NCBI GenBank assembly: GCA_000961845.1
Contig: LADZ01000021.1
Location: 62,001 to 126,000 of the forward strand
Length of the DNA stretch: 64,000 nt
Direction of reading: 5' to 3'
Origin: Flavobacteriales bacterium BRH_c54
GTDB taxonomy: Bacteria > Bacteroidota > Bacteroidia > Flavobacteriales_E > Vicingaceae
Every line of letters starts with the position of its first letter. Positions within the stretch are counted from its first letter, which is position 1. Shown here piece after piece: positions 1 to 64,000 of the stretch. Both the position numbers and the translations under genes were made by a program. The notes under the pieces were generated by a model, which ran no database searches, was not told the DNA's origin, and saw nothing but the letters and a program-made list of their open reading frames with translations.

Positions 1-334
1 TTGCATGATAATCATCAGGAAACAAAGGTCGAAGAGCTCTATCTATTAAACGGGCTACTAATATTTCACTATCAGAAGGGCGTGCTTCTCTTTTCAAAAA
101 ACCACCCGGTATTTTACCAGCAGCAGCAAATTGTTCTCTATAATCAACGGTTAAGGGTAAGAAGTCCATATCATCACCAGCATCTTTATCAGACACTAAG
201 GTTGCTAATAACATAGTATTACCCATTCTTACAACAACAGAACCATGAGCTTGTTTAGCTAATTTTCCTGTTTCAATTTCGATGGACCTTCCATCGCCTA
301 ACGTATAGGATTTTTTAATTCCAATTTTTGACAT
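1..334 (-). CDS. pnp: Polyribonucleotide nucleotidyltransferase (PNPase), N-terminal part
   Basis: This is the first 111 codons of PNPase; the rest lies beyond the left edge. The enzyme degrades RNA 3' to 5' by phosphorolysis and usually works with degradosome partners. The visible protein begins [20 protein letters not shown] and carries the first RNase PH-like domain, including [15 protein letters not shown] and [14 protein letters not shown], a conserved substrate-site region. The ATG at 334 follows an AT-rich leader containing a hairpin at 362-382. rpsO lies just upstream on the same strand, the same rpsO-pnp order as in many bacteria. Only the N-terminus can be judged, but the match is unambiguous. 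Confidence 0.95.
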
Positions 335-361
335 AATTTATTTATTATTTATTTAATTTAT

Positions 362-382
362 GAAAACACACCTTGTGTTTTC
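362..382 (-). promoter_or_regulatory. Hairpin in the pnp leader
   Basis: A perfect 9-bp inverted repeat (GAAAACACA / TGTGTTTTC) with a 3-nt loop lies 28 nt upstream of the pnp start codon. On the minus strand it would form in the 5' leader of the pnp message; on the plus strand it is followed by a short T-run. The pairing is seen directly. A role in pnp autoregulation is an inference from the E. coli case, where a leader stem is processed by RNase III. Confidence 0.5.
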
Positions 383-405
383 TTTTTGATTACTTTTTTT
401 TAACA

Positions 406-440
406 AAAAGGGGGATACAATCTATTTGCCTCCCCCTTTT
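406..440 (-). terminator. rpsO terminator
   Basis: A perfect 10-bp stem (AAAAGGGGGA at 406-415 with TCCCCCTTTT at 431-440) encloses a 15-nt loop. It begins 38 nt past the rpsO stop, and on the minus strand its 3' arm ends in a T-run. It should end most rpsO transcripts, leaving pnp to read-through or to its own promoter. Confidence 0.75.
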
Positions 441-477
441 ATAAATTTTAATACGAATTTGAAAAAATCATTTTCAA

Positions 478-747
478 TTATCTTCTTATTGAAAGTTTTT
501 TAATCAACTCTCTGTACTTGACAATGTCCTTATCTTTGTAATAATCTAGTAATTTTCTTCTTTTACCAACTAAATCTAACAAAGCTTTTTGAGTTCTAAA
601 GTCTTTTTTGTTTTTCTTTAAATGTTCTGTTAAATGACTAATTCTGTAGGTAAACAAAGCTATTTGTCCTTCTGTTGACCCTGTGTTTTTGGCGTCTCCG
701 CTAAATTCTTTAAAGATTTCTTGTTTTTTTTCTGATGCTAAATACAT
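478..747 (-). CDS. rpsO: 30S ribosomal protein S15
   Basis: This is an 89-residue protein of exactly the usual S15 length. It binds the central domain of 16S rRNA early in small-subunit assembly. Family signatures are visible: GDAKNTGSTEGQIALFTYRI near residues 18-37, the HLKKNKKDFRTQKALLDLVG stretch, then GKRRKLLDYY and a basic C-terminus ending LSIRR. It is followed by a strong hairpin terminator and then pnp, the classic neighbour. A TAnnTTTG promoter box lies about 50 nt upstream. Confidence 0.97.
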   Translation of the reverse strand: MYLASEKKQEIFKEFSGDAKNTGSTEGQIALFTYRISHLTEHLKKNKKDFRTQKALLDLVGKRRKLLDYYKDKDIVKYRELIKKLSIRR

Positions 748-796
748 GCTAAAATTGTTTTTAATGTTTATTATGTATGTTTTTAATTTAAGGCTG

Positions 797-823
797 CAAA
801 TGTAAGTATTTATTTATTACCAA
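797..823 (-). promoter_or_regulatory. Promoter of rpsO (Bacteroidota type)
   Basis: On the minus strand TACATTTG (797-804) matches the TAnnTTTG -7 box of Bacteroidota, and TTG (821-823) lies 16 nt upstream as a -33 element, slightly closer than the usual 17-23. The expected start site would give a leader of about 45 nt before rpsO. The boxes are seen; the function is inferred. Confidence 0.55.
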
Positions 824-824
824 A

Positions 825-2273
825 TCATTTAACCTTAGTTTTTTCTTTTACATTTTCTTTTATAGGGATTTCTATGCTTACTTGGCAACCATTATTTGGT
901 GACGATTCCAATGTAAAATCTCCTTGAAAAAGCATGGACCTTCGTTTCATATTAGCTAAACCTATACCTTTCATTTTTTTCTCTGAATCAAATCCAACAC
1001 CATCATCTTTTATATTCATCACTAAGGTATGATCTTCATCTACAAGAATTTCCAAATCTATAGTTGAAGCTTTAGCGTATTGAATAATGTTTTTGAGTTG
1101 TTCTTGTAAAATTCTATACAAATTCAACTGCAACTCTCTATTCAACCCCAATTCTTTTATTCTATTATCAAATAAAAAATTAACTTTATATTTATCTTCC
1201 GGATTAAAGGTTTTAATAAGTGTTAAACAAGCCTCTTCAAGATTTATATTTTCATAAAAAGCAGGTGCCAGTCTATGAGATATACTTCTAATTTCTTTAT
1301 TTGCCATATCTATATATCCTTGAGATTGAACCAACCATTCAGCAGCTTCCCCATTAATTTCATCTTTTATCATGCCTAAACTAATTTTAGTAGCTGCTAA
1401 AATCTGGCAAACATTTTCATGTAACTCACTTCCTATATCAAACCTTTCTTCTTCTTGTGTATTTATAATGGCTTTGGTTAACTTATCTTCAAATTGTTTT
1501 TTTTCCGTAATATCATTTATCATTATAGACAAGTATTTTTTATCCTCTTCTAATTGTATCTCATTCACAATTATTTCTACATCTATAATTTTATTTTTTT
1601 TAGTTTTTTGCTTAAACTCTTTAGCATCAGAAAATTGTGGTTTAGATTTTTCTAATTTTAAATAATTATTAAATTTTTTACACTCATTTTGGTTCGCAAA
1701 TAGATTACAGAAAGGCATATCAAGCAATTCATTTTCAGAATAACCATATTGTTTTATAGCTTTATCATTAGCTTGAACAATTTTGAAAGTATCTTTTTCG
1801 CATATAAATATTGGAAAAGGAGTAAATTGAAATAAATCGCTATAACGTTTTTCGGAGGTTTTAATTTTTGCCAAGCTTTTCTGACGTTCAATACCATATA
1901 TTATACTTTTATGAATATTTACTGCGGTTAATTCATCTTTAAGAATATAATCTGCTATACCTAACGAAAGTGATTTTACAGCAAATTTTTCATCTGAATA
2001 ACCTGTAAGAACAATTACCGGAATATCTTTGGAGCGTACAAGAATTTCTTCTATTAGGTTTTCTCCACTTTTATCGGGTAATGATAAGTCTAATAATATT
2101 GCATCAACTTTATGAGAAGTTTTCTCTAAAACATCCGCTGCTTCTGCAAAGGTTGTAGCTCTTAAAATTATAGGTGTTGGTTGATGTTCTTCTAAATAAT
2201 CTTGAATAAGTACAAAATCTCCAAGATTATCTTCTATTACTAAAACTGTGTACTTTAAAGCGTTTACCTCCAT
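825..2273 (-). CDS. Receiver-PAS-histidine kinase hybrid (HisKA_3 type)
   Basis: This 482-residue soluble protein has three parts. Residues 7-125 form a receiver with acidic E14/D15, phospho-acceptor D62 (LLDLSLP), T90 and K112. Residues 140-262 are a PAS domain. Residues 270-475 are a kinase of the NarX/HisKA_3 class, with the phospho-accepting H285 in the SELHENVCQ motif, an N-box around LQEQLKNIIQYAKA and a G-box around DDGVGFDSE. The receiver at the N-terminus suggests that it takes phosphate from another kinase and feeds a further relay. It is the last gene of the kinase operon, 6 nt after the stand-alone receiver. No DNA-binding domain is present; the signal is unknown. Confidence 0.9.
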   Translation of the reverse strand: MEVNALKYTVLVIEDNLGDFVLIQDYLEEHQPTPIILRATTFAEAADVLEKTSHKVDAILLDLSLPDKSGENLIEEILVRSKDIPVIVLTGYSDEKFAVKSLSLGIADYILKDELTAVNIHKSIIYGIERQKSLAKIKTSEKRYSDLFQFTPFPIFICEKDTFKIVQANDKAIKQYGYSENELLDMPFCNLFANQNECKKFNNYLKLEKSKPQFSDAKEFKQKTKKNKIIDVEIIVNEIQLEEDKKYLSIMINDITEKKQFEDKLTKAIINTQEEERFDIGSELHENVCQILAATKISLGMIKDEINGEAAEWLVQSQGYIDMANKEIRSISHRLAPAFYENINLEEACLTLIKTFNPEDKYKVNFLFDNRIKELGLNRELQLNLYRILQEQLKNIIQYAKASTIDLEILVDEDHTLVMNIKDDGVGFDSEKKMKGIGLANMKRRSMLFQGDFTLESSPNNGCQVSIEIPIKENVKEKTKVK

Positions 2274-2279
2274 ATTTTA

Positions 2280-2708
2280 TTACTTTTTTGGCAGTTTTAC
2301 AATGGTTAACCAAAAATCCTCAATAGAGGTTATTGCTTCCAAAAAAGCTTCTGCCTCAACAGGTTTGGTAATGTAACAATTTGCATGGTGTTTATAAGAA
2401 AGATTAATATCTTTTTCGGAAGAAGATGTTGTAAGCATGATAACAGGTATTTGCTGAGTTGATTCCGTAGTTTTGATAATTTGTAACACTTCATGTCCAT
2501 TTTTCTTGGGTAGATTTACGTCTAATAAAATTAAATCGGGTGGCGGAGCATCTTTGTAATTACCTTGTTTTAAAATAAAATCTAATGCTTCTTGACCATC
2601 TCTGGCGACACTAATTTTATTTACAATCTTTTTTTCTTCAAGAGCTTCGGTAGTTAATAAAATATCTCCTTCATTATCTTCAACTAATAAAATATGTATA
2701 TTTTTCAT
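2280..2708 (-). CDS. Stand-alone response regulator receiver (Rcp1/CheY-like)
   Basis: This 142-residue single-domain receiver has E10/D11, phospho-acceptor D63 (LLDVNLPKKNG), T93 and K115 (YITKP), with no output domain. The extended loop PPPDLILLDVNLPKKNG resembles the Rcp1 family of receivers that partner phytochrome-like kinases. Lying between the CHASE kinase upstream and the receiver-kinase hybrid downstream, it is likely a phosphate shuttle between them. That route is inferred from gene order only. The ORF is separated by 132 nt from the kinase upstream, so an extra promoter is possible there. Confidence 0.9.
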   Translation of the reverse strand: MKNIHILLVEDNEGDILLTTEALEEKKIVNKISVARDGQEALDFILKQGNYKDAPPPDLILLDVNLPKKNGHEVLQIIKTTESTQQIPVIMLTTSSSEKDINLSYKHHANCYITKPVEAEAFLEAITSIEDFWLTIVKLPKK

Positions 2709-2840
2709 AATAAGTAGTTTTTATAAATTATATAAAAAAGTTGTTATTTTATTCTTACTGATTTCAAATAAACTTCGTCCCCTAAATTATTAATAATTTT
2801 CTTTATTATTTTACTAATCGCATGTTTAATGATTAAAATT

Positions 2841-4436
2841 TTATTGTGGTAATGTAAAATAAAAAATGCTGCCTTTTCCTTCTTCAGATTCCAGCCAAAT
2901 TTTTCCTCCAAAATTTTCTATTATTTTTTTTACAATTGCCAGTCCCATTCCTGTTCCTGAGTAAACATCTTTATTATGTAAACGTTGAAAAATAACAAAA
3001 ATCTTATTGTTATAATCTTTGTTAATCCCTATACCATTATCTTTTACAGCAAATTGCCATTCATTATTAAGTTCTTTAGCACTAATTTCTATAACAGGAT
3101 CAACATCCGCTCTTGCATATTTTAAACCATTACTTATTAAATTTTGAAACACTTGTAATATAGGAGCTTGGTAAGCCATAACAATAGGCATATCTTTATG
3201 TATAATTTTAGCGTTTTTCTCCTCAATGGTTTTCCTTAGTAGCACTTTAGCTTGTTCTATAATTTCTGCAATATCTACTTTTACTAATTCTTCTTCATCC
3301 TCATCCCTACCAATACGAGAATATTCAAGTAAGTCTAAAATAATATGACGCATACGAGTTGCTCCATCTACAGCAAAATCTATATATTGTTTAGCTTTAT
3401 CATCTAACTGATTATCATATTTTTTTTCTAATTGAGAGAGAAAACTTGTTACCATACGCAATGGCTCTTGTAAATCGTGAGAAGCTACATAAGCAAATTG
3501 TTCTAGCTCTTCGTTAGATAGGGTTAGTTCTTTCGCTCTTTTTTCGAGGGTTACATTTAAATTTTTCAGTTCCTGAGTTTTATTCTTAACATCAAGTTTT
3601 AACTTCATTGGTTGAATAGATAAAACAAATACAAAGTAGGCTAGCAAGCCTGAAAACAATATTCCCAATAAAGAAAAGGGTAAGGCTTTCATTAAATACT
3701 CTGGAGATTTAACTTTTACATAAACATTCCAATTTCCTAATCTAATAAAAGTTTGCTGATAAATACCTTCTTTCATTTTTGCATTATGGTTGAAAAAGAA
3801 ATTATTTTCTTCATTATCCATGGTTTTAGAAATCTGATAAATAAATTGATTATTCTCTCCTTGCATGTTTACGTCAATAACCTCAAAAAGAGTTTCCATT
3901 TGTATGATAATAGCAGAAAAGCCCCAAAACTTATTGTCTTTATAAATTGGTAATCTGCCAACTATAGCTTTTCCTCCTTGTCTTAGTTCAAAAGGACCTT
4001 CAAAATATAGTTCTTTTCTTTTAATAGCTTCTATTGCTTCTCGTTTATGGTTAGGATTTGTGAAAATATTAAAACCAATTACTGCTTCATTCCCCTTAAG
4101 CGGATAAGTTTTTATTATAGTACTACCTTCTACCAATTGCAAGGCATCTATAAATTTATTTTGTTGCATTAAATCTTTAGAAACAGAATCAAAATCATCT
4201 GAAATTAAATCTTTTTCAACTAAAAAAGCTATCATTTTAGCAGCTGTAATACTGTGACTTAATGATGTTTCTATTTGCTGTTTAATATGCGCGGCTTCTT
4301 TTTCTGCTAATTTATATTCATTAGCTTTTTCAATAGAATAAATTTTATAAGCCACAAATTGTGTAATTACAAGCACGGAAATAAAAACGATAATTACAGG
4401 TTTTAGTACTTTATTAAAATACTGCTTATATTTCAT
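2841..4436 (-). CDS. CHASE-domain membrane histidine kinase
   Basis: This 531-residue sensor kinase has a first membrane segment at about 12-31, a periplasmic CHASE-like domain to about 245 (EGPFELRQGGKAIVGRLPIY is typical), a second membrane segment at about 251-273, a short coiled coil, then HisKA with phospho-acceptor H320 (YVASHDLQEPLR) and HATPase_c with N-box (QNLISNGLKYA) and G boxes (KDNGIGI, GTGMGLAIVKK). CHASE domains usually bind small ligands outside the cytoplasm. Its start overlaps the end of the giant kinase gene by 4 nt, so the two are translationally coupled. The kinase core is about three-quarters identical, by eye, to that neighbour's, pointing to a local duplication. Confidence 0.9.
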   Translation of the reverse strand: MKYKQYFNKVLKPVIIVFISVLVITQFVAYKIYSIEKANEYKLAEKEAAHIKQQIETSLSHSITAAKMIAFLVEKDLISDDFDSVSKDLMQQNKFIDALQLVEGSTIIKTYPLKGNEAVIGFNIFTNPNHKREAIEAIKRKELYFEGPFELRQGGKAIVGRLPIYKDNKFWGFSAIIIQMETLFEVIDVNMQGENNQFIYQISKTMDNEENNFFFNHNAKMKEGIYQQTFIRLGNWNVYVKVKSPEYLMKALPFSLLGILFSGLLAYFVFVLSIQPMKLKLDVKNKTQELKNLNVTLEKRAKELTLSNEELEQFAYVASHDLQEPLRMVTSFLSQLEKKYDNQLDDKAKQYIDFAVDGATRMRHIILDLLEYSRIGRDEDEEELVKVDIAEIIEQAKVLLRKTIEEKNAKIIHKDMPIVMAYQAPILQVFQNLISNGLKYARADVDPVIEISAKELNNEWQFAVKDNGIGINKDYNNKIFVIFQRLHNKDVYSGTGMGLAIVKKIIENFGGKIWLESEEGKGSIFYFTLPQ

Positions 4437-7400
4437 ATCTCTTTTTTAATAGTAAAATAAAAAGTACTTCCCACTCCTTCCTCCGATTCTATCCATATTT
4501 TCCCTCCAAAACTTCCTATTATTTTTTTAACAATTGCCAGTCCCATACCAGTTCCTGAATATTCATCTCTATTATGTAAGCGTTGGAAAATAACAAAAAC
4601 CTTTTCGTAATAATCTCTTTTAATTCCTATACCATTATCTTTTACAGCAAATTGCCATTCGTTTTTGAATTCTTTTACACTAACTTCTATAATAGGATCA
4701 ACATCCGCTTTTGCATATTTTAGTCCATTACCAATTAAATTCTGAAAAATCTGAACAATTGGCGAACGATAAGCCATTATTACAGGTAATTCTTTATAAA
4801 TTATAGTTGCATTTTTCTCTTCTATTACTTTTCTTAATAACACTTTAGCTTGTTCAACAATTTCGGTAATATCTATACTTTCTAATTCATCGTTATTTTT
4901 ACCAACACGAGAGTATTCTAATAAATCTAAAATAATGTTACGCATACGATTTGCACCATCTACGGCAAAATTGATATACGTATGTGCTTTTTCATCCAAC
5001 TGGTCACTATATTTTTTTTCTAACTGAGATAAAAAACTGGTTACCATGCGTAATGGTTCTTGTAAATCATGAGAAGCTACATAGGCAAATTGCTCCAGTT
5101 CTTCATTAGATCTTACTAATTCGTTGGTGTATTTTAATAATTGATTATTCAATTTTTTAAGGGATTCTTCATGTTCTTTTTGATAAGAAATATCTGTCAT
5201 AGCTCCTACCATTCTAACTGCCCTCCCTTTCTCATCTCTTAATATTACCCCTCTATCCATCACAAAGGTATATTCTCCATTTTCTTTTTTATATTTATAT
5301 TCATGTTGCCAATTTGTAGATTTTGAATCTTTAATAATATCATCTAACGATCTTAAAACAATATCTGCATCATCAGGATGTATTCTACTTGTCCATGATT
5401 CTAAATTAGGAGTATTCTTGGCTACATCATAACCAAAACGAGTAGTATAACCTTTCCCCCAATACAATTGATTATTTACAATATCCCAATCCCATATAGC
5501 ATCATTGGTAGCTTCAGTAACTTTTTCGAAACGTTCATTAGACTGACGAATTTGTTCTTCGGCAATTTTTCTCTCAGTAGTGTCTTTAAAGTATACTGTC
5601 AACCCTTCTTCAGATGGATAAGCACTTATTTCGAACCAACGATTTATAGGTGCATAATAATCTTCAAAATGGACAGATTTCATTTCTTTCATAGCTAAAT
5701 GATAGTTTTTATATGAAGGTAAATCTATGGCATCAGTAAAAACATCCCATAAATTTCTATTGAGAATTTTTTTCTTAGGAGTTTGCAGCAGTTTTTCTGC
5801 CATTTTATTCCAATAAGTTACTTTAAAGTTTTTATCAACAGCAAAAAATGCATCTCCAATACTTTCTAAAATAGTATTTCTTTCTTCTAATGCCAAAAGT
5901 GCTTTTTCATCAGCTAACTTTCTGTCTGTTATATCAAACCTAATAGCCAAATATTGAAATGGCTTATTCTTTTCATCTAAAAACGGAACTATAGTAGTAT
6001 CCACCCAATAATAGGAACCATCTTTAGCTAAATTTTTAATTTCTCCACGCCAAACTTTTCCTTTAGTAATGGTTTTCCATAAGTCTACAAAAAATGATTT
6101 AGGATGATATTTGGAATTGATTATTTGATGTGTATTTCCCACTAACTCTTCTCTAGAGTATTGAGATATTTTACAAAAATTGTCATTAACAGAACTTATT
6201 ACTCCTGTTTTATCTGTAAATGCTATAATGGCTGATTGATCTAACGAAAATTTATAATCTTCTAATGTTTTTAAACTTTTCTTAAGCGCTATCTCATTTA
6301 ACTTCTGTTCGTGTATATCCTGAAAACTACCATAAATTTTAATACAAACTCCATCAACAAACTCTGCTCTTCCTATAGTTCTGATCCATTTTAAATTACC
6401 CTTTTCGGTAATAATTCTCAATTCTTCATCCCACGGTGTTCCATCTTTTTTACATTGTTCAACTCTTTTCTTAATAACATCTCTATCTCCATCCACAAAA
6501 CCAGAGATACCTTTGTATAATGTTGGTTGAAAATCCGGCTCTACCTCTCTGATTTCTTTGGTAATACCCGACCAATAAACACTATTTTTTTTTACATCTA
6601 TTTCCCAGCTTCCTACTTTTGCTAATCTAGATGTATTTTCTAACAGTTGTTGTAACTCATTCATTTCTGTTACATCTCTTCCGTAAGCAAAAAAGAAACC
6701 ATCTTCTCCATATATATGAGATGAACTCCATGATATCCACCTGTATGTACCTGATTTAGTTCTATACCTATTAACAAATCCGCGAGTTGTTCTCTCTCCT
6801 GTTAAAGTTTCACTGTATTCTTTTATTGTTCTTTTCATATCATCCGGATGAAGAAAATATTCAAAGGGTTTTGAAATTAATTCTTCTTCGGTATAACCTA
6901 AAATTTTTGTAAAAGCCGGGTTTGTTTTTAGAAAGTGACCATTAGAAGAAGCAATAGCCAATATATCCGGTGAACTATTAAAAAATAATTTTAATTCTTC
7001 TTCTTGTTGTTTACGTTTAATTTCTGCCCCTAAAAAATTACTTAATGGATAAAACATTTCTGTTCTGTATAATTCGTTCTTTAATGAATCTCTACTAGTT
7101 AAAACCATTACTCCAACAAAACTATTGTTATGAAACAGTGGGAAACCAACACCTGATTTTAATCCTGATTTTTTTGCTGATGCATTTCTTATAAATTTTT
7201 GAATTGTATTAATATCTTCCCATACTTCTACTTGTAAATCTTTCCACACTTTTCCGGGTAATCCTTCTCCTTTTTTAAACCTTTTTATTTTTTTAGTATG
7301 TTTTAAATAAACTTGAGCTTTTTCATCTGTAGCACAGACAGACATTAGTTTTAAATATTTTTCATCATTGCTCATTAACCAAATTTCCGCTGTTTGATAT

Positions 7401-10051
7401 TCACCATATTCAGCAATATATGTTAATGTATTTTCTAAAATTATCGGTAATTCATTTTCATCTTTAAATATAGACGCTACTTGATTTTGCACCTGTTTTT
7501 GTGTTTCGGATAATTTTAATTTAGAAACATTTCTTAATGCTCCAATCATTCTTAATGGTTTCCCATTTTTATCCCGTAACATGTGACCAATTTCTTCTAC
7601 ATAAAGGTAAGTTCCATCAGCTTTCTTAAACCTAAATTCATTCATCCATTTTTGACGTCTTTCATCTTTCAAAAATGCTTCCCAACTCTGCTGATGTTTC
7701 TCTCGATCTATTGGATGTGTTAACTCTCCCCAATCTCTTAACCTAAATATGCTATCTGTTTTCTCATATCCTAAAATATTATAAAATCCATCTCCCCAAT
7801 AAAACTTATCTTTTTCCACATCCCAATCATAGATAGCATCATTAGTAGCTTTGTTTACTAACTCAAAGCGTTCGTTACTTTCTTTTATTTTTTCTAAATA
7901 TTTAAATTTTGATATCAATACGGATAACAATCGTTGTGCTCTATCTATGGCATATTCTTCATATTGATTTGGCTTTTTTGGTGCTTTATAATAATTAGCA
8001 AACGTAGCCATTACATTTCCTTTTGCATCAAAAATAGGTTGTGACCAACAAGCAGCAAATTTGTATTTTTTAGGAAGGTGAAGGTATTTTTCCCAACATT
8101 TATCATTAAAAACATTTTCTACAATAACTTTTTCTTTAGTATAGGCTGCTGTTCCACATGATCCAACATATTTTCCAATACTTACTCCATTAAGTGTTTT
8201 TATATATTCTTTTTGCAAAGAAGGAGATGCTAAGTTATAAAGCCTTCCTTCTACAACCTTCATTACAGAAGCCTGCATAGTAGGAAATAAATATTCTAAT
8301 TTTAACAAATAGGTAGAGATAACTTGTTCTAACGTTGCATTTTCTTGCATACTCAACGTCATTACTTCCCTTTCAATTGCTTCTAATTCTTCATAAAAAT
8401 ATTCTTGAGTAATGTCTTTTATTGCACCTAACACTCTGTTAACTTTTCCCTTATCATTACGCAGAAACACCGCTCTATCATTTACAAAAGCATATTCTCC
8501 ATTAGCTTTTCTAATTCTATATTTCATAGACCATGATGTTTCTTGAGTTTTATTAAGAGTAGATTTAAAACTTTTAATAAACTTAGGAAAATCATCAGGA
8601 TGTACGTGCGCATTTATTATTTCATTATTTTCTTTTAAAGATTTTATTTCTATTCCAAAATTTCTTTTAAATCCATCCCCTAAAAACAATTCATTGGTAA
8701 TAGGGTTAAAATCCCAAATGCTTTCCGTACCTGCTTGCATTACCAACTTAAAACGTTGGTTGCTTTTTTGTAACTCTTCCTGAACAGTTACCAAATCCGT
8801 GATATCAACACTATTAATTACAATGCCATTAATCGTTTTATCTTCTTCCAAATTGGTACCTACACTTTGCAACCAACACCAACTTCCATCCTTTCTTTTA
8901 AATCGATATGGAGATGATTTTACTCTTCTATCTTTTGATAATTGGCTAAATTCTTTTTGTAGTAACTCAATATCTTCCGGATGAAAAAAATTAAATGCAT
9001 TATTTCCTATTAAGTCTTTTTCTGTGTATCCTAAAATTTGTTTGTAATTTGGACTAATATAGTAATACTCACCTTCCGAACTAACAATAGTAACTAAATC
9101 TGAACCCTCTTGAATTAAAGCCTTAAATCGTTGTTCACTAAGCTTAAGTCGTTTTTCAACTTCCTTTCTATCTGTAATATCCGTATGAGTACCTGTCATT
9201 AAAAGTGGCTTACCATCAGGCATCCATTTAATCACTCTACCTCTATCATTTACCCATATATAATTTCCATTTTTATGTTTTAACCGAAAATCAACATCAT
9301 AAAAAACTATTTTTTTATCTATGCATTCTTTTATTTTCTCATCAGATAATGCGATATCATCGGGGTGAATAAATTTGTATATAGTTTTCTCATTAACCGG
9401 CTGAAGTTCTTCTAAAGTATAGCCTATTATATTTGCCCAACGTTCATTAATTTTAATTTCTCCTGTTTCAAAGTTCCATTCCCAAGTTCCTATACGAGTT
9501 GCCTCTACTATGTTTTTTAATCTTGCTGTTTCATTATCAATTAAGTTTTTACTTTCATTTATTTCATTATTTCTTTTTCTTAAAATGAGCAATTGCATTA
9601 CCTGATTGGCTAAAGATTGTAATGAAAGAATCTGTTCCTGATTAAGTTTATTTGGTTTGGTATCTAAAACACATAAAGTTCCTAATGAAATACCTTCTTC
9701 TGTAGTTAAAGGTACTCCTGCATAAAAAACAATATTGGGTTTTGAAGTAACTAATGGATTGTTCTTAAATCGCTTATCTTTTCTGACATCTTCTATTATA
9801 AAAGGTTTTTTAATTACATGAACGCAAAAAGAATGTTCTATTGGAGTTTCTTTGATTTTTAACCCATGATGCGATTTAAAAAATTGACGTGTATTATCTA
9901 AAAATGAGATTAAAGCAATAGGTGTATTACATATATAAGCTGCTAAACGAGTAATATCATCGTATTCTTTTTCAGGAAGCGTGTCTAATATTTCATATTG
10001 CTTTAAAGCCTTTATCCTTTTATCTACAGCATCAGTATTGGGATTCTTCAT
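4433..10051 (-). CDS. Giant soluble GAF/PAS multi-sensor histidine kinase
   Basis: An 1872-residue kinase with no membrane segment. Reading the sequence gives GAF, three PAS, GAF, PAS, GAF, five PAS, then HisKA and HATPase_c: three GAF and nine PAS units. The PAS units are recognisable by repeated closing motifs such as GTHTDITDRKE, GAIKDITQ, FDITDRKLA and GAMTDIS. The phospho-acceptor His is in YVASHDLQEPLR about 212 residues from the C-terminus. I chose the ATG at 10051 (MKNPNTDAVDKRI), which begins at the GAF-type leader. An in-frame ATG at 10090 would add a 13-residue hydrophobic tail and lies inside a 9-bp inverted repeat. It heads the operon and overlaps the CHASE kinase by 4 nt. Ligands are unknown. 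Confidence 0.88.
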   Translation of the reverse strand: MKNPNTDAVDKRIKALKQYEILDTLPEKEYDDITRLAAYICNTPIALISFLDNTRQFFKSHHGLKIKETPIEHSFCVHVIKKPFIIEDVRKDKRFKNNPLVTSKPNIVFYAGVPLTTEEGISLGTLCVLDTKPNKLNQEQILSLQSLANQVMQLLILRKRNNEINESKNLIDNETARLKNIVEATRIGTWEWNFETGEIKINERWANIIGYTLEELQPVNEKTIYKFIHPDDIALSDEKIKECIDKKIVFYDVDFRLKHKNGNYIWVNDRGRVIKWMPDGKPLLMTGTHTDITDRKEVEKRLKLSEQRFKALIQEGSDLVTIVSSEGEYYYISPNYKQILGYTEKDLIGNNAFNFFHPEDIELLQKEFSQLSKDRRVKSSPYRFKRKDGSWCWLQSVGTNLEEDKTINGIVINSVDITDLVTVQEELQKSNQRFKLVMQAGTESIWDFNPITNELFLGDGFKRNFGIEIKSLKENNEIINAHVHPDDFPKFIKSFKSTLNKTQETSWSMKYRIRKANGEYAFVNDRAVFLRNDKGKVNRVLGAIKDITQEYFYEELEAIEREVMTLSMQENATLEQVISTYLLKLEYLFPTMQASVMKVVEGRLYNLASPSLQKEYIKTLNGVSIGKYVGSCGTAAYTKEKVIVENVFNDKCWEKYLHLPKKYKFAACWSQPIFDAKGNVMATFANYYKAPKKPNQYEEYAIDRAQRLLSVLISKFKYLEKIKESNERFELVNKATNDAIYDWDVEKDKFYWGDGFYNILGYEKTDSIFRLRDWGELTHPIDREKHQQSWEAFLKDERRQKWMNEFRFKKADGTYLYVEEIGHMLRDKNGKPLRMIGALRNVSKLKLSETQKQVQNQVASIFKDENELPIILENTLTYIAEYGEYQTAEIWLMSNDEKYLKLMSVCATDEKAQVYLKHTKKIKRFKKGEGLPGKVWKDLQVEVWEDINTIQKFIRNASAKKSGLKSGVGFPLFHNNSFVGVMVLTSRDSLKNELYRTEMFYPLSNFLGAEIKRKQQEEELKLFFNSSPDILAIASSNGHFLKTNPAFTKILGYTEEELISKPFEYFLHPDDMKRTIKEYSETLTGERTTRGFVNRYRTKSGTYRWISWSSSHIYGEDGFFFAYGRDVTEMNELQQLLENTSRLAKVGSWEIDVKKNSVYWSGITKEIREVEPDFQPTLYKGISGFVDGDRDVIKKRVEQCKKDGTPWDEELRIITEKGNLKWIRTIGRAEFVDGVCIKIYGSFQDIHEQKLNEIALKKSLKTLEDYKFSLDQSAIIAFTDKTGVISSVNDNFCKISQYSREELVGNTHQIINSKYHPKSFFVDLWKTITKGKVWRGEIKNLAKDGSYYWVDTTIVPFLDEKNKPFQYLAIRFDITDRKLADEKALLALEERNTILESIGDAFFAVDKNFKVTYWNKMAEKLLQTPKKKILNRNLWDVFTDAIDLPSYKNYHLAMKEMKSVHFEDYYAPINRWFEISAYPSEEGLTVYFKDTTERKIAEEQIRQSNERFEKVTEATNDAIWDWDIVNNQLYWGKGYTTRFGYDVAKNTPNLESWTSRIHPDDADIVLRSLDDIIKDSKSTNWQHEYKYKKENGEYTFVMDRGVILRDEKGRAVRMVGAMTDISYQKEHEESLKKLNNQLLKYTNELVRSNEELEQFAYVASHDLQEPLRMVTSFLSQLEKKYSDQLDEKAHTYINFAVDGANRMRNIILDLLEYSRVGKNNDELESIDITEIVEQAKVLLRKVIEEKNATIIYKELPVIMAYRSPIVQIFQNLIGNGLKYAKADVDPIIEVSVKEFKNEWQFAVKDNGIGIKRDYYEKVFVIFQRLHNRDEYSGTGMGLAIVKKIIGSFGGKIWIESEEGVGSTFYFTIKKEI

Positions 10052-10075
10052 AAGCAAACTAAATGTTAAAAATAT

Positions 10076-10107
10076 TTGTAACCACTTCAAGATTAAAATG
10101 GTTACAA
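10076..10107 (-). promoter_or_regulatory. Inverted repeat upstream of the kinase operon
   Basis: Perfect 9-bp arms, TTGTAACCA (10076-10084) and TGGTTACAA (10099-10107), flank a 14-nt spacer. The repeat ends 25 nt upstream of the preferred start codon at 10051. It could be an operator for a dimeric regulator or a leader hairpin. The pairing is observed; the role is inferred. Confidence 0.45.
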
Positions 10108-10201
10108 GGTACTAAAATTATTATTTTTTTAACACTTAGCAGCTTTTCTGTTATTATTTTTTAAAATAACCATGAAATTAACATGCTCAACGAAGTCTAT
10201 T

Positions 10202-11863
10202 TTATCCTAATTTTTGATTAATCAATTCTAATGTTTGTTGTTCAATAGTAATTGTTTGTTGAAATATAGCTTCACCATCAGCCATTAATTTTTCAGCAAA
10301 AGGTCTATCTTTAATATCTTTAACATTAATCTTAACATTAAAATAAGCCCCTGCAACTGCCGCCTTAGCACACATAATTCCAACCGCTCCATCAGAAAGA
10401 GAAGTTTGTAAACCTGATTGCATCATTTCTTGCATCACCTCCATAGATTCAAAAGCAGTTTTCATTACTTTAAATGGAACTTCTGCAGCATATTTAGTAG
10501 CATTTTCTATCGCTTCATCCCTTAATTTAATTTCTTCTGCTGTTTCTTTTGGCATTCTAAAACCATCAATAATTTTATTAAATGCATTGGTATCTTCATC
10601 TACTAGGTTAAGCAATATGGTTTTGTATTGTTGTCCTTTAACTGCCCAGTTAGAAAAAAATTCCCATTTATCATCCCAACCTCTTTTATGTCCTGATAAA
10701 TTGGCAACCATAGTTCCCAATGCCACACCCAACGTACCAACATAAGCAGCAATAGAACCACCTCCGGGAGCCATAGATTCTGCAGCAGTCTCATCGGCAA
10801 AATCTTTTAATGTTAGGTCAATTAATTTCTTTGGTGCATCTTTTTCTAAGATATATTCAATTATTTTTTCATCAGGGTTAAAAGGTTTTAATTCATCTAA
10901 TCCTAAAGATTTTATAGCAATTTTAATTTTTTCTTTTTCAGAACAACCTAACGAACGCTCTTGTTTAATTAAAAAATAATCTGCAGCATCTAGCATGGCT
11001 TTTAATGGAATCAATCCAACTAATTCTGATCCTGTAACTCGCAAACCTCTTTCTTGAGCTGCTTTACATGTTTCATCAAAAGCCACATGCATGGAGGTAA
11101 TTGAAATGTTGGTTAGGTTATAAGAAATTTGAGCAATACCATATTCATCAATAAACCAGCCTATACCTTTTACTGCTTTTAACTTTCCGGGAGTTCTTTT
11201 TTCTACTCCATTTTCTTTTACCAATCTTCCTGCTTCTCTAATATCAAAGGCAATGGCATTAGCTCTTCTGGTTGATGTTGAATTTAAATTTACGTTGTAA
11301 GCAATTAAAAAATCTCTGGCGCTAATAGCTGTTGCTCCACTTTTTTGTACTTGCTCATTAAATATTGCAGACCCAAAATCAGGCTTCCAAGCAGCGTCAT
11401 TCAATTTTTCTTTTAGTCCTTCATATTCTCCGGAACGACAATTAGCTAAATTTTTTCTTTTTTCTTCTTTAGCCGCATTTTCATAACAATAAACAGGGAT
11501 AGCCAATTCTTCTCCTACTCTTTTCGCTAATTTGTGAGCATATTTTACAGTTTCTTCCATAGTAATTCCTGAAATAGGAACTAAAGGACAAACATCTGTA
11601 GCTCCAAAACGAGGATGTTCACCCTGATGATTTCTCATATCAATTAATTCCGATGCTTTTTTGATTAATAAAAATGCTGCTTCAATAACAGGTTCTGGCT
11701 CTCCTACAAAAGTAATTACCGTTCTGTTAGTAGCTTTGCCAGGATCAACATCTAACAGTTTAACACCCTCAACAGTTTCTATAACGGCTGTAATAGCTTT
11801 TATCTTTACTTCATTTCTTCCTTCGCTGATGTTAGGAACACATTCTATTAATTGTTTTGACAT
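10202..11863 (-). CDS. ftcD: Bifunctional glutamate formimidoyltransferase / formimidoyl-THF cyclodeaminase
   Basis: A 553-residue fusion. Residues 1-300 are the transferase (CVPNISEGR at 8-16; NHQGEHPRFGATDVCPLVPI near 79-98), which moves the formimino group from N-formimino-glutamate to tetrahydrofolate. Residues about 340-553 are the cyclodeaminase (ESMAPGGGSIAAYVGTLGVA), which releases ammonia to give 5,10-methenyl-THF. Both domains look complete, so histidine breakdown can feed the one-carbon pool, alongside fhs and glyA elsewhere in the window. No hut genes are adjacent. It is a single-gene unit with a -7 box about 40 nt upstream, preceded by the terminator of the gene before. Confidence 0.95.
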   Translation of the reverse strand: MSKQLIECVPNISEGRNEVKIKAITAVIETVEGVKLLDVDPGKATNRTVITFVGEPEPVIEAAFLLIKKASELIDMRNHQGEHPRFGATDVCPLVPISGITMEETVKYAHKLAKRVGEELAIPVYCYENAAKEEKRKNLANCRSGEYEGLKEKLNDAAWKPDFGSAIFNEQVQKSGATAISARDFLIAYNVNLNSTSTRRANAIAFDIREAGRLVKENGVEKRTPGKLKAVKGIGWFIDEYGIAQISYNLTNISITSMHVAFDETCKAAQERGLRVTGSELVGLIPLKAMLDAADYFLIKQERSLGCSEKEKIKIAIKSLGLDELKPFNPDEKIIEYILEKDAPKKLIDLTLKDFADETAAESMAPGGGSIAAYVGTLGVALGTMVANLSGHKRGWDDKWEFFSNWAVKGQQYKTILLNLVDEDTNAFNKIIDGFRMPKETAEEIKLRDEAIENATKYAAEVPFKVMKTAFESMEVMQEMMQSGLQTSLSDGAVGIMCAKAAVAGAYFNVKINVKDIKDRPFAEKLMADGEAIFQQTITIEQQTLELINQKLG

Positions 11864-11902
11864 AAGTATTATTTATAAATTAATTTAAAATTTATTTAAC
11901 CA

Positions 11903-11910
11903 CAAAACTA
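11903..11910 (-). promoter_or_regulatory. Putative -7 box of ftcD
   Basis: TAGTTTTG on the minus strand matches TAnnTTTG and would give a leader of about 35 nt. No TTG is present at the expected -33 distance, so this is a half match. Confidence 0.35.
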
Positions 11911-11981
11911 AGCGTTTACTGATTAACTTAAAATGGATATGTTAAAAATAAATTATATCTTCTAAAAGAATTTTTAAGCAC

Positions 11982-12015
11982 AAAAAAACTCCTAAAGTAC
12001 TTTAGGAGTTTTTTT
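11982..12015 (-). terminator. Strong palindromic terminator
   Basis: A perfect 16-bp stem with a TA turn, centred on AGTACT and flanked by an A-run and a T-run, begins 13 nt after the stop of the minus-strand gene ending at 12029. It is symmetric and should also work on the plus strand. It insulates ftcD from the gene upstream. Confidence 0.9.
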
Positions 12016-12028
12016 TTATCGATTCAAT

Positions 12029-12955
12029 TTAATTATCAAAATCATCTTCAATTTCATCTAATTTTTTATCTGCATCTTTAGCATCTTGGTCAATTATTAC
12101 TTTTCCTTTTTTCAAATCTTGATTATCTTCATCATCTTCATCGCTATAAAACTTCTTCATCACCACATCTTTCTCTTTTGCTTTTTGTTTTTTCTCTTCT
12201 TGTTTTTTCTTATCAAGTACTTCTGGGTCATATTTTTTAAACACATCAACCATTTTTTTAGCTTTCGCAGCCATTTCCATATCTCCGATCTGAGTAAAGT
12301 ATTCTTCTAAAATTAACATTCCTGAAGAAATTACTCCAGCGGTAGCAGTTGAAGGTTCAAATTTTTCATCTATAAGCTCCATTGCTGCTCTGGCACTTTT
12401 TTCACCTTCAACAGTATTCATAGATTTAATTTCACTTATACCTTGCCATAGCTGTAACACAGGGTCATTTGGTATTGCTTTAAAGGCATATTTATATTCC
12501 AAAGCTGCTTTTCTTGGCTTATCTACCAAAAACAAATGCTGACCTAACTTATTGGCTGTATCAGCAATATTGATAAAAAATTCCTTGTAATCTTCCATTG
12601 TTGGCTCATAATCATCAAAATACTTTTGAGCCTTAGCTTCAGCCTTAACATATTTATAAATATACTTTTCAGCATCTTTTAGTGGTTTAGGATAATCTGA
12701 TTCTCTCTCACCAACACTATATTTTTCAGGCAATTTAGAAATTTCATAGAGCCCCATTGCTGCATACAAGTAAGGCATAGGATGTTTTCTATAGGTAGCA
12801 TCATCCATTAGTTTTATAGATTTATCTACTAACTTATCATACTTTTCGTCAACATATAAAAAATTCAAGTCTTCAATTTTTTTATCTTGAGCAACTGCTT
12901 TTCCAAATGTTGTTAGTAATAATAATGTGATTAATTGTATTGAAAAGTTTTTCAT
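12029..12955 (-). CDS. Secreted TPR-like protein with acidic tail, function unknown
   Basis: A 308-residue protein with a clear signal peptide (MKNFSIQLITLLLLTTFGKAVAQ). The body is helical, with repeat-like segments resembling tetratricopeptide units (MPYLYAAMGLYEISKLPEKY; DKPRKAALEYKYAFKAIPND). After about residue 235 comes a charged Lys/Glu coiled coil and a very acidic C-terminus (DEIEDDFDN). It should be periplasmic. I do not recognise a named family; a scaffold or envelope-assembly role is possible but not shown. It has its own -7 box upstream and its own terminator downstream, so it is monocistronic. Confidence 0.75.
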   Translation of the reverse strand: MKNFSIQLITLLLLTTFGKAVAQDKKIEDLNFLYVDEKYDKLVDKSIKLMDDATYRKHPMPYLYAAMGLYEISKLPEKYSVGERESDYPKPLKDAEKYIYKYVKAEAKAQKYFDDYEPTMEDYKEFFINIADTANKLGQHLFLVDKPRKAALEYKYAFKAIPNDPVLQLWQGISEIKSMNTVEGEKSARAAMELIDEKFEPSTATAGVISSGMLILEEYFTQIGDMEMAAKAKKMVDVFKKYDPEVLDKKKQEEKKQKAKEKDVVMKKFYSDEDDEDNQDLKKGKVIIDQDAKDADKKLDEIEDDFDN

Positions 12956-13011
12956 AGTTTTTTTAGTTTTTTTTGTTAATTATACATTAAATAATTTACA
13001 CCGAACTTTTA

Positions 13012-13019
13012 CAAAGATA
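13012..13019 (-). promoter_or_regulatory. Putative -7 box for the secreted TPR-like gene
   Basis: TATCTTTG on the minus strand matches TAnnTTTG about 57 nt upstream of the start codon at 12955. No TTG lies at the usual -33 spacing. Confidence 0.35.
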
Positions 13020-13118
13020 ATGCCTCTTTATTGAATGTATAATTTTTTCGTTAAAAATTACATAAAAAGTTAAAAAAAGTAGGAAGTTTGACCTTAAAAG
13101 CAATAAAAATGGAACAAA

Positions 13119-13667
13119 ATGGAAAATAAAATAGAATATATTGAAGAAAATAATGAGCTAACTATTTTAATTTATCCACTTTATGATAAAAGAAAACAAA
13201 ATATGCTTACCACTTGGTTAGTATTATTTTCACTTTGTGGAATAGCCATTATTAGTCAATTTTTCTTTGATTACCCAACCAGTACAAAACTATTTTTTGT
13301 TGTTTACCTTATCTTTTGGTTGTTTTTTGAGTTTAAAGTTATTTATGCCATCCGTTGGAGGAAATTTGGTAAAGAAGTAATAACTATTGACAAAGAAAGT
13401 ATTTATCTCACTAAAAAAATTGGAGAAAGAGGGGTAACTGAAAGATATGACTTAAGTGCTATAGATACTATTGAAGCATTAAAATACAAAGGAAAATTAG
13501 TTTATAACATGACCTCTTCGTATTGGAATTCCAATCATTATACACTTACTGTAAACATTAATAAACAGCAAATTCCTTTTGGTGTTGATTTAAATGAAAA
13601 ACAAGCAAAAAAAGTAATGAAAACACTAAAAGAAACTGTTAAAAACCGTGTTGAAAACAAGCTTTAA
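13119..13667 (+). CDS. Small membrane protein with PH-like C-terminus, unknown function
   Basis: A 182-residue protein with two adjacent hydrophobic segments at about 28-46 and 53-70 forming a hairpin, then a soluble region of about 110 residues rich in alternating hydrophobic residues (EVITIDKESIYLTKKIGERG). That layout resembles YcxB/bPH-type proteins, in which a membrane hairpin precedes a small beta domain, but no diagnostic motif is visible. It runs toward the peptide-binding lipoprotein gene with a gap of about 60 nt, so the two may be co-transcribed. The ATG at 13119 is the only sensible start; the overlapping ATG at 13110 is in another frame and stops quickly. Confidence 0.7.
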   Translation: MENKIEYIEENNELTILIYPLYDKRKQNMLTTWLVLFSLCGIAIISQFFFDYPTSTKLFFVVYLIFWLFFEFKVIYAIRWRKFGKEVITIDKESIYLTKKIGERGVTERYDLSAIDTIEALKYKGKLVYNMTSSYWNSNHYTLTVNINKQQIPFGVDLNEKQAKKVMKTLKETVKNRVENKL

Positions 13668-13728
13668 TCAACCCTACATTCCTTTTTATTATTGCTTAAC
13701 ATTACATTCATAAAAACATAAATACATT

Positions 13729-15387
13729 ATGAAGCATAATCTACTTGTTCTCATCCTTTCAATATTTTCAATAACATTATTTTTATGGTCTTGTGGCTCA
13801 GATAAGAGTGATGAAGCTGCCATGAAAATTTTTAGGTACAATGAAGCTGCCGGAATTACTTCTCTAGATCCGGCTTTTTCTAGAAACCCCGAGAACATTT
13901 GGGCATGTAATCATCTTTATAATGGTTTGCTTGAAATGGATGACCAACTCAATATCAAACCTTCTATTGCTAAAAGATGGAAAATTTCTGAAGATGGTAA
14001 AACCTATACTTTTTTCCTACACAACAATATTTATTTTCATGATAACGAACAATTTGAAAATGGTAAAGGAAGAAAAGTTACTGCTCATGATTTTGTTTAC
14101 AGCTTCAATAGAATTTTAGATTCAAAGGTTGCTTCACCGGGAACCTGGATTTTCAATAATGTTGCTTTTGAAGAAGAATTTAACTACCAACCTTTTGAGG
14201 CAATTGATGATACTACCTTAAAAATTCACTTAAATCAAGCTTTCCCTCCTTTTTTAGGAATTCTTACCATGCAATATTGTGCTGTAGTTCCAAAAGAAGT
14301 AGTTGAACATTATAAAAATGATTATCGAAGTAACCCTGTTGGTACAGGCCCTTTTATGTTTAAAGTTTGGGATGAAAACAATAAATTGGTTTTATTAAAA
14401 AACCCTAACTATTGGGAAAAAGATGAAAACAGTAAACAATTGCCTTATATAGATGCTATTTCTATATCCTTTGTTAAAGATAAAGAAATGGAATTTTTAA
14501 AATTTTTAAATAAAGAACTAGACTTTGTTTCGGGGAGAGATGGTGATAATAAAGAAAGTATTTTTACTGCTGACGGAAAACTAAAAAAGGAATATACCAA
14601 TAGAGTTAAAATGCTTACCAACCCTTATCTAAACACCGAATATTTAGGTATTTTAGTAGATGATGAATTGGACATTGTAAACAAAAGTCCTTTGAAAAAA
14701 AAATATGTAAGACAAGCCATTAACTATGGTTTTGACAGAAAACAAATGATTTCTTACTTAAGAAAAAACATTGGAACTCCCGCTGAAGCAGGCTTTGTCC
14801 CAAAAGGCTTACCATCTTATGATGAGGAAAAAGTGAAAGGTTATAACTACAATCCTGAAAAAGCCAAAGAGTTACTTTACTTAGCAGGTTATCCAAATGG
14901 AGAAGGTATGCCGGAAATTACACTCTTTACTACTGCTAATTATGTTGATTTGTGTGAATTCATTCAACATCAATTGGGAGAAATAGGTATAAAGGTGAAA
15001 GTAGATATTGTTCAAGCTACCACGCATAGAGAGTTAGTAGCCCGTTCTAAATTAAATTTCTTTAGAAAATCATGGATAGCAGATTATCCTGATGCTGAAA
15101 ATTATTTGGCTTTATTTTATAGTAAAAACTTTACGCCTCACGGACCAAATTACACCCATTTTAAAAATGTAGCATTCGATAATTTATATGAACTTTCTCA
15201 AAAAGAAACCAACGATTCTATCCGTTACGATTATTACCAACGTATGGATAACATTATAATAGAAGAAGCTCCTGTAGTAATTTTATATTATGATGAAGTA
15301 GTAAGGCTAACACAACCTAATGTAGAAAATTTAGGCATTAATCCAATTAACTTATTAAGCTTAAAGAAAGTAAAGTTATTAGATTGA
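13729..15387 (+). CDS. Peptide ABC transporter substrate-binding lipoprotein (SBP_bac_5, DppA/OppA-like)
   Basis: A 552-residue protein with a lipoprotein signal (LFLWSC, lipid Cys at about 22), so it is anchored in the envelope. The mature part follows the family 5 solute-binding fold: SLDPAFSRNPENIWACNHLY near the start, then ISEDGKTYTFFL, VTAHDFVYSFNRILD, VGTGPFMFK and the C-terminal DYPDAENYLALFYS region. It should bind oligopeptides or similar ligands. No permease or ATPase gene is adjacent, so its transporter is encoded elsewhere or it acts with another system. Its 3' end overlaps the convergent ruvX gene by 9 nt. Confidence 0.9.
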   Translation: MKHNLLVLILSIFSITLFLWSCGSDKSDEAAMKIFRYNEAAGITSLDPAFSRNPENIWACNHLYNGLLEMDDQLNIKPSIAKRWKISEDGKTYTFFLHNNIYFHDNEQFENGKGRKVTAHDFVYSFNRILDSKVASPGTWIFNNVAFEEEFNYQPFEAIDDTTLKIHLNQAFPPFLGILTMQYCAVVPKEVVEHYKNDYRSNPVGTGPFMFKVWDENNKLVLLKNPNYWEKDENSKQLPYIDAISISFVKDKEMEFLKFLNKELDFVSGRDGDNKESIFTADGKLKKEYTNRVKMLTNPYLNTEYLGILVDDELDIVNKSPLKKKYVRQAINYGFDRKQMISYLRKNIGTPAEAGFVPKGLPSYDEEKVKGYNYNPEKAKELLYLAGYPNGEGMPEITLFTTANYVDLCEFIQHQLGEIGIKVKVDIVQATTHRELVARSKLNFFRKSWIADYPDAENYLALFYSKNFTPHGPNYTHFKNVAFDNLYELSQKETNDSIRYDYYQRMDNIIIEEAPVVILYYDEVVRLTQPNVENLGINPINLLSLKKVKLLD

Positions 15388-15801
15388 TCCTTTTTTCTGT
15401 TCCAAATAACTTTGTAAAATAATAGTAGCACTAATCTGATCTACTAAGGATTTATTCTGTCGTGCTTTTTTCTTTAAACCACCATCTATCATAGTCTGAA
15501 AAGCCATTTTTGAAGTAAACCTTTCATCAATTCTTTCTATTGTTATCATCGGAAATTTTTTGGTAATGTGTTTAACAAAAGGTTCTATAAACCTAGCCGA
15601 TTGGGCAGGTTGATTTTTTAAATCTATTGCTAAACCAACCACAATAGTTTCTACCTCATATTTAGTAAGATAATCTTCCAAAAAGGTAATAATATCTTTT
15701 ACATGAACAGTTGTTAAGCCGCTGGCAATAATCTGTAAATCATCCGTTACAGCTACTCCCACCCTTTTTTGTCCGTAATCTATTGCTAAAACCCTAGCCA
15801 T
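15379..15801 (-). CDS. ruvX: Putative Holliday junction resolvase RuvX/YqgF
   Basis: A 140-residue RNase H-fold protein of normal family length. The hallmark N-terminal ALAIDYGQKRVGVAVTD-like stretch (AIDYGQKRVGVAV, with the first metal-binding Asp at position 8), the IVVGLAIDLKNQPAQSA motif and the IDERFTSKMA plus VDQISATIILQSYL motifs are all present. Family members act in 16S rRNA 5'-end processing and are annotated as Holliday junction resolvases. The gene converges on, and overlaps, the peptide-binding lipoprotein gene, with ribBA divergent from it. Confidence 0.93.
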   Translation of the reverse strand: MARVLAIDYGQKRVGVAVTDDLQIIASGLTTVHVKDIITFLEDYLTKYEVETIVVGLAIDLKNQPAQSARFIEPFVKHITKKFPMITIERIDERFTSKMAFQTMIDGGLKKKARQNKSLVDQISATIILQSYLEQKKGSI

Positions 15802-15860
15802 TATTTAAAATTCTATGTCTATTTATAACTGTTTAACGAATTATCACCATTCAATTTTAG

Positions 15861-15868
15861 TAATTTTG
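15861..15868 (+). promoter_or_regulatory. Putative -7 box of ribBA
   Basis: TAATTTTG matches TAnnTTTG 23 nt upstream of the ribBA ATG. No FMN riboswitch-like structure is visible in the short leader, and no TTG is found at the -33 spacing. Confidence 0.4.
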
Positions 15869-15891
15869 CTGAAAATAATTCATACAACTTA

Positions 15892-17106
15892 ATGGAAGCA
15901 AAATTAAACAAAATAGAAGAAGCGATTGAAGATATCAAAAATGGTAAAATTATTATTGTTGTTGATGATGAAGACAGAGAAAATGAAGGTGATTTTTTAG
16001 CAGCAGCAAGGGCTGTAACTCCTGAAATGATTAACTTTATGGCAACACACGGTAGAGGACTTATCTGTGCTCCATTAATTCAAGATAGATGCGATGAATT
16101 AGGATTAGAATTAATGGTACATCAAAATAATGCTGCTTACGAAACACCTTTTACCGTTTCTGTAGATTTAATTGGCGAAGGTTGTACTACGGGAATTTCT
16201 GCTTCCGATAGGTCTAAAACCATTAAAGCATTAATTAATCCTGATACTAGAAAAGAACAATTAGGTAAACCGGGACATATTTTCCCATTAAGAGCCAAAA
16301 GAGGTGGAGTTTTAAGAAGAGCCGGACATACCGAAGCGGCTATAGATTTTGCCAGATTAGCAGGTTTTGAACCCGCTGGTGTAATTGTAGAAATTATGAA
16401 TGAAGATGGTACTATGGCTCGTCTTCCGGAACTTTTAAAAATTGCTGAAAAACACCAACTTAAAATAGTTAGCATTAAAGATTTAATTTCTTATCGTTTA
16501 CAACACGAAACATTAATTAAAAGAGAAGTTACTATTGATTTACCTACGGAGTATGGCGATTTTAAAATGGCAGCTTACAAGCAAACAACTAATGATATGG
16601 ATCATTTAGCCATCTTTAAAGGAGAATGGGAAAAAGATGAACCTGTTTTAGTTAGAGTTCACTCGTCCTGCATGACAGGCGATATATTTGGCTCTTGCCG
16701 ATGCGATTGCGGTCCTCAATTACACAAAGCAATGGAAATGATTGAAAAAGAAGGTAAAGGTGTAGTAGTTTACATGAATCAAGAAGGAAGAGGCATCGGT
16801 TTAATGAATAAACTTAAAGCATACAAACTTCAGGAAGAAGGTAGAGATACTGTTGAAGCAAACATAGAACTAGGTTTTAAAGCGGATGAACGTGATTATG
16901 GTATTGGAGCTCAAATTTTACGTGATTTAGGCGTTTCCAAAATGAAACTAATGAGCAATAACCCAAAAAAGAGAACTGGTTTATTGGGTTATGGTCTTGA
17001 AATAGTGGATAATGTAGCCTTAGAAATTGAATCTAATTTACATAACGAAAGTTACCTTAAAACTAAAAAAAGTAAAATGGGGCACCAACTTAACTTGAAG
17101 CCTTAG
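15892..17106 (+). CDS. ribBA: RibBA: dihydroxybutanone-phosphate synthase / GTP cyclohydrolase II
   Basis: A 404-residue fusion that makes both precursors of riboflavin. Residues 1-200 are the DHBP synthase, with [10 protein letters not shown] near 25-34, [11 protein letters not shown] and the C-terminal [13 protein letters not shown] region. Residues about 205-400 are GTP cyclohydrolase II, with the zinc cysteines in [20 protein letters not shown], the catalytic [11 protein letters not shown] stretch and [15 protein letters not shown]. Both halves appear intact. It stands alone on the plus strand, 90 nt from divergent ruvX and 120 nt before fhs. Confidence 0.96.
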
Positions 17107-17226
17107 GAGATTAAAAAAGTTATTCGTTAACTGTTATTTGTTAATCTTATAAAGTTCGACAATCAAATATTTGTGGCTGAATAAAATTTTCCTATTTTTA
17201 ACTTTTAAACTTAAAAATATAAAAAT

Positions 17227-18903
17227 ATGGGATTTCCTTCTGACATTGAAATAGCACAAAATACTAAGCTAAAACACATTACAGCAATTTCTTCTTACTT
17301 AAATATAAATGAAGATGATATTGAAATGTATGGAAAATATAAGGCCAAACTTCCTTTAAACCTTATACGTCAGGAAAACATTAATAAAAGCAATTTAATT
17401 TTAGTTACAGCTCTTACTCCTACTCCTGCTGGAGAAGGAAAAACAACTACTTCTATAGGTTTAACCGAAGGACTTAATAAAATTGGAAAAAAAACTACAG
17501 TGGTTTTAAGGGAGCCCTCTTTGGGACCTGTTTTTGGAATTAAAGGTGGAGCTGCCGGTGGTGGTTATGCTCAAGTAGTTCCTATGGAAGATATTAACCT
17601 GCATTTTACAGGAGATTTTTCTGCAATAGAAAAAGCCAATAACCTTTTATCTGCTTTAATAGATAACAATATTCAAAATAAAACCAATAATTTAAATATA
17701 GACCCCAGAACCATTGTTTGGAAAAGAGTAATGGACATGAATGACAGGTCGTTAAGAGAAATTGTTATTGGCTTAGGTGGTACCGGAAACGGTATTCCCA
17801 GACAAGATGGTTTTAACATTACCCCTGCTTCAGAGGTAATGGCAATTTTATGTATGTCTGAAAACTTTGAAGATTTAAAAAATAAACTAGGAAATATTTT
17901 TATTGGATTTACTTTCGATAAAAAGCCTGTTTATGCTAGAGATTTGAAAGCTGAAAACGCAATGGCTATCTTACTTAAAGACGCTATTAAACCTAACTTA
18001 GTCCAAACCTTAGAAGGAAACCCAGCTATTATTCACGGTGGTCCGTTTGCTAATATTGCTCAAGGTACGAACACTATTTTAGCAACCAAAATGGGATTAT
18101 CTTTATCGGATTATGTAGTAACAGAAGCTGGTTTTGGTGCTGATTTAGGTGCTGAAAAATTCTTAGATATTAAATGTGTTTCCGGTGGATTAAAACCCAA
18201 AGCACTAGTTTTGGTAGCCACCATAAGAGCTTTACGTCACCATGGAGGAGCTACCAAAGAACAGTATAACGATGCTAGTGTTGAAAGAGTAAGCAATGGT
18301 TTTGCTAACCTCGAAAAACACATAGAAAACTGTAAAAAATTCGGATTAAACCCAGTGGTTGCTATTAATGCTTTCCCTACTGATAGTGCTGAGGAAGTAA
18401 AACTTATTCAAGATAGATGTGCCGATTTAGGCGTAAAAGCCATTGTTGCCGAAGGTTTTGCTAAAGGTGGCGATGGCATGACCAACCTAGCACAAGCTGT
18501 AGTAACCGAAATTGAAAGTGGCAAAAATAACTTTAAACCACTTTACGATTGGAAACTTCCTATTAAAGAAAAAATTGAAATTATTGCTAAAAATATTTAT
18601 GGAGCTGACGGTGTAGAATATTCTAAAAAAGCCATTACCGATTTGAAAAAATTAGATAGCTTAGGCATGAGTGAATTCCCTATTTGTATGGCTAAAACTC
18701 AAAAATCTTTTTCTGATAATGAAAGTTTAATTGGTAGACCAACAGGGTTCACCATTAACGTTAGAGAATTTGAATTTGCATCGGGGGCGGGTTTTGTCAT
18801 CCCTATTTTAGGCAACATGATGCGTATGCCGGGATTACCGGTTATTCCGGCATCTGAAGGAATGTTTATTGATAATGATGGTAAAATTAGTGGATTGTCT
18901 TAA
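17227..18903 (+). CDS. fhs: Formate--tetrahydrofolate ligase
   Basis: A 558-residue enzyme of standard length that makes 10-formyl-THF from formate, ATP and THF. The P-loop TPTPAGEGKTT is at about residues 64-74, and the family signatures REPSLGPVFGIKGGAAGGGYAQV and TEAGFGADLGAEKF are present. Together with ftcD and glyA it provides several entries to the one-carbon folate pool. It ends 8 nt before the convergent methyltransferase gene, so the two 3' ends face each other with no obvious terminator. Confidence 0.96.
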   Translation: MGFPSDIEIAQNTKLKHITAISSYLNINEDDIEMYGKYKAKLPLNLIRQENINKSNLILVTALTPTPAGEGKTTTSIGLTEGLNKIGKKTTVVLREPSLGPVFGIKGGAAGGGYAQVVPMEDINLHFTGDFSAIEKANNLLSALIDNNIQNKTNNLNIDPRTIVWKRVMDMNDRSLREIVIGLGGTGNGIPRQDGFNITPASEVMAILCMSENFEDLKNKLGNIFIGFTFDKKPVYARDLKAENAMAILLKDAIKPNLVQTLEGNPAIIHGGPFANIAQGTNTILATKMGLSLSDYVVTEAGFGADLGAEKFLDIKCVSGGLKPKALVLVATIRALRHHGGATKEQYNDASVERVSNGFANLEKHIENCKKFGLNPVVAINAFPTDSAEEVKLIQDRCADLGVKAIVAEGFAKGGDGMTNLAQAVVTEIESGKNNFKPLYDWKLPIKEKIEIIAKNIYGADGVEYSKKAITDLKKLDSLGMSEFPICMAKTQKSFSDNESLIGRPTGFTINVREFEFASGAGFVIPILGNMMRMPGLPVIPASEGMFIDNDGKISGLS

Positions 18904-18910
18904 TCTACTA

Positions 18911-19618
18911 CTATCCTAGTAAAAAGATACACGGTCTTTTATTCAAATCAATAACTGTATTTTTCCACTCTGCAATGGTTTTGGTAACAATCTGCTCCGA
19001 AGCCATTGTTATATCTACCGCAATACACAACTTTGAATTAGGATTACAATTGGCTAATAAATCGGTTAATACATGTTGATTTCTGTAAGGCGTTTCGATA
19101 AAAAGTTGCGTTTGCTTTTGAGCAATAGCCATTCTTTCTAAGTCTTTCAATTTTCTTACCCTATCTTTTTTCTCTTTAGGTAAATAACCATTAAAACAAA
19201 AACTTTGTCCGTTAAATCCACTTGCCATTAGGGAAAGTAATATAGAAGAAGGACCAACCAACGGAACTACTTTTATGTTTTTTTGATGTGCTAAAGCAAC
19301 AACATCTGCTCCGGGATCAGCAACACCAGGACAACCGGCATCAGAAATAACACCTATATTTTTTCCTTCATCTATTGGTTTCAGAAAAGTGGGCAACATA
19401 TCTAAATTGGTTCTTTTATTTATTTCATAAAAAACCAAGTCGTCTATTACTTTATCAGGTGCCGTTTTTTTAATAAACCTTCTAGCAGTTTTAATATTTT
19501 CTACAATAAAAACATCTATTTCTTGTAAAATAGTATTGTTAAATGATGGAATAACCTTATCATAATCAGCCTCTCCCAACGTGGTAGGTATTAAATATAG
19601 TGTTCCTTTATTTTCCAT
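18911..19618 (-). CDS. RsmI-like SAM-dependent methyltransferase (tetrapyrrole methylase family)
   Basis: A 235-residue protein with the family's features: LYLIPTTLGE near the N-terminus, NIGVISDAGCPGVADPGADV around 90-108, VPLVGPSSILLSLMASGFNG, and FIETPYRN. It resembles RsmI, which 2'-O-methylates C1402 of 16S rRNA, but is about 50 residues shorter and lacks the C-terminal extension; Bacteroidota often carry such a shorter paralogue. Its start overlaps the end of the tyrosine phosphatase gene by 11 nt, so it belongs to that transcription unit. The substrate is uncertain. Confidence 0.85.
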   Translation of the reverse strand: MENKGTLYLIPTTLGEADYDKVIPSFNNTILQEIDVFIVENIKTARRFIKKTAPDKVIDDLVFYEINKRTNLDMLPTFLKPIDEGKNIGVISDAGCPGVADPGADVVALAHQKNIKVVPLVGPSSILLSLMASGFNGQSFCFNGYLPKEKKDRVRKLKDLERMAIAQKQTQLFIETPYRNQHVLTDLLANCNPNSKLCIAVDITMASEQIVTKTIAEWKNTVIDLNKRPCIFLLG

Positions 19619-20078
19619 TATTATTGATTTGTTTTATAAATACCTCGCAAGCATTGTCTAATAATTGATAAACTTCTTCAAAGCCAGCTTCTCCTCCATA
19701 ATAAGGATCCGGTACATTTCTATTTTCATTTGGATGAGCTAAATTTAAAAATAGTGTTACTTTTTGCTTTTCCGTATCGGTTTTAGCAAGATTTAAAATA
19801 TTATTGTAATTAGAACTATCCATCGCAAAAATATAATCAAACTCCTGAAAATCAACATAAGTAAATTGCCTTGCTTGTTGGTGAGAAATATCTATATCAT
19901 ACTCTAATGCTTTAGCTTGCATTCTTTTGTCTGGAGCTTCTCCAACATGATAATCGGATGTTCCCGCAGAATCTACCAATAAATTCACTCCATATTCTTT
20001 GGCTTTAGCTTCTAAAACACCTTGTGCCATTGCAGACCTACAAATATTTCCTAAACAAACAAATAATACTTTTTGCAT
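19608..20078 (-). CDS. Low-molecular-weight protein-tyrosine phosphatase
   Basis: A 156-residue phosphatase of usual size. The active-site loop VCLGNICRSA carries the nucleophile C8 and R14, and the general acid D124 sits in VPDPYYGG. It is probably cytoplasmic. Family members dephosphorylate tyrosine-phosphorylated proteins, often linked to capsule or polysaccharide kinases, but no tyrosine kinase gene is near here. It lies between the DAHP synthase gene (11 nt upstream) and the overlapping methyltransferase gene. The dnaA - phosphatase - methyltransferase neighbourhood is, as far as I recall, common in flavobacteria. Confidence 0.94.
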   Translation of the reverse strand: MQKVLFVCLGNICRSAMAQGVLEAKAKEYGVNLLVDSAGTSDYHVGEAPDKRMQAKALEYDIDISHQQARQFTYVDFQEFDYIFAMDSSNYNNILNLAKTDTEKQKVTLFLNLAHPNENRNVPDPYYGGEAGFEEVYQLLDNACEVFIKQINNNGK

Positions 20079-20089
20079 CCTCTTACTTT

Positions 20090-21163
20090 TTAGTTTTCTT
20101 CATTCATTATCTTACTCTGAAGCTTAATGGATTCAATATGAATTTCTGTAAATAAATTTCTAATAAATCGTTCGCTCAATCCTTTTTCTTTAGCTTCTTC
20201 CAATGCTTTTAATAAAATTTCTTCCCAACGTTTGGGTTGTAAAATCTGAATATTATTTTCTTTTTTATATTGAGCTAACTCATTAATCAATTCCATTCTT
20301 TTTGAAAGCACGTCCAATAATTCGCCATCAAGTACATTTATACTTCTTCTTATTTTATCAAGTTCTGTTGTGAGTGTTGGGCTTAGTTTTGTTTTTCTAA
20401 CAACCAACTGGTTAACAAACTTCTCTAATGTTTGAGGTGTTATTTGTTGCAAAGCATCGCTTAACGCATTGTCCGGATCGAGATGAGCTTCTATCATTAA
20501 TCCATCAAAATCTAAATCCATTGCTTTTTGAGCAACAGCAAACAGATTATCTCGTTTTCCACAAATGTGACTTGGATCGCAAATCATAGTTAAATTCGGA
20601 TAATGCTGCATTAACTCAATAGGAATTTGCCACTGAGGAGGATTTCTATAATACGAATCGCCATATTTTGAAAACCCTCTGTGGATAGCTCCAATTTTAG
20701 TAATTCCTACTTTTGAAAAACGTTCTATTGCCCCTTCCCAAAGTTGTAAATCGGGATTTATTGGATTTTTTATTAAGACTGTAGCATCTGTTCCGTGCAA
20801 CGCATCTGCAATTTCTTGAACTACAAAAGGATTAACAGTAGTCCTAGCTCCTATCCACAGTACATCAACATCATATTTTAATGCTTCTTCAACATGTTGG
20901 GTATTGGCAACTTCTATAGCTGTTTTTAAGCCAGTAGTTTCTTTTGCTTTTTGTAACCACTTTAACGCTTCTAATCCAACTCCTTCAAAACTACCGGGTT
21001 TTGTTCGTGGTTTCCATATTCCTGCTCTTAACACATCAACTTTATTAAGTGCTTTTAAAGCAATAGCTGTTTGTATTAACTGCTCTTCAGATTCGGCACT
21101 ACAAGGCCCACTAATAATAATGGGCTTATCTTCTTTGCTAAGTATATGATTAATTGAGTTCAT
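20090..21163 (-). CDS. Bifunctional DAHP synthase / chorismate mutase
   Basis: A 357-residue fusion. Residues 1-260 form a type I-beta DAHP synthase (ISGPCSAESEEQL, RAGIWKPRTKPGSFEG, GAIHRGFSKYGD, CDPSHICGKRDN), which starts the shikimate pathway from PEP and erythrose 4-phosphate. Residues about 265-350 form an AroQ-type chorismate mutase (LDKIRRSINVLDGELLDVLS, RMELINELAQYKKEN), leading to prephenate. In this fusion the mutase domain usually also mediates feedback inhibition. It is followed closely by the phosphatase and methyltransferase genes, which are functionally unrelated. Confidence 0.94.
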   Translation of the reverse strand: MNSINHILSKEDKPIIISGPCSAESEEQLIQTAIALKALNKVDVLRAGIWKPRTKPGSFEGVGLEALKWLQKAKETTGLKTAIEVANTQHVEEALKYDVDVLWIGARTTVNPFVVQEIADALHGTDATVLIKNPINPDLQLWEGAIERFSKVGITKIGAIHRGFSKYGDSYYRNPPQWQIPIELMQHYPNLTMICDPSHICGKRDNLFAVAQKAMDLDFDGLMIEAHLDPDNALSDALQQITPQTLEKFVNQLVVRKTKLSPTLTTELDKIRRSINVLDGELLDVLSKRMELINELAQYKKENNIQILQPKRWEEILLKALEEAKEKGLSERFIRNLFTEIHIESIKLQSKIMNEEN

Positions 21164-21208
21164 TAATAAAGCAAAATTAGCTAAGTTAAATTGAAGTTGA
21201 CTAAATAA

Positions 21209-21340
21209 TTAAATGTAAAATGAAAATAGATAGCCTGTAATAAAAATACAAAGTGCAATCACGATGTAAAACAACACCTTTTGAACTTTTTTGCTCATTG
21301 GTTTATAGATTGAAGACGGTTTATCAAATCGATTAAACAT
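21209..21340 (-). CDS. Small single-pass membrane protein (43 aa)
   Basis: A 43-codon frame starts with ATG at 21340 (MFNRFDKPSSIYKPMSKKVQ) and ends with TAA at 21209-21211. It has a basic N-terminal half and one hydrophobic segment of about 20 residues (VLFYIVIALCIFITGYLF). The topology is like that of a tiny membrane protein with its N-terminus inside. It fills the gap between the dnaA terminator and the DAHP synthase gene. Conservation is not known, but the fit to the gap, the charge pattern and the clean start support a real gene. Confidence 0.55.
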   Translation of the reverse strand: MFNRFDKPSSIYKPMSKKVQKVLFYIVIALCIFITGYLFSFYI

Positions 21341-21352
21341 AAGGAAATAAAC

Positions 21353-21389
21353 AAAAAACAGGAATCTCTTAGTTAAGAAATTCCTGTTT
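21353..21389 (-). terminator. dnaA terminator
   Basis: A 10-bp stem, AAACAGGAAT (21356-21365) with ATTCCTGTTT (21380-21389), has a further 4-bp inner stem and a 4-nt loop. On the minus strand it is followed by six T residues. It begins 26 nt after the dnaA stop. Confidence 0.85.
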
Positions 21390-21414
21390 AGTTAGTGCAA
21401 ATTTTAAGTTTATG

Positions 21415-22848
21415 TTATTGTAAACTAATTTTCTTTTTCAATTCTTCGATATAACCTCTAAAACGTTTATCGGTATCCATAAGATTATTGACTGTTTTAC
21501 AAGCATGTAATACTGTTGCATGGTCTTTTCCTCCGCAATGCATACCAATAGAAGCCAAGCTAGATTTTGTCATTTGTTTAGAGAAATACATGGCTATTTG
21601 GCGAGCTTGTACTACTTCTCTTTTTCTGGTTTTAGATTTTAAGGTTTCAATAGGCATATCAAAATAATCGCAAACTACTTTTTGGATGTAATCTATAGAA
21701 ACTTCTCTGGCTGTATTTTTAACAAACTTATCCACCATTTGTCTAGCCAAATCAATATTTACTGCTTTTTTGTTTAGAGAAGATTGAGCTAAAATAGAAA
21801 TTAAGGCACCTTCTAATTCTCTAACATTGGTAGTGATACTATAAGCAATGTATTCAACAACATCTTTAGGTAATTCTAACCCTTCGCTATACATTTTCTT
21901 TTCTAAAATAGCTATTCTAGTTTCCAAATCAGGCGATTGCAAATCAGCAGCTAACCCCCATTTAAAACGAGATAATAATCGTTGTTCCATACCAATTATT
22001 TCCACTGGAGCTTTGTCAGCAGTTAAAATAATTTGTTTTCCTGATTGGTGTAAATGGTTAAATATGTGGAAGAAAACATCTTGTGTTTTAGCTTTTCCTG
22101 CAAAAAACTGAACATCATCAATGATTAACACATCTATCATTTGATAAAAATGTATAAAATCATTTTGTTCATTATTTTTTACTGCATCAATAAATTGTTG
22201 GGTAAATTTCTCTGAAGAAACATACAATACAATTTTATTTGGGAATTTATTTTTTACTTCAATACCAATAGCGTGAGCCAAATGCGTTTTTCCTAAACCT
22301 ACTCCACCATATACTAATAATGGATTAAAAGAGGTTCCTCCAGGATTGTTAGAAACTGCAAAACCGGCAGAACGTGCTAATCTGTTGCAATCTCCTTCAA
22401 CAAAATTATCAAAAGAATAATTTGGATTTAATTGAGATTCTACATTTAAATGAGCAATTCCTGGAATGATAAATGGATTTCTTATAGACTTATTTTTATT
22501 TAAGTCTATGGGCATATTTACCGGATTGTTTTTAATATGCGGTTTATTGGTAGCAGGAATTTTTAATGTATATGGATTATTAGTTTTGTTATTATTTTCT
22601 ATTACAATACTGTATTCCAACCTTCCTTCATTACCTAATTCTTTTTTTATGGTTTTCTTTAAGATGGATACGTAATGTTCTTCCAACCATTCGTAAAAAA
22701 ACTGGCTAGGAACCTGAATGGTAAGTACTTTGTCTTTCAGTTTAACAGGAACAATGGGTTCAAACCAAGTTTTGTAACTCTGTAAGCTAACATTGTCTTT
22801 TATTACCTGAAGGCAATTTTCCCATACTGAAGTAAAGTTTTTATCCAT
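21415..22848 (-). CDS. dnaA: Chromosomal replication initiator DnaA
   Basis: A 477-residue initiator ATPase with the four usual domains: the N-terminal interaction domain (VWENCLQVIKDNVSLQSYKT), a linker rich in Asn/Lys (about 85-135), an AAA+ core with Walker A GGVGLGKTHL (181-190) and Walker B LIIDDVQFF, and the C-terminal DNA-binding domain with the DnaA signature (CGGKDHATVLHACKTVNNL). It binds DnaA boxes and opens the origin. No cluster of DnaA boxes is visible beside the gene. An AGGAG sequence lies 9 nt upstream of the ATG, which is unusual in this phylum. Confidence 0.98.
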   Translation of the reverse strand: MDKNFTSVWENCLQVIKDNVSLQSYKTWFEPIVPVKLKDKVLTIQVPSQFFYEWLEEHYVSILKKTIKKELGNEGRLEYSIVIENNNKTNNPYTLKIPATNKPHIKNNPVNMPIDLNKNKSIRNPFIIPGIAHLNVESQLNPNYSFDNFVEGDCNRLARSAGFAVSNNPGGTSFNPLLVYGGVGLGKTHLAHAIGIEVKNKFPNKIVLYVSSEKFTQQFIDAVKNNEQNDFIHFYQMIDVLIIDDVQFFAGKAKTQDVFFHIFNHLHQSGKQIILTADKAPVEIIGMEQRLLSRFKWGLAADLQSPDLETRIAILEKKMYSEGLELPKDVVEYIAYSITTNVRELEGALISILAQSSLNKKAVNIDLARQMVDKFVKNTAREVSIDYIQKVVCDYFDMPIETLKSKTRKREVVQARQIAMYFSKQMTKSSLASIGMHCGGKDHATVLHACKTVNNLMDTDKRFRGYIEELKKKISLQ

Positions 22849-22857
22849 TTTTAATAA

Positions 22858-22862
22858 CTCCT
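22858..22862 (-). promoter_or_regulatory. Shine-Dalgarno-like AGGAG before dnaA
   Basis: AGGAG on the minus strand sits 9 nt before the dnaA ATG, near-ideal spacing. Most genes in the window have A-rich leaders and no such motif, as expected for Bacteroidota, so this one stands out. Confidence 0.45.
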
Positions 22863-23082
22863 ATTTTTATGTTTTTACTAATTTCTCTCTAAATCCTTAA
22901 GAGTCAAAGCTCTTTTAAACTGTTGCGAAACGGCTGTCTAAATTAATTAAAATAAATTTAATAAGCTGTTTAAAATCAATGATTTTTAGTTTAAAAAACC
23001 ACCTCTCTTTTGTGCTAACAAATATTTGAATAAAAAAATGAAAAAAAAAATTTTTATCTATTGTTTTTTATTTTTTTTTTAC

Positions 23083-24009
23083 TTAGATAACGCCTATTTT
23101 ATCATTATTTAATGTAAAAGCTTTATCTAATGGGTTGATATAAAAGTCTATTCTACCTAAATAAAGCCCTGCCCAGCCAACTTGATTAATTAAAGTGATG
23201 TTTTCTGCTTTATTTTTAATACTAGTTGGCTTATCTAAAAACGTATGGGTATGTCCTCCAATTATTAAATCTATATTTTTTGTTTCTTGAGCCAACACAT
23301 TATCAGAAACTTTATTGCTTTTATACGCATATCCCAAATGTGAAAGACATATAATTAAGTGGCATTTTTCATTATATTTTAAATGTTCTGCCGTATTGTT
23401 TGCAGCAATTATCGGATTACTATATTGTGTTTCGGCATATAATTTTTTATCTACCAAACCAGCTAACTCGACTCCAACACCAAAAATGCCAATTTTTACA
23501 TTATCTTTTTCAATTACTTTATATGGAGCGATTTTTCCATTTAATATGGTATTAGAAAAGTCATAATTCACATTTAAAAATGGAAAATTAGCGTGAGGCA
23601 ACATTTTATTTAGTCCTTCAATACTATTATCAAAATCATGATTACCAATAGTCGCGGCATCATACTTCATTAAGCTCATTAATTTAAACTCTAATTCTCC
23701 ACCATACAAATTAAAATAAGGTGTCCCCTGAAAAATATCTCCGGCATCCAACAATAATACATTTTTTTCTGCTGTTCTGATTTGATCTATCAAAGCAGCT
23801 CTTTTTGCCGCTCCTCCCATATTAGGATATTTAGGGTCGTTACTCGGGAAAGGCTCTATATGACTATGCACATCGTTAGTATGTAATATAGTAACTTTTG
23901 TGTGGCTTTTTTTAAGGATGGCAGCCGAAAGCGGATTTAATGCAGCAGCTCCAAGCAAAGATACACCACCTAAAAAAGATTGTTTTATAAAGGTTCTTCT
24001 GTTACTCAT
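23083..24009 (-). CDS. Exported metallophosphatase, N-terminal half of a 5'-nucleotidase
   Basis: A 308-residue protein with a Tat-like leader (SNRRTFIKQSFLGGVSLLGAAAL) and a calcineurin-type metallophosphatase domain. The metal-ligand motifs are TILHTNDVHSH, LLLDAGDIFQGTPYF, GNHDFDN and GGHTHTF. This is the catalytic half of UshA-like 5'-nucleotidases, which dephosphorylate nucleotides in the periplasm; the substrate-binding C-terminal domain is missing. That domain is encoded by the gene immediately upstream, whose end overlaps this start by 8 nt, so the two likely form one enzyme from two chains. Confidence 0.9.
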   Translation of the reverse strand: MSNRRTFIKQSFLGGVSLLGAAALNPLSAAILKKSHTKVTILHTNDVHSHIEPFPSNDPKYPNMGGAAKRAALIDQIRTAEKNVLLLDAGDIFQGTPYFNLYGGELEFKLMSLMKYDAATIGNHDFDNSIEGLNKMLPHANFPFLNVNYDFSNTILNGKIAPYKVIEKDNVKIGIFGVGVELAGLVDKKLYAETQYSNPIIAANNTAEHLKYNEKCHLIICLSHLGYAYKSNKVSDNVLAQETKNIDLIIGGHTHTFLDKPTSIKNKAENITLINQVGWAGLYLGRIDFYINPLDKAFTLNNDKIGVI

Positions 24010-24778
24010 AAATTATCCTCCCCTCTATTTTTCCGTTTAATTGCTTTCCTTGTGCGTGTTGTTCTACACAATATTGTATAATGGCATCTCTTAACTTTAT
24101 TCCCACTTTTTCATAGCTAATGGGATTTAGAAAAAAAGTCATGTTATCACCTCCATTGGCTAAGTAATCGGATGTTAATATTTCATAGGTTGTATTTAAT
24201 GATTTATCATTTTTTCGATATTTATATTTCACCTCTTGATTATCTTGAGAAAATTTAACTTTAACTCCAGAAACAGGTTGTCCTCCAACTCTATTTAAGT
24301 AATTTATTAAACTATTCAAACTATCTTGACTAATACTAACTACCACCAACTCATTTTCAAAAGGCATTAATTCAAAGATTTTGCCTCGGGTAATTTCTCC
24401 TTTAGGAAGAGAAGTTCTTAATCCACCAAAATTCAATAAACAAAAATTAATATTTCCATCATGCATTTTTTGAGCTATTTCCATACTTAAATCAGCCACT
24501 AAGTTGCCTAATTTGGTTTCGGGCTTACCTTTTTCTTTAGGAAACTCTTCGGCAGACAAGACCAATACTTCATTCATTTCTTTTTCTAACTTCTCTTTAT
24601 AAGGAGAAATTAAAACTGTTGCCTGTTGATGCTCTGTTGTTGTTTCAATAATGTTAATGGAAGAGTCTTGAGTTTTTTGATAAACAGCAGGTTGACAAGC
24701 AAGGAGAAGTGTAATAAAAACTGCTACAACCACTTTCTTAATAGCTGAAAATTGGTATGTTGTAAAAAAAAACTGCAT
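24002..24778 (-). CDS. 5'-nucleotidase C-terminal domain lipoprotein
   Basis: A 258-residue protein with a hydrophobic leader ending in LLLAC, so it is probably a lipoprotein. The mature part matches the 5'-nucleotidase C-terminal domain: TKLGNLVADLS, NFCLLNFGGLRTSLPKGEIT, FELMPFENELVVV and TSDYLANGGDN. That domain binds the nucleoside in UshA-type enzymes. The catalytic domain is encoded next, in the reverse of the order found in the single-chain enzyme. A start at the in-frame ATG at 24778 is followed by a somewhat long n-region (QFFFTTYQFSAIKK); no later Met fits the signal better. Confidence 0.88.
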   Translation of the reverse strand: MQFFFTTYQFSAIKKVVVAVFITLLLACQPAVYQKTQDSSINIIETTTEHQQATVLISPYKEKLEKEMNEVLVLSAEEFPKEKGKPETKLGNLVADLSMEIAQKMHDGNINFCLLNFGGLRTSLPKGEITRGKIFELMPFENELVVVSISQDSLNSLINYLNRVGGQPVSGVKVKFSQDNQEVKYKYRKNDKSLNTTYEILTSDYLANGGDNMTFFLNPISYEKVGIKLRDAIIQYCVEQHAQGKQLNGKIEGRIIYE

Positions 24779-24852
24779 GTTATTCCCTAATAAGTTTGCC
24801 TGAGTTGACCAAATTACGAACTTTACCGTAAATTTTTCATCAATTTTATATT

Positions 24853-25257
24853 ATGTACACATCAATAACAAAAATTAGAGTACGCTATGCCGAAACTGAT
24901 ATGATGGGCTATGTTTATTACGGAAATTATGCTACTTATTTTGAAGTAGCTCGAGTAGAAGCCATCAAAAAATTAGGGTTTAGCTATCGAAGAATGGAAG
25001 ATGAAGGCATTGCTTTACCAGTTTTAGAGTTTTCTATAAAATACTACAAACCTGCTTTTTACGATGATGAATTGAGAATAGAAACCACCATTAGCGAGCT
25101 ACCAAAAGCTCGTATTTCATTCACTTACCAAACCTTTAACGAAAAAAACGAGTTGATTAATGAAGCAGCTACAACCTTGGTTTTTATCAATAAAAATACA
25201 CAACGACCATGTGCTGCACCAGCTGATTTTATTGAAGCTATGAAAGCTTATTTTTGA
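24853..25257 (+). CDS. Acyl-CoA thioesterase (YbgC/4HBT hotdog family)
   Basis: A 134-residue single hotdog domain. The catalytic motif of the 4-hydroxybenzoyl-CoA thioesterase family is present: RYAETDMMGYVYYGNYATYF, with the active-site Asp and the Tyr-Tyr-Gly-Asn turn, followed by EVARVEAIKKLGFSY. It hydrolyses short- to medium-chain acyl-CoA; some members associate with Tol-Pal genes, but none are adjacent. It is divergent from the split 5'-nucleotidase pair and converges on fahA, with only 9 nt between stops. Confidence 0.9.
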   Translation: MYTSITKIRVRYAETDMMGYVYYGNYATYFEVARVEAIKKLGFSYRRMEDEGIALPVLEFSIKYYKPAFYDDELRIETTISELPKARISFTYQTFNEKNELINEAATTLVFINKNTQRPCAAPADFIEAMKAYF

Positions 25258-25266
25258 TTTGGTTTC

Positions 25267-26523
25267 TTAAACCGTTGGTAATACCTTGGTTTTTACTTCA
25301 CCAAACCCAACTCTAACACCATTCTTTTGTGCAAAACCACGCATAATAACAGTATCGTTATCTAAAATAAATTTTCTTTCAGAACCATCAGGCATAGCAA
25401 CACTTTTACTTCCTTTCCAAGAAATTTCTAACATAGAACCATAAGCAGATTCATCATTTCCGGAAATTGTTCCCGATGCCATCATATCTCCGGCTTTTAT
25501 ATTACAACCATTAACGGTATGATGAGCCAATTGTTGATTCATGTTCCAATACATGTATTTATAATTGGAATTAGAAACTACTTTTTCCTTTGTATTTTCA
25601 GGTTGAATAGCTACTTCTAAATTAATGTCGATGTGTTTATTTCCTTCATATTGTAGGTAATCGAACACTTTTGGTTCTTGCACAGGTCCTTCAACTCTGA
25701 AAGGTTCAAGAGCATCTAAAGTTACTATCCATGGTGAAATAGACGAAGCAAAGTTTTTAGCTAAAAATGGTCCGAGTGGTACGTATTCCCACTTTTGAAT
25801 ATCTCTGGCACTCCAATCGTTAAAAATACACATTCCAAAAATGTAATCGTCTGCTTCTTTTGTAGAAATAGATTGACCTAACGCTTTTCCATTGTAAGTA
25901 ACAAAAGCCATTTCCAACTCAAAATCCAACAATTTACAAGGACCGAACACAGGAGGTTCATTATCATTTGGTTTTTGTTGCCCTTTTGGTCGGTGTATAG
26001 GTGTTCCTGAAACTACTATTGATGACGACCTTCCATGATAACCAACAGGGATATGTTTCCAGTTGGGAAGCAAAGCGTTGTTTGGATCTCTGAACATGCA
26101 GCCTACATTATAAGCATGTTGTTCACTGGAATAAAAATCGGTATAATCTCCAACTCTAACAGGCATCAGCATTTCTACTTCATTAATAGCATATAAAGCT
26201 GCTTTAATTTTGTCGTTATCTTTATTGGCAGCATTTTCAAGACTAAAAATAGCTGAAATTTCATCCCTAACCTGACGAGTAAACGATTTACCTAGTTTGA
26301 TAAACTTATTTAATTTATATGATTTGAACACATCCGAATCTACGTCAAAATAACCTAACTTGGCCAACTGATGAAGATTAATTACCGTATTTCCTATTCT
26401 GCTAGCTACAAAAACTTGTTTACCCGATTTTGCCACTCCAAAAGGTATATTCTGAATAGGAAAATCACTGTTTTCAGGTACTTCTATCCAACTTTTTAAT
26501 TCCGGGTTGTTTGCTTTAATCAT
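25267..26523 (-). CDS. fahA: Fumarylacetoacetase
   Basis: A 418-residue enzyme of the usual length that performs the last step of tyrosine breakdown, splitting fumarylacetoacetate into fumarate and acetoacetate. Motifs include DYTDFYSSEQHAYNVGCMFR, VGYHGRSSSIVVSG, LDFELEMAFVT, FNDWSARDIQKWEYVPLGPF and GDMMASGTISG. The acetoacetate produced could be activated by ScoAB, encoded further along. No other tyrosine-degradation gene is adjacent. glyA lies 76 nt upstream on the same strand. Confidence 0.96.
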   Translation of the reverse strand: MIKANNPELKSWIEVPENSDFPIQNIPFGVAKSGKQVFVASRIGNTVINLHQLAKLGYFDVDSDVFKSYKLNKFIKLGKSFTRQVRDEISAIFSLENAANKDNDKIKAALYAINEVEMLMPVRVGDYTDFYSSEQHAYNVGCMFRDPNNALLPNWKHIPVGYHGRSSSIVVSGTPIHRPKGQQKPNDNEPPVFGPCKLLDFELEMAFVTYNGKALGQSISTKEADDYIFGMCIFNDWSARDIQKWEYVPLGPFLAKNFASSISPWIVTLDALEPFRVEGPVQEPKVFDYLQYEGNKHIDINLEVAIQPENTKEKVVSNSNYKYMYWNMNQQLAHHTVNGCNIKAGDMMASGTISGNDESAYGSMLEISWKGSKSVAMPDGSERKFILDNDTVIMRGFAQKNGVRVGFGEVKTKVLPTV

Positions 26524-26599
26524 AGTTTTTATTATTTTTAATTTAGTTGTTAATTTAAGAATGAAGACAGAAGTCGGGAGCCGGTCTTCAAACTTCCAT

Positions 26600-27874
26600 C
26601 TATTCCCCTTTAAACAATGGAAACTGCTCCATTAAATTATTTATTTCTTCTCTTACGTTAGTAATGGTTTTTTCATCTTTATGCGTAATTACCAAATCCA
26701 TCCAATCTACAATTTTAATCATATCTTCTTCCATCAGACCTCTTGTAGTAATGGCCGCTGTTCCTACTCTAATTCCTGAGGTAACAAACGGAGATTTATC
26801 ATCAAAAGGCACCATATTTTTGTTAACCGTAATATCAGCCTCCACCAATAAATTCTCAGCTTCTTTTCCTGTAATGTTTTTAGATCGTAAATCAATTAAC
26901 ATACAATGATTGTCGGTTCCACCGGAAACAACACCATAACCTCTTTTCATTAATTCATCAGCCATAACTTTGGCATTTTTTATTACTTGCTGACAGTAAC
27001 TCATGTATTCTTCCGACAATGCTTCTTTAAAAGCTACCGCTTTAGCTGCAATAACATGTTCTAAAGGACCACCTTGGGTACCCGGAAAAACTGCTCCATC
27101 TAACATAGCCGACATCATTTTAATCTCTCCTTTTGGAGTTTTAACTCCCCATGGGTTTTCAAAATCTTGCCCCATCATAATTAAACCACCTCTTGGTCCT
27201 CTAAGGGTTTTGTGTGTGGTGGTAGTAACTACGTGACAATGAGGTAGCGGGTCGTTTAATAAGCCTCTAGCAATTAAGCCGGAAGGATGCGAAATATCGG
27301 CTAACAACAAAGCACCTACTTTATTGGCTAATTTCCTCATACGTTCGTAATCCCAATCGCGAGAATAAGCAGAAGCTCCAGCAATAATTAATTGAGGTTT
27401 TTCTTCTAAAGCAATTTTTTCCATTGCTTCATAATCTACTCTTCCACTTATTTTATCTACTCCATAAAATGAAGTTTTATATAATTTTCCTGAAAAATTT
27501 ACCGGAGAGCCATGCGTTAAATGTCCACCATGCGATAAGTCGAAACCAAGAATTTTATCTCCGGGTTTTAACACAGCTAACATAACGGCTGAGTTAGCTT
27601 GCGAACCTGAATGAGGCTGTACATTTACCCATGCTGCATTAAATAATTCTTTTGCTCTGTCTATTGCCAACTGCTCAATTTCATCCACCACTTCACAACC
27701 ACCATAATAACGCTTAAAAGGCAAGCCTTCAGCATACTTGTTGGTTAGCACACTTCCCATAGCTTGCATTACCTGAGAACTAACATAATTTTCTGAAGCA
27801 ATTAGCTCCACACCTACACTTTGTCGGTGTTCTTCTTCTTGAATTAAATCAAAAACAACAGTATCCTTTATCAT
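26600..27874 (-). CDS. glyA: Serine hydroxymethyltransferase
   Basis: A PLP enzyme interconverting serine and glycine with transfer of the one-carbon unit to THF. Motifs are [42 protein letters not shown] and the lysine motif [17 protein letters not shown] chose the ATG at 27874 ([12 protein letters not shown]) because family members begin close to it; the in-frame ATG at 27904 would add ten atypical residues and would run into the likely -7 box. That gives 424 residues, the usual length. Confidence 0.96.
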
Positions 27875-27901
27875 TAATAACAGCTTAAATAAATATTGCT
27901 G

Positions 27902-27909
27902 CAAAGGTA
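27902..27909 (-). promoter_or_regulatory. Putative -7 box of glyA
   Basis: TACCTTTG on the minus strand matches TAnnTTTG and would give a leader of about 20 nt before the ATG at 27874. It lies just upstream of the alternative ATG at 27904, supporting the shorter protein. Confidence 0.4.
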
Positions 27910-28016
27910 TAAATATTTTAATGCGATATAAAATTTATAACTTCATTTGTTTTTATGACTAAACCTATGGACAACAAGTCAGTCGTTTGGGCAGGTCCTT
28001 TTTTTTTTATGCTCCA

Positions 28017-28155
28017 CAACGGTTTGCACTTACACGCAGGCAGGGATTTTTAGCACTGAACTTCCTACGAAGAACTGAACTTCAAATTTTGCACTTTCCT
28101 GTCCTACGAAACACGAACCCCCTGCTTGCGTGTAGTTGCTGTTAGCGGGGCGTTG
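28017..28155 (-). repeat. GC-rich attC-like imperfect hairpin after the MORN gene
   Basis: A 15-nt inverted repeat with one mismatch (28031-28045, TACACGCAGGCAGGG, with 28120-28134, CCCTGCTTGCGTGTA) encloses about 75 nt. An outer pair, CAAC (28017-28020) and GTTG (28135-28138), and ACAACG/CGTTGT near the MORN stop codon add to the structure. The interior holds direct repeats of ACTGAACTTC (28055, 28074), CCTACGAA (28064, 28103) and TTTGCACTT (28023, 28088). The segment is clearly richer in G+C than its surroundings. Paired outer and inner arms next to a stop codon recall integron attC sites; this is resemblance, not proof. Confidence 0.5.
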
Positions 28156-28389
28156 TTATCTTTTCGTCACTTTATATGGTTTTCCTTTGTTGTCATAAGT
28201 TGTCCATTCGCCAACAGGTTCTCCATTATAAAAATGTCCCGAACGTTTGATTGTTCCATCAATTCGATACCATTCCCAGTAACCTTCCGATTTTCCATCA
28301 ATGATTTTTCCTTTAGACCAAATTGTCTTGCCGTTAGTGTGATATTTTATGGTAACACCGTCAATGATTTCTTGCTTTTTCTCTTTCAT
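28156..28389 (-). CDS. Small MORN-repeat (YwqK-like) protein
   Basis: A 77-residue protein made of short MORN-like units: YHTNGKTIWSKGKIIDGKSE, GYWEWYRIDGTIKRSGHFYN and GEPVGEWTTYDNKGKPY. Each has the G-x-W-x-x-Y/W-x-x-x-G pattern seen in proteins annotated as YwqK-family antitoxins. No signal peptide is visible, so it is probably cytoplasmic. Its start overlaps the end of the HTH-pentapeptide gene by 4 nt, so the pair is translated as one unit. The molecular role is unknown, and the antitoxin label is only a family name. Confidence 0.75.
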   Translation of the reverse strand: MKEKKQEIIDGVTIKYHTNGKTIWSKGKIIDGKSEGYWEWYRIDGTIKRSGHFYNGEPVGEWTTYDNKGKPYKVTKR

Positions 28390-29315
28390 CTTTTGTCTGT
28401 GCCTGGTTCTTCAATAATTGTGATGCCTTCTAATTTCGCACCATTACTTTTCAAAAATGCAAAAGTTAATTTGTCCACATTGCAGTCTATAAACTCAACT
28501 TTATTGAATTTTCGGTTGTGTTTGAAAAACGTATTCACGATTGTCGTGTTTATAAACTTAACTCCTTTAAATGAACAATTTTCAAAAGAACAATCTTCAA
28601 TATTGGCACCAAAAGTTATTTCTGAAAAGCCAATATTTTTGAAAGATGTATGTTTCAATACAGCATTCTCAATTGAGTTCTTTTGAAAATTTGAGTTAAT
28701 AAACTCTGCTCCTGATAGATTGGAATTGTCAAAATTGCAGTTTTTAATTTCACTTTGCTGAATTTCTGTGTCAATCAAACTGGTTTCCTTGAAGGTTGAC
28801 TTTGAAATCTCAGAAGCATAAATTTTGCCGTTTCTAATGTCCGATTGAGAAAAGTCACAATCTGCAATTGCATTTCCTTTTAATGTCAAACCTGATAGGT
28901 CGGACTTAATGAATTTGCAATTTTTGATATTGGATGAACTGAACTTATCCTTTAGGTCTTTCAAACCTGAAAAGTCGGCATCAACCCAATTTCCGTTTGA
29001 CATATCCCAATTCCAATCAAAACGCTTTTTGGGTTCTCCATTTGATTGTTCAATGGATGTTCCGATTGAATGTTTTTCGTTCTGCTTTTCATTTGTGGCA
29101 CTCTGAAAAGAGTCTGAAAAGTAGTTTAAGTCCACCCCAAACATTTCTGCAAGGCGATTCAATGTCGTAATGTCGGGCATTGATTCGCCACGTTCCCATT
29201 TTCCGACTGCTTGTGGGCTAATTGAAATTTTGTTAGCAAGTTCTGCTTGTGAAAGATCATTTTTCTTTCTTGCTTCGGCAATCTTGTTGCCAATAAATGT
29301 TGAGTTAAGCATCAT
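28386..29315 (-). CDS. XRE-type HTH regulator fused to pentapeptide repeats
   Basis: A 309-residue protein in two parts. Residues 8-65 are a Cro/CI helix-turn-helix (IAEARKKNDLSQAELANKIS, ISPQAVGKWERGESMPDITT). After a polar linker, residues about 110-300 form a run of pentapeptide-like repeats (ADFSGLKDL, CDFSQSDIR, CNFDNSNLSGAEFINSNF), which fold into a right-handed quadrilateral helix, sometimes a DNA mimic. The start may be the first or second Met (MMLN). It is coupled to the MORN gene by a 4-nt overlap. Candidate operators lie 65-120 nt upstream, suggesting self-regulation. Confidence 0.88.
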   Translation of the reverse strand: MMLNSTFIGNKIAEARKKNDLSQAELANKISISPQAVGKWERGESMPDITTLNRLAEMFGVDLNYFSDSFQSATNEKQNEKHSIGTSIEQSNGEPKKRFDWNWDMSNGNWVDADFSGLKDLKDKFSSSNIKNCKFIKSDLSGLTLKGNAIADCDFSQSDIRNGKIYASEISKSTFKETSLIDTEIQQSEIKNCNFDNSNLSGAEFINSNFQKNSIENAVLKHTSFKNIGFSEITFGANIEDCSFENCSFKGVKFINTTIVNTFFKHNRKFNKVEFIDCNVDKLTFAFLKSNGAKLEGITIIEEPGTDKR

Positions 29316-29379
29316 ATTTTATATTTTTAATTGATGCTACAAAGTTATTTTGTCTGAAGGCTGAACGATAAAAAAGGCC

Positions 29380-29435
29380 ACTACTTACAGTTGTAAATTT
29401 ACTACATTCAGTAGTTTTCTGGCAACCATTGGTTG
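29380..29435 (-). promoter_or_regulatory. Candidate operator cluster of the HTH-pentapeptide gene
   Basis: ACTACTTACAGT (29380-29391) and ACTACATTCAGT (29401-29412) are direct repeats with two differences, spaced 21 nt, two DNA turns. They overlap TTACA-GT-TGTAA (29385-29396) and ACTAC-N5-GTAGT (29401-29415), and a 13-nt palindrome CAACCATTGGTTG follows at 29423-29435. The position upstream of an XRE regulator fits autoregulation. Binding is inferred. Confidence 0.4.
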
Positions 29436-29545
29436 TTTTTAAGTCAAGCTGTCTATTTAGTGCTTTTTTCAATTTTTTTCTCTTGTTTGTTAGTCCGTGT
29501 TTTGGTTGTTTCGGTCTTTATTACAATCCTCGCTAACTTATATAT

Positions 29546-29579
29546 AACCTCAGTTTTTACTCAATTAGTAATTGAGGTT
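29546..29579. repeat. Nested inverted repeats in the intergenic region
   Basis: CTCAATTA-G-TAATTGAG (29560-29576) is a perfect 8-bp palindrome with a 1-nt centre. AACCTCA (29546-29552) can also pair with TGAGGTT (29573-29579), an alternative fold. It may be a terminator-like or regulatory hairpin; strand and role are unclear. Confidence 0.35.
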
Positions 29580-29798
29580 TATTTCTATCAAAAATATAAA
29601 AATTAACTTATAATTCAAACAATTGGATTTTTATTCAACAAACTACTTCAGCTCCAACACAGCAAACCATACTAAACTTAGCTGTAACGATAGTAAATGT
29701 ATTTAAGGAAAGATAAGAAAGATTGCTTCATTTCACGTTGTTACATTCGTAATGACGGAAACTTTAAACCTTGAACAAGAAACTTAAAAACGGAAATT

Positions 29799-30452
29799 CT
29801 ACCAAGTAGAAAATGAGGAACCAAAGCTGTTATCGAAACCAGCTCCAATACCTGAGTTAAAACCTCCAAAGTTATTGTAAGGGTTAAACCTATCGTTAAC
29901 TCTAATTTCACCACTAATGGTAAAACCACTTGGAGATTTATATTGAACAAAACCTGAGTAACCTACTCTTTCCGTTGGAGAAATATTGCTGCTCGCATAA
30001 GCATAATAAGGATTAGTAAAGCTGGTCATGTTATAAAATACAGAACCTCCTGCTGCCCATCTTTCATCTATTTGGTATTTAGCTGCAACATAACCATAAA
30101 ACTGAGAGATATTACCTGTAAAAGGTTGATAACCAAAATCTGTAAACATAGGCATGTTATTGGCACTTACATTTTGATAGTTAACTCCTGCATTTACACT
30201 CCATTTTTTGGAAAGTTGATACGTAACCGAAGGATTGTAATAGGTTCCAAAACTCCCGTTAGACATTACCATTGCTCCAAATCTAAAATTATAATTCAGT
30301 TTATCTATCGGACTTAAAGAATCGTAAGGAACTACATATTCATCGCCTTGGTTGTATTTCAAACTATCTGCCTTATTGATTTGAGCTGATAAATCAATAA
30401 CAAACATCAGCACTATTGCAGTAAATAGAATATGTTTAGAAAAGCTTTTCAC
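29799..30452 (-). CDS. Putative outer-membrane beta-barrel protein
   Basis: A 217-residue protein with a signal peptide (FSKHILFTAIVLMFVIDLSAQ). The mature part has alternating aromatic and small residues in short strands (NYNFRFGAMVMSNGSFGTYY, WSVNAGVNYQNVS, GYVAAKYQIDERWAAGGSVF, FTISGEIRVNDRF), as in 8- to 10-stranded barrels, and ends with an aromatic residue (STW), like many barrel insertion signals. The glycine-rich tail before that end is unusual. No named family is recognised. It is the next gene downstream of tamB on the same strand, separated by a hairpin. Confidence 0.7.
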   Translation of the reverse strand: MKSFSKHILFTAIVLMFVIDLSAQINKADSLKYNQGDEYVVPYDSLSPIDKLNYNFRFGAMVMSNGSFGTYYNPSVTYQLSKKWSVNAGVNYQNVSANNMPMFTDFGYQPFTGNISQFYGYVAAKYQIDERWAAGGSVFYNMTSFTNPYYAYASSNISPTERVGYSGFVQYKSPSGFTISGEIRVNDRFNPYNNFGGFNSGIGAGFDNSFGSSFSTW

Positions 30453-30593
30453 AAGTGCTCTTTTTAAGAATTGAGGTAAAATTACATAATTTTTAATTCT
30501 CTTTATCCATAATAAACGTTAAAAAAATATGGCACAATAGTTGAAATGAAATGATTGTTAGTTTTTAATTAAAAGTTTTAGGTTTGAAAAGGT

Positions 30594-30615
30594 CTTTGGG
30601 AGTAAAATCCCAAAG
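30594..30615. terminator. Hairpin terminator after tamB
   Basis: CTTTGGGA (30594-30601) pairs with TCCCAAAG (30608-30615) around a 6-nt loop, with flanking A-rich and T-rich runs that extend the stem. It begins just past the tamB stop at 30624. The stronger T-run is on the plus strand, so it may work in both directions. Confidence 0.7.
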
Positions 30616-30623
30616 GCTTTTTT

Positions 30624-33600
30624 TTATTTTTTAATTCTTCTTTGAAAAAGGCTGTAAAACGATCTGAAAAACTCACCAATATTATCAAACTCTTCTTTAT
30701 AAGAAATACCAACACCTTGTGTATAAGGACTATTTATTTCTAATAAAGAAAACTGATTGGATTTATTAAATGCTTTCACCCTTAGCTTTCCGTCTTTTGA
30801 AATTTTATACTCCAACACCACATCACCAATAAGGTTATTCGTATTTTGATTTACTGTAGAACCATTTTGTCTATCAGCAATTCCAAAGTTAGAATCTATA
30901 ATTAACCTATCATTTAGTAGTTGTGTAGAAAGTGCCAACTCAAACTCTTGCGGGGAAATTTCATCTCCCGGACGATAGTTTACACCTATATCAAACTCGT
31001 TACTAATTTTAGAGAGCCAATTACTTAATTGATTCGACAACAACTCACTTGTTGCCGTTTTTTCAAGTCCGGCATTTCCGGCAACACCATCTACACCCGG
31101 AGGTGGTAAAAACCTATTTAATACCAATAAGGAGAACACTTGTCGGTTTAGCTCCTGAATATTTTCTTCATGACTACTAACATATAATACACTTTTAACC
31201 TTACTTTTTGTATCTTCATCAGCTGTAGGCAACACAATATCAAAGTTGATATCCGGTGCCAATAAAGAATTTTTCATGTGTAAAACTAAGTCAACAGGAA
31301 TTCTTTTTTTCAACACATCAGAAGTATCCATAGACATTAATAAATCATATAATCTTGCCCGTGTTCTATAAGATGCACTAATATCAACCTGAGCATCTAA
31401 TGGATCTCCATTCCATTTTATTGTTCCACCCTCAAGCAGATTAAACCTTTTGTTAATTACATTTTGAAGCGTAAAAAGATAATCTCCGCTTTTTACAACG
31501 TAATCTCCAAAAATAGAAAAGTCTCCTGCGGAATTAATTTCTAATTTTAAATTACCATTTCCCCTACTTTTCATTATATCTCCAATTTTTTCATCAAAGA
31601 TTAATCTTATTTCAGCATCATCTGTAACTTTTAAATCAAATGTCATAAAGTAGTTAGACAAATCAACTTCTTCTTCAACCATATTAGCTAAAGCTGATGA
31701 ATCAATTTTTGTAACAAAAGTGATGTACTTATTTTCTTCAATTTCTTCGTTCCCATCAAGAGGTATGTTGAATATGGTATTTTTTGAAGTGGTAATATTA
31801 GCTTCAATACCTGTTTTAGAGGTATATTGGTCATAATTTACTCCAACAACGCCACTAGCAAAAGCAATTCCATAATAATCAGGGTTATCCAGTCTATTTG
31901 TGTTAAGTACCATAAAATCTTCTAACCTCATACCCAAATCGAAACTGAAGTTCTTAAAATTATTGTGAAATAAGGTTGCTGTACCATACGCTTTATTTTT
32001 TCTTTCATCTAAAAAAAGTGCATTGTCAAAGGAAATCATATCAGGCGTTACTTTAATTAAAAGTGATGGTACTTCGTACTTAGTTTTTAAATAGTTTACT
32101 GTTCCGCTTGTTCCTATTAAACTAATTTTTCCATCAAATTCAGGAGCATTCATACTTCCTTTAACTTGAATATTAGCGGTAGCTTTACCGTCTAAATCGG
32201 TTACATAATCTTTTACGTAAGCATCTAAAATATTAAGTTCTGTTTGATTTAGTGTAATTAAAAAATCCAAATTGTCTTCAACAGATTTATTGGTATAATA
32301 ATATCCGTAAACAATAATAGAAGGCATTCTTTCATTAAAGAATTTGGCATCGATATTTAAGGCCTCTTTTTCAGTAATCCATTTAGATTTAATATTTCCT
32401 TGACCTATTAGATAATCATTCAGTTTAAAATTATTTATGTTTAAATCTGACGTAAACAGTAGTTCATTATTCATTTTTTTAAGCGATGCTACTCCATTAA
32501 AAACTCCTTCTAATTTTGCAGCATTTTGGGGAATTAACGACTTGAATAATCCTAAATCAAAATTTTCAAACATCACGTCCATTTGCTGTTTAGTATTATC
32601 ATTGCTAATGGTTCCATCTACAATTAATTTTTGATTCTCATTAGCAAACTTAAAGTTAGAGATGCTTATACTGTTCGTATCTATAACAATCGTATTTCCA
32701 TCTGAAAGTTGCCACTGTAAATCATCTAAATAAATATACGCATTACTAAAACTGCTGGTAATTTGTTCTCTCTGAAAATAAGTAACATTATTTAATGATG
32801 CATCAAGAGGTCTTCCACTCAACGTATCATTTAACCAAGTTATATCCGTAATTAAACTATCATCCCTCAATATTCCTGATAATTTAAAATCATTCATAAA
32901 AAGACTATCCACATTAAATACTAATACTTTACCAATATCAACATCAAGTTCTAATTGACTGTTGTCAGCTTTTCCATTTAGTTTTATAGTCTTAAACTTA
33001 TTTCCGTAGGCACTAACACTATCCGCACTTCCACTTACAATTAAGTGATTAGCGTTAGAATTATATTCTCCAATAATAGTAGTGTTTGTGCCAAATCTAA
33101 CATCATTAAAGAACAATTTAGTTAAAATATCTGTATTTAAAATAGTGGCTGTAAAATTGAAGTTATTAGTAATTTTTTCAGGAGTATAAATTTCTTTATT
33201 TTGAGATGGCAGGTAAGTATATATAATGTTATTAATTATAGCTCTAAAGTCTGTAAACTGGTAGTTTCCATGTACTTCCATGGCAGCAAAATCTGAATTT
33301 AATTGAATAGACTTAGAACCATTAGTTTTAATGGATTTTAAATAAGTGTTAGGAATAAAAATAGTGTCTAATTTATCAATATAATTGGTGTTGTGCATTT
33401 CAATTTCACCAACGATATTATCAATATTATTTCCTATTAAATCTATTTTTACATCAGTAGAAAAACGAGTATTCATTTTTTCTTTCGTCTCAATCAAATT
33501 TAACTTAGCTAACTTGGCTTCTTTTATTTCTGAGGTAAATTGCAAATGGGGTAATTCTCCTGAAAAATCAACACTTCCGTTGAAATTAAAGGTTAGGTTT

Positions 33601-35075
33601 TCATCCTTCATATCAAGAAAACCATCAAAAATTTGATTTTGAAAATTACCATCAACTGTTATATTAGAATAAGGATAATCTTTAAGCTCAATCTTTTTAA
33701 TTTTTCCGGTAAGCTTAGCATCTATATCTTTAAGCGAAAAACCACTTCCTACAATTTTAGTATTTAAAGCAATTTTTCCTATTTGCTTAGGTACTTCAAA
33801 AAACTTACCTAAATGAAAACTACGTGTACTTATTTTTCCCGAATAATAAGTTTTATCCGGTTTCATTTTTAAAGCTAAATCCGTTTGAATATTACCTAAA
33901 GCTGTAGAAAAATTACCATAAGCAACAAAATCATTTAAAAAGCCTGAAACCTTACCTTTGAAATTAATATTTCCAAGGTGCTTCATATTATCAGGCAGTT
34001 GAATAAACGTCTCGCTAACAAAAGGATATAAAGGAATTTGTTCTAACCTCCTTTTTGAAGTAATCAAAGATTTAATGTCCAAGTAAATAAAAATTTCTTC
34101 CGGCTTAGGAATACCGCTTATATCTGCGTTTCCACTAAAATAAGTACCATCATCAGTAGTTATAGATAAATTTCTACCTTTTAATTTGTCTAGTCTTCCT
34201 TTCACATCACCATCCAGAATGACATATTTATTTAAACAATCTAACTCTTTGGTAAAAAAACAGATGTCTCTAAAACTTACTTTGGATGAATCAAAATGTG
34301 ATTCTATGTCAACATTAGTAATAAATTCAGATAAATCAGCAAAACTATCTGTTGCAAAAACAACATCACCATTTATAACAGAATTAGGAGTTTTTAACAA
34401 CATCTTTTCAGCAAAAATTCCTTTATTAGAAATAGCAAAATCAGTAGTTAAATCATCTAATTGAAAACCCGATTTCTCATAAAAACTCATGTTGTGAATT
34501 TCACTTGCCACACCACTAGGAATAAAATCTATATCTTTTAATAATGTATTTAAATAAGTTATATTAACATGTTGATAATCCACTCCATAACCAATAGATT
34601 CTACTCTGTTATTATCATAAATAAACTTGCCTTTATTAATTTCAACATTATTAAATTTAACTTCCCATTTTGTTGCAGTTGTATCATCTGCTTCTGTTGA
34701 AGAGAAATGATCTATAATAAAAAACAAATTATTACGAAGGCTGTCTTTGTGGTGTTGTAAATTAAAATAAGGTTCTTTTAAAGTTATTTTTTTAATATCA
34801 ATCTTATTATTCCCTAAAGAAAACACTCCAATTTTAGCCTCTATTTCATTGGCATAAAAAAGCGTATCATTATGCAAATCTTCAACATATAAACGATTAA
34901 TTTTTAAATTATTAAAGAAAGAAACTTCAACATTTTCAACACTAATAGTAGTATTAAGCTCTTTTGATAAATGATTAAGATACTTTTTTACTAAAAAAGT
35001 TTGGAACGCATTGTTATAAACAGTCAAAGAAAGAAAAATAGCTACAAGCACAACAAATGCTGCAACAAATAACAT
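30624..35075 (-). CDS. tamB: Translocation and assembly module protein TamB
   Basis: A 1483-residue envelope protein with an N-terminal membrane anchor (MLFVAAFVVLVAIFLSLTVY), a very long body of beta-rich repeats typical of AsmA/TamB lipid-bridge proteins, and a C-terminal TamB (DUF490) domain from about residue 1000 to the end, including MKSRGNGNLKLEINSAGDFS and FDIVLPTADEDTKSKVKSVL. TamB proteins span the periplasm and help to move phospholipid or to insert outer-membrane proteins. No TamA gene is adjacent; an Omp85-like protein is encoded at 40421-41845. It is divergent from tsaD across a 61-nt gap. Confidence 0.92.
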   Translation of the reverse strand: MLFVAAFVVLVAIFLSLTVYNNAFQTFLVKKYLNHLSKELNTTISVENVEVSFFNNLKINRLYVEDLHNDTLFYANEIEAKIGVFSLGNNKIDIKKITLKEPYFNLQHHKDSLRNNLFFIIDHFSSTEADDTTATKWEVKFNNVEINKGKFIYDNNRVESIGYGVDYQHVNITYLNTLLKDIDFIPSGVASEIHNMSFYEKSGFQLDDLTTDFAISNKGIFAEKMLLKTPNSVINGDVVFATDSFADLSEFITNVDIESHFDSSKVSFRDICFFTKELDCLNKYVILDGDVKGRLDKLKGRNLSITTDDGTYFSGNADISGIPKPEEIFIYLDIKSLITSKRRLEQIPLYPFVSETFIQLPDNMKHLGNINFKGKVSGFLNDFVAYGNFSTALGNIQTDLALKMKPDKTYYSGKISTRSFHLGKFFEVPKQIGKIALNTKIVGSGFSLKDIDAKLTGKIKKIELKDYPYSNITVDGNFQNQIFDGFLDMKDENLTFNFNGSVDFSGELPHLQFTSEIKEAKLAKLNLIETKEKMNTRFSTDVKIDLIGNNIDNIVGEIEMHNTNYIDKLDTIFIPNTYLKSIKTNGSKSIQLNSDFAAMEVHGNYQFTDFRAIINNIIYTYLPSQNKEIYTPEKITNNFNFTATILNTDILTKLFFNDVRFGTNTTIIGEYNSNANHLIVSGSADSVSAYGNKFKTIKLNGKADNSQLELDVDIGKVLVFNVDSLFMNDFKLSGILRDDSLITDITWLNDTLSGRPLDASLNNVTYFQREQITSSFSNAYIYLDDLQWQLSDGNTIVIDTNSISISNFKFANENQKLIVDGTISNDNTKQQMDVMFENFDLGLFKSLIPQNAAKLEGVFNGVASLKKMNNELLFTSDLNINNFKLNDYLIGQGNIKSKWITEKEALNIDAKFFNERMPSIIVYGYYYTNKSVEDNLDFLITLNQTELNILDAYVKDYVTDLDGKATANIQVKGSMNAPEFDGKISLIGTSGTVNYLKTKYEVPSLLIKVTPDMISFDNALFLDERKNKAYGTATLFHNNFKNFSFDLGMRLEDFMVLNTNRLDNPDYYGIAFASGVVGVNYDQYTSKTGIEANITTSKNTIFNIPLDGNEEIEENKYITFVTKIDSSALANMVEEEVDLSNYFMTFDLKVTDDAEIRLIFDEKIGDIMKSRGNGNLKLEINSAGDFSIFGDYVVKSGDYLFTLQNVINKRFNLLEGGTIKWNGDPLDAQVDISASYRTRARLYDLLMSMDTSDVLKKRIPVDLVLHMKNSLLAPDINFDIVLPTADEDTKSKVKSVLYVSSHEENIQELNRQVFSLLVLNRFLPPPGVDGVAGNAGLEKTATSELLSNQLSNWLSKISNEFDIGVNYRPGDEISPQEFELALSTQLLNDRLIIDSNFGIADRQNGSTVNQNTNNLIGDVVLEYKISKDGKLRVKAFNKSNQFSLLEINSPYTQGVGISYKEEFDNIGEFFRSFYSLFQRRIKK

Positions 35076-35108
35076 TATTTTATTTCTTTTTTTGATAGTT
35101 TTGAACTT

Positions 35109-35116
35109 TAATTTTG
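35109..35116 (+). promoter_or_regulatory. Putative -7 box of tsaD
   Basis: TAATTTTG matches TAnnTTTG 20 nt before the tsaD ATG at 35137, supporting the ATG over the upstream TTG at 35092. The opposite strand has TATTTTTG (35123-35130) facing tamB, so the two divergent promoters would interleave. Confidence 0.4.
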
Positions 35117-35136
35117 AGACCTCAAAAATACATTTA

Positions 35137-36162
35137 ATGCATCAATCTTCCATAATAATTTTAGGAATAGAATCATCTTGTGATGATACCGCTGCTGCTG
35201 TAATCTCTAACGGCAAAGTCCTTGCCAACATTATAGCCAACCAAGAAGTACATAAAAAGTATGGAGGAGTAGTTCCTGAGCTTGCTTCTAGGGCTCATCA
35301 GCAAAACATTGTACCCGTAGTAGATGCTGCTCTAAAAAAAGCAGGCATAAGTAAAAATGATATTACTGCTGTGGCATACACTAATGGACCGGGGTTATTA
35401 GGGTCTTTATTAGTAGGAAGCTCTTTTGCCAAAACACTTTCAATTGGATTAGACATTCCTGCAATAGCTGTAAACCACATGCAAGGACACATTTTAGCTC
35501 ACTTTATTAAAGAATTGGATGAAGAAAAAGAAATGCCAGAATTTCCATTTTTGTGCTTAACGGTAAGTGGCGGACACACGCAAATTGTTAAGGTGGACGA
35601 TTTTTTTAAAATGAAAGTTATTGGCGAAACCATTGATGATGCTGCTGGAGAAGCTTTTGATAAAGTTGCCAAGATGCTTCAACTACCCTATCCCGGTGGT
35701 CCATTGGTTGATAAATATGCTAAAGAAGGAAATCCTGACAGATTTTCATTTCCTCACCCAAAAGTAGATGGATTGAATTTTAGTTTTAGTGGATTAAAAA
35801 CTTCTATCCTATACTTTTTACAAAAAGAACTTAAAAGCAACCCTGAATTTATTACCGAAAATATAAAAGATATTTGTGCCGGAATTCAAAAAACCATAGT
35901 TGATATCCTTATGGAAAAATTACTGACAGCAGTAGAAGAAACAAACATAAAACAAATTGCTATTGCTGGTGGAGTTTCTGCTAATTCCGGATTAAGAACT
36001 GCTCTTCAATCTCTTACCAAAAAAGATATAAAAGTATTCATCCCTAAATTTGAATACTGCACCGATAATGCAGCTATGATAGCTATTACCGGTTATTACA
36101 GCTATTTAGAAAATCATGACTTTTCTAAAAATTCTATACCAAATGCTAGAATGAAGCTATAA
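35137..36162 (+). CDS. tsaD: tRNA threonylcarbamoyladenosine synthase component TsaD
   Basis: A 341-residue ASKHA-fold protein that transfers the threonylcarbamoyl group to A37 of ANN-decoding tRNAs, with TsaB and TsaE. Motifs are ILGIESSCDDTAAAV, the iron-binding NHMQGH (113-118), CLTVSGGHTQIV, DDAAGEAFDKVAKML and FSFSGLKTS. The open frame reaches a TTG at 35092, but the ATG at 35137 (MHQSSIIILG) matches family starts and lies behind a -7 box. mtaB, which modifies the same A37 base further, is encoded downstream on the same strand. Confidence 0.96.
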   Translation: MHQSSIIILGIESSCDDTAAAVISNGKVLANIIANQEVHKKYGGVVPELASRAHQQNIVPVVDAALKKAGISKNDITAVAYTNGPGLLGSLLVGSSFAKTLSIGLDIPAIAVNHMQGHILAHFIKELDEEKEMPEFPFLCLTVSGGHTQIVKVDDFFKMKVIGETIDDAAGEAFDKVAKMLQLPYPGGPLVDKYAKEGNPDRFSFPHPKVDGLNFSFSGLKTSILYFLQKELKSNPEFITENIKDICAGIQKTIVDILMEKLLTAVEETNIKQIAIAGGVSANSGLRTALQSLTKKDIKVFIPKFEYCTDNAAMIAITGYYSYLENHDFSKNSIPNARMKL

Positions 36163-36210
36163 ATTGCTTATTTTTATCGATAAATCCAACCTGACTAATA
36201 TTTAACCTTT

Positions 36211-36597
36211 GTGATAGCAATTGATTATATAGAAACCGAAACAGCCATTTTAGAGCTTAGAGAAGATTATTTGTACATTGCTTTTAAAAAAGATGTTATT
36301 GTAGAATTAGAACACATTATTGCCAACAAAAAAGCCAGAGAAAAAATTCAACAAGGAAAAAAAATGTTAGTACTCGGAGATATCCGTAAAATATGGCACA
36401 TTTCAAAAGCAGCTCAAGATTATTTAGCAAGTAAAGAAGTAACCAATTTAAATATTGCTATGGCTATCTTAACAAGCTCACTAATGACTGTATTATTAGC
36501 TAATTTTTTTATTAAATTTAAAAAACCGGCTACTCCAACCAAAATGTTTAATAATGAAGAAAAAGCTATCAAATGGTTATTATCATTTGAACATTAA
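36211..36597 (+). CDS. Small STAS/SpoIIAA-like protein
   Basis: A 128-residue protein starting with GTG at 36211. The pattern LELREDYLYIAFKKDVIVEL, then GKKMLVLGDIRKIWHISKAA and AMAILTSSLMTVLLANFFIK, suggests a SpoIIAA/STAS-like alpha-beta fold in which one helix is quite hydrophobic. Such proteins bind partners in signalling or lipid contexts. It sits between tsaD and the aminotransferase gene with short gaps. I cannot name a substrate or partner; a SpoIIE-type phosphatase is encoded about 10 kb away, but no link is shown. Confidence 0.65.
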   Translation: MIAIDYIETETAILELREDYLYIAFKKDVIVELEHIIANKKAREKIQQGKKMLVLGDIRKIWHISKAAQDYLASKEVTNLNIAMAILTSSLMTVLLANFFIKFKKPATPTKMFNNEEKAIKWLLSFEH

Positions 36598-36712
36598 CCC
36601 TTCAGTTTCTCATTTTCAAGAAATATTTTGTGCTTCAATTTCTTAATGTTAGCTATTGAAATAAGATTTATAACATCAATTTTCAGTAATTTCGCCACTT
36701 TAATTTTGCTTT

Positions 36713-37909
36713 ATGAACAAAACATTATCCAACAGAATTAACAACTTAAGCGAGTCACAAACCCTTGCTATGACAAGGCTGAGTAGAGAACTACAAGCTG
36801 AAGGAAAAGACGTAATTAGCCTAAGCATTGGAGAACCTGATTTTGATACGCCTCAACTTATAAAAGATGCCGCTAAAAAAGCAATAGACGAAAACTATAC
36901 GCACTACACGCCAGTTCCGGGCTATCCCGAACTAAGAAAAGCTGCGGCAAACAAATTAAAAAGAGATAATAATTTAGATTATTCTTTTGAGCAAATAGTG
37001 GTTTCTACAGGAGCAAAACACTCTCTTACTAATTTGGCATTGAGTATTTTAAACCCAGATGATGAGGTTGTTTTATTGGCTCCTTATTGGGTGAGCTACA
37101 TTGAAATGATTAAAATTGCTGAAGCTACCCCTATAATTGTAAACACCACTATTGAAACCGATTTTAAAATTACTATCGATCAACTTAAAAATGCCATTAC
37201 GTCTAAAACCAGAATGATTTGGTTTAGCTCCCCTTGTAACCCTAGTGGTTCCGTTTATACTAAAGAAGAACTGTTGGCAATTGCTGAATTGGTGAAAAAT
37301 TATCCCGATATCATTATTGTTTCTGATGAAATTTACGAACACATTAATTTTGTTGGTAAACACGAAAGTATTGCTCAGTTTGATTTTATAAAAGACCAAG
37401 TGGTGGTAGTAAATGGTGTTTCTAAAGGGTTTGCTATGACTGGCTGGAGAATTGGTTTTATTGCTGCTCCGAAATGGATAGCCGATGCTTGTACTAAAAT
37501 GCAAGGTCAGTTTACTTCTGGAACTTGTAGTATTGCCCAAAAAGCGGCTGAAGCTGCTTTAGAAGCTGACACTTCTATTGTAAACGATATGGTTGCTGCT
37601 TTTCAAAAAAGAAAAGAGTTGGTGTATGATTTAATGAAAGACATTCCCGGAATTAAAATGAACCAACCTAAAGGTGCTTTTTATTTTTTTCCAGATGTTT
37701 CTTCTTACTTTGGAAAATCTTATAACGGAGAAGTGATAAAAGATGCAACAGATTTATGTATGTTTTTATTAAATAAAGGCTTAGTGGCATTAGTTAGTGG
37801 CGATGCTTTTGGAAATCCGGAGTGTTTAAGAATTTCTTATGCTACTTCTGAGGAAGTACTAAAAGAATCTATCAACAGAATTAAAAACACCTTAGCTTTA
37901 TTGAAATAA
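36713..37909 (+). CDS. aspC: Aspartate aminotransferase (class I PLP)
   Basis: A 398-residue aminotransferase of the I-gamma subgroup. The PLP-binding lysine is K238 in VNGVSKGFAMTGWRIGF. Other marks are SLSIGEPDFDTP, HYTPVPGYPELRKAAANKL, SPCNPSGSVY and the carboxylate-binding RISYATS. It transfers an amino group between aspartate and 2-oxoglutarate, perhaps also prephenate in this subgroup. The TAATTTTG at 36701 ends only 5 nt before the ATG, so transcription may give a very short leader. mtaB follows 13 nt after the stop. Confidence 0.94.
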   Translation: MNKTLSNRINNLSESQTLAMTRLSRELQAEGKDVISLSIGEPDFDTPQLIKDAAKKAIDENYTHYTPVPGYPELRKAAANKLKRDNNLDYSFEQIVVSTGAKHSLTNLALSILNPDDEVVLLAPYWVSYIEMIKIAEATPIIVNTTIETDFKITIDQLKNAITSKTRMIWFSSPCNPSGSVYTKEELLAIAELVKNYPDIIIVSDEIYEHINFVGKHESIAQFDFIKDQVVVVNGVSKGFAMTGWRIGFIAAPKWIADACTKMQGQFTSGTCSIAQKAAEAALEADTSIVNDMVAAFQKRKELVYDLMKDIPGIKMNQPKGAFYFFPDVSSYFGKSYNGEVIKDATDLCMFLLNKGLVALVSGDAFGNPECLRISYATSEEVLKESINRIKNTLALLK

Positions 37910-37922
37910 TTGTAATTTACGA

Positions 37923-39245
37923 ATGAACCCAACAAAAAAAGTAGCTTTATATACCCTCGGTTGTAAACTGAATTTTTCAGAAACTTCTTCTATTGCCAGA
38001 ATGTTTCAAGAAGAAGGTTTTGCAAGAGTTGATTTTAACGATACACCTGATGTTTTTGTAATAAACACTTGTTCGGTTACCGAAAATGCTGACAAAAAAT
38101 GTAAGCAATTAGTAAAAAAAGCCAAAAAAATAAATCCTGATGCATTTGTAGCCATAATTGGCTGTTATGCTCAGTTAAAACCTGAAGAGATTGCTCAAAT
38201 TCATGGTGTAAACATGGTACTTGGTGCCGCAGAAAAATTCAAAATTGTTGATTATTTTAATCAGCAAGAAAAAAGCGAAATTGCTCAGGTACATGCTTCA
38301 AAAATTAAAGAAGCAAAAGATTTTATTCCTTCTTATTCTCATGGCGACAGAACACGTTCTTTCCTTAAAATACAAGATGGTTGCGATTACTTTTGTACTT
38401 TTTGTACCATTCCATTGGCGAGAGGTAAAAGTAGAAATCAATCTATAGCCGAAACGGTTAAAGTTGCAGAAAAAATAGCTAAAACAAACATTAAAGAAGT
38501 AGTTTTAACCGGTGTGAATATTGGAGATTTTGGTCAGGGCGAAGGAAATGAAGATTTTTACCAATTAGTACAAGCTTTAGACAAAGTTGATGGCATTAAT
38601 AGATACAGAATATCATCTATAGAACCAAACTTACTGAGTAATAATATTATTGATTTTGTAAGCCAATCTGATAAGTTTATGCCTCATTTTCATATTCCGC
38701 TGCAATCAGGTTCCAACAAAATATTAAAAATGATGCGTAGAAAATACCTCAAAGAATTATATTCCGAAAGGGTTTATCGTATTAAAGAAAAAATGCCTCA
38801 CGCTTGTATTGGTGTAGATGTTATTGTTGGTTTTCCTGATGAAACTGATAAAGATTTCTTAGAAACTTATAACTTCTTAAATGAATTGCCTATCTCCTAC
38901 TTGCATGTATTTACTTATTCCGAAAGACAAAATACAACTGCGATTAAACTAGATAATCCGGTACCGAAAGAAGTAAGAAGCGAAAGAAGTAAAATGTTGC
39001 ACATTCTTTCTGAAAAGAAAAAAAGATATTTTTATGAGCAGTTTTTAGGTAAATCATTTAATGTTTTACTGGAAGCCGAACAACATGAAGGCTTTTTAAA
39101 TGGTTTTACTGAAAATTACATTAAAGTAAAAGTTCCTTACGAGACAGCTTTAGAAAACACCATACAACAAATTAATATAAGCACTATTGATTCAGAAAAT
39201 GTTGCAGAAGGAGAGTTAATTTTAAATTACAAATTAGAGGTTTAA
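37923..39245 (+). CDS. mtaB: tRNA t6A37 methylthiotransferase MtaB
   Basis: A 440-residue radical SAM enzyme that adds methylthio to t6A37 in tRNA. The N-terminal domain holds the first cluster cysteines (YTLGCKLNFSET, INTCSVTENADKKC, IIGCYAQLKPEE), the radical SAM motif is CDYFCTFC, and the C-terminal TRAM-like domain follows. LGCK near the start and IPLARGKSRNQS after the SAM motif point to MtaB rather than MiaB or RimO. Its substrate modification is made by TsaD, encoded three genes upstream. Confidence 0.93.
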   Translation: MNPTKKVALYTLGCKLNFSETSSIARMFQEEGFARVDFNDTPDVFVINTCSVTENADKKCKQLVKKAKKINPDAFVAIIGCYAQLKPEEIAQIHGVNMVLGAAEKFKIVDYFNQQEKSEIAQVHASKIKEAKDFIPSYSHGDRTRSFLKIQDGCDYFCTFCTIPLARGKSRNQSIAETVKVAEKIAKTNIKEVVLTGVNIGDFGQGEGNEDFYQLVQALDKVDGINRYRISSIEPNLLSNNIIDFVSQSDKFMPHFHIPLQSGSNKILKMMRRKYLKELYSERVYRIKEKMPHACIGVDVIVGFPDETDKDFLETYNFLNELPISYLHVFTYSERQNTTAIKLDNPVPKEVRSERSKMLHILSEKKKRYFYEQFLGKSFNVLLEAEQHEGFLNGFTENYIKVKVPYETALENTIQQINISTIDSENVAEGELILNYKLEV

Positions 39246-39284
39246 AATTAAAACCATTAAACTTATAAACTTCAAACTAAAAAA

Positions 39285-40442
39285 ATGTTTCCATTCCTAT
39301 CAGATTTAATCAACTATTTATTCGGATTTTCTTTTTCGTTTCCATTGCCCATGTTTGGGTTTATGGTAGCCATAGCCTTTATAGCCGCTAATTTACTTTT
39401 TGTAAAAGAAATGAAAAGAAAAGAAGCTGATGGCTTATTATCTGCCGACACTATAAAAGTTATTAAAGGAAAAAAAGCATCCGTAAATGAACTTCTTAGC
39501 AACGGACTTTTCGGTTTTGTTATTGGTTATAAATTAGGCGGAATTATTTTAAATTATACTCAGGCTGCTGAAGATCTACAGTCTTACGTAATGTCTTTAG
39601 AAGGAAATCTACTAAGTGGAATTGTGTTGGCAGCTGTATTAGCTTACCTAAAATATAGAGAAGCAGAAAAAAACAGGTTACCGGAGCCTAAAGAAGTAAC
39701 AGAAGTTGTTCGTCCTTACCAACATGTGGGCAACATGACTTTTATTGCTGCTATTGGTGGGATTTTAGGAGCGAAGATATTTGATGCTGTTGAGGATTTA
39801 GAAAGATTAATGGAAGATCCTATTGGTGTAATTTTATCAGGTTCGGGATTGAGTATTTATGGCGGATTAATAATTGGTGGTGGTGCTGTAGTCTATTATG
39901 CTCATAAAAAAGGATTAAAATTAGTACATGTTATAGATGCTTGTGCTCCGGGATTGATGCTCGCATACGGAATTGGCAGAATTGGTTGTCAACTTTCGGG
40001 TGATGGCGATTGGGGAACCACCAACGAATTACCTATACCGGAAGCAATAAGCTTTTTACCTGATTGGATGTGGTCTTTTACTTATCCTCACAATGTGAAT
40101 GGTGAAGGAATTTTAATTGCCGGTTGTGAAGGTAAATATTGCTACGAATTAGCAACTCCTGTTTGGCCTACTCCGTTTTACGAAACGGTAATGGCTTTCA
40201 TGATTTTTGGTGGTTTATGGGCTTTCAGAAAAAAAATAACTACCCCCGGAGTGATGTTTTCTTTCTACCTTATTTTTAATGGTATTGAACGTTTTCTGAT
40301 AGAAAAAATAAGAATTAATCCTGATTATAATATTTTGGGAATGAAAGCTACACAAGCAGAAATTATTGCCGTATTACTTATTATAGCCGGAATTGGCGGG
40401 GTTTGGTACGCTAAGAAATCCTACAAAGGAGCTACAAAGTGA
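39285..40442 (+). CDS. lgt: Prolipoprotein diacylglyceryl transferase family protein (variant Lgt)
   Basis: A 385-residue polytopic membrane protein related to Lgt, which attaches diacylglycerol to the lipobox cysteine. Seven or so membrane segments and the LSIYGGLIIGGG and YGIGRIGCQLSGDGDWG stretches are visible. The last is where classical Lgt has GRxGNFxN, so the asparagines are replaced. The protein is also about 100 residues longer than usual, with an insert at residues 50-150. The N-terminal LPMFGFMVAIAF matches Lgt. It may be the main enzyme of the cell or a paralogue. Its 3' end overlaps the convergent Omp85-like gene by 22 nt. Confidence 0.8.
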   Translation: MFPFLSDLINYLFGFSFSFPLPMFGFMVAIAFIAANLLFVKEMKRKEADGLLSADTIKVIKGKKASVNELLSNGLFGFVIGYKLGGIILNYTQAAEDLQSYVMSLEGNLLSGIVLAAVLAYLKYREAEKNRLPEPKEVTEVVRPYQHVGNMTFIAAIGGILGAKIFDAVEDLERLMEDPIGVILSGSGLSIYGGLIIGGGAVVYYAHKKGLKLVHVIDACAPGLMLAYGIGRIGCQLSGDGDWGTTNELPIPEAISFLPDWMWSFTYPHNVNGEGILIAGCEGKYCYELATPVWPTPFYETVMAFMIFGGLWAFRKKITTPGVMFSFYLIFNGIERFLIEKIRINPDYNILGMKATQAEIIAVLLIIAGIGGVWYAKKSYKGATK

Positions 40443-41845
40443 AGGAATAAACCGTGTTCGTTTAAATGATTTATGCTATATTCTACTCTAAAAACGACAT
40501 CATAATAGGTAACAAAATCTAACGCCACTCCTGCACTATACAGATGTGTATTATTCAAAGGATTTGTTTTACTCAATTCTCGGTCATATACATAACCTGT
40601 ATCGAAAAACAACCCTGAATAAACAGAAAGGGGTACTTTCTTAAATTTCTCAGAAAACAAAAAAGGTAGATACGTAATTTTATTATCTACTAAGGCATAC
40701 CTAAACTGTGTTTTTGCTAATCCGTAATGCTCCCCATGAATTACATAAAACTCATAACCTCTTACTAAGTTATTGTTATAACCCAATCCACCCAACAAAT
40801 AAAATGGCGGACGTTCTAACGAATATTTGCCTTTGGTATATACAGCAAAATAAGTTCTGCTACCCATTTTCCAATATTTACGTAGAGAAAACAATCCGTA
40901 CAATGCATCTATCCCATGGTCAGAAATTCCAAATCCATTTTTAATCACATTAAATTCAGCAAAATATCCTTTTGTAGGATAACTTTTAAAGTTTCGCTTA
41001 TCTCTTTTAAAAGAGTATAAAAAACTAAACAAACTGGTATTGTTATCTTTCTTCTCTAAAAATTCATCCGAAAGAGCAAAAACAGTATCAGCAATACTAA
41101 AGTAATGATGTCTTACTTCAAAAGAATGTAAATTATATAACTTAGGGCGATACTCATAATTTATTCTGGAAACAAATTGTTCTTGCAAATAAAGTTCATC
41201 CATTTTTACAAAATCCCTCTTATTATCAGTGGTTCCATACATTACCTCATGGTTTCTGTTGTAATTAAACCCCACCATAAAACCTTGTGTTTGCTTTTTA
41301 TTAAGATAAGGAACATGATAACGAAACTCCGCTTTTTCGGTATAACCACCTTGAGCTTTAAACACCAAACGCTCCTTCCTTCCTCTAAAGTTTTCTTTGG
41401 CTAGATAAAGCCCATAGTTTACCCTATCAAAATTTTTAGTTTCCCACCAGGTATTAAAGTTCGTTTCTTGCACTTCAAAAATTGGTAATGGCCACCAATA
41501 CCAACGTTCTTCCACAGTAACATAAATAGAAATAATTTCATCAGTAAAATATACTACATCAACATTTACAAAATTAAAAAGCAAGGTGTTCATTAAATTA
41601 CTTTGTGTTCTTTCCGTAATGTAATTAAGCTTATTTTTAGAAATAGTATCGTTTATACTAAAAGGAAACTCTCTTTCAATAATATGATTTCTAGTGGTTT
41701 TATTACCTATGATTTTATATTCTACCACTACAACAGCTGTATCCATATCGATACCTTCTGCACTTGCTTTTGTTGGTTTAAAAACAAGCAACACGAGCAA
41801 CAACATCCATACTATTGGATAAAAATAAGTGGAGCGAAAAAGCAT
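40421..41845 (-). CDS. Omp85/BamA-like outer-membrane protein
   Basis: A 474-residue protein with a signal peptide (MLLLVLLVFKPTKASA), a single POTRA-like domain (YKIIGNKTTRNHIIEREFPF to ISIYVTVEERWYWWPLPIFE) and a barrel of about 16 strands. It is smaller than BamA, so it may be an accessory insertase or a TamA-type partner of the TamB encoded at 30624-35075. The link is an inference. It follows the CBS-domain gene with a 4-nt gap on the same strand. Confidence 0.82.
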   Translation of the reverse strand: MLFRSTYFYPIVWMLLLVLLVFKPTKASAEGIDMDTAVVVVEYKIIGNKTTRNHIIEREFPFSINDTISKNKLNYITERTQSNLMNTLLFNFVNVDVVYFTDEIISIYVTVEERWYWWPLPIFEVQETNFNTWWETKNFDRVNYGLYLAKENFRGRKERLVFKAQGGYTEKAEFRYHVPYLNKKQTQGFMVGFNYNRNHEVMYGTTDNKRDFVKMDELYLQEQFVSRINYEYRPKLYNLHSFEVRHHYFSIADTVFALSDEFLEKKDNNTSLFSFLYSFKRDKRNFKSYPTKGYFAEFNVIKNGFGISDHGIDALYGLFSLRKYWKMGSRTYFAVYTKGKYSLERPPFYLLGGLGYNNNLVRGYEFYVIHGEHYGLAKTQFRYALVDNKITYLPFLFSEKFKKVPLSVYSGLFFDTGYVYDRELSKTNPLNNTHLYSAGVALDFVTYYDVVFRVEYSINHLNEHGLFLHFVAPL

Positions 41846-41849
41846 TTAA

Positions 41850-42512
41850 TTAAGGGTTTAAAAACCTCATGAATTCATCATATCTGTTTTGTAAATCTTT
41901 CTGATAATCAGTTTCGTTATATGAAGCGGTGATAGTATAATTAAACCTCTCAAAGGTGGCTAATATTCTGGTAATTTCGTTTTTATTTATTTTTAAGGTT
42001 ACTTCCAGCTTAGTAGAGTCAGGATGTGAAGTAATAAATGAAGCCAATATTTTAGCATTATCAGATTCAACAATTTTGGCAATTTCTGCTAATGAATAAT
42101 CATTTATGTTTAATTGAATAGTAATAATACTCCCTTGATTGGCAATAGAAACTGTTTCTGAAAAGAATTTTAAAATACTATTAATAGTGATAATCCCCAA
42201 AAACTTATCATTAGCACCTAAAACCGGTAATAAATCCACTTCATTTTGAACTATTAATGAAATAATCTCAAAAACATGCTGGTTTTCGTGAACATAAGGC
42301 TTCTTAAACATAAGGTTGTAAGAGCTAATTAAATCGTCAATATTGCTTCTATCTAATAATTGCGTTTCTTCTATCATACCCAAATATTCGCCATTATTAA
42401 CCACAGGAAGATCGGTTACTTTAAATTCTTCCATCCAATCTAACGCTCTACTACCTTTGTCAGATAATTTTAATGGTGGTATCTCATAAGTAATTAATTG
42501 AGAAGCTATCAT
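41850..42512 (-). CDS. CBS-domain protein with ACT-like tail
   Basis: A 220-residue cytoplasmic protein. Residues 1-135 hold two CBS motifs (FKVTDLPVVNNGEYLGMIEE; VDLLPVLGANDKFLGIITIN), which usually bind adenine nucleotides. Residues about 145-205 resemble an ACT domain (ITIQLNINDYSLAEIAKIVE). The protein has no catalytic domain, so it is a regulator or sensor; its partner is unknown. It shares an 85-nt divergent intergenic region with pdxJ, a neighbourhood I recall from other flavobacteria, and it is coupled to the Omp85-like gene downstream. Confidence 0.85.
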   Translation of the reverse strand: MIASQLITYEIPPLKLSDKGSRALDWMEEFKVTDLPVVNNGEYLGMIEETQLLDRSNIDDLISSYNLMFKKPYVHENQHVFEIISLIVQNEVDLLPVLGANDKFLGIITINSILKFFSETVSIANQGSIITIQLNINDYSLAEIAKIVESDNAKILASFITSHPDSTKLEVTLKINKNEITRILATFERFNYTITASYNETDYQKDLQNRYDEFMRFLNP

Positions 42513-42528
42513 AATTAAAAATTGTTTA

Positions 42529-42536
42529 TACTTTTG
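42529..42536 (+). promoter_or_regulatory. Putative -7 box of pdxJ
   Basis: TACTTTTG matches TAnnTTTG about 60 nt upstream of the pdxJ ATG, inside the CBS/pdxJ divergent gap. No TTG is at the expected distance. Confidence 0.3.
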
Positions 42537-42597
42537 TCTTTATTATTGCTTTGACATAAGTCAATACGCAATTTTGTAAAAATACTAAAATATTACA

Positions 42598-43311
42598 ATG
42601 ACAAAGTTAAGTGTTAATATTAATAAAATTGCAACCATTAGAAATGCTCGTGGAGGAAATTTGCCCGATTTAGTTCAGATGGCTAAAGATTGTGAAAAAT
42701 TTGGTGCTGAAGGAATTACTGTCCATCCAAGACCAGACGAAAGACATATAAGGTACAAAGATGTTTATGATTTAAGTCCGGTTGTAACCACAGAGTTTAA
42801 TATTGAAGGTTTTCCAAACACTAAATTTATTGAGTTGGTATTGGATGTTAAACCCACTCAAGTTACCTTAGTTCCAGACCCTCCCGGAGTATTAACTTCT
42901 AACGCAGGTTGGGATACCGTAAAACAAAAAGATTTTTTAAAGGAAGTGATAAACACCTTTAAGCAACAAAACATTAGAACTTCTATTTTTGTAGATACCA
43001 ATTTAGAAAACATAAAAAATGCCGTTGATACCGGAACTGATAGAATAGAATTTTATACCGGTCCGTATGCTGAAGATTTTCCAAACAACAAAGAGAAAGC
43101 CATTGCTACTTATGTTGAAGCAGCTAACTTAGCTCATTCATTAGGGTTGGAAATAAATGCCGGACACGATTTAAATTTGGATAATCTTAACTTTTTTAAA
43201 ACTAATATTCCTTATTTAAAAGAAGTATCTATTGGTCATGCTTTAATTTGTGATGCCCTGTATTTTGGCATGGAATTAACTATAAAAAAATATTTAAACT
43301 GTTTAAAATAA
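42598..43311 (+). CDS. pdxJ: Pyridoxine 5'-phosphate synthase
   Basis: A 237-residue TIM-barrel enzyme that condenses deoxyxylulose 5-phosphate with 3-amino-2-oxopropyl phosphate to make PNP, the B6 precursor. Motifs include [60 protein letters not shown] and [12 protein letters not shown]. It supplies the cofactor used by GlyA and AspC encoded nearby, although no regulation is visible. A lipoprotein gene follows 12 nt after. Confidence 0.96.
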
Positions 43312-43323
43312 AAACAAATTCAT

Positions 43324-43854
43324 ATGAAAATATTTATCCCCATATCAATTCTTGTGATTTTTGCTTCCTGTAAATCAACAAAAGAAACAACTACAGAAGT
43401 GACCAACACAACCAACACGACAGAAACTACTAAAACTGATGCTGCTCCAACTTTTAAAGAAGTTATTTTTAGCACACTAAGCGAAGGTAATAATGGTGGC
43501 TTTTTAGGAAAACAAAATATAGTGATAACTTCTCAAGAAAAATTAGAAGAAATTTGGAATGAAGCTTATTCCAACTACATGAAAAAACCTACCGTTCCCG
43601 TATTGAATTTTGAAAACAAAATGGTTTTATTAACCACTATGGGAGAACAAAATAATGGTGGCTTTTCTATAAAAGTGGCATCCATAACAGAGCACGAAAA
43701 CAATATTATGATTATTGTAGAGGAAAATATTCCTGATAATAATTGTATGACCACTTCTGTCATTACTTATCCTTATGAAATAATAGAAATGCCTACAACC
43801 ATTAAAAAAGTAGTGTTTAAAAATGTAGAAAAAATTTATTCTTGCGAAGAATAA
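43324..43854 (+). CDS. Lipoprotein with PrcB-like C-terminal domain
   Basis: A 176-residue protein with a lipoprotein signal (ILVIFASC, lipid Cys at 16), a Thr/Asn-rich linker of about 25 residues and a C-terminal domain of about 110 residues. NKMVLLTTMGEQNNGGFSIK, then the conserved NCMTTSVITYPYEIIEMP, fit the PrcB C-terminal domain found in the protease-complex subunit of Bacteroidota and in other lipoproteins. No protease gene is adjacent. It is likely co-transcribed with pdxJ. Confidence 0.7.
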   Translation: MKIFIPISILVIFASCKSTKETTTEVTNTTNTTETTKTDAAPTFKEVIFSTLSEGNNGGFLGKQNIVITSQEKLEEIWNEAYSNYMKKPTVPVLNFENKMVLLTTMGEQNNGGFSIKVASITEHENNIMIIVEENIPDNNCMTTSVITYPYEIIEMPTTIKKVVFKNVEKIYSCEE

Positions 43855-43858
43855 AACC

Positions 43859-44773
43859 CTATTCTACTGTTAAATAAGGACTAATTTTTTCAATAGTAGC
43901 TTTATCTAACAAATGAAGTTTGTTTAAATCTGCTACAGATTTATAACTACCATTGGCTTTTCTATATTTTTCAATAGCATTAGCTATTTTCCAGTTTATA
44001 TACGGATGTTGTTTTAACACCTCAGCCGTAGCTTTATTAATATTAATTTTTTGAACTCTATCAGAAACCACAATTTGTGGCAAAGCGATTTGATAAGTTT
44101 CTTCTGAAAACCCCCAAACTTCTTTCAATTGTTCTTTAGCAATAAAACCTCCAAGCAAATCTCTATACTTTATTATTCTGCTAGAATAAACCGGACCAAT
44201 ACCTTTTATATTCGTAAGCATAACACTATCGGCTGTATTAATGTCAATTTTCTGTGAATAATCCTTTTTCTCAAACTTATTTTCAACAGATTTTTTTACT
44301 GGCTTATCGTATTGATAATTGGTTTTCTCAATAGTTTCTGGTAATAAAATATGTGGAAAAAGCAGTTTATAATGTTTATCACTAATGCCGTAAATCTTTT
44401 TTACATCAGCTTTGATTTTCCAATTTCCGCCTTTAGCTTTATAATTATTAATAATTTTTATTTGCCAGTCTCTAAATCCTAATTGCTTCCATTCTTCATC
44501 AGAAATGGTATTAGGATCAAAATCAAACAGAGTGATGGATAATGCTTGTTTATTTTTTTGTTGGTAAGCTTGCTTTTGCTCGTTTCTCTGCTCATTCAAC
44601 TCTTTTTCAAAAGCTAAAATCGCATCTTCATACTCCGTAAAATCAGGTGTATTTTGTTGTTTTAGATAATCAACAAAAGGAAAAGAAAATAGTATTAGTA
44701 AAAGAATAATGAGTAAAACAATTACTCCTCTTTTTTCACTTTTGGTGAAAGAAAAGTATTCTTTTATGCTCAT
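43859..44773 (-). CDS. Membrane protein with ComEA-type helix-hairpin-helix repeats
   Basis: A 304-residue protein with one membrane anchor (GVIVLLIILLLILFSFPFVD), a charged coiled coil, and three HhH units. The clearest is DINTADSVMLTNIKGIGPVY; another is INKATAEVLKQHPYINWKIA. Such repeats bind DNA in ComEA, which pulls DNA through the envelope during transformation, but no other com gene is adjacent. The gene abuts the AGCS symporter gene upstream with no gap, so the pair may share a transcript. Confidence 0.8.
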   Translation of the reverse strand: MSIKEYFSFTKSEKRGVIVLLIILLLILFSFPFVDYLKQQNTPDFTEYEDAILAFEKELNEQRNEQKQAYQQKNKQALSITLFDFDPNTISDEEWKQLGFRDWQIKIINNYKAKGGNWKIKADVKKIYGISDKHYKLLFPHILLPETIEKTNYQYDKPVKKSVENKFEKKDYSQKIDINTADSVMLTNIKGIGPVYSSRIIKYRDLLGGFIAKEQLKEVWGFSEETYQIALPQIVVSDRVQKININKATAEVLKQHPYINWKIANAIEKYRKANGSYKSVADLNKLHLLDKATIEKISPYLTVE

Positions 44774-46384
44774 CTATTTAGAATTAACAAAAGATTTAAT
44801 ACCTTTTTTGTATTTTTTTAATTCATCACTAACCTTAGATGATAATAGAACTAATCCGATAATATTAGGGAAAACCATTGCGAAAATCATAGCATCAGAA
44901 AAATCTATTACTGCACCTAACCCAATTGATGAGCCAATCACAACAAAGGTAACAAACAACAATTTATACGTAATATCCATCACTTCTCCTTTACCGAATA
45001 AAAATTTCCAAGCTTGTAACCCATAATAACTCCATGATAACATAGTTGAAACCGCAAATAATACAACTGCAATTGTCAACACCCAAGAAAATCCCGGAAT
45101 TACAGTATCAAAAGCCGAAGCTGTTAAGTTAACACCTTCCACATTTCCTTGTCCGTATTCAAAAAAGCCTCCTTCAATATTAGTAATGATGATAACTAGA
45201 GAAGTCATCGTACAAATTACAACTGTATCAATAAAAGGTTCTAATAAAGCTACCACGCCTTCACTTGCTGGGAATTTTGTTCTAACAGCCGAGTGAGCAA
45301 TTGCAGCAGAACCTACTCCCGCTTCATTTGAAAATGCTGCTCTCTGAAAACCAACAATTAAAACTCCTACAACACCACCTAAAGCAGCATCAGGAGAAAA
45401 AGCTCCATCGAATATCATCCCAAAAGCTGTTGGAATTAATGAGAAGTTCATTCCTAAAATAATTAATGCCGCACCAACATAAATAGCCGCCATAAATGGA
45501 ACTACTTTTTCCGTAACCGAACCAATTCTTTTAATTCCACCAATAATTACTACTCCAACAATAATTGCCATTATAATACCTAATCCAAAACCTGCAAAAC
45601 CACTCTCAATCCCTAAACGTTGTATAATCTGTGCTGCTGCCTGATTGGCTTGAAACATATTTCCACCTCCAAAAGAACCACCCACACACATTATTGCAAA
45701 AAATACAGCTAATATTTTTCCTATTACTCCTAATCCTTTTTCTTTTAATCCTTTTGATAAGTAATACATTGGTCCTCCATGCACCGTTCCTTCAGGAGTA
45801 ACTTCTCTGTATTTTACACCAAGTGTACATTCTGTAAATTTTGATGCCATACCCAAGAAACCGGCAATAATCATCCATAATGTAGCACCTGGTCCTCCCA
45901 AAGCTACAGCAACTGCAACTCCTGCAATATTTCCTAATCCAACTGTTGCAGACAAAGCCGCTGTTAATGCCTGAAAATGAGAAACCTCCCCTTCCCCTTC
46001 ACTTCTTTCATGTTGAACTGTTTCAAATACATTTCCTCCCGGTGTTGGATCTCCTTCTGCTAAATCTGCTGTATGTTTATCAATTCCATCATAATCTCCT
46101 TTAACAATTTTAACGGCTGTTTTTAATAATGTAAAATTGGCAAACCTAAAATACAAAGTAAAATACAACGCTCCTCCAATTAAAACAATTAAAACTATAG
46201 GAACTGAATATCCTGCAATAGTTACAGGAAAAAATATTACTGCTCCTACTGCATCTGCTATAGGTCTAAAAAATGAATCTATTTTTTGATCAATACTCAT
46301 TTCTTCTCCTTGATTTTGAGCAAAAGAAAAAATTGGCATAAACCCCGAAAGAACAGTTAGTAGTAATGTCTTAATTTTTAGCAT
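44774..46384 (-). CDS. AGCS-family sodium:alanine/amino-acid symporter
   Basis: A 536-residue transporter with about 11 membrane segments and an N-terminal hydrophobic leader. Family signatures are visible: [20 protein letters not shown] (the sodium site loop), [20 protein letters not shown]-like segment, [20 protein letters not shown], and [20 protein letters not shown]. It carries alanine or glycine into the cell with sodium. A good promoter lies immediately upstream (46413-46443), so this is the first gene of its unit with the HhH protein. Confidence 0.92.
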
Positions 46385-46412
46385 AATTGAGTTGTTAATT
46401 TTTGAATTCGTC

Positions 46413-46443
46413 CAAAAGTAGTAAAATATTAATTGAATGACAA
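46413..46443 (-). promoter_or_regulatory. Consensus promoter of the AGCS symporter gene
   Basis: On the minus strand TTG (46441-46443), 20 nt of spacer and TACTTTTG (46413-46420) match TTG-N17-23-TAnnTTTG closely. The leader would be about 20-25 nt. Confidence 0.65.
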
Positions 46444-46652
46444 AAACACTTTTTTAAATGTTTTCATTAGTTTTAAACTAAACATTCTCCATTACATAAT
46501 TCCTATAAATTTAATCTACTACACTGTTCATCTAATTTAAAAGCTGTATTGTCCTTAATTATTACCCTCTTATCGAAGTTAAAATTGCCTTAATATCTAA
46601 TTAACCTCCCTTCCTACACATTCCGTTTAATATTGCCATTAAATTAAAGAAA

Positions 46653-47531
46653 ATGCAATTGAAGGAAAAATTTAATCATAATGATGACTTTTGGTTTAAC
46701 AAGGTTACTAATTCACCAATTTATAATAACGAAGGTTTAAAGCAACAATACATCTCTTTATACAAAAGAAACAAGGAATTAGTAAACAGTTTAAACTATG
46801 CGAAAATAATTCAAAAGGGGATTTTACCCAAAGACCGTCATTTTAACAGAGTTTTTAGTGATGCTTTTGTTTATTACCAACCTCAATCCTATATCAGTGG
46901 CGATTTTTATTGGATAGGCGAACATAAAAACTTTAAAATATTTGCTGTTGGAGATTGTACCGGGCATGGTGTTCCAGGAGCATTGCTCACCATGCTGGCT
47001 CAAAGTTTTTTAAATTATATTATTTTAGGAAAAAAAATAATTCATCCAACTACTATTCTTAAAGAGTTTGACAAAAAATTTATAGAAACTTTTTTGGGAG
47101 ATAATGATGATGTTTTTCATAACGATTGGATAGACATAGCACTTTGTTGTTACGATGAAAGTGAAAAGAAAATATATTTTTCGGGAGCTAAAAGAAAATT
47201 ACTACATGTTGGTAAAAATAACTCTACTATATATAATGGTAACAATTATCCCATTGGAGGTTGGCAATTAGAGTTAAACAGAAATTTTAATCATCATGAG
47301 TTTAAGGTTAATAAAGGAGATATGATTTATATTGGTTCAGATGGTTTTCAGGATCAAATTGGTGGAGAAAAAAATAAGAAATTTGGCTCTAAACAACTAC
47401 ATCAGTTACTTTCATCAATTATAGAAATGCCTTGTGAACTACAACTAAAACACCTTAAGGTAACCTTTAACAAATGGAAAACAAACTCCGAACAATTAGA
47501 TGATATTTGTTTAATGGGAATTAGAATTTAA
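46653..47531 (+). CDS. SpoIIE-type PP2C serine phosphatase
   Basis: A 292-residue protein, mostly a SpoIIE/RsbU phosphatase domain. Metal-ligand motifs are YISGDFYWIGE, FAVGDCTGHGVPGALLTMLA, DWIDIALCCYDE, YIGSDGFQDQIGG and the closing QLDDICLMGIRI. The N-terminal 60 residues are a helical linker (KRNKELVNSLNYAKIIQKGI) of the type that connects a sensor to this domain, but no sensor is fused here. It would dephosphorylate a STAS-type regulator; a STAS-like protein is encoded at 36211, though no link is shown. Confidence 0.85.
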   Translation: MQLKEKFNHNDDFWFNKVTNSPIYNNEGLKQQYISLYKRNKELVNSLNYAKIIQKGILPKDRHFNRVFSDAFVYYQPQSYISGDFYWIGEHKNFKIFAVGDCTGHGVPGALLTMLAQSFLNYIILGKKIIHPTTILKEFDKKFIETFLGDNDDVFHNDWIDIALCCYDESEKKIYFSGAKRKLLHVGKNNSTIYNGNNYPIGGWQLELNRNFNHHEFKVNKGDMIYIGSDGFQDQIGGEKNKKFGSKQLHQLLSSIIEMPCELQLKHLKVTFNKWKTNSEQLDDICLMGIRI

Positions 47532-47586
47532 ATCGCTCTTTAAATTAAGAATTAATGTAGTAAGTTTACGTTTTCAAATCGTTGAT

Positions 47587-48504
47587 ATGATTTCGGTGCT
47601 TATTCCAATATATAATTATGATGTAACCCACTTTGTTGAAACACTTTACCAACAAGGGAAAGCTTCGGGAATAAATTTTGAAATAATTTTAATGGACGAT
47701 GCTTCTTCCGACAATTTCAGGAAAATTAACCAACAATGGCAAACAAAACCGGAAATTAGCTATATACAATTAGAACAAAATGTAGGTAGAGCTAAAATTA
47801 GAAATCTGTTAGCCGAAAAAGCACAATATGCTTATTTACTTTTTCAAGATTGTGATGCAGAAATTGCATCTCCCTCCTATTTTGAAAATTACCTTACTCA
47901 ATGCCAAGAAAATAAAGTTGTTTGTGGTGGAACTATTTATAAAGAGGAAACTCCAAAAGACAGCTCATTAATGCTTAGATGGAAATACGGTAAAGAACGA
48001 GAAGAAAAATCTGCTGAAAAAAGACAACAACAACCAAATGCAGCTTTTACTACCAATAATTTTTTAATCCCAAAGAAAATTTTTAACACCATTAAATTTG
48101 ATGAAAGCTTAGTAAAATATGGACATGAAGACACCTTATTTGGTTACGAATTGTCTCAACAAAACATTATTATTCATCACATTAACAATCCGCTTATACA
48201 TGTTGGTTTAGAAAGTGCAGCTGTTTTTTTACAAAAAACTGAAGAAGGTATAAAAAATCTTATTCAGATAATACAAACTAAAAAGCCGGAAAAAAAATTC
48301 TATCAAGATGTTAAATTACTCTCTTACTTCTTAATAATTAAAGCTTACCGTTTAAATTGGTTGTTTAATTTGTTGTATCAACTTTTTTATCAAAAAATAT
48401 ATAAGCACCTGAAAAACAACACAAACCCTACCATAAAATATTTCGATTTATATAAAATTTTACTTCTTAATTATTACTTCAACTTATCCTCAAAAAAACG
48501 TTAA
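47587..48504 (+). CDS. Family 2 glycosyltransferase
   Basis: A 305-residue cytoplasmic GT-A enzyme. The start MISVLIPIYNYD, the nucleotide-binding ILMDDASSD region, and DCDAEIASPSYFENYL (DxD-type metal site) place it in GT2. The C-terminal 70 residues are rich in aromatic residues and Lys (KIYKHLKNNTNPTIKYFDLY) and may contact the membrane. It probably adds a sugar to a surface polysaccharide or glycolipid. It sits alone between the SpoIIE-type phosphatase gene and parC. Confidence 0.85.
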   Translation: MISVLIPIYNYDVTHFVETLYQQGKASGINFEIILMDDASSDNFRKINQQWQTKPEISYIQLEQNVGRAKIRNLLAEKAQYAYLLFQDCDAEIASPSYFENYLTQCQENKVVCGGTIYKEETPKDSSLMLRWKYGKEREEKSAEKRQQQPNAAFTTNNFLIPKKIFNTIKFDESLVKYGHEDTLFGYELSQQNIIIHHINNPLIHVGLESAAVFLQKTEEGIKNLIQIIQTKKPEKKFYQDVKLLSYFLIIKAYRLNWLFNLLYQLFYQKIYKHLKNNTNPTIKYFDLYKILLLNYYFNLSSKKR

Positions 48505-48546
48505 TAAAACAATTTAAGTCGGTGTGTTTTAATTAGTAAAATCTAT

Positions 48547-48554
48547 TAAATTTG
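48547..48554 (+). promoter_or_regulatory. Putative -7 box of parC
   Basis: TAAATTTG matches TAnnTTTG 43 nt before the parC ATG. No clear TTG lies at the -33 distance. Confidence 0.3.
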
Positions 48555-48597
48555 GAGCTAATTATTTTTTTAGTAAAACTAGAAACTAAAACAAAAC

Positions 48598-51327
48598 ATG
48601 TCAGAAGAACAAACACCAGAAAGAGACGAAGAGTTTGATAACGATAATGGTGATAATTCATTAGGAAATGTAATTCACATTTCAGGAATGTACAAAGAAT
48701 GGTTTTTAGACTATGCTTCGTATGTAATTCTTGAGCGTGCTGTACCTCATTTATATGATGGACTAAAACCTGTTCAACGAAGAATATTGCACTCCATGAA
48801 AGAAATGGATGATGGACGTTACAACAAAGTAGCGAACATTATCGGTAATACCATGAAATATCACCCTCATGGTGATGCTTCTATTGGTGATGCATTAGTT
48901 CAATTAGGACAAAAAGATTTACTAATAGATTGCCAAGGAAACTGGGGGAATATTTTTACCGGTGACCGTGCTGCAGCTCCCAGGTACATTGAAGCCCGAT
49001 TAACAAAATTTGCCTTAGAAGTTGTATTTAATGCTAAAACTACCACTTGGCTATCGTCTTATGATGGAAGAAATAAAGAACCTTTTACCTTACCTGTAAA
49101 ATTTCCGCTTTTATTAGCTCAAGGTGTTGAAGGTATTGCCGTTGGTATGGCCTGTAAAATCTTACCTCACAATTTTAACGAACTTATTGATGCTTCTATA
49201 GCTCACCTTAAAGGTAAAAAGTTTACCCTTCTACCCGATTTTATAACTGGTGGATCGGCAGATTTTTCAGGTTATAATGACGGATTAAGAGGTGGAAGAG
49301 TTAAAGTAAGAGCTAAAATTGTTCAAGAAGATAAAACATTACTAAAAATTACCGAACTTCCTTTTGGAACAACTACAGATAAACTGATTGAATCTATCTT
49401 AAAAGCAAACTCTAAAGGAAAAATAAAAATTAAAAAAGTAGAAGATAATACTTCCGAATTTGTAGAGATATTACTTCATTTGCCTTCAGGAGTTTCTCCT
49501 GATAAAATGATAGATGCATTGTATGCTTTTACAGATTGCGAAATATCTATTTCTCCCAATGCTGCAGTTATTGAAAACGATAAACCACAGTTTTTAGGAG
49601 TTACAGAAATGCTAAGACTCTCTACCGACCAAACGGTAGAACTGCTAAAAAAAGAGCTGGAAATCAGAAAAGGTGAGTTGGAAGAACAATGGCATTTTTC
49701 ATCTTTAGAAAAAATCTTCATCGAAAATAAAATTTATGTAAAACTACATGGACTAGGTTACGAAGAAGCTATTACGCTTACACAAGAACTTTTAAAACCT
49801 TTTGAAAAACAGCTTATAAGAGCAGTTACGGAAGATGATGTAAAACACTTACTAGAAATTAAAATGAGACGTATTACTCGTCATGATGCTGAAAAAGCAG
49901 ACGAGAAATTGTTATCATTAGAAGAAGAATTAGCCAAAACCAAACATTACCTTGCTAATTTAATTGAATATGCCATTGATTATTTTAAAGAACTTAAAAA
50001 GAAATATGGTGAAGGCAGAGAACGTAAAACAGAAATTCGTTCTTTCGAAAATATTGATGCAGCTAAAGTAGCTGTAAGCAACGCCAAGTTATATGTTAAT
50101 AAAGAAGAAGGTTTTATAGGACATAGTTTAAAAAGAGGCGAAGGAGAATTTGTTACCGATTGTTCTGATATAGATGATATAATTGTTTTCCGAGAAGATG
50201 GCAAAATGGTTGTTACCAAAATTGCTAATAAAACCTTTGCTGGTAAAGGAATTATCCATGTTGGCGTATGGAAAAAAGGCGACAAACGTACTATCTATAA
50301 CATGATTTATCAGGATGGAAAAACCGGACCTTCTTACATGAAAAGGTTTGATGTTACTTCTATTACCAGAGATAAAGAATACGATTTAACCAAAGGCTCA
50401 ACAAGTTCTAAAGTACTTTGGTTTTCTGCCAATCCTAATGGAGAAGCTGAAACGGTATTAGTAAAACTTCGTCCGAAAGCTAATGTTAGAAAACTAAAAT
50501 TTGAAATAGATTTTTCCGAATTAGCCATCAAAGGCAGAGGAGCTAACGGAAACCGAGTAACGAAATATAGTATCGCTAAAATTGAACTGAAAGAAAAAGG
50601 TGTTTCTACCCTTTCTGCACGTAAAATTTGGTTTGATGATACGGTACAACGCTTAAACTCTGAGGGCAGAGGTGAATTTTTAGGTGAATTTGGTTCTGAA
50701 GATAAAATTCTTACCATTATGCAAAGTGGCGAGTATCAACTTACGGGCTTCGATTTGTTTACCAAGTTCGATGAAGATATGATAGTTATTGAAAAGTGGA
50801 ACAGAAAAAAACCAGTAACCGCCATTTATTTTGATGGAGAAAAAGAACAATACAATGTGAAAAGATTCTTGATTGAGCCTACCGATAAAAAAACATTGTT
50901 TATTACTGAACACGAAAAGTCTTTCTTAGAAATTGTTACCACAGATTGGATTCCTCAAGTACAAGTAAATTTTGCTAAAGTAAAAGGAGTAGAAAAAGAA
51001 CCTGAAATAATTAATTTAGAAGAGTTTATTGCTGTAAAAGGAATGAAAGCTATAGGAAATCGATTAACTGCTAATAAGGTTAAAAATATAGATTTATTAG
51101 AGCCTCTACCTTATGAAGAAATAGTTGAAAAAACTACTGAAAATGAAGTTGATCAACAAGATGAAGAAATAATTACTGAATCAACAAATAATGATGATTC
51201 CGGTACAGAACAAGAACAAACTAAGGAAAAAGATACTGCCCCCAAACAACAAACTTCATCTGCTCATAAACCCAAGCCTATTAAGGATATTTCTGACGAA
51301 GAAGCTAGCCAAATGAAATTGTTTTAA
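48598..51327 (+). CDS. parC: DNA topoisomerase IV subunit A
   Basis: A 909-residue type IIA topoisomerase A subunit that decatenates daughter chromosomes. The 5Y-CAP region includes GLKPVQRRILHSMKEMDDGR, KYHPHGDASIGDAL and the catalytic Tyr (Y130) in AAAPRYIEARLTKFA. The quinolone-resistance region is unremarkable. The C-terminal part holds beta-propeller-like blades, without the GyrA-box, and an acidic/polar tail. GVEGIAVGM supports ParC-type assignment. The parE gene, usually just upstream in this phylum, is not in the window. A strong terminator overlaps the stop codon. Confidence 0.93.
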   Translation: MSEEQTPERDEEFDNDNGDNSLGNVIHISGMYKEWFLDYASYVILERAVPHLYDGLKPVQRRILHSMKEMDDGRYNKVANIIGNTMKYHPHGDASIGDALVQLGQKDLLIDCQGNWGNIFTGDRAAAPRYIEARLTKFALEVVFNAKTTTWLSSYDGRNKEPFTLPVKFPLLLAQGVEGIAVGMACKILPHNFNELIDASIAHLKGKKFTLLPDFITGGSADFSGYNDGLRGGRVKVRAKIVQEDKTLLKITELPFGTTTDKLIESILKANSKGKIKIKKVEDNTSEFVEILLHLPSGVSPDKMIDALYAFTDCEISISPNAAVIENDKPQFLGVTEMLRLSTDQTVELLKKELEIRKGELEEQWHFSSLEKIFIENKIYVKLHGLGYEEAITLTQELLKPFEKQLIRAVTEDDVKHLLEIKMRRITRHDAEKADEKLLSLEEELAKTKHYLANLIEYAIDYFKELKKKYGEGRERKTEIRSFENIDAAKVAVSNAKLYVNKEEGFIGHSLKRGEGEFVTDCSDIDDIIVFREDGKMVVTKIANKTFAGKGIIHVGVWKKGDKRTIYNMIYQDGKTGPSYMKRFDVTSITRDKEYDLTKGSTSSKVLWFSANPNGEAETVLVKLRPKANVRKLKFEIDFSELAIKGRGANGNRVTKYSIAKIELKEKGVSTLSARKIWFDDTVQRLNSEGRGEFLGEFGSEDKILTIMQSGEYQLTGFDLFTKFDEDMIVIEKWNRKKPVTAIYFDGEKEQYNVKRFLIEPTDKKTLFITEHEKSFLEIVTTDWIPQVQVNFAKVKGVEKEPEIINLEEFIAVKGMKAIGNRLTANKVKNIDLLEPLPYEEIVEKTTENEVDQQDEEIITESTNNDDSGTEQEQTKEKDTAPKQQTSSAHKPKPIKDISDEEASQMKLF

Positions 51328-51362
51328 AAAAACAGCCGTTAAAAAAAATTAACGGCTGTTTT
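51327..51362 (+). terminator. parC terminator
   Basis: AACAGCCGTTAA (51331-51342) pairs perfectly with TTAACGGCTGTT (51349-51360) around six A residues, and short A and T runs extend the stem. It begins at the end of the parC stop codon. Confidence 0.9.
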
Positions 51363-51383
51363 CAAATATAAAAATTGGGATTT

Positions 51384-51533
51384 TTACAAAGAATAATTAT
51401 TTCCAGACATATCAAATATTTTACTTGATTTTTTAGTTTTATTGGCTTCATGAGATGTTGTTGATACTCCGTCTAGCAACCTTAAGGCTAAAACCAATAA
51501 TAAAAGGGCAAAGAAGAATATCGCTATAAACAT
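51384..51533 (-). CDS. Small single-pass membrane protein (49 aa)
   Basis: The protein starts at ATG 51533 (MFIAIFFFALLLLVLALRLL), followed by a polar tail with Ser/Lys (TKKSSKIFDMSGNNYSL). It has one membrane segment and a short cytoplasmic or periplasmic tail. An in-frame ATG at 51602 exists, but the consensus promoter at 51560-51589 lies inside that longer version, so I use the shorter start. It is bounded by the parC terminator and divergent sixA. No family is recognised. Confidence 0.6.
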   Translation of the reverse strand: MFIAIFFFALLLLVLALRLLDGVSTTSHEANKTKKSSKIFDMSGNNYSL

Positions 51534-51559
51534 ATCGTCTAAAATTTGATTTTCATCTA

Positions 51560-51589
51560 CAAAAATACTATTTTTATCGAAACAAACAA
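51560..51589 (-). promoter_or_regulatory. Consensus promoter of the 49-aa membrane protein gene
   Basis: TTG (51587-51589), 19 nt of spacer and TATTTTTG (51560-51567) on the minus strand match the Bacteroidota consensus well. The leader would be about 20-25 nt before the ATG at 51533. Confidence 0.65.
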
Positions 51590-51630
51590 ATTTAATCGAC
51601 AAAAATTAACAGTTCATCGAATATTTTAAT

Positions 51631-52125
51631 ATGAAAACCATTTATTTAATTAGACATGCAAAATCAAGTTGGGAAAACCATAGGTTATCTGATTTTGAAA
51701 GACCTTTAAACACTAGAGGTATAAATGATACTGAAATAATAGGTAAAGAATTAAATAAATTAAACTTTAATCCCGAACAAATAATTGCGAGTACATCAGT
51801 GCGTACTACCGCTACTATACAGTTATTATGCGAACATATTAACTATAGCTTTAAACATGTAATATTCAACTCAAAGTTATATCATCCCTCAAAAGAAAAT
51901 TTTATACGCATACTAGAAGACTTACCGGACGAACTGGAAAGTGTTGCTTTGGTTAGCCACAATTATGGCATTTCTGAGTTTGCCGATTACCTTACCGAAA
52001 ACTTTATGGAAGCAATGCCTACTTGCGCTGTAGTTTGTATTACCTTAGAAATTAATTCTTGGAAAGAAATTGTTAGAGGCTTAGGTACAACTAAATGGTA
52101 TATTTACCCTAAAATGTTAAGGTAA
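51631..52125 (+). CDS. sixA: SixA-like histidine phosphatase
   Basis: A 164-residue phosphatase of the SixA branch of the histidine phosphatase superfamily. The catalytic His is H9 in LIRHAKSSW with R8, a second His is H110 in VALVSHNYG, and TSVRTTATIQLL gives another conserved Arg. SixA removes phosphate from His in phosphotransfer domains. Whether it acts on the phosphorelay of the 825-10051 operon is unknown, and no HPt domain is seen in the window. It ends 3 nt before the glycosyltransferase gene on the other strand. Confidence 0.9.
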   Translation: MKTIYLIRHAKSSWENHRLSDFERPLNTRGINDTEIIGKELNKLNFNPEQIIASTSVRTTATIQLLCEHINYSFKHVIFNSKLYHPSKENFIRILEDLPDELESVALVSHNYGISEFADYLTENFMEAMPTCAVVCITLEINSWKEIVRGLGTTKWYIYPKMLR

Positions 52126-52128
52126 ATT

Positions 52129-53088
52129 TCACCTCTTCCCCTTCAGTAAGATATAATTCTGAAAACCGCCTACTTGTTTTTTGCCACCAAAAATTTTCTG
52201 CTCTATAAAAGTAGCTAACCTTACTCTTGGTTTTTCGTGTTTATGAATTTGTTCTCCCGGTTTGCGTTGATCAGAATAATTTAATTTTTCTGCCCAATTG
52301 AATTTGGCTATCCATTCTTTCATAACAGCAGGGTGCGTGTCATTAAATTTAGCTAATTTACCCAAGGCTCCATAAGAAAACTCTAAAGCTACATTTTCAT
52401 AATTTTTATTGGCTTTTTCCTCTCCTTTATGTATCGTATCTAAAGCTTTTTTCTTTTTGGTCATGTATTCGGGCGGACGAACCCAACCATAATGATAAAC
52501 TTCAGCGGGAATATTTACCACTTTTAGTTTATAGGTATTTTCTTGCTGACGATAGTCTTTGCCATCAAAATCGGGTATTCTTCTAAAAGATTGTGCGGAC
52601 TCCCATGAGTGAATATCTTTATCGTTTCTTACAATACGAATTTCTTTCGGATACCAATTATGAGCAAAATGATAGTGATTATAGTCGCCCCAAAAGTGTT
52701 TGTAATTGAACAAAAATCCTTCTACTTCTTTATCGTTTAAATATTGCTCGCACTTTTGTTTAATAACGGGTAAATATTTTTCGTGGATTACTTCATCGGC
52801 TTGTAAATAAAACAACCAATCGCCCGAACAGTGCGATTTAGCAATATTTGTTTGATGAGCATTTTCTGTTCCTCTGTCGTATTTTTTAATATCCCAAACG
52901 GTATGTACAATTTTAATTTTATCAGAACCTATGCTTTCAATTTCTTGAAGCGTAGTATCATCCTCATCGCAATCTCCCAAAGCCACCACAAACTCATCCA
53001 CTATAGGCAATATAGATAAAATGGATTGTTTTATAGGAAAATAAAGTTTGGTGGCATTTTTCACCATTGTAAATCCGCTAATCTTCAT
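52129..53088 (-). CDS. Family 2-type glycosyltransferase (glycan or lipid modification)
   Basis: A 319-residue protein starting KISGFTMVKNATKLYFPI, a GT2-like N-terminus; GDWLFYLQADEVIHEKYLPV supplies an acidic metal-binding pair, and ALGDCDEDDTTLQEI the nucleotide region. It is probably cytoplasmic and acts on envelope glycans. The gene follows the MsbA-like exporter gene with 3 nt between them on the same strand, so the two likely act in one pathway. The acceptor is unknown. Confidence 0.82.
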   Translation of the reverse strand: MKISGFTMVKNATKLYFPIKQSILSILPIVDEFVVALGDCDEDDTTLQEIESIGSDKIKIVHTVWDIKKYDRGTENAHQTNIAKSHCSGDWLFYLQADEVIHEKYLPVIKQKCEQYLNDKEVEGFLFNYKHFWGDYNHYHFAHNWYPKEIRIVRNDKDIHSWESAQSFRRIPDFDGKDYRQQENTYKLKVVNIPAEVYHYGWVRPPEYMTKKKKALDTIHKGEEKANKNYENVALEFSYGALGKLAKFNDTHPAVMKEWIAKFNWAEKLNYSDQRKPGEQIHKHEKPRVRLATFIEQKIFGGKKQVGGFQNYILLKGKR

Positions 53089-53091
53089 ATT

Positions 53092-54945
53092 TTATTCATC
53101 AATCTTTTGTATCGCTATTAATTTTCTATAAGCAGCGTTGGATGGATTTTCCATTAATTCTTTATGTGTACCTTGTTCTATAATTTTTCCATTATTGATA
53201 ACTACAATCTCATCTGCATTTTGTATGGTGCTTAACCTATGAGCAACCACAATAGATGTTCTGTTTTGCATTAGTTGATTCAATGCTTCTTGCACTAGTT
53301 TTTCCGATTCGGTATCTAAAGCAGAAGTAGCTTCATCCAACAACATAATTGGTGGGTTTTTTAAAACTGCTCTGGCAATACACAAACGTTGTTTTTGCCC
53401 ACCCGAAAGCTTCATTCCATTATCGCCAACAAAAGTTTGATAGCCATATTCTGAGGCAACAACAAAATCGTGAGCATTGGCAATTTTTGCAGCAGCTATT
53501 ACTTGTTCTTCTGTGGCAGTTTCATTACCAAAAACAATGTTGTTGTAAATCGTGTCGTTAAATAAAATAGAATCTTGGGTAACAATTCCTATTTGCTCCC
53601 TCAATGAGTGAAGCGAAATATCTTTTACATTATTACCGTCTATTTTTATTGTGCCTTCATTTACATCGTAAAAACGTGGTATTAAGTTAATAATGGTGGA
53701 CTTCCCTCCTCCTGATGCTCCAACCAATGCTACGGTTTTTCCTTTCTTAATGGTTAAACTAATATTATCTAACACTTTTTTATCGCCATAACTAAAAGAT
53801 ACATTTTCTAAAGTTATGCTATCGTTAAACGATTCAATTGTTATAGCATTTTCAGCATCCTTAACTTTTACTTCTGCATCTAGCACTGAAAAAATTCTTT
53901 CTCCGGCAATTAACCCTCTTTGGATATTTGCCACAACAGAAAACATACTTTTTAGTGGCGATATTACATTGGCAAACAACAATACAAATACTAAGAAATT
54001 TTCAGGCGGCATGTAGTTTTCTTTCAACACTAAAGTTCCACCGTAATACAACACCATACAAAAAACACCAACTCCCATTACCTGAGAAACAGGAGAAGCT
54101 AATCCTTTTTTGTAATCCATAGATCGTAATGCACGCTCATACTTTACATTTTCATGTGTAAATCGTTTACTGAAATAGGCTTTTGCATTGAATGAATAAA
54201 TGATTTTTATACCTCCCAAGGTTTCATCAATCGTATTTAAAATTCTACCTAAATAATCTTGACTTTGTTTGGCTTTTTTTCTCAACATTCGGGTAATTCT
54301 CCAAATAACTAAGCCGGATAAAGGCAAAACCAATAAAGAAAACAATAAAAGTTGTGGCGATAAATAATACAATACTATAAATGTAAAAATTACCGTAATT
54401 GGCTCTTTAATAATAGCATTTAGTGTATCAATGATAGAGGTTTCTACTTCTTTTACATCATTGGTCATTCTCGACATTAAATCACCTCTTTTCTCGTTAG
54501 AATAATAACCCAAGTGCAATTCGGTAATTTTATCATACATCGCTAAACGAATGTTTTTTATCATTTTAGCTTTTACAAAAGCCAATATAAATCGAGAAAG
54601 AAAAGTGAACAAGTTTGCTAAAAATACAGAGGCTATTAATACCAAACATATCATTTTTAACGCTTCTGTTTTGTCGGAAAAAGAAACCAAATAATTTTTA
54701 AACCACTCTCCTACCGATGATATGTATTCTTTGCTAAAAGCAAATTCAGGAAATGGTGAACTAACTACTGTTTCTGTTACTTCCTGACTAAAAAGAATTT
54801 TCAACACCGGAGCTACAAATGAAAGGTTAAGTATCTCGAAAACTATCCCTAAAACAGTAGTAATAACAAAAAACGGCAAAAAACTCCTAAATGGTCGGGC
54901 ATAAGATAATATTCGAAGGTAGGTTTGCATTTGTTTCTTGCTCAA
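53092..54945 (-). CDS. MsbA-like ABC exporter (fused permease-ATPase)
   Basis: A 617-residue half-transporter. Residues 1-340 contain six membrane segments, including ANLFTFLSRFILAFVKAK and EPITVIFTFIVLYYL; residues about 365-610 are the ATPase with Walker A ALVGASGGGKST, signature KLSGGQKQRLCIARA, Walker B MLLDEATSALD and the switch His AHRLST. MsbA-type exporters flip lipid A or other lipids or drugs. The downstream glycosyltransferase supports an envelope-lipid or polysaccharide substrate. Confidence 0.92.
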   Translation of the reverse strand: MSKKQMQTYLRILSYARPFRSFLPFFVITTVLGIVFEILNLSFVAPVLKILFSQEVTETVVSSPFPEFAFSKEYISSVGEWFKNYLVSFSDKTEALKMICLVLIASVFLANLFTFLSRFILAFVKAKMIKNIRLAMYDKITELHLGYYSNEKRGDLMSRMTNDVKEVETSIIDTLNAIIKEPITVIFTFIVLYYLSPQLLLFSLLVLPLSGLVIWRITRMLRKKAKQSQDYLGRILNTIDETLGGIKIIYSFNAKAYFSKRFTHENVKYERALRSMDYKKGLASPVSQVMGVGVFCMVLYYGGTLVLKENYMPPENFLVFVLLFANVISPLKSMFSVVANIQRGLIAGERIFSVLDAEVKVKDAENAITIESFNDSITLENVSFSYGDKKVLDNISLTIKKGKTVALVGASGGGKSTIINLIPRFYDVNEGTIKIDGNNVKDISLHSLREQIGIVTQDSILFNDTIYNNIVFGNETATEEQVIAAAKIANAHDFVVASEYGYQTFVGDNGMKLSGGQKQRLCIARAVLKNPPIMLLDEATSALDTESEKLVQEALNQLMQNRTSIVVAHRLSTIQNADEIVVINNGKIIEQGTHKELMENPSNAAYRKLIAIQKIDE

Positions 54946-55046
54946 TTTTAAAGGACAAAAATAGCAATTTTAAAGTAAGCTCATTAAAAACAAGTATGGT
55001 TAAGTATTTTTTTATAATTTTATTGACTGTAACTAAAAACTTTATT

Positions 55047-55520
55047 ATGAAATATATCAACTTTTTTAAATGGACATTACTACTAACTGCGTTTACTGTT
55101 TTTATGGCATGCAGCAATGAAACTGAAACTACCGAAGAAGAAATGGTTGTTGAAGAAGAACAAACAGCAACGGAACCGGTTATGAATGCTAATACAGAAA
55201 CTACAGCTGCCGATACTAGTTCTACAGGTGTTTATCAGGAGGAAGTAACTGAATCTCCTGGCTCTTTAAAAGAAGCCATGCAATCTTCTAACAATCAACC
55301 GGTAGTTGAGGAAGGCGGGTTGTCTTTTTGCGATTGTGTAAAAAAACAAAAAGAGTTGAATGAATTGATTATGGAAACCGAAGATGATGCTGAAATGGAA
55401 AAAGCCATGACAGAGTTAGAAACCATGAAAACCGGTGAGTGTAAGGTACTTTTTTCTGCTAAACAAAATACCATTGAAGAAAAAGAGGCTCATGCCCGAA
55501 GAGTGAAGAAATGTCTTTAA
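55047..55520 (+). CDS. Lipoprotein with acidic linker, unknown function
   Basis: A 157-residue protein. The ATG at 55047 (MKYINFFKWTLLLTAFTVFM) gives a proper lipoprotein signal ending FMAC; the open frame continues upstream to 54891, but those residues have no signal and overlap the ABC exporter's coding start. The mature part is Glu/Thr-rich (TETTEEEMVVEEEQTATEPV), then contains a conserved-looking cysteine segment (GGLSFCDCVKKQKELNELIM) and a C-terminal Cys/His-containing helix (EKEAHARRVKKCL). No family is recognised. Confidence 0.7.
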   Translation: MKYINFFKWTLLLTAFTVFMACSNETETTEEEMVVEEEQTATEPVMNANTETTAADTSSTGVYQEEVTESPGSLKEAMQSSNNQPVVEEGGLSFCDCVKKQKELNELIMETEDDAEMEKAMTELETMKTGECKVLFSAKQNTIEEKEAHARRVKKCL

Positions 55521-55549
55521 TGTTTTAGCATCCCAAAAATAAAAACCAC

Positions 55550-56101
55550 ATGAAAAAAATTAGCTTTATGATACTATTACTAGGACTATTCTCCGGGTTT
55601 AACTCCAAAGTAACACCTGAAGAAAAAAAGAACCTTTACCACTTATCGTTTACTGATATTAATGGTAAAGAAGTAAATATGAAAGATTTTAAAGGAAAGA
55701 ATATCGTTATTGTGAATGTAGCTTCTGAATGTGGTTTTACCACACAATATGAAGATTTACAAAAACTACATGAAGCTTACAAAGAAAACACGGTAGTAAT
55801 AGGTTTTCCGTGTAATCAGTTTGGCGGACAAGAACCCGGTTCTGAAGAAGAAATAGCTACTTTCTGTAAAAAGAATTTTGGGGTTACTTTTTTATTGGCT
55901 TCAAAAATTGATGTAAAAGGAGAAAATACACACCCTATTTACCAATGGCTTACGGCTAAAAGTGAAAATGGTGTAATGGATTCTTCTGTTAAATGGAATT
56001 TCCAGAAATACGTAATTAATAAACAAGGTGAATTGGTAGATGTTTTTTACTCAGTAACCAACCCCATGAGCGATAAAATTACCAAATTGCTTAAGGATTG
56101 A
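55550..56101 (+). CDS. Glutathione peroxidase family protein
   Basis: A 183-residue peroxidase with a signal-peptide-like N-terminus (ISFMILLLGLFSGFNS), so it is probably exported. The peroxidatic Cys is C61 in NVASECGFTTQY, with the catalytic Gln in GGQEPGSEEEIATF, the CNQFGG loop and Trp in VKWNFQKYVI. Most bacterial members use thioredoxin rather than glutathione to reduce peroxides. It lies 29 nt after the lipoprotein gene, with an AT-rich gap of about 110 nt downstream. Confidence 0.92.
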   Translation: MKKISFMILLLGLFSGFNSKVTPEEKKNLYHLSFTDINGKEVNMKDFKGKNIVIVNVASECGFTTQYEDLQKLHEAYKENTVVIGFPCNQFGGQEPGSEEEIATFCKKNFGVTFLLASKIDVKGENTHPIYQWLTAKSENGVMDSSVKWNFQKYVINKQGELVDVFYSVTNPMSDKITKLLKD

Positions 56102-56178
56102 TAGTTATAATTAAGTTGTTTATACCAAAAATACTAAATAGCTACTATTAATGCTATAAATTTAAAAAGTAGTGTATA

Positions 56179-56192
56179 GTTAGGTGTTATGT
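56179..56192 (+). repeat. GTTRRRY-like heptamer before the HEPN gene
   Basis: GTTAGGT (56179-56185), a perfect match to the GTTRRRY R' core of integron attC sites, followed by GTTATGT (56186-56192), lies 23 nt before the HEPN gene. Short inverted repeats (ATAGC/GCTAT, CTACT/AGTAG) precede it. The match is short and may be chance. Confidence 0.3.
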
Positions 56193-56214
56193 GTCATTTA
56201 AAAATCAATCTTGA

Positions 56215-57540
56215 GTGAAAGAATATTACTGCATTAATTTAAAATTCAAAAACACTGAAATTTCATCTGAAATTTTTCACTCTCATTTATACGTTTCCGA
56301 CAAAGAAATGTATTTTCAAATAATAGATAATGAACCAGATTCACAAATTGACAGAAACTTTATGCTGTCAAAAGGTGCTCACGGACTTTTTAAAGATAAT
56401 TTTGAAATAACTGAAACCGAGGTTGCTCTTTTTCTCGACAAAAGTAAAATTTATAAAACAACTTCTTTCCAAAGTGACCTACAGAATACCTATTTTACTA
56501 TTTATGTGAGTAAAATAGCCTTAATATTCCCAAATAAACACAAAGAATCTATAAACGAGGGTAAAGCATTTTTGAATAAAAATGGGCTAAAAGTGGTAAA
56601 TACTTTTTATTCATATTTCACGAACTTCAAAGACAAAAATAAGTTTTCAATTTCGAGAATGAATGGAATGTCGGATTTCTATGAAACAAATCCTATATCG
56701 TTCAGACCAGAACTAGAATTTACAAGTAATGAAACACGAGGTAGTGAAGAATTTACAGTAAAGAAAATACCATCTATTAACTATAAATTTATTGATTCGG
56801 ATTTTGAAAAAGCCAAAAGGTCAATTCAAATAATATGTAATTTTCTATCGTTTTGTTTTGGTATTCGAATTTTTTGCGAAAAACTGACATATAGAACAGA
56901 GGAACAAATATTTATTTACAGAGATACATCACCTAATAACAAGACTTTTGTTTCTGATTTTACTGTAATTTTTTATCATTTAGATAAAAATTGTAACATT
57001 CAAAAAATACTTAAAACAGGTTGGTTCTCAAATTATTTAAAAAATGAGCAGAAATTCGATAAAGCAATAGATAATTATTTGCACTCTAGAGAAGTTGATT
57101 TAAGTGCCTCTTTCTTACTTCTATTTAATATAATTGAAATTTTCAACATCAAACAAGAAATTGAAAAATTTGAATTTAATGAATTCAAAGAAGAGAATTT
57201 TAATAAAGCGTTTGAAATAATTTCTCAAACTTTAGAAAATGAAGAAGAAAAAGAAATACTTAAAGATAAATGGAACGGATTAATTAATAAAATTGAAATA
57301 AAGCCTTTAAAAAGTCCATTAGAAGAAACTTTAAACTTGAATAATATCAAGCCAACAGATTTTGGATATTCTTTTGGAAAATTAAAAAAGACTCGTGATA
57401 AACTAACTCACGGAAGTGTAAGTTCGATAAAGGAAAAGGATTTGAAATCTCAAATTTTCTGTTTAAGAAATATAACTTTAAGGTTAATTTTAGCTAACTT
57501 GGGATTGAAAAATGATTTAAAAAACCCTCACTATCCTTAG
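56215..57540 (+). CDS. Probable HEPN-domain protein (ApeA-like architecture)
   Basis: A 441-residue soluble protein starting with GTG (the codon just before is a stop, so no earlier start exists). The N-terminal 280 residues are a beta-rich region without a motif I can name. The C-terminal part, with helix DNYLHSREVDLSASFLLLFN and the hallmark R-x4-H motif R394-DKLT-H399 in KKTRDKLTHGSV, is HEPN-like. HEPN proteins with a large N-terminal sensor region include the ApeA anti-phage ribonucleases. The codon usage is more AT- and Lys/Asn/Phe-rich than its neighbours'. It sits among cassette-like spacers with no partner gene, so a stand-alone defence role is possible. Confidence 0.6.
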   Translation: MKEYYCINLKFKNTEISSEIFHSHLYVSDKEMYFQIIDNEPDSQIDRNFMLSKGAHGLFKDNFEITETEVALFLDKSKIYKTTSFQSDLQNTYFTIYVSKIALIFPNKHKESINEGKAFLNKNGLKVVNTFYSYFTNFKDKNKFSISRMNGMSDFYETNPISFRPELEFTSNETRGSEEFTVKKIPSINYKFIDSDFEKAKRSIQIICNFLSFCFGIRIFCEKLTYRTEEQIFIYRDTSPNNKTFVSDFTVIFYHLDKNCNIQKILKTGWFSNYLKNEQKFDKAIDNYLHSREVDLSASFLLLFNIIEIFNIKQEIEKFEFNEFKEENFNKAFEIISQTLENEEEKEILKDKWNGLINKIEIKPLKSPLEETLNLNNIKPTDFGYSFGKLKKTRDKLTHGSVSSIKEKDLKSQIFCLRNITLRLILANLGLKNDLKNPHYP

Positions 57541-57727
57541 TCTGAAGCGATGTAAGTGTAATAGCGACTAAGGATTTTGCAAAAAAAGCTTATGTTTGTT
57601 ATAAATTATTTAGTCTGTAGTCACCAACACACCAACTTGGCTTTAATTTAGGGGCATACTACCCTTCAAGTTGCTACAACAACATACACAAACCGTTATG
57701 GTTTATTTTAAAAGTAGAACAAAAAGA
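57541..57727 (+). other. Spacer between the HEPN and lipoprotein genes
   Basis: This 187-nt gap has no gene. It contains a 7-bp inverted repeat (CAACTTG 57633-57639, CAAGTTG 57667-57673), GACTAA/TTAGTC pairing and the heptamer GTTATGG (57695-57701), the exact reverse complement of CCATAAC at the end of the next gene. The spacer is richer in G+C in its second half. Confidence 0.4.
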
Positions 57728-58372
57728 ATGAAAAAAATTATATTCATATTGATTATACCTTTATTGACTGCCTGTCAAACAAAAACAGAAAAAGACACCA
57801 ACAATGGAACTGCAGAGAATATTGAAAAAACTGAAACATTGAGTAAAATTCACGAAATGAATGAAGAGTTTACAGCATATTTGAAACTCTTTAAGAAAAC
57901 AGATTTCCCTATAAATATTAAAGGCTGTTTGGAAAACGAAAAAGGGCTTAATATATTAGACGGAAAAAAATTCAAACAATTTAATGAAGACTATTCCTTC
58001 TCTTATAAACAAATACCGACAAATGGAAATTATATTGCAACAATAACTTTGGGTGTTGCAGACTGTTATTTACCCGTCTTGACAACATACAGACTAAATG
58101 GACAAATAATTGACAGAAAAACTATTGCTATTGGTTACTGCGGTTCTGACTGCGGTTACAGTTGTGAAGAATTTATGTCAATATCCAAAAACTTTAAAAT
58201 TTACACTTCAGATACTATTAGCTCATATGATTGTGACAGTTTAGGACTAGAAATTCCAGAAACTTATGAATACTATGTCATTTATAAAGAAGGTAAACTT
58301 TTGAAAGATGGAAAAATCCAACTAACAGATGAAATTAAAAAACCACTTAAAGGAAGAAAAAACGAACCATAA
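57728..58372 (+). CDS. Lipoprotein with a conserved-looking Cys core, unknown function
   Basis: A 214-residue protein. The ATG at 57728 (MKKIIFILIIPLLTAC) gives a lipoprotein signal; an in-frame ATG at 57671 would add 19 polar residues and is unlikely. The mature part has a polar linker, then a cysteine-rich region (GVADCYLPVLTTYRLNG; AIGYCGSDCGYSCEEFMS). Such a pattern suggests disulfides in the periplasm. The stop codon is inside CCATAAC (58367-58373), which resembles cassette ends. No family is recognised. Confidence 0.65.
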   Translation: MKKIIFILIIPLLTACQTKTEKDTNNGTAENIEKTETLSKIHEMNEEFTAYLKLFKKTDFPINIKGCLENEKGLNILDGKKFKQFNEDYSFSYKQIPTNGNYIATITLGVADCYLPVLTTYRLNGQIIDRKTIAIGYCGSDCGYSCEEFMSISKNFKIYTSDTISSYDCDSLGLEIPETYEYYVIYKEGKLLKDGKIQLTDEIKKPLKGRKNEP

Positions 58373-58474
58373 CAAGGGATTTGCACCAAACGGGGTGACG
58401 TGCAAACATGGATTTTTACTTCTAACGAACTTTATAATAATAAATTGAACCTATGTGATCAGAAACCGTTAAAC
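58367..58474 (+). repeat. Cassette-end-like segment after the lipoprotein gene
   Basis: The segment opens with CCATAAC, holds a 7-bp inverted repeat (TTTGCAC 58380-58386, GTGCAAA 58400-58406) and closes with GTTAAAC (58468-58474), a GTTRRRY match. The length of about 108 nt is typical of attC sites. The arms between the ends are weak, so the resemblance is only partial. Confidence 0.3.
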
Positions 58475-58486
58475 CTAAAACCTCAA

Positions 58487-59140
58487 TTACAACTTCATTT
58501 CAGGAATATCGCCTTCAATAATTAGTTTTCCGGCTGTAGCGGCTTTAATTTCTTCTACACTAACACCCGGAGCTCTTTCTTTTAGATGAAAAGCACCATC
58601 TTTTATTTCTAAATAAGCCATATTGGTTACCACTTTAGTAACACAACCCACTCCTGTTAGCGGTAGTGTGCATTGTTCCAACAATTTGCTTTCGCCTTTT
58701 TTGTTGGTATGCATCATGGCAACAATAATATTTTCTGCTGAAGCTACTAAATCCATAGCTCCCCCCATTCCTTTTACCATAACACCCGGTATTTTCCAAT
58801 TGGCAATATCTCCATTTTGAGCTACTTCCATGGCTCCCAACACAGTCAATTGCACATGCTGTCCTCTAATCATAGCAAAACTAGTAGAAGAATCAAAGAT
58901 AGATGCTCCCGGTTGTAAGGTTACGGTTTGCTTTCCCGCATTTATCAAATCTGCATCTTCTTCCCCTTCAAAAGGAAATGGTCCCATACCTAAAATACCA
59001 TTTTCAGATTGAAATTCTACGGTTATGCCTTTGGGAATGTAATTCGCTACCAATGTAGGAATTCCTATCCCTAAGTTTACATACCATCCGTCTCTTAATT
59101 CTTGTGCTATTCGTTGTGCTATTCCGTTTTTATCTAACAT
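58487..59140 (-). CDS. scoB: 3-oxoacid CoA-transferase subunit B
   Basis: A 217-residue beta subunit. The active-site Glu is in VEFQSENGILGMG; other motifs are NLGIGIPTLVANYIP, IRGQHVQLTVLGAMEVAQNG and ITVEF. With ScoA it transfers CoA from succinyl-CoA to acetoacetate. The partner gene scoA lies upstream, but instead of the usual near contact the two are separated by an inverted-repeat element with a four-helix-bundle gene, leaving only about 5 nt between that element's left arm and the ATG. Confidence 0.95.
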   Translation of the reverse strand: MLDKNGIAQRIAQELRDGWYVNLGIGIPTLVANYIPKGITVEFQSENGILGMGPFPFEGEEDADLINAGKQTVTLQPGASIFDSSTSFAMIRGQHVQLTVLGAMEVAQNGDIANWKIPGVMVKGMGGAMDLVASAENIIVAMMHTNKKGESKLLEQCTLPLTGVGCVTKVVTNMAYLEIKDGAFHLKERAPGVSVEEIKAATAGKLIIEGDIPEMKL

Positions 59141-59144
59141 ACTT

Positions 59145-59179
59145 TAATGTAACAATTTGTTAATTTACCAATGTAGCAA
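59145..59179 (+). repeat. Left inverted-repeat arm
   Basis: The arm reads TAATGTAACAATTTGTTAAT and continues with TTACCAATGTAGCAA. It pairs with 59556-59590. The GTTACA-type motif occurs at both ends of the partner arm. Confidence 0.65.
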
Positions 59180-59198
59180 TTATGATAACTACTACTTA

Positions 59199-59549
59199 TT
59201 ATTTTAGCTTTTTACTTGTACTTAATATTTTATATATAATTAATCCTATTTCTTTAATCTGATTTTCCAATTCTATATTAAAAGGATATGTTTTTGCTTT
59301 TTTGCATAAAATTAACCAATATTTAGTTTCATCTAATTCTTTAGCGGCTATCTTTATTTTATGTATAAAATCTGCTTTACTTTCTGCATTTTGAGCTTCG
59401 TGAACATTTGCACCAATAGCTGTTCCTGAACGAAGTAATTGATTTGCTATAACAAACTTTCTTTTTGATTCTAACTCCTCACAAAATTCAATTATTAACA
59501 ATGAAAAATTGATGGTCTTAGTTACAATTAAGTTGTCTTTTATCTCCAT
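59199..59549 (-). CDS. Four-helix-bundle protein (23S rRNA intervening-sequence type)
   Basis: A 116-residue helical protein with the family hallmark: ANQLLRSGTAIGANVHEAQN, then AESKADFIHKIKIAAKELDE and TKYWLILCKK. Members are encoded inside intervening sequences of 23S rRNA genes or are scattered in genomes; they bind nucleic acids weakly, and their role is unclear. The gene sits in a 35-nt inverted-repeat unit between scoA and scoB, which is not the rRNA context. A start at the ATG 59549 follows directly after the right arm region. Confidence 0.88.
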   Translation of the reverse strand: MEIKDNLIVTKTINFSLLIIEFCEELESKRKFVIANQLLRSGTAIGANVHEAQNAESKADFIHKIKIAAKELDETKYWLILCKKAKTYPFNIELENQIKEIGLIIYKILSTSKKLK

Positions 59550-59555
59550 AAAATA

Positions 59556-59590
59556 TTGTTACATTGGTAAATTAGTGAATTGTTACATTA
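59556..59590 (+). repeat. Right inverted-repeat arm
   Basis: The arm opens TTGTTACATTGGTAAATTAG and continues TGAATTGTTACATTA, and matches the reverse complement of the left arm with four differences. It contains a direct repeat of TTGTTACATT at its start and end. Confidence 0.65.
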
Positions 59591-59591
59591 T

Positions 59592-60296
59592 TTACGAGCG
59601 TGAGCGAGTAGTACGTTGTTCTATACGTTTTTCGTAGTCTTTTCCTTGGAATATTCGTTGTACAAAAATTCCTGGCGTATGAATATGGTTAGGATCTAAT
59701 TCTCCTTCAGGCACTAATTCCTCTACTTCGGCAATAGTAATTTTTCCTGCCATAGCCATAACTGGATTAAAATTAGCTGCAGTATATTTATACACTAAGT
59801 TTCCAGCAGTATCACCTTTCCAAGCTTTAACAATTGCAAAATCTGCTGTTAATGCAGCTTCCAAAATATGTGGTTTACCATTAAACTCTCTCACTTCTTT
59901 GCCTTCGGCTACTTCTGTTCCATAACCTGCGGGAGTAAAAAATGCCGGAATACCGGCTCCTCCTGCTCTACACCTTTCTGCTAACGAGCCTTGTGGAATT
60001 AAATCTACCTCAAGTTCTCCACTAAGCATTTGTCTTTCAAACTCATCATTTTCACCAACATAAGAAGAAACCATTTTTTTAATTTGCTTCTTTTGCAACA
60101 ACAATCCTAATCCAAAATCATCTACACCTGCATTATTTGAAATACAGGTTAACTCTTTAATATTAGATTTCACCAACTCCGCAATGCAATTTTCAGGAAT
60201 ACCACACAAGCCAAAACCTCCAACCATTAACGTCATTCCACTTTCTATTCCTTTTATAGCTTCTTCAGCATTTTTTACCACTTTATTAATAGCCAT
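59592..60296 (-). CDS. scoA: 3-oxoacid CoA-transferase subunit A
   Basis: A 234-residue alpha subunit with [60 protein letters not shown] and [20 protein letters not shown]. It shares the CoA-transfer reaction with ScoB. It starts 22 nt after the PBP1A gene on the same strand. The C-terminus (EQRTTRSRS) is ordinary, so the adjacent element did not obviously truncate it. The fumarylacetoacetase product acetoacetate is a plausible substrate. Confidence 0.95.
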
Positions 60297-60318
60297 ATTC
60301 TATATTTTTAAATTTTTC

Positions 60319-62790
60319 CTACCAAGTTGAATTTGAACTTGAATTAAAATTATTATTAAGGTTATATTGATTACAATCCAACTCAATAGATAAAGGCGTT
60401 TGAGGTCGCTCAAAATCGCCACTTGAAATTTTTATTGTTGGATCGGCATGTACTTTCTGCATGTAATAGCCCCAAATTGGTAAAGCAGTATTTGCTCCCT
60501 GTCCCATAGCAGTTGTTGCAAAACGAATACTACGTTCATCAGCGCCAACCCAAACTCCGGTAACCAAATCAGGAGTTATCCCCATAAACCAACCATCAGA
60601 GTTGTTTTGTGTTGTTCCTGTTTTTCCTGCTATTGGGTAACGATGTCCAACATAAGGGCGAGACTCTGAAACACTTCCTCTTAACCTCATACCTGTTCCT
60701 GAATGGTACATCGGACTTTTACCTCTTGCTTTACGGTAATCTCCGGCACATTTATTATACTCTCCATCAACAACCCCTTTCATTAAGTCTAACATTACAT
60801 AGGCAGCTTCTTCGCTCATTGCTTCATTTGTTTTAGGCTGAAAATCGATAATAACATTACCAAATTTATCTTCCACACGCGTGTACATCGTTGGTTCTAT
60901 CCAAACACCTTTATTAGCAAAAGTGGCATTGGCTCCTACCATTTCATAAACCGATAAATCAGCAACTCCTAAACATAAGGAAGGAACAGGTTCTAATGTG
61001 CTTGTAATTCCCATTGCTCTCGCTTGGTCAACAACAGCTTTAGGTCCGAATTGTTTCATAATATAAGCGGTAATGGAGTTCATAGAGTTAGCTAAAGCAT
61101 ATTTCATAGAAACTTTACAACCTGTGTTATAACCATCTGAATTTTTGGGTGTCCAGCTTTGTAAAATACCATACTCTCCCTTTTGGAAGGTGTAAGCCAC
61201 ATCAGGCACTTCATAACAAGGTGAATAACCATTTTGAACGGCTGTGGCATAAACAAAAGGCTTAAAAGTAGAACCTACCTGACGTTTTGCTGTTTTTACG
61301 TGGTCGTAAGCAAAATTTTGGTAGTTTACTCCACCCACCCATGCTTTTATATAACCTGTATGAGGATCCATAGACATTAAACCTGCATGTAAAAATGTTT
61401 TGTAATATTTTAATGAATCCAAAGGACTCAAGATAGTATCTTTATCTCCTTGGTGAGTAAAAATGGTCATTTTAGTGGGTGTAGCAAAAATTATATCAAT
61501 AGAATCTTTAGCTACAGCGTAGGTTTCGTGTCCGCAATCTTCCGCCTGACAAACAAACAATTTTCCTACTTTCTTTACAAAATCTCCTCTTCTTCCACAA
61601 TTAGCACACTCTTGTCCCGCCATTATTCTATATCTCGGAGAACCTTTTTTCATGTTATCCAATAATTGCTCGTATTGTTTTTTTGATATCCTATGGTCAT
61701 AAGGATATTTTGACTCGCGATACTTTTTCAGGTGAGCACTAAATTCTGCTTGTAAATGATTGCCAATATGTTCCTGAACAGCATATTCAGCATATCTTTG
61801 CATTCTGGAATCTATAGTAGTATAAATTTTTAATCCGTCTTTGTAGATGTTATAAGGTGTTCCGTCTTTCTTAGTATAAAGATAATTGCCTTCACTATCT
61901 TTTTCTTGTAATTTTTCTTGCAATTCTAACCTTAATGTTTCTCTAAAGTAAGGTGCTATACCTTCTTTATGATCAACCACTTTGTAATCCAACTCAATTG
62001 GTAAAACCCTTAATGAATCATAAGCTTCTTGCGTTAGCAATTCGTTTTTTTTCATCTGAGAGAGTACCACTTCTCTTCTTTTCATAGCATTTTCGGGAAA
62101 TCTTTTAGGATTGTATAATGATGGATTTTTAGCCATCCCTACCAAAATAGCAGCTTCTTCAACTTTTAATTCAAAAGGTTCTTTATTGAAATAAACGTTG
62201 CTAGCAGACTTAATTCCAACGGCATTATAAATAAAGTCGAACTTGTTTAAATACATCACAATAATTTCTTCCTTGGTGTATCTTTTTTCTATCTCTACCG
62301 CTATAATTTGTTCTTGAATTTTTTGTTTGATACGCTCAATAATATTATCAGCTTTATGCTCAAACATCATTTTAGCCAACTGCTGAGTAATGGTACTAGC
62401 TCCTCCGGCTTTTCCTAATTTGGCTACAGCTCGTACTAACCCTCTAAAATCTATTCCCGAATGATTGTGAAAACGTTCATCTTCGGTAGCAATTAATGCA
62501 TCAATTATATGTGGAGAAAGTTCCTCATAAGTTATATTGGTTCTGTTTTCTTTAAAATATTTACCAATTACTTCTCCATCGGCAGTTATAATTTCTGAAG
62601 CTAAATTGCTTGTAGGATTTTCCAATTCGGTTAAGTCAGGCAAAGGATCAAAGCTAAGCGTACCATGTTTAGCTCCTAAAAATAAAACATACAGAAATAG
62701 AAAAGGAAGCAAGACAATTAACCAGAATAATAATACTTTTTTTATTTTATTTGGCTCTTGCTGTTTGGATGTTTTTTTGTCTGTTTTCAA
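60319..62790 (-). CDS. mrcA: Bifunctional penicillin-binding protein 1A
   Basis: An 823-residue class A PBP with one N-terminal membrane anchor (about 20-39), a glycosyltransferase domain (catalytic E103 in EDERFHNHSG, then ASTITQQLAKMMFEH) and a transpeptidase domain (S507-x-x-K510 in GSTFKPF, S569-M-N, K723-T-G). It builds and cross-links peptidoglycan. Between the two catalytic domains lies CX2C-X15-CX4C (C395, C398, C414, C419), which looks like a small zinc ribbon. The start codon is TTG at 62790: a stop codon lies two codons upstream in frame, and no ATG follows soon. It heads the mrcA-scoA-scoB run. Confidence 0.93.
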   Translation of the reverse strand: MKTDKKTSKQQEPNKIKKVLLFWLIVLLPFLFLYVLFLGAKHGTLSFDPLPDLTELENPTSNLASEIITADGEVIGKYFKENRTNITYEELSPHIIDALIATEDERFHNHSGIDFRGLVRAVAKLGKAGGASTITQQLAKMMFEHKADNIIERIKQKIQEQIIAVEIEKRYTKEEIIVMYLNKFDFIYNAVGIKSASNVYFNKEPFELKVEEAAILVGMAKNPSLYNPKRFPENAMKRREVVLSQMKKNELLTQEAYDSLRVLPIELDYKVVDHKEGIAPYFRETLRLELQEKLQEKDSEGNYLYTKKDGTPYNIYKDGLKIYTTIDSRMQRYAEYAVQEHIGNHLQAEFSAHLKKYRESKYPYDHRISKKQYEQLLDNMKKGSPRYRIMAGQECANCGRRGDFVKKVGKLFVCQAEDCGHETYAVAKDSIDIIFATPTKMTIFTHQGDKDTILSPLDSLKYYKTFLHAGLMSMDPHTGYIKAWVGGVNYQNFAYDHVKTAKRQVGSTFKPFVYATAVQNGYSPCYEVPDVAYTFQKGEYGILQSWTPKNSDGYNTGCKVSMKYALANSMNSITAYIMKQFGPKAVVDQARAMGITSTLEPVPSLCLGVADLSVYEMVGANATFANKGVWIEPTMYTRVEDKFGNVIIDFQPKTNEAMSEEAAYVMLDLMKGVVDGEYNKCAGDYRKARGKSPMYHSGTGMRLRGSVSESRPYVGHRYPIAGKTGTTQNNSDGWFMGITPDLVTGVWVGADERSIRFATTAMGQGANTALPIWGYYMQKVHADPTIKISSGDFERPQTPLSIELDCNQYNLNNNFNSSSNSTW

Positions 62791-62823
62791 GTGTTATGAA
62801 AATAAAATGATTTATAATAGTGG

Positions 62824-62831
62824 CAAATATA
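62824..62831 (-). promoter_or_regulatory. Putative -7 box of mrcA
   Basis: TATATTTG on the minus strand matches TAnnTTTG 33 nt before the TTG start. A TTG at the right spacing is not found. Confidence 0.35.
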
Positions 62832-62852
62832 TTGATTTTAGCTCGAAAGCCA

Positions 62853-63590
62853 TTAAAAATACTTCAATTTTAATCCACCAAAAAGTGCTTCAATTTTTCC
62901 CGATTTTATAAAAAAATCAGGCGTACTTGCTTCTAATTCTCCATTATTTATCAACCAAATTTCATCAGCATAATTTAGTGCTAAGTTTAGTTGATGTGAA
63001 GATATAATTATAGTTTTTGCTTGTTTTTCAACCAATTGATGAAGCAAATCAAATAATTCAGATTGATTTACTAAATCAAGATGCGAAGTAGGTTCATCTA
63101 AAAATATAATAGGTGTGTTTTGAGCGATAGCTCTTGCCAACGCAACTTTTTGTCTTTCTCCATCGCTTAAATTAGCAATGTTTGTAGCTGCAAAATTGGT
63201 AATTCCGCAAAGTTCCATTGCTTGATTAATTTGCCAATTATCTTCTTCTTTTTTTACCGCTAACCAATTTGTATAAGGATATCTGCCATAAGCAACAAAA
63301 TCTTTCACCGTAATGTTATTAATTGCCGGTGGCGAAGTAAGTACTACGCTAAATAGTTTCGATTTTTCTTTGTGGCTTAAATCTTTGTTGATTTTTTCTC
63401 CAAAAAATATTTCCCCATCCATTGCCGGAATTAACCCCGTAAGTGTTTTTAATAAAGTAGATTTTCCTTGTCCGTTTCTTCCTATAAGTGTAATGAGTTT
63501 AGGTCGATCTACAACCACATTAATATTGCTCAATACGTTGTTCTTGTCGTAGCCAATACTTAATGATGATATGGAAAGGATGTTTTTCAA
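62853..63590 (-). CDS. ABC importer ATPase (FecE/BtuD type)
   Basis: A 245-residue ATPase with Walker A LIGRNGQGKSTLL, signature LSDGERQKVALARA, Walker B IIFLDEPTSHLD and the switch His in IISSHQLNLALNYA. The pattern fits ATPases of siderophore, haem or cobalamin importers. It overlaps the FecCD permease gene by 4 nt, so the two are coupled. No binding protein or TonB receptor lies inside the window, so the substrate cannot be told. Confidence 0.93.
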   Translation of the reverse strand: MKNILSISSLSIGYDKNNVLSNINVVVDRPKLITLIGRNGQGKSTLLKTLTGLIPAMDGEIFFGEKINKDLSHKEKSKLFSVVLTSPPAINNITVKDFVAYGRYPYTNWLAVKKEEDNWQINQAMELCGITNFAATNIANLSDGERQKVALARAIAQNTPIIFLDEPTSHLDLVNQSELFDLLHQLVEKQAKTIIISSHQLNLALNYADEIWLINNGELEASTPDFFIKSGKIEALFGGLKLKYF

Positions 63591-64000
63591 TTTAATGCTG
63601 CAATTTTTTTATTTTTAAAAATTATCCAAAAGATAAAAGGAATACCAATTAATGAAGTAACTGCATTAATAGGAAAGGTTTTATCGCTTCCTGGCAGTTG
63701 AGCAATAATGTCTGCCAGCAACATAATATTAATACCTAACAGCACACACAAAGGCACTAAATAAAAATGATTAGCAGATTTTAAAAACATTCTGGCAATA
63801 TGTGGTGTGATAATTCCCACAAAACCTATTGGTCCACAAAAAGCAGTAATGCTTCCTGCTAATAAAGCGGTAACTAAAATTACTAAATATCTGGTAACAT
63901 TTACATTTGTCCCAAGCGACTGAGCATAATCTTCACCCAGTAAATAAGCGTTTAATTGTTTGGAAATAGCAAAGGCAGCTACCAGTCCTATCATGACAAT
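63587..64000 (-). CDS. FecCD-family permease, C-terminal part
   Basis: The last 137 codons of an iron-siderophore/haem/B12-type permease; the start lies past the right edge. Membrane segments and the ATPase-contact motif GFVGIITPHIARMF, plus AGSITAFCGPIGF and the closing TSLIGIPFIFWIIF, are typical of BtuC/FhuB. The frame stays open to the window end. It lies immediately upstream of its ATPase gene. Confidence 0.92.
   Translation of the reverse strand: MVMIGLVAAFAISKQLNAYLLGEDYAQSLGTNVNVTRYLVILVTALLAGSITAFCGPIGFVGIITPHIARMFLKSANHFYLVPLCVLLGINIMLLADIIAQLPGSDKTFPINAVTSLIGIPFIFWIIFKNKKIAALN

Follow-up and report, generated by a model that had tools for sequence, protein, structure and literature searches.

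Four-helix-bundle genes between inverted arrays of 7/8-nt words: a candidate class of intervening-sequence-like elements at operon junctions

Between scoA and scoB of Flavobacteriales bacterium BRH_c54 lies a small gene for a four-helix-bundle (4HB) protein, and it is bracketed by two inverted arrays of degenerate 8-nt words. We examined relatives of this gene in Bacteroidota and on plasmids of cyanobacteria, and most of them share the layout, with words of 7 or 8 nt. This suggests that small genetic elements of a widespread type, apparently not described before, reside within operons. With moderate confidence, we read the scoAB unit as a member of a widespread, compact type of element resembling the intervening sequences (IVS) of 23S rRNA, in which a 4HB gene sits at an operon junction between inverted 7/8-nt arrays; these would pair into a stem once transcribed into mRNA, and the protein would recognise its own words. 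The word arrays, their tie to the protein clade and a strict orientation bias go beyond the first-pass annotation of the window (the whole 64,000-nt stretch of DNA that was analysed).

The unit between scoA and scoB

The spacer between the two genes is 451 nt long and contains the 4HB gene and both arms (Table 1). An inverted-repeat search gave arms of 36 nt each that are 89% complementary, with 374 nt between them. Thirty-two of the 36 positions pair, compared with 27 for the best 36-mer among 2000 composition shuffles. The fit is close: 1 nt separates the scoA stop codon from the 5' arm, and 4 nt separate the 3' arm from the scoB start codon.

Table 1. Features of the scoAB locus, in window positions
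Feature	Position	Strand	Profile match or words
scoA, 3-oxoacid CoA-transferase subunit A, upstream cistron	59592..60296	-	TIGR02429, 272 bits (cut-off 128.5)
5' arm in message	59555..59590	-	AATGTAAC AATTCACT AATTTACC AATGTAAC
4HB gene, 116 aa	59199..59549	-	PF05635 23S_rRNA_IVP / TIGR02436
3' arm in message	59145..59180	-	reverse complement is AATGTAAC AATTTGTT AATTTACC AATGTAGC
scoB, 3-oxoacid CoA-transferase subunit B, downstream cistron	58487..59140	-	TIGR02428, 324 bits (cut-off 243.55)

The 4HB protein scores 78.1 bits against PF05635 (cut-off 33.8, E = 7e-22) and 88.2 bits against TIGR02436 (cut-off 24, E = 4e-25) in the profile search, and a sequence search gave one solved relative, 2rld. 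Avd of the diversity-generating retroelements is also a four-helix-bundle relative of the IVP family; the reverse transcriptase and template/variable repeats of such retroelements were not noted beside the scoAB unit in an unsystematic reading. The 4HB gene is the sole ORF of at least 60 aa inside the unit, and no transposase is encoded there as judged from these ORFs and the profile search.

Much of the first-pass annotation held up. It had seen inverted arms around a gene, fitted snugly between two subunit genes, and the profile matches identify those genes as scoA and scoB. It had also proposed that the paired arms could form a long stem in the scoAB message, and the predicted RNA fold of the unit does close the arms (-80.2 kcal/mol, z = -2.1, modestly better than shuffles). 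Its description of a single 35-nt inverted-repeat unit needs to be changed in one respect: the arms are inverted and are 36 nt long, but each consists of a few degenerate 8-nt words in a row rather than one repeat. The tandem-word signal of the window copy is weak by itself and was recognised mainly via relatives. Elsewhere in the window, the only segment above threshold at lag 7 or 8 is an AT-rich stretch at 17186. Gene-less arm-like hairpins do occur elsewhere. A search of the genome, which the annotation had proposed, found no near-identical further copy of the unit, and a scan with the arm pattern at 3 mismatches stayed near control level with the exception of one gene-less hairpin.

The likeness to 23S rRNA IVS elements, also drawn in that annotation, is borne out. 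The IVS with an S23p ORF in Coxiella burnetii (PMC4990558) carries a gene of the same protein family; both elements are about 430–450 nt long with complementary ends around an ORF, and both have a predicted stem that is a candidate RNase III target, the cut in scoAB being proposed by analogy. In contrast to the IVS, which lies within the 23S rRNA gene, the scoAB unit lies in a protein-coding operon. Its arms are 8-nt word arrays, and the comparison with the rRNA IVS arms is one of complementarity.

Word arrays, proteins and genomic homes

The TIGR02436/PF05635 family is present in 59 of the 60 relatives searched, with up to 12 copies per genome, and the BRH_c54 genome itself has ten PF05635 matches. 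At seven of these ten, the inverted repeat across the gene beats all 50 shuffles, and each has its own sequence. One family member in this genome (L011), whose neighbours read as queA and ispD, has neither an inverted repeat nor word arms; its protein has a C-terminal extension, and this member may have become settled.

We measured periodicity by autocorrelation of the 160-nt flanks of 203 distinct 4HB units from relatives and genome contigs, with a threshold of z > 4 and with control segments 900 nt away. The flanks were periodic at 7/14 or 8/16 nt in 149 of the 203 units (lag 7 or 14 in 71, lag 8 or 16 in 78). Other lags appeared in 16 units, and about a quarter had no clear periodicity. Around 4HB units no lags other than 7, 8, 14 and 16 were preferred, while 12 of 235 control segments passed the threshold at any lag and favoured none. 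As a stricter control we used spacers of the same loci, where 148 of the 207 that adjoin 4HB genes were positive versus 15 of the 100 other spacers. Arrays without a 4HB neighbour do exist, because the lag was once more 7, 8 or 16 in 11 of these 15. The arms are inverted far more often than direct (130:15, among 147 units).

Related proteins tend to have words of the same length. Mapped on a tree of 197 proteins, word length changes 13 times, while shuffled labels average 49 changes with a minimum of 42. Among units with unrelated neighbour genes, the 6-mer similarity of the arms goes from 0.075 to 0.152 with rising protein identity (background DNA is at about 0.08 in the same comparison), and arm vocabulary at unrelated junctions correlates with protein identity at r = 0.385, against a permutation maximum of 0.057. 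These sequence comparisons suggest that each 4HB protein may recognise its own words, and a match between word and protein would be equally expected from shared ancestry of moved units.

By simple ORF calls, both neighbours are co-directional with the 4HB gene in 174 of 197 units. Where the two neighbours agree, the unit never opposes them (174:0 overall, 118:0 without the scoAB units), and this argues for action in RNA or for a need of the operon's transcript. Neighbour genes other than sco were named from reading their sequences. Recurrent homes include scoA/scoB, with 56 units, sdhA/sdhB, carA/carB, sufB/sufC, sufD/sufS, sufS/sufE and hmgA/hpd.

Our cyanobacterial sample consists of seven annotated 4HB genes from plasmid records, with homes such as nrdB/nrdA, cas6/cas4 and AAA ATPase gene/ParB. 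Six of the seven have inverted heptamer arrays of GC-rich words (e.g. GGGAGTA, GGGAACA, GGTGACA, GGGTGTA), and these heptamer-bracketed genes lie on plasmids of Nostoc, Calothrix brevissima, Anabaena and Geminocystis. The remaining unit, from Calothrix PCC 7716, has a z of 4.0 and no inverted repeat. The orientation rule is not universal, because two of the seven plasmid units oppose their neighbours. On plasmid pANA02 of Anabaena sp. 90 (L263), a heptamer-armed 4HB unit separates cas6 from cas4 within a CRISPR operon of type I-D.

Age and turnover at the junctions

The 56 scoAB units were located in Flavobacteriales and beyond, and the Flavobacterium loci L107 and L109–L112 are among the carriers. 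The 4HB distances correlate with those of scoAB (r = 0.62, against a permutation maximum of 0.20). On the scoAB tree, in which sampling favours occupied loci and gain and loss are indistinguishable, occupancy switches 12 times or more. Judged from these comparisons the scoAB copy is old and of mostly vertical descent, now and then lost or regained. A fresh insertion is ruled out, since the unit tracks the scoAB phylogeny. Relatives whose scoA-scoB is without the unit, which the first-pass annotation had suggested looking for, were found: the junction in relatives is either occupied by a unit with the same vocabulary or has 2–35 nt or other inserts, and the unit is missing from many close relatives, where the junction is 2–35 nt.

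Among near relatives, the dN/dS of the 4HB protein is 0.04–0.23, which indicates purifying selection, and the number and spelling of the words vary between close relatives. The scoAB arms pair better with their own partners than with those of other species (28.4 vs 24.3; none of 5000 permutations was as high). The difference is modest, and own-partner pairing that is only somewhat better falls short of demonstrating strong selection on the stem.

The main alternative is that the unit at scoAB is a domesticated regulator with a host function, whose 4HB protein would bind the arms of the message that encodes it and adjust how scoA and scoB are balanced or how stable they are. We believe this to be rather unlikely. 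In its favour are the age and mostly vertical descent of the unit at scoAB, the strong purifying selection that its protein is under, and arms that retain the same vocabulary, but many close relatives have a junction of 2–35 nt in its place and other members of the family sit in unrelated operons. The dN/dS does not separate the two readings, as a self-serving element needing its protein would give an equal value.

Some scoA-scoB junctions hold something else. In the 971-nt gap of one relative (L033, G001), a 5' array of the same words precedes a lipoprotein-like gene that encodes about 300 aa, including an HEFLH motif; this gap has no 4HB gene and no clear 3' arm, and the inserted gene has no Pfam match. 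Another gap, of 1319 nt (L079, G009), has a 393-aa lipoprotein-like gene and no evident word arms. A third, of 85 nt (L026, G017), contains another palindrome, formed by CGTCATTGCGAGGAACGAAGCAATCTC with its complement, so the junction accepts several kinds of palindrome.

The class turns over, because within one genus such junctions can be cleanly empty or can hold a gene-less hairpin. The junction of one BRH_c54 unit (L004) is cleanly empty in four sister species, with 15–28 nt between the flanking matches; comparing occupied and empty sites by eye, we saw no evident target duplication, and the boundaries run into coding sequence. In G003 the same junction (L272, 506–1474) holds a 322-aa gene with same-vocabulary heptamer words on either side, and this gene has a weak HARE-HTH match that is under the family cut-off. 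At sdhA/sdhB there is a 4HB unit with 7-nt words in BRH_c54, G004 and G005, and a gene-less hairpin of 8-nt words in G002 and G003. The junction between dut and a nucleotidyltransferase gene has a gene-less 8-nt-word hairpin in BRH_c54 (G000) and G004, and in G003 (L310) and G001 (L311) it has a DUF3843 gene, about 560 aa long, with words nearby. The HARE-HTH-like and DUF3843 genes near words are perhaps cargo or mere neighbours. Exact gene-less hairpins in the vocabulary of the scoAB unit were found in this genus only, among 46 genomes, at sites that read as atpA/atpG and etfB/etfA.

Gene-less arrays and hairpins, words that differ in count and spelling between close relatives, and the other genes adjoining words in G003 and G001 could all be explained if arrays arise by themselves in operon junctions, through slippage and hairpin-templated repair, and 4HB genes merely land or are kept there. 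However, the association with 4HB genes far exceeds that of other spacers, and word length and vocabulary go with the 4HB protein, also where the junctions are unrelated. We judge this explanation to be unlikely.

Inverted ends, polymorphic presence and gene-less short copies would also fit the remnant of a DNA transposon or MITE, with a transposase acting in trans and the 4HB gene as a passenger. Like MITEs and REP-type palindromes, the gene-less hairpins of this genus are short and intergenic, and they consist of 8-nt words in the vocabulary of the scoAB unit, spelled differently. The 4HB units differ in that their arms are tandem words and their ends vary from unit to unit with no common terminal sequence; the units examined have no transposase, target duplication is not evident at the L004 empty sites, and the orientation is non-random. 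We find a transposon remnant very improbable. Chance, by which AT-rich flanks would happen to look repetitive and complementary, is hardly credible: the window copy is AT-rich with a weak tandem signal of its own, but the preference is confined to lags 7 and 8 and twice these values, the cyanobacterial words are GC-rich, and the shuffle, flank and spacer controls exclude composition as the origin of the arms.

Proposed action and related repeats

We return to the IVS-like element as our preferred reading. The element would be transcribed within the operon message, where its arms would pair into a long stem between scoA and scoB. RNase III or another nuclease could cut this stem, and both cistrons would then stay usable. 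We favour action in RNA because of the co-directional placement, the paired arms and the precedent of the IVS elements of the same family, which are excised by RNase III in Coxiella (PMC4990558). The 4HB protein would bind the words, either in RNA or in DNA that is single-stranded, and may help to keep, spread or tame its own element. Copies presumably reach new junctions; no movement event was directly observed, and no transposase or target duplication was seen in the units examined.

Short tandem words are known from other intergenic repeats. The cyanobacterial STRR and the G-rich heptamers of Xanthomonas and Nostoc (PMC4692102) are likewise short intergenic tandem words, of 7 nt, and many of the Xanthomonas heptamers occur as inverted pairs (PMC4692102). 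The scoAB words differ from the 7-nt STRR units in being 8 nt long and AT-rich, while units of relatives have 7-nt words. Xanthomonas has both GGGAATC arrays and an S23 gene. On Nostoc plasmids, 4HB genes have heptamer arrays around them, and this hints at a connection with the long-standing puzzle of the cyanobacterial heptamers, the likeness to STRR being judged by word length and layout. The TAACTGA repeats of Beggiatoaceae (PMC4679880) are also heptamer arrays between genes and near start codons, as here, but they are reported as direct repeats, unlike the inverted arms of the scoAB unit. The main texts of PMC4692102 and PMC4679880 do not mention the 4HB family.

We found no literature joining the IVP/S23 family to 7/8-nt arrays, which is weak evidence of novelty as most subscription journals were outside the search. 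The accessible literature states no function for the family outside the rRNA IVS case. Tentatively, we put forward a broader claim that we consider possible but short of probable: IVP/S23 genes and 7/8-nt arrays together may form an unrecognised class of mobile elements in Bacteroidota and cyanobacteria, gene-bearing, gene-less and perhaps cargo-swapped, with each protein clade making or recognising words of its own and with STRR and other known heptamer repeats as their remains.

The tie between 4HB genes and word arrays is a concrete, testable hypothesis, in which each protein would bind its own words and the stem would be cut in the mRNA. It offers a possible origin for the heptamer repeats of cyanobacteria, which have been noted for decades, and it names a force that may be remodelling the junctions between enzyme-subunit genes.
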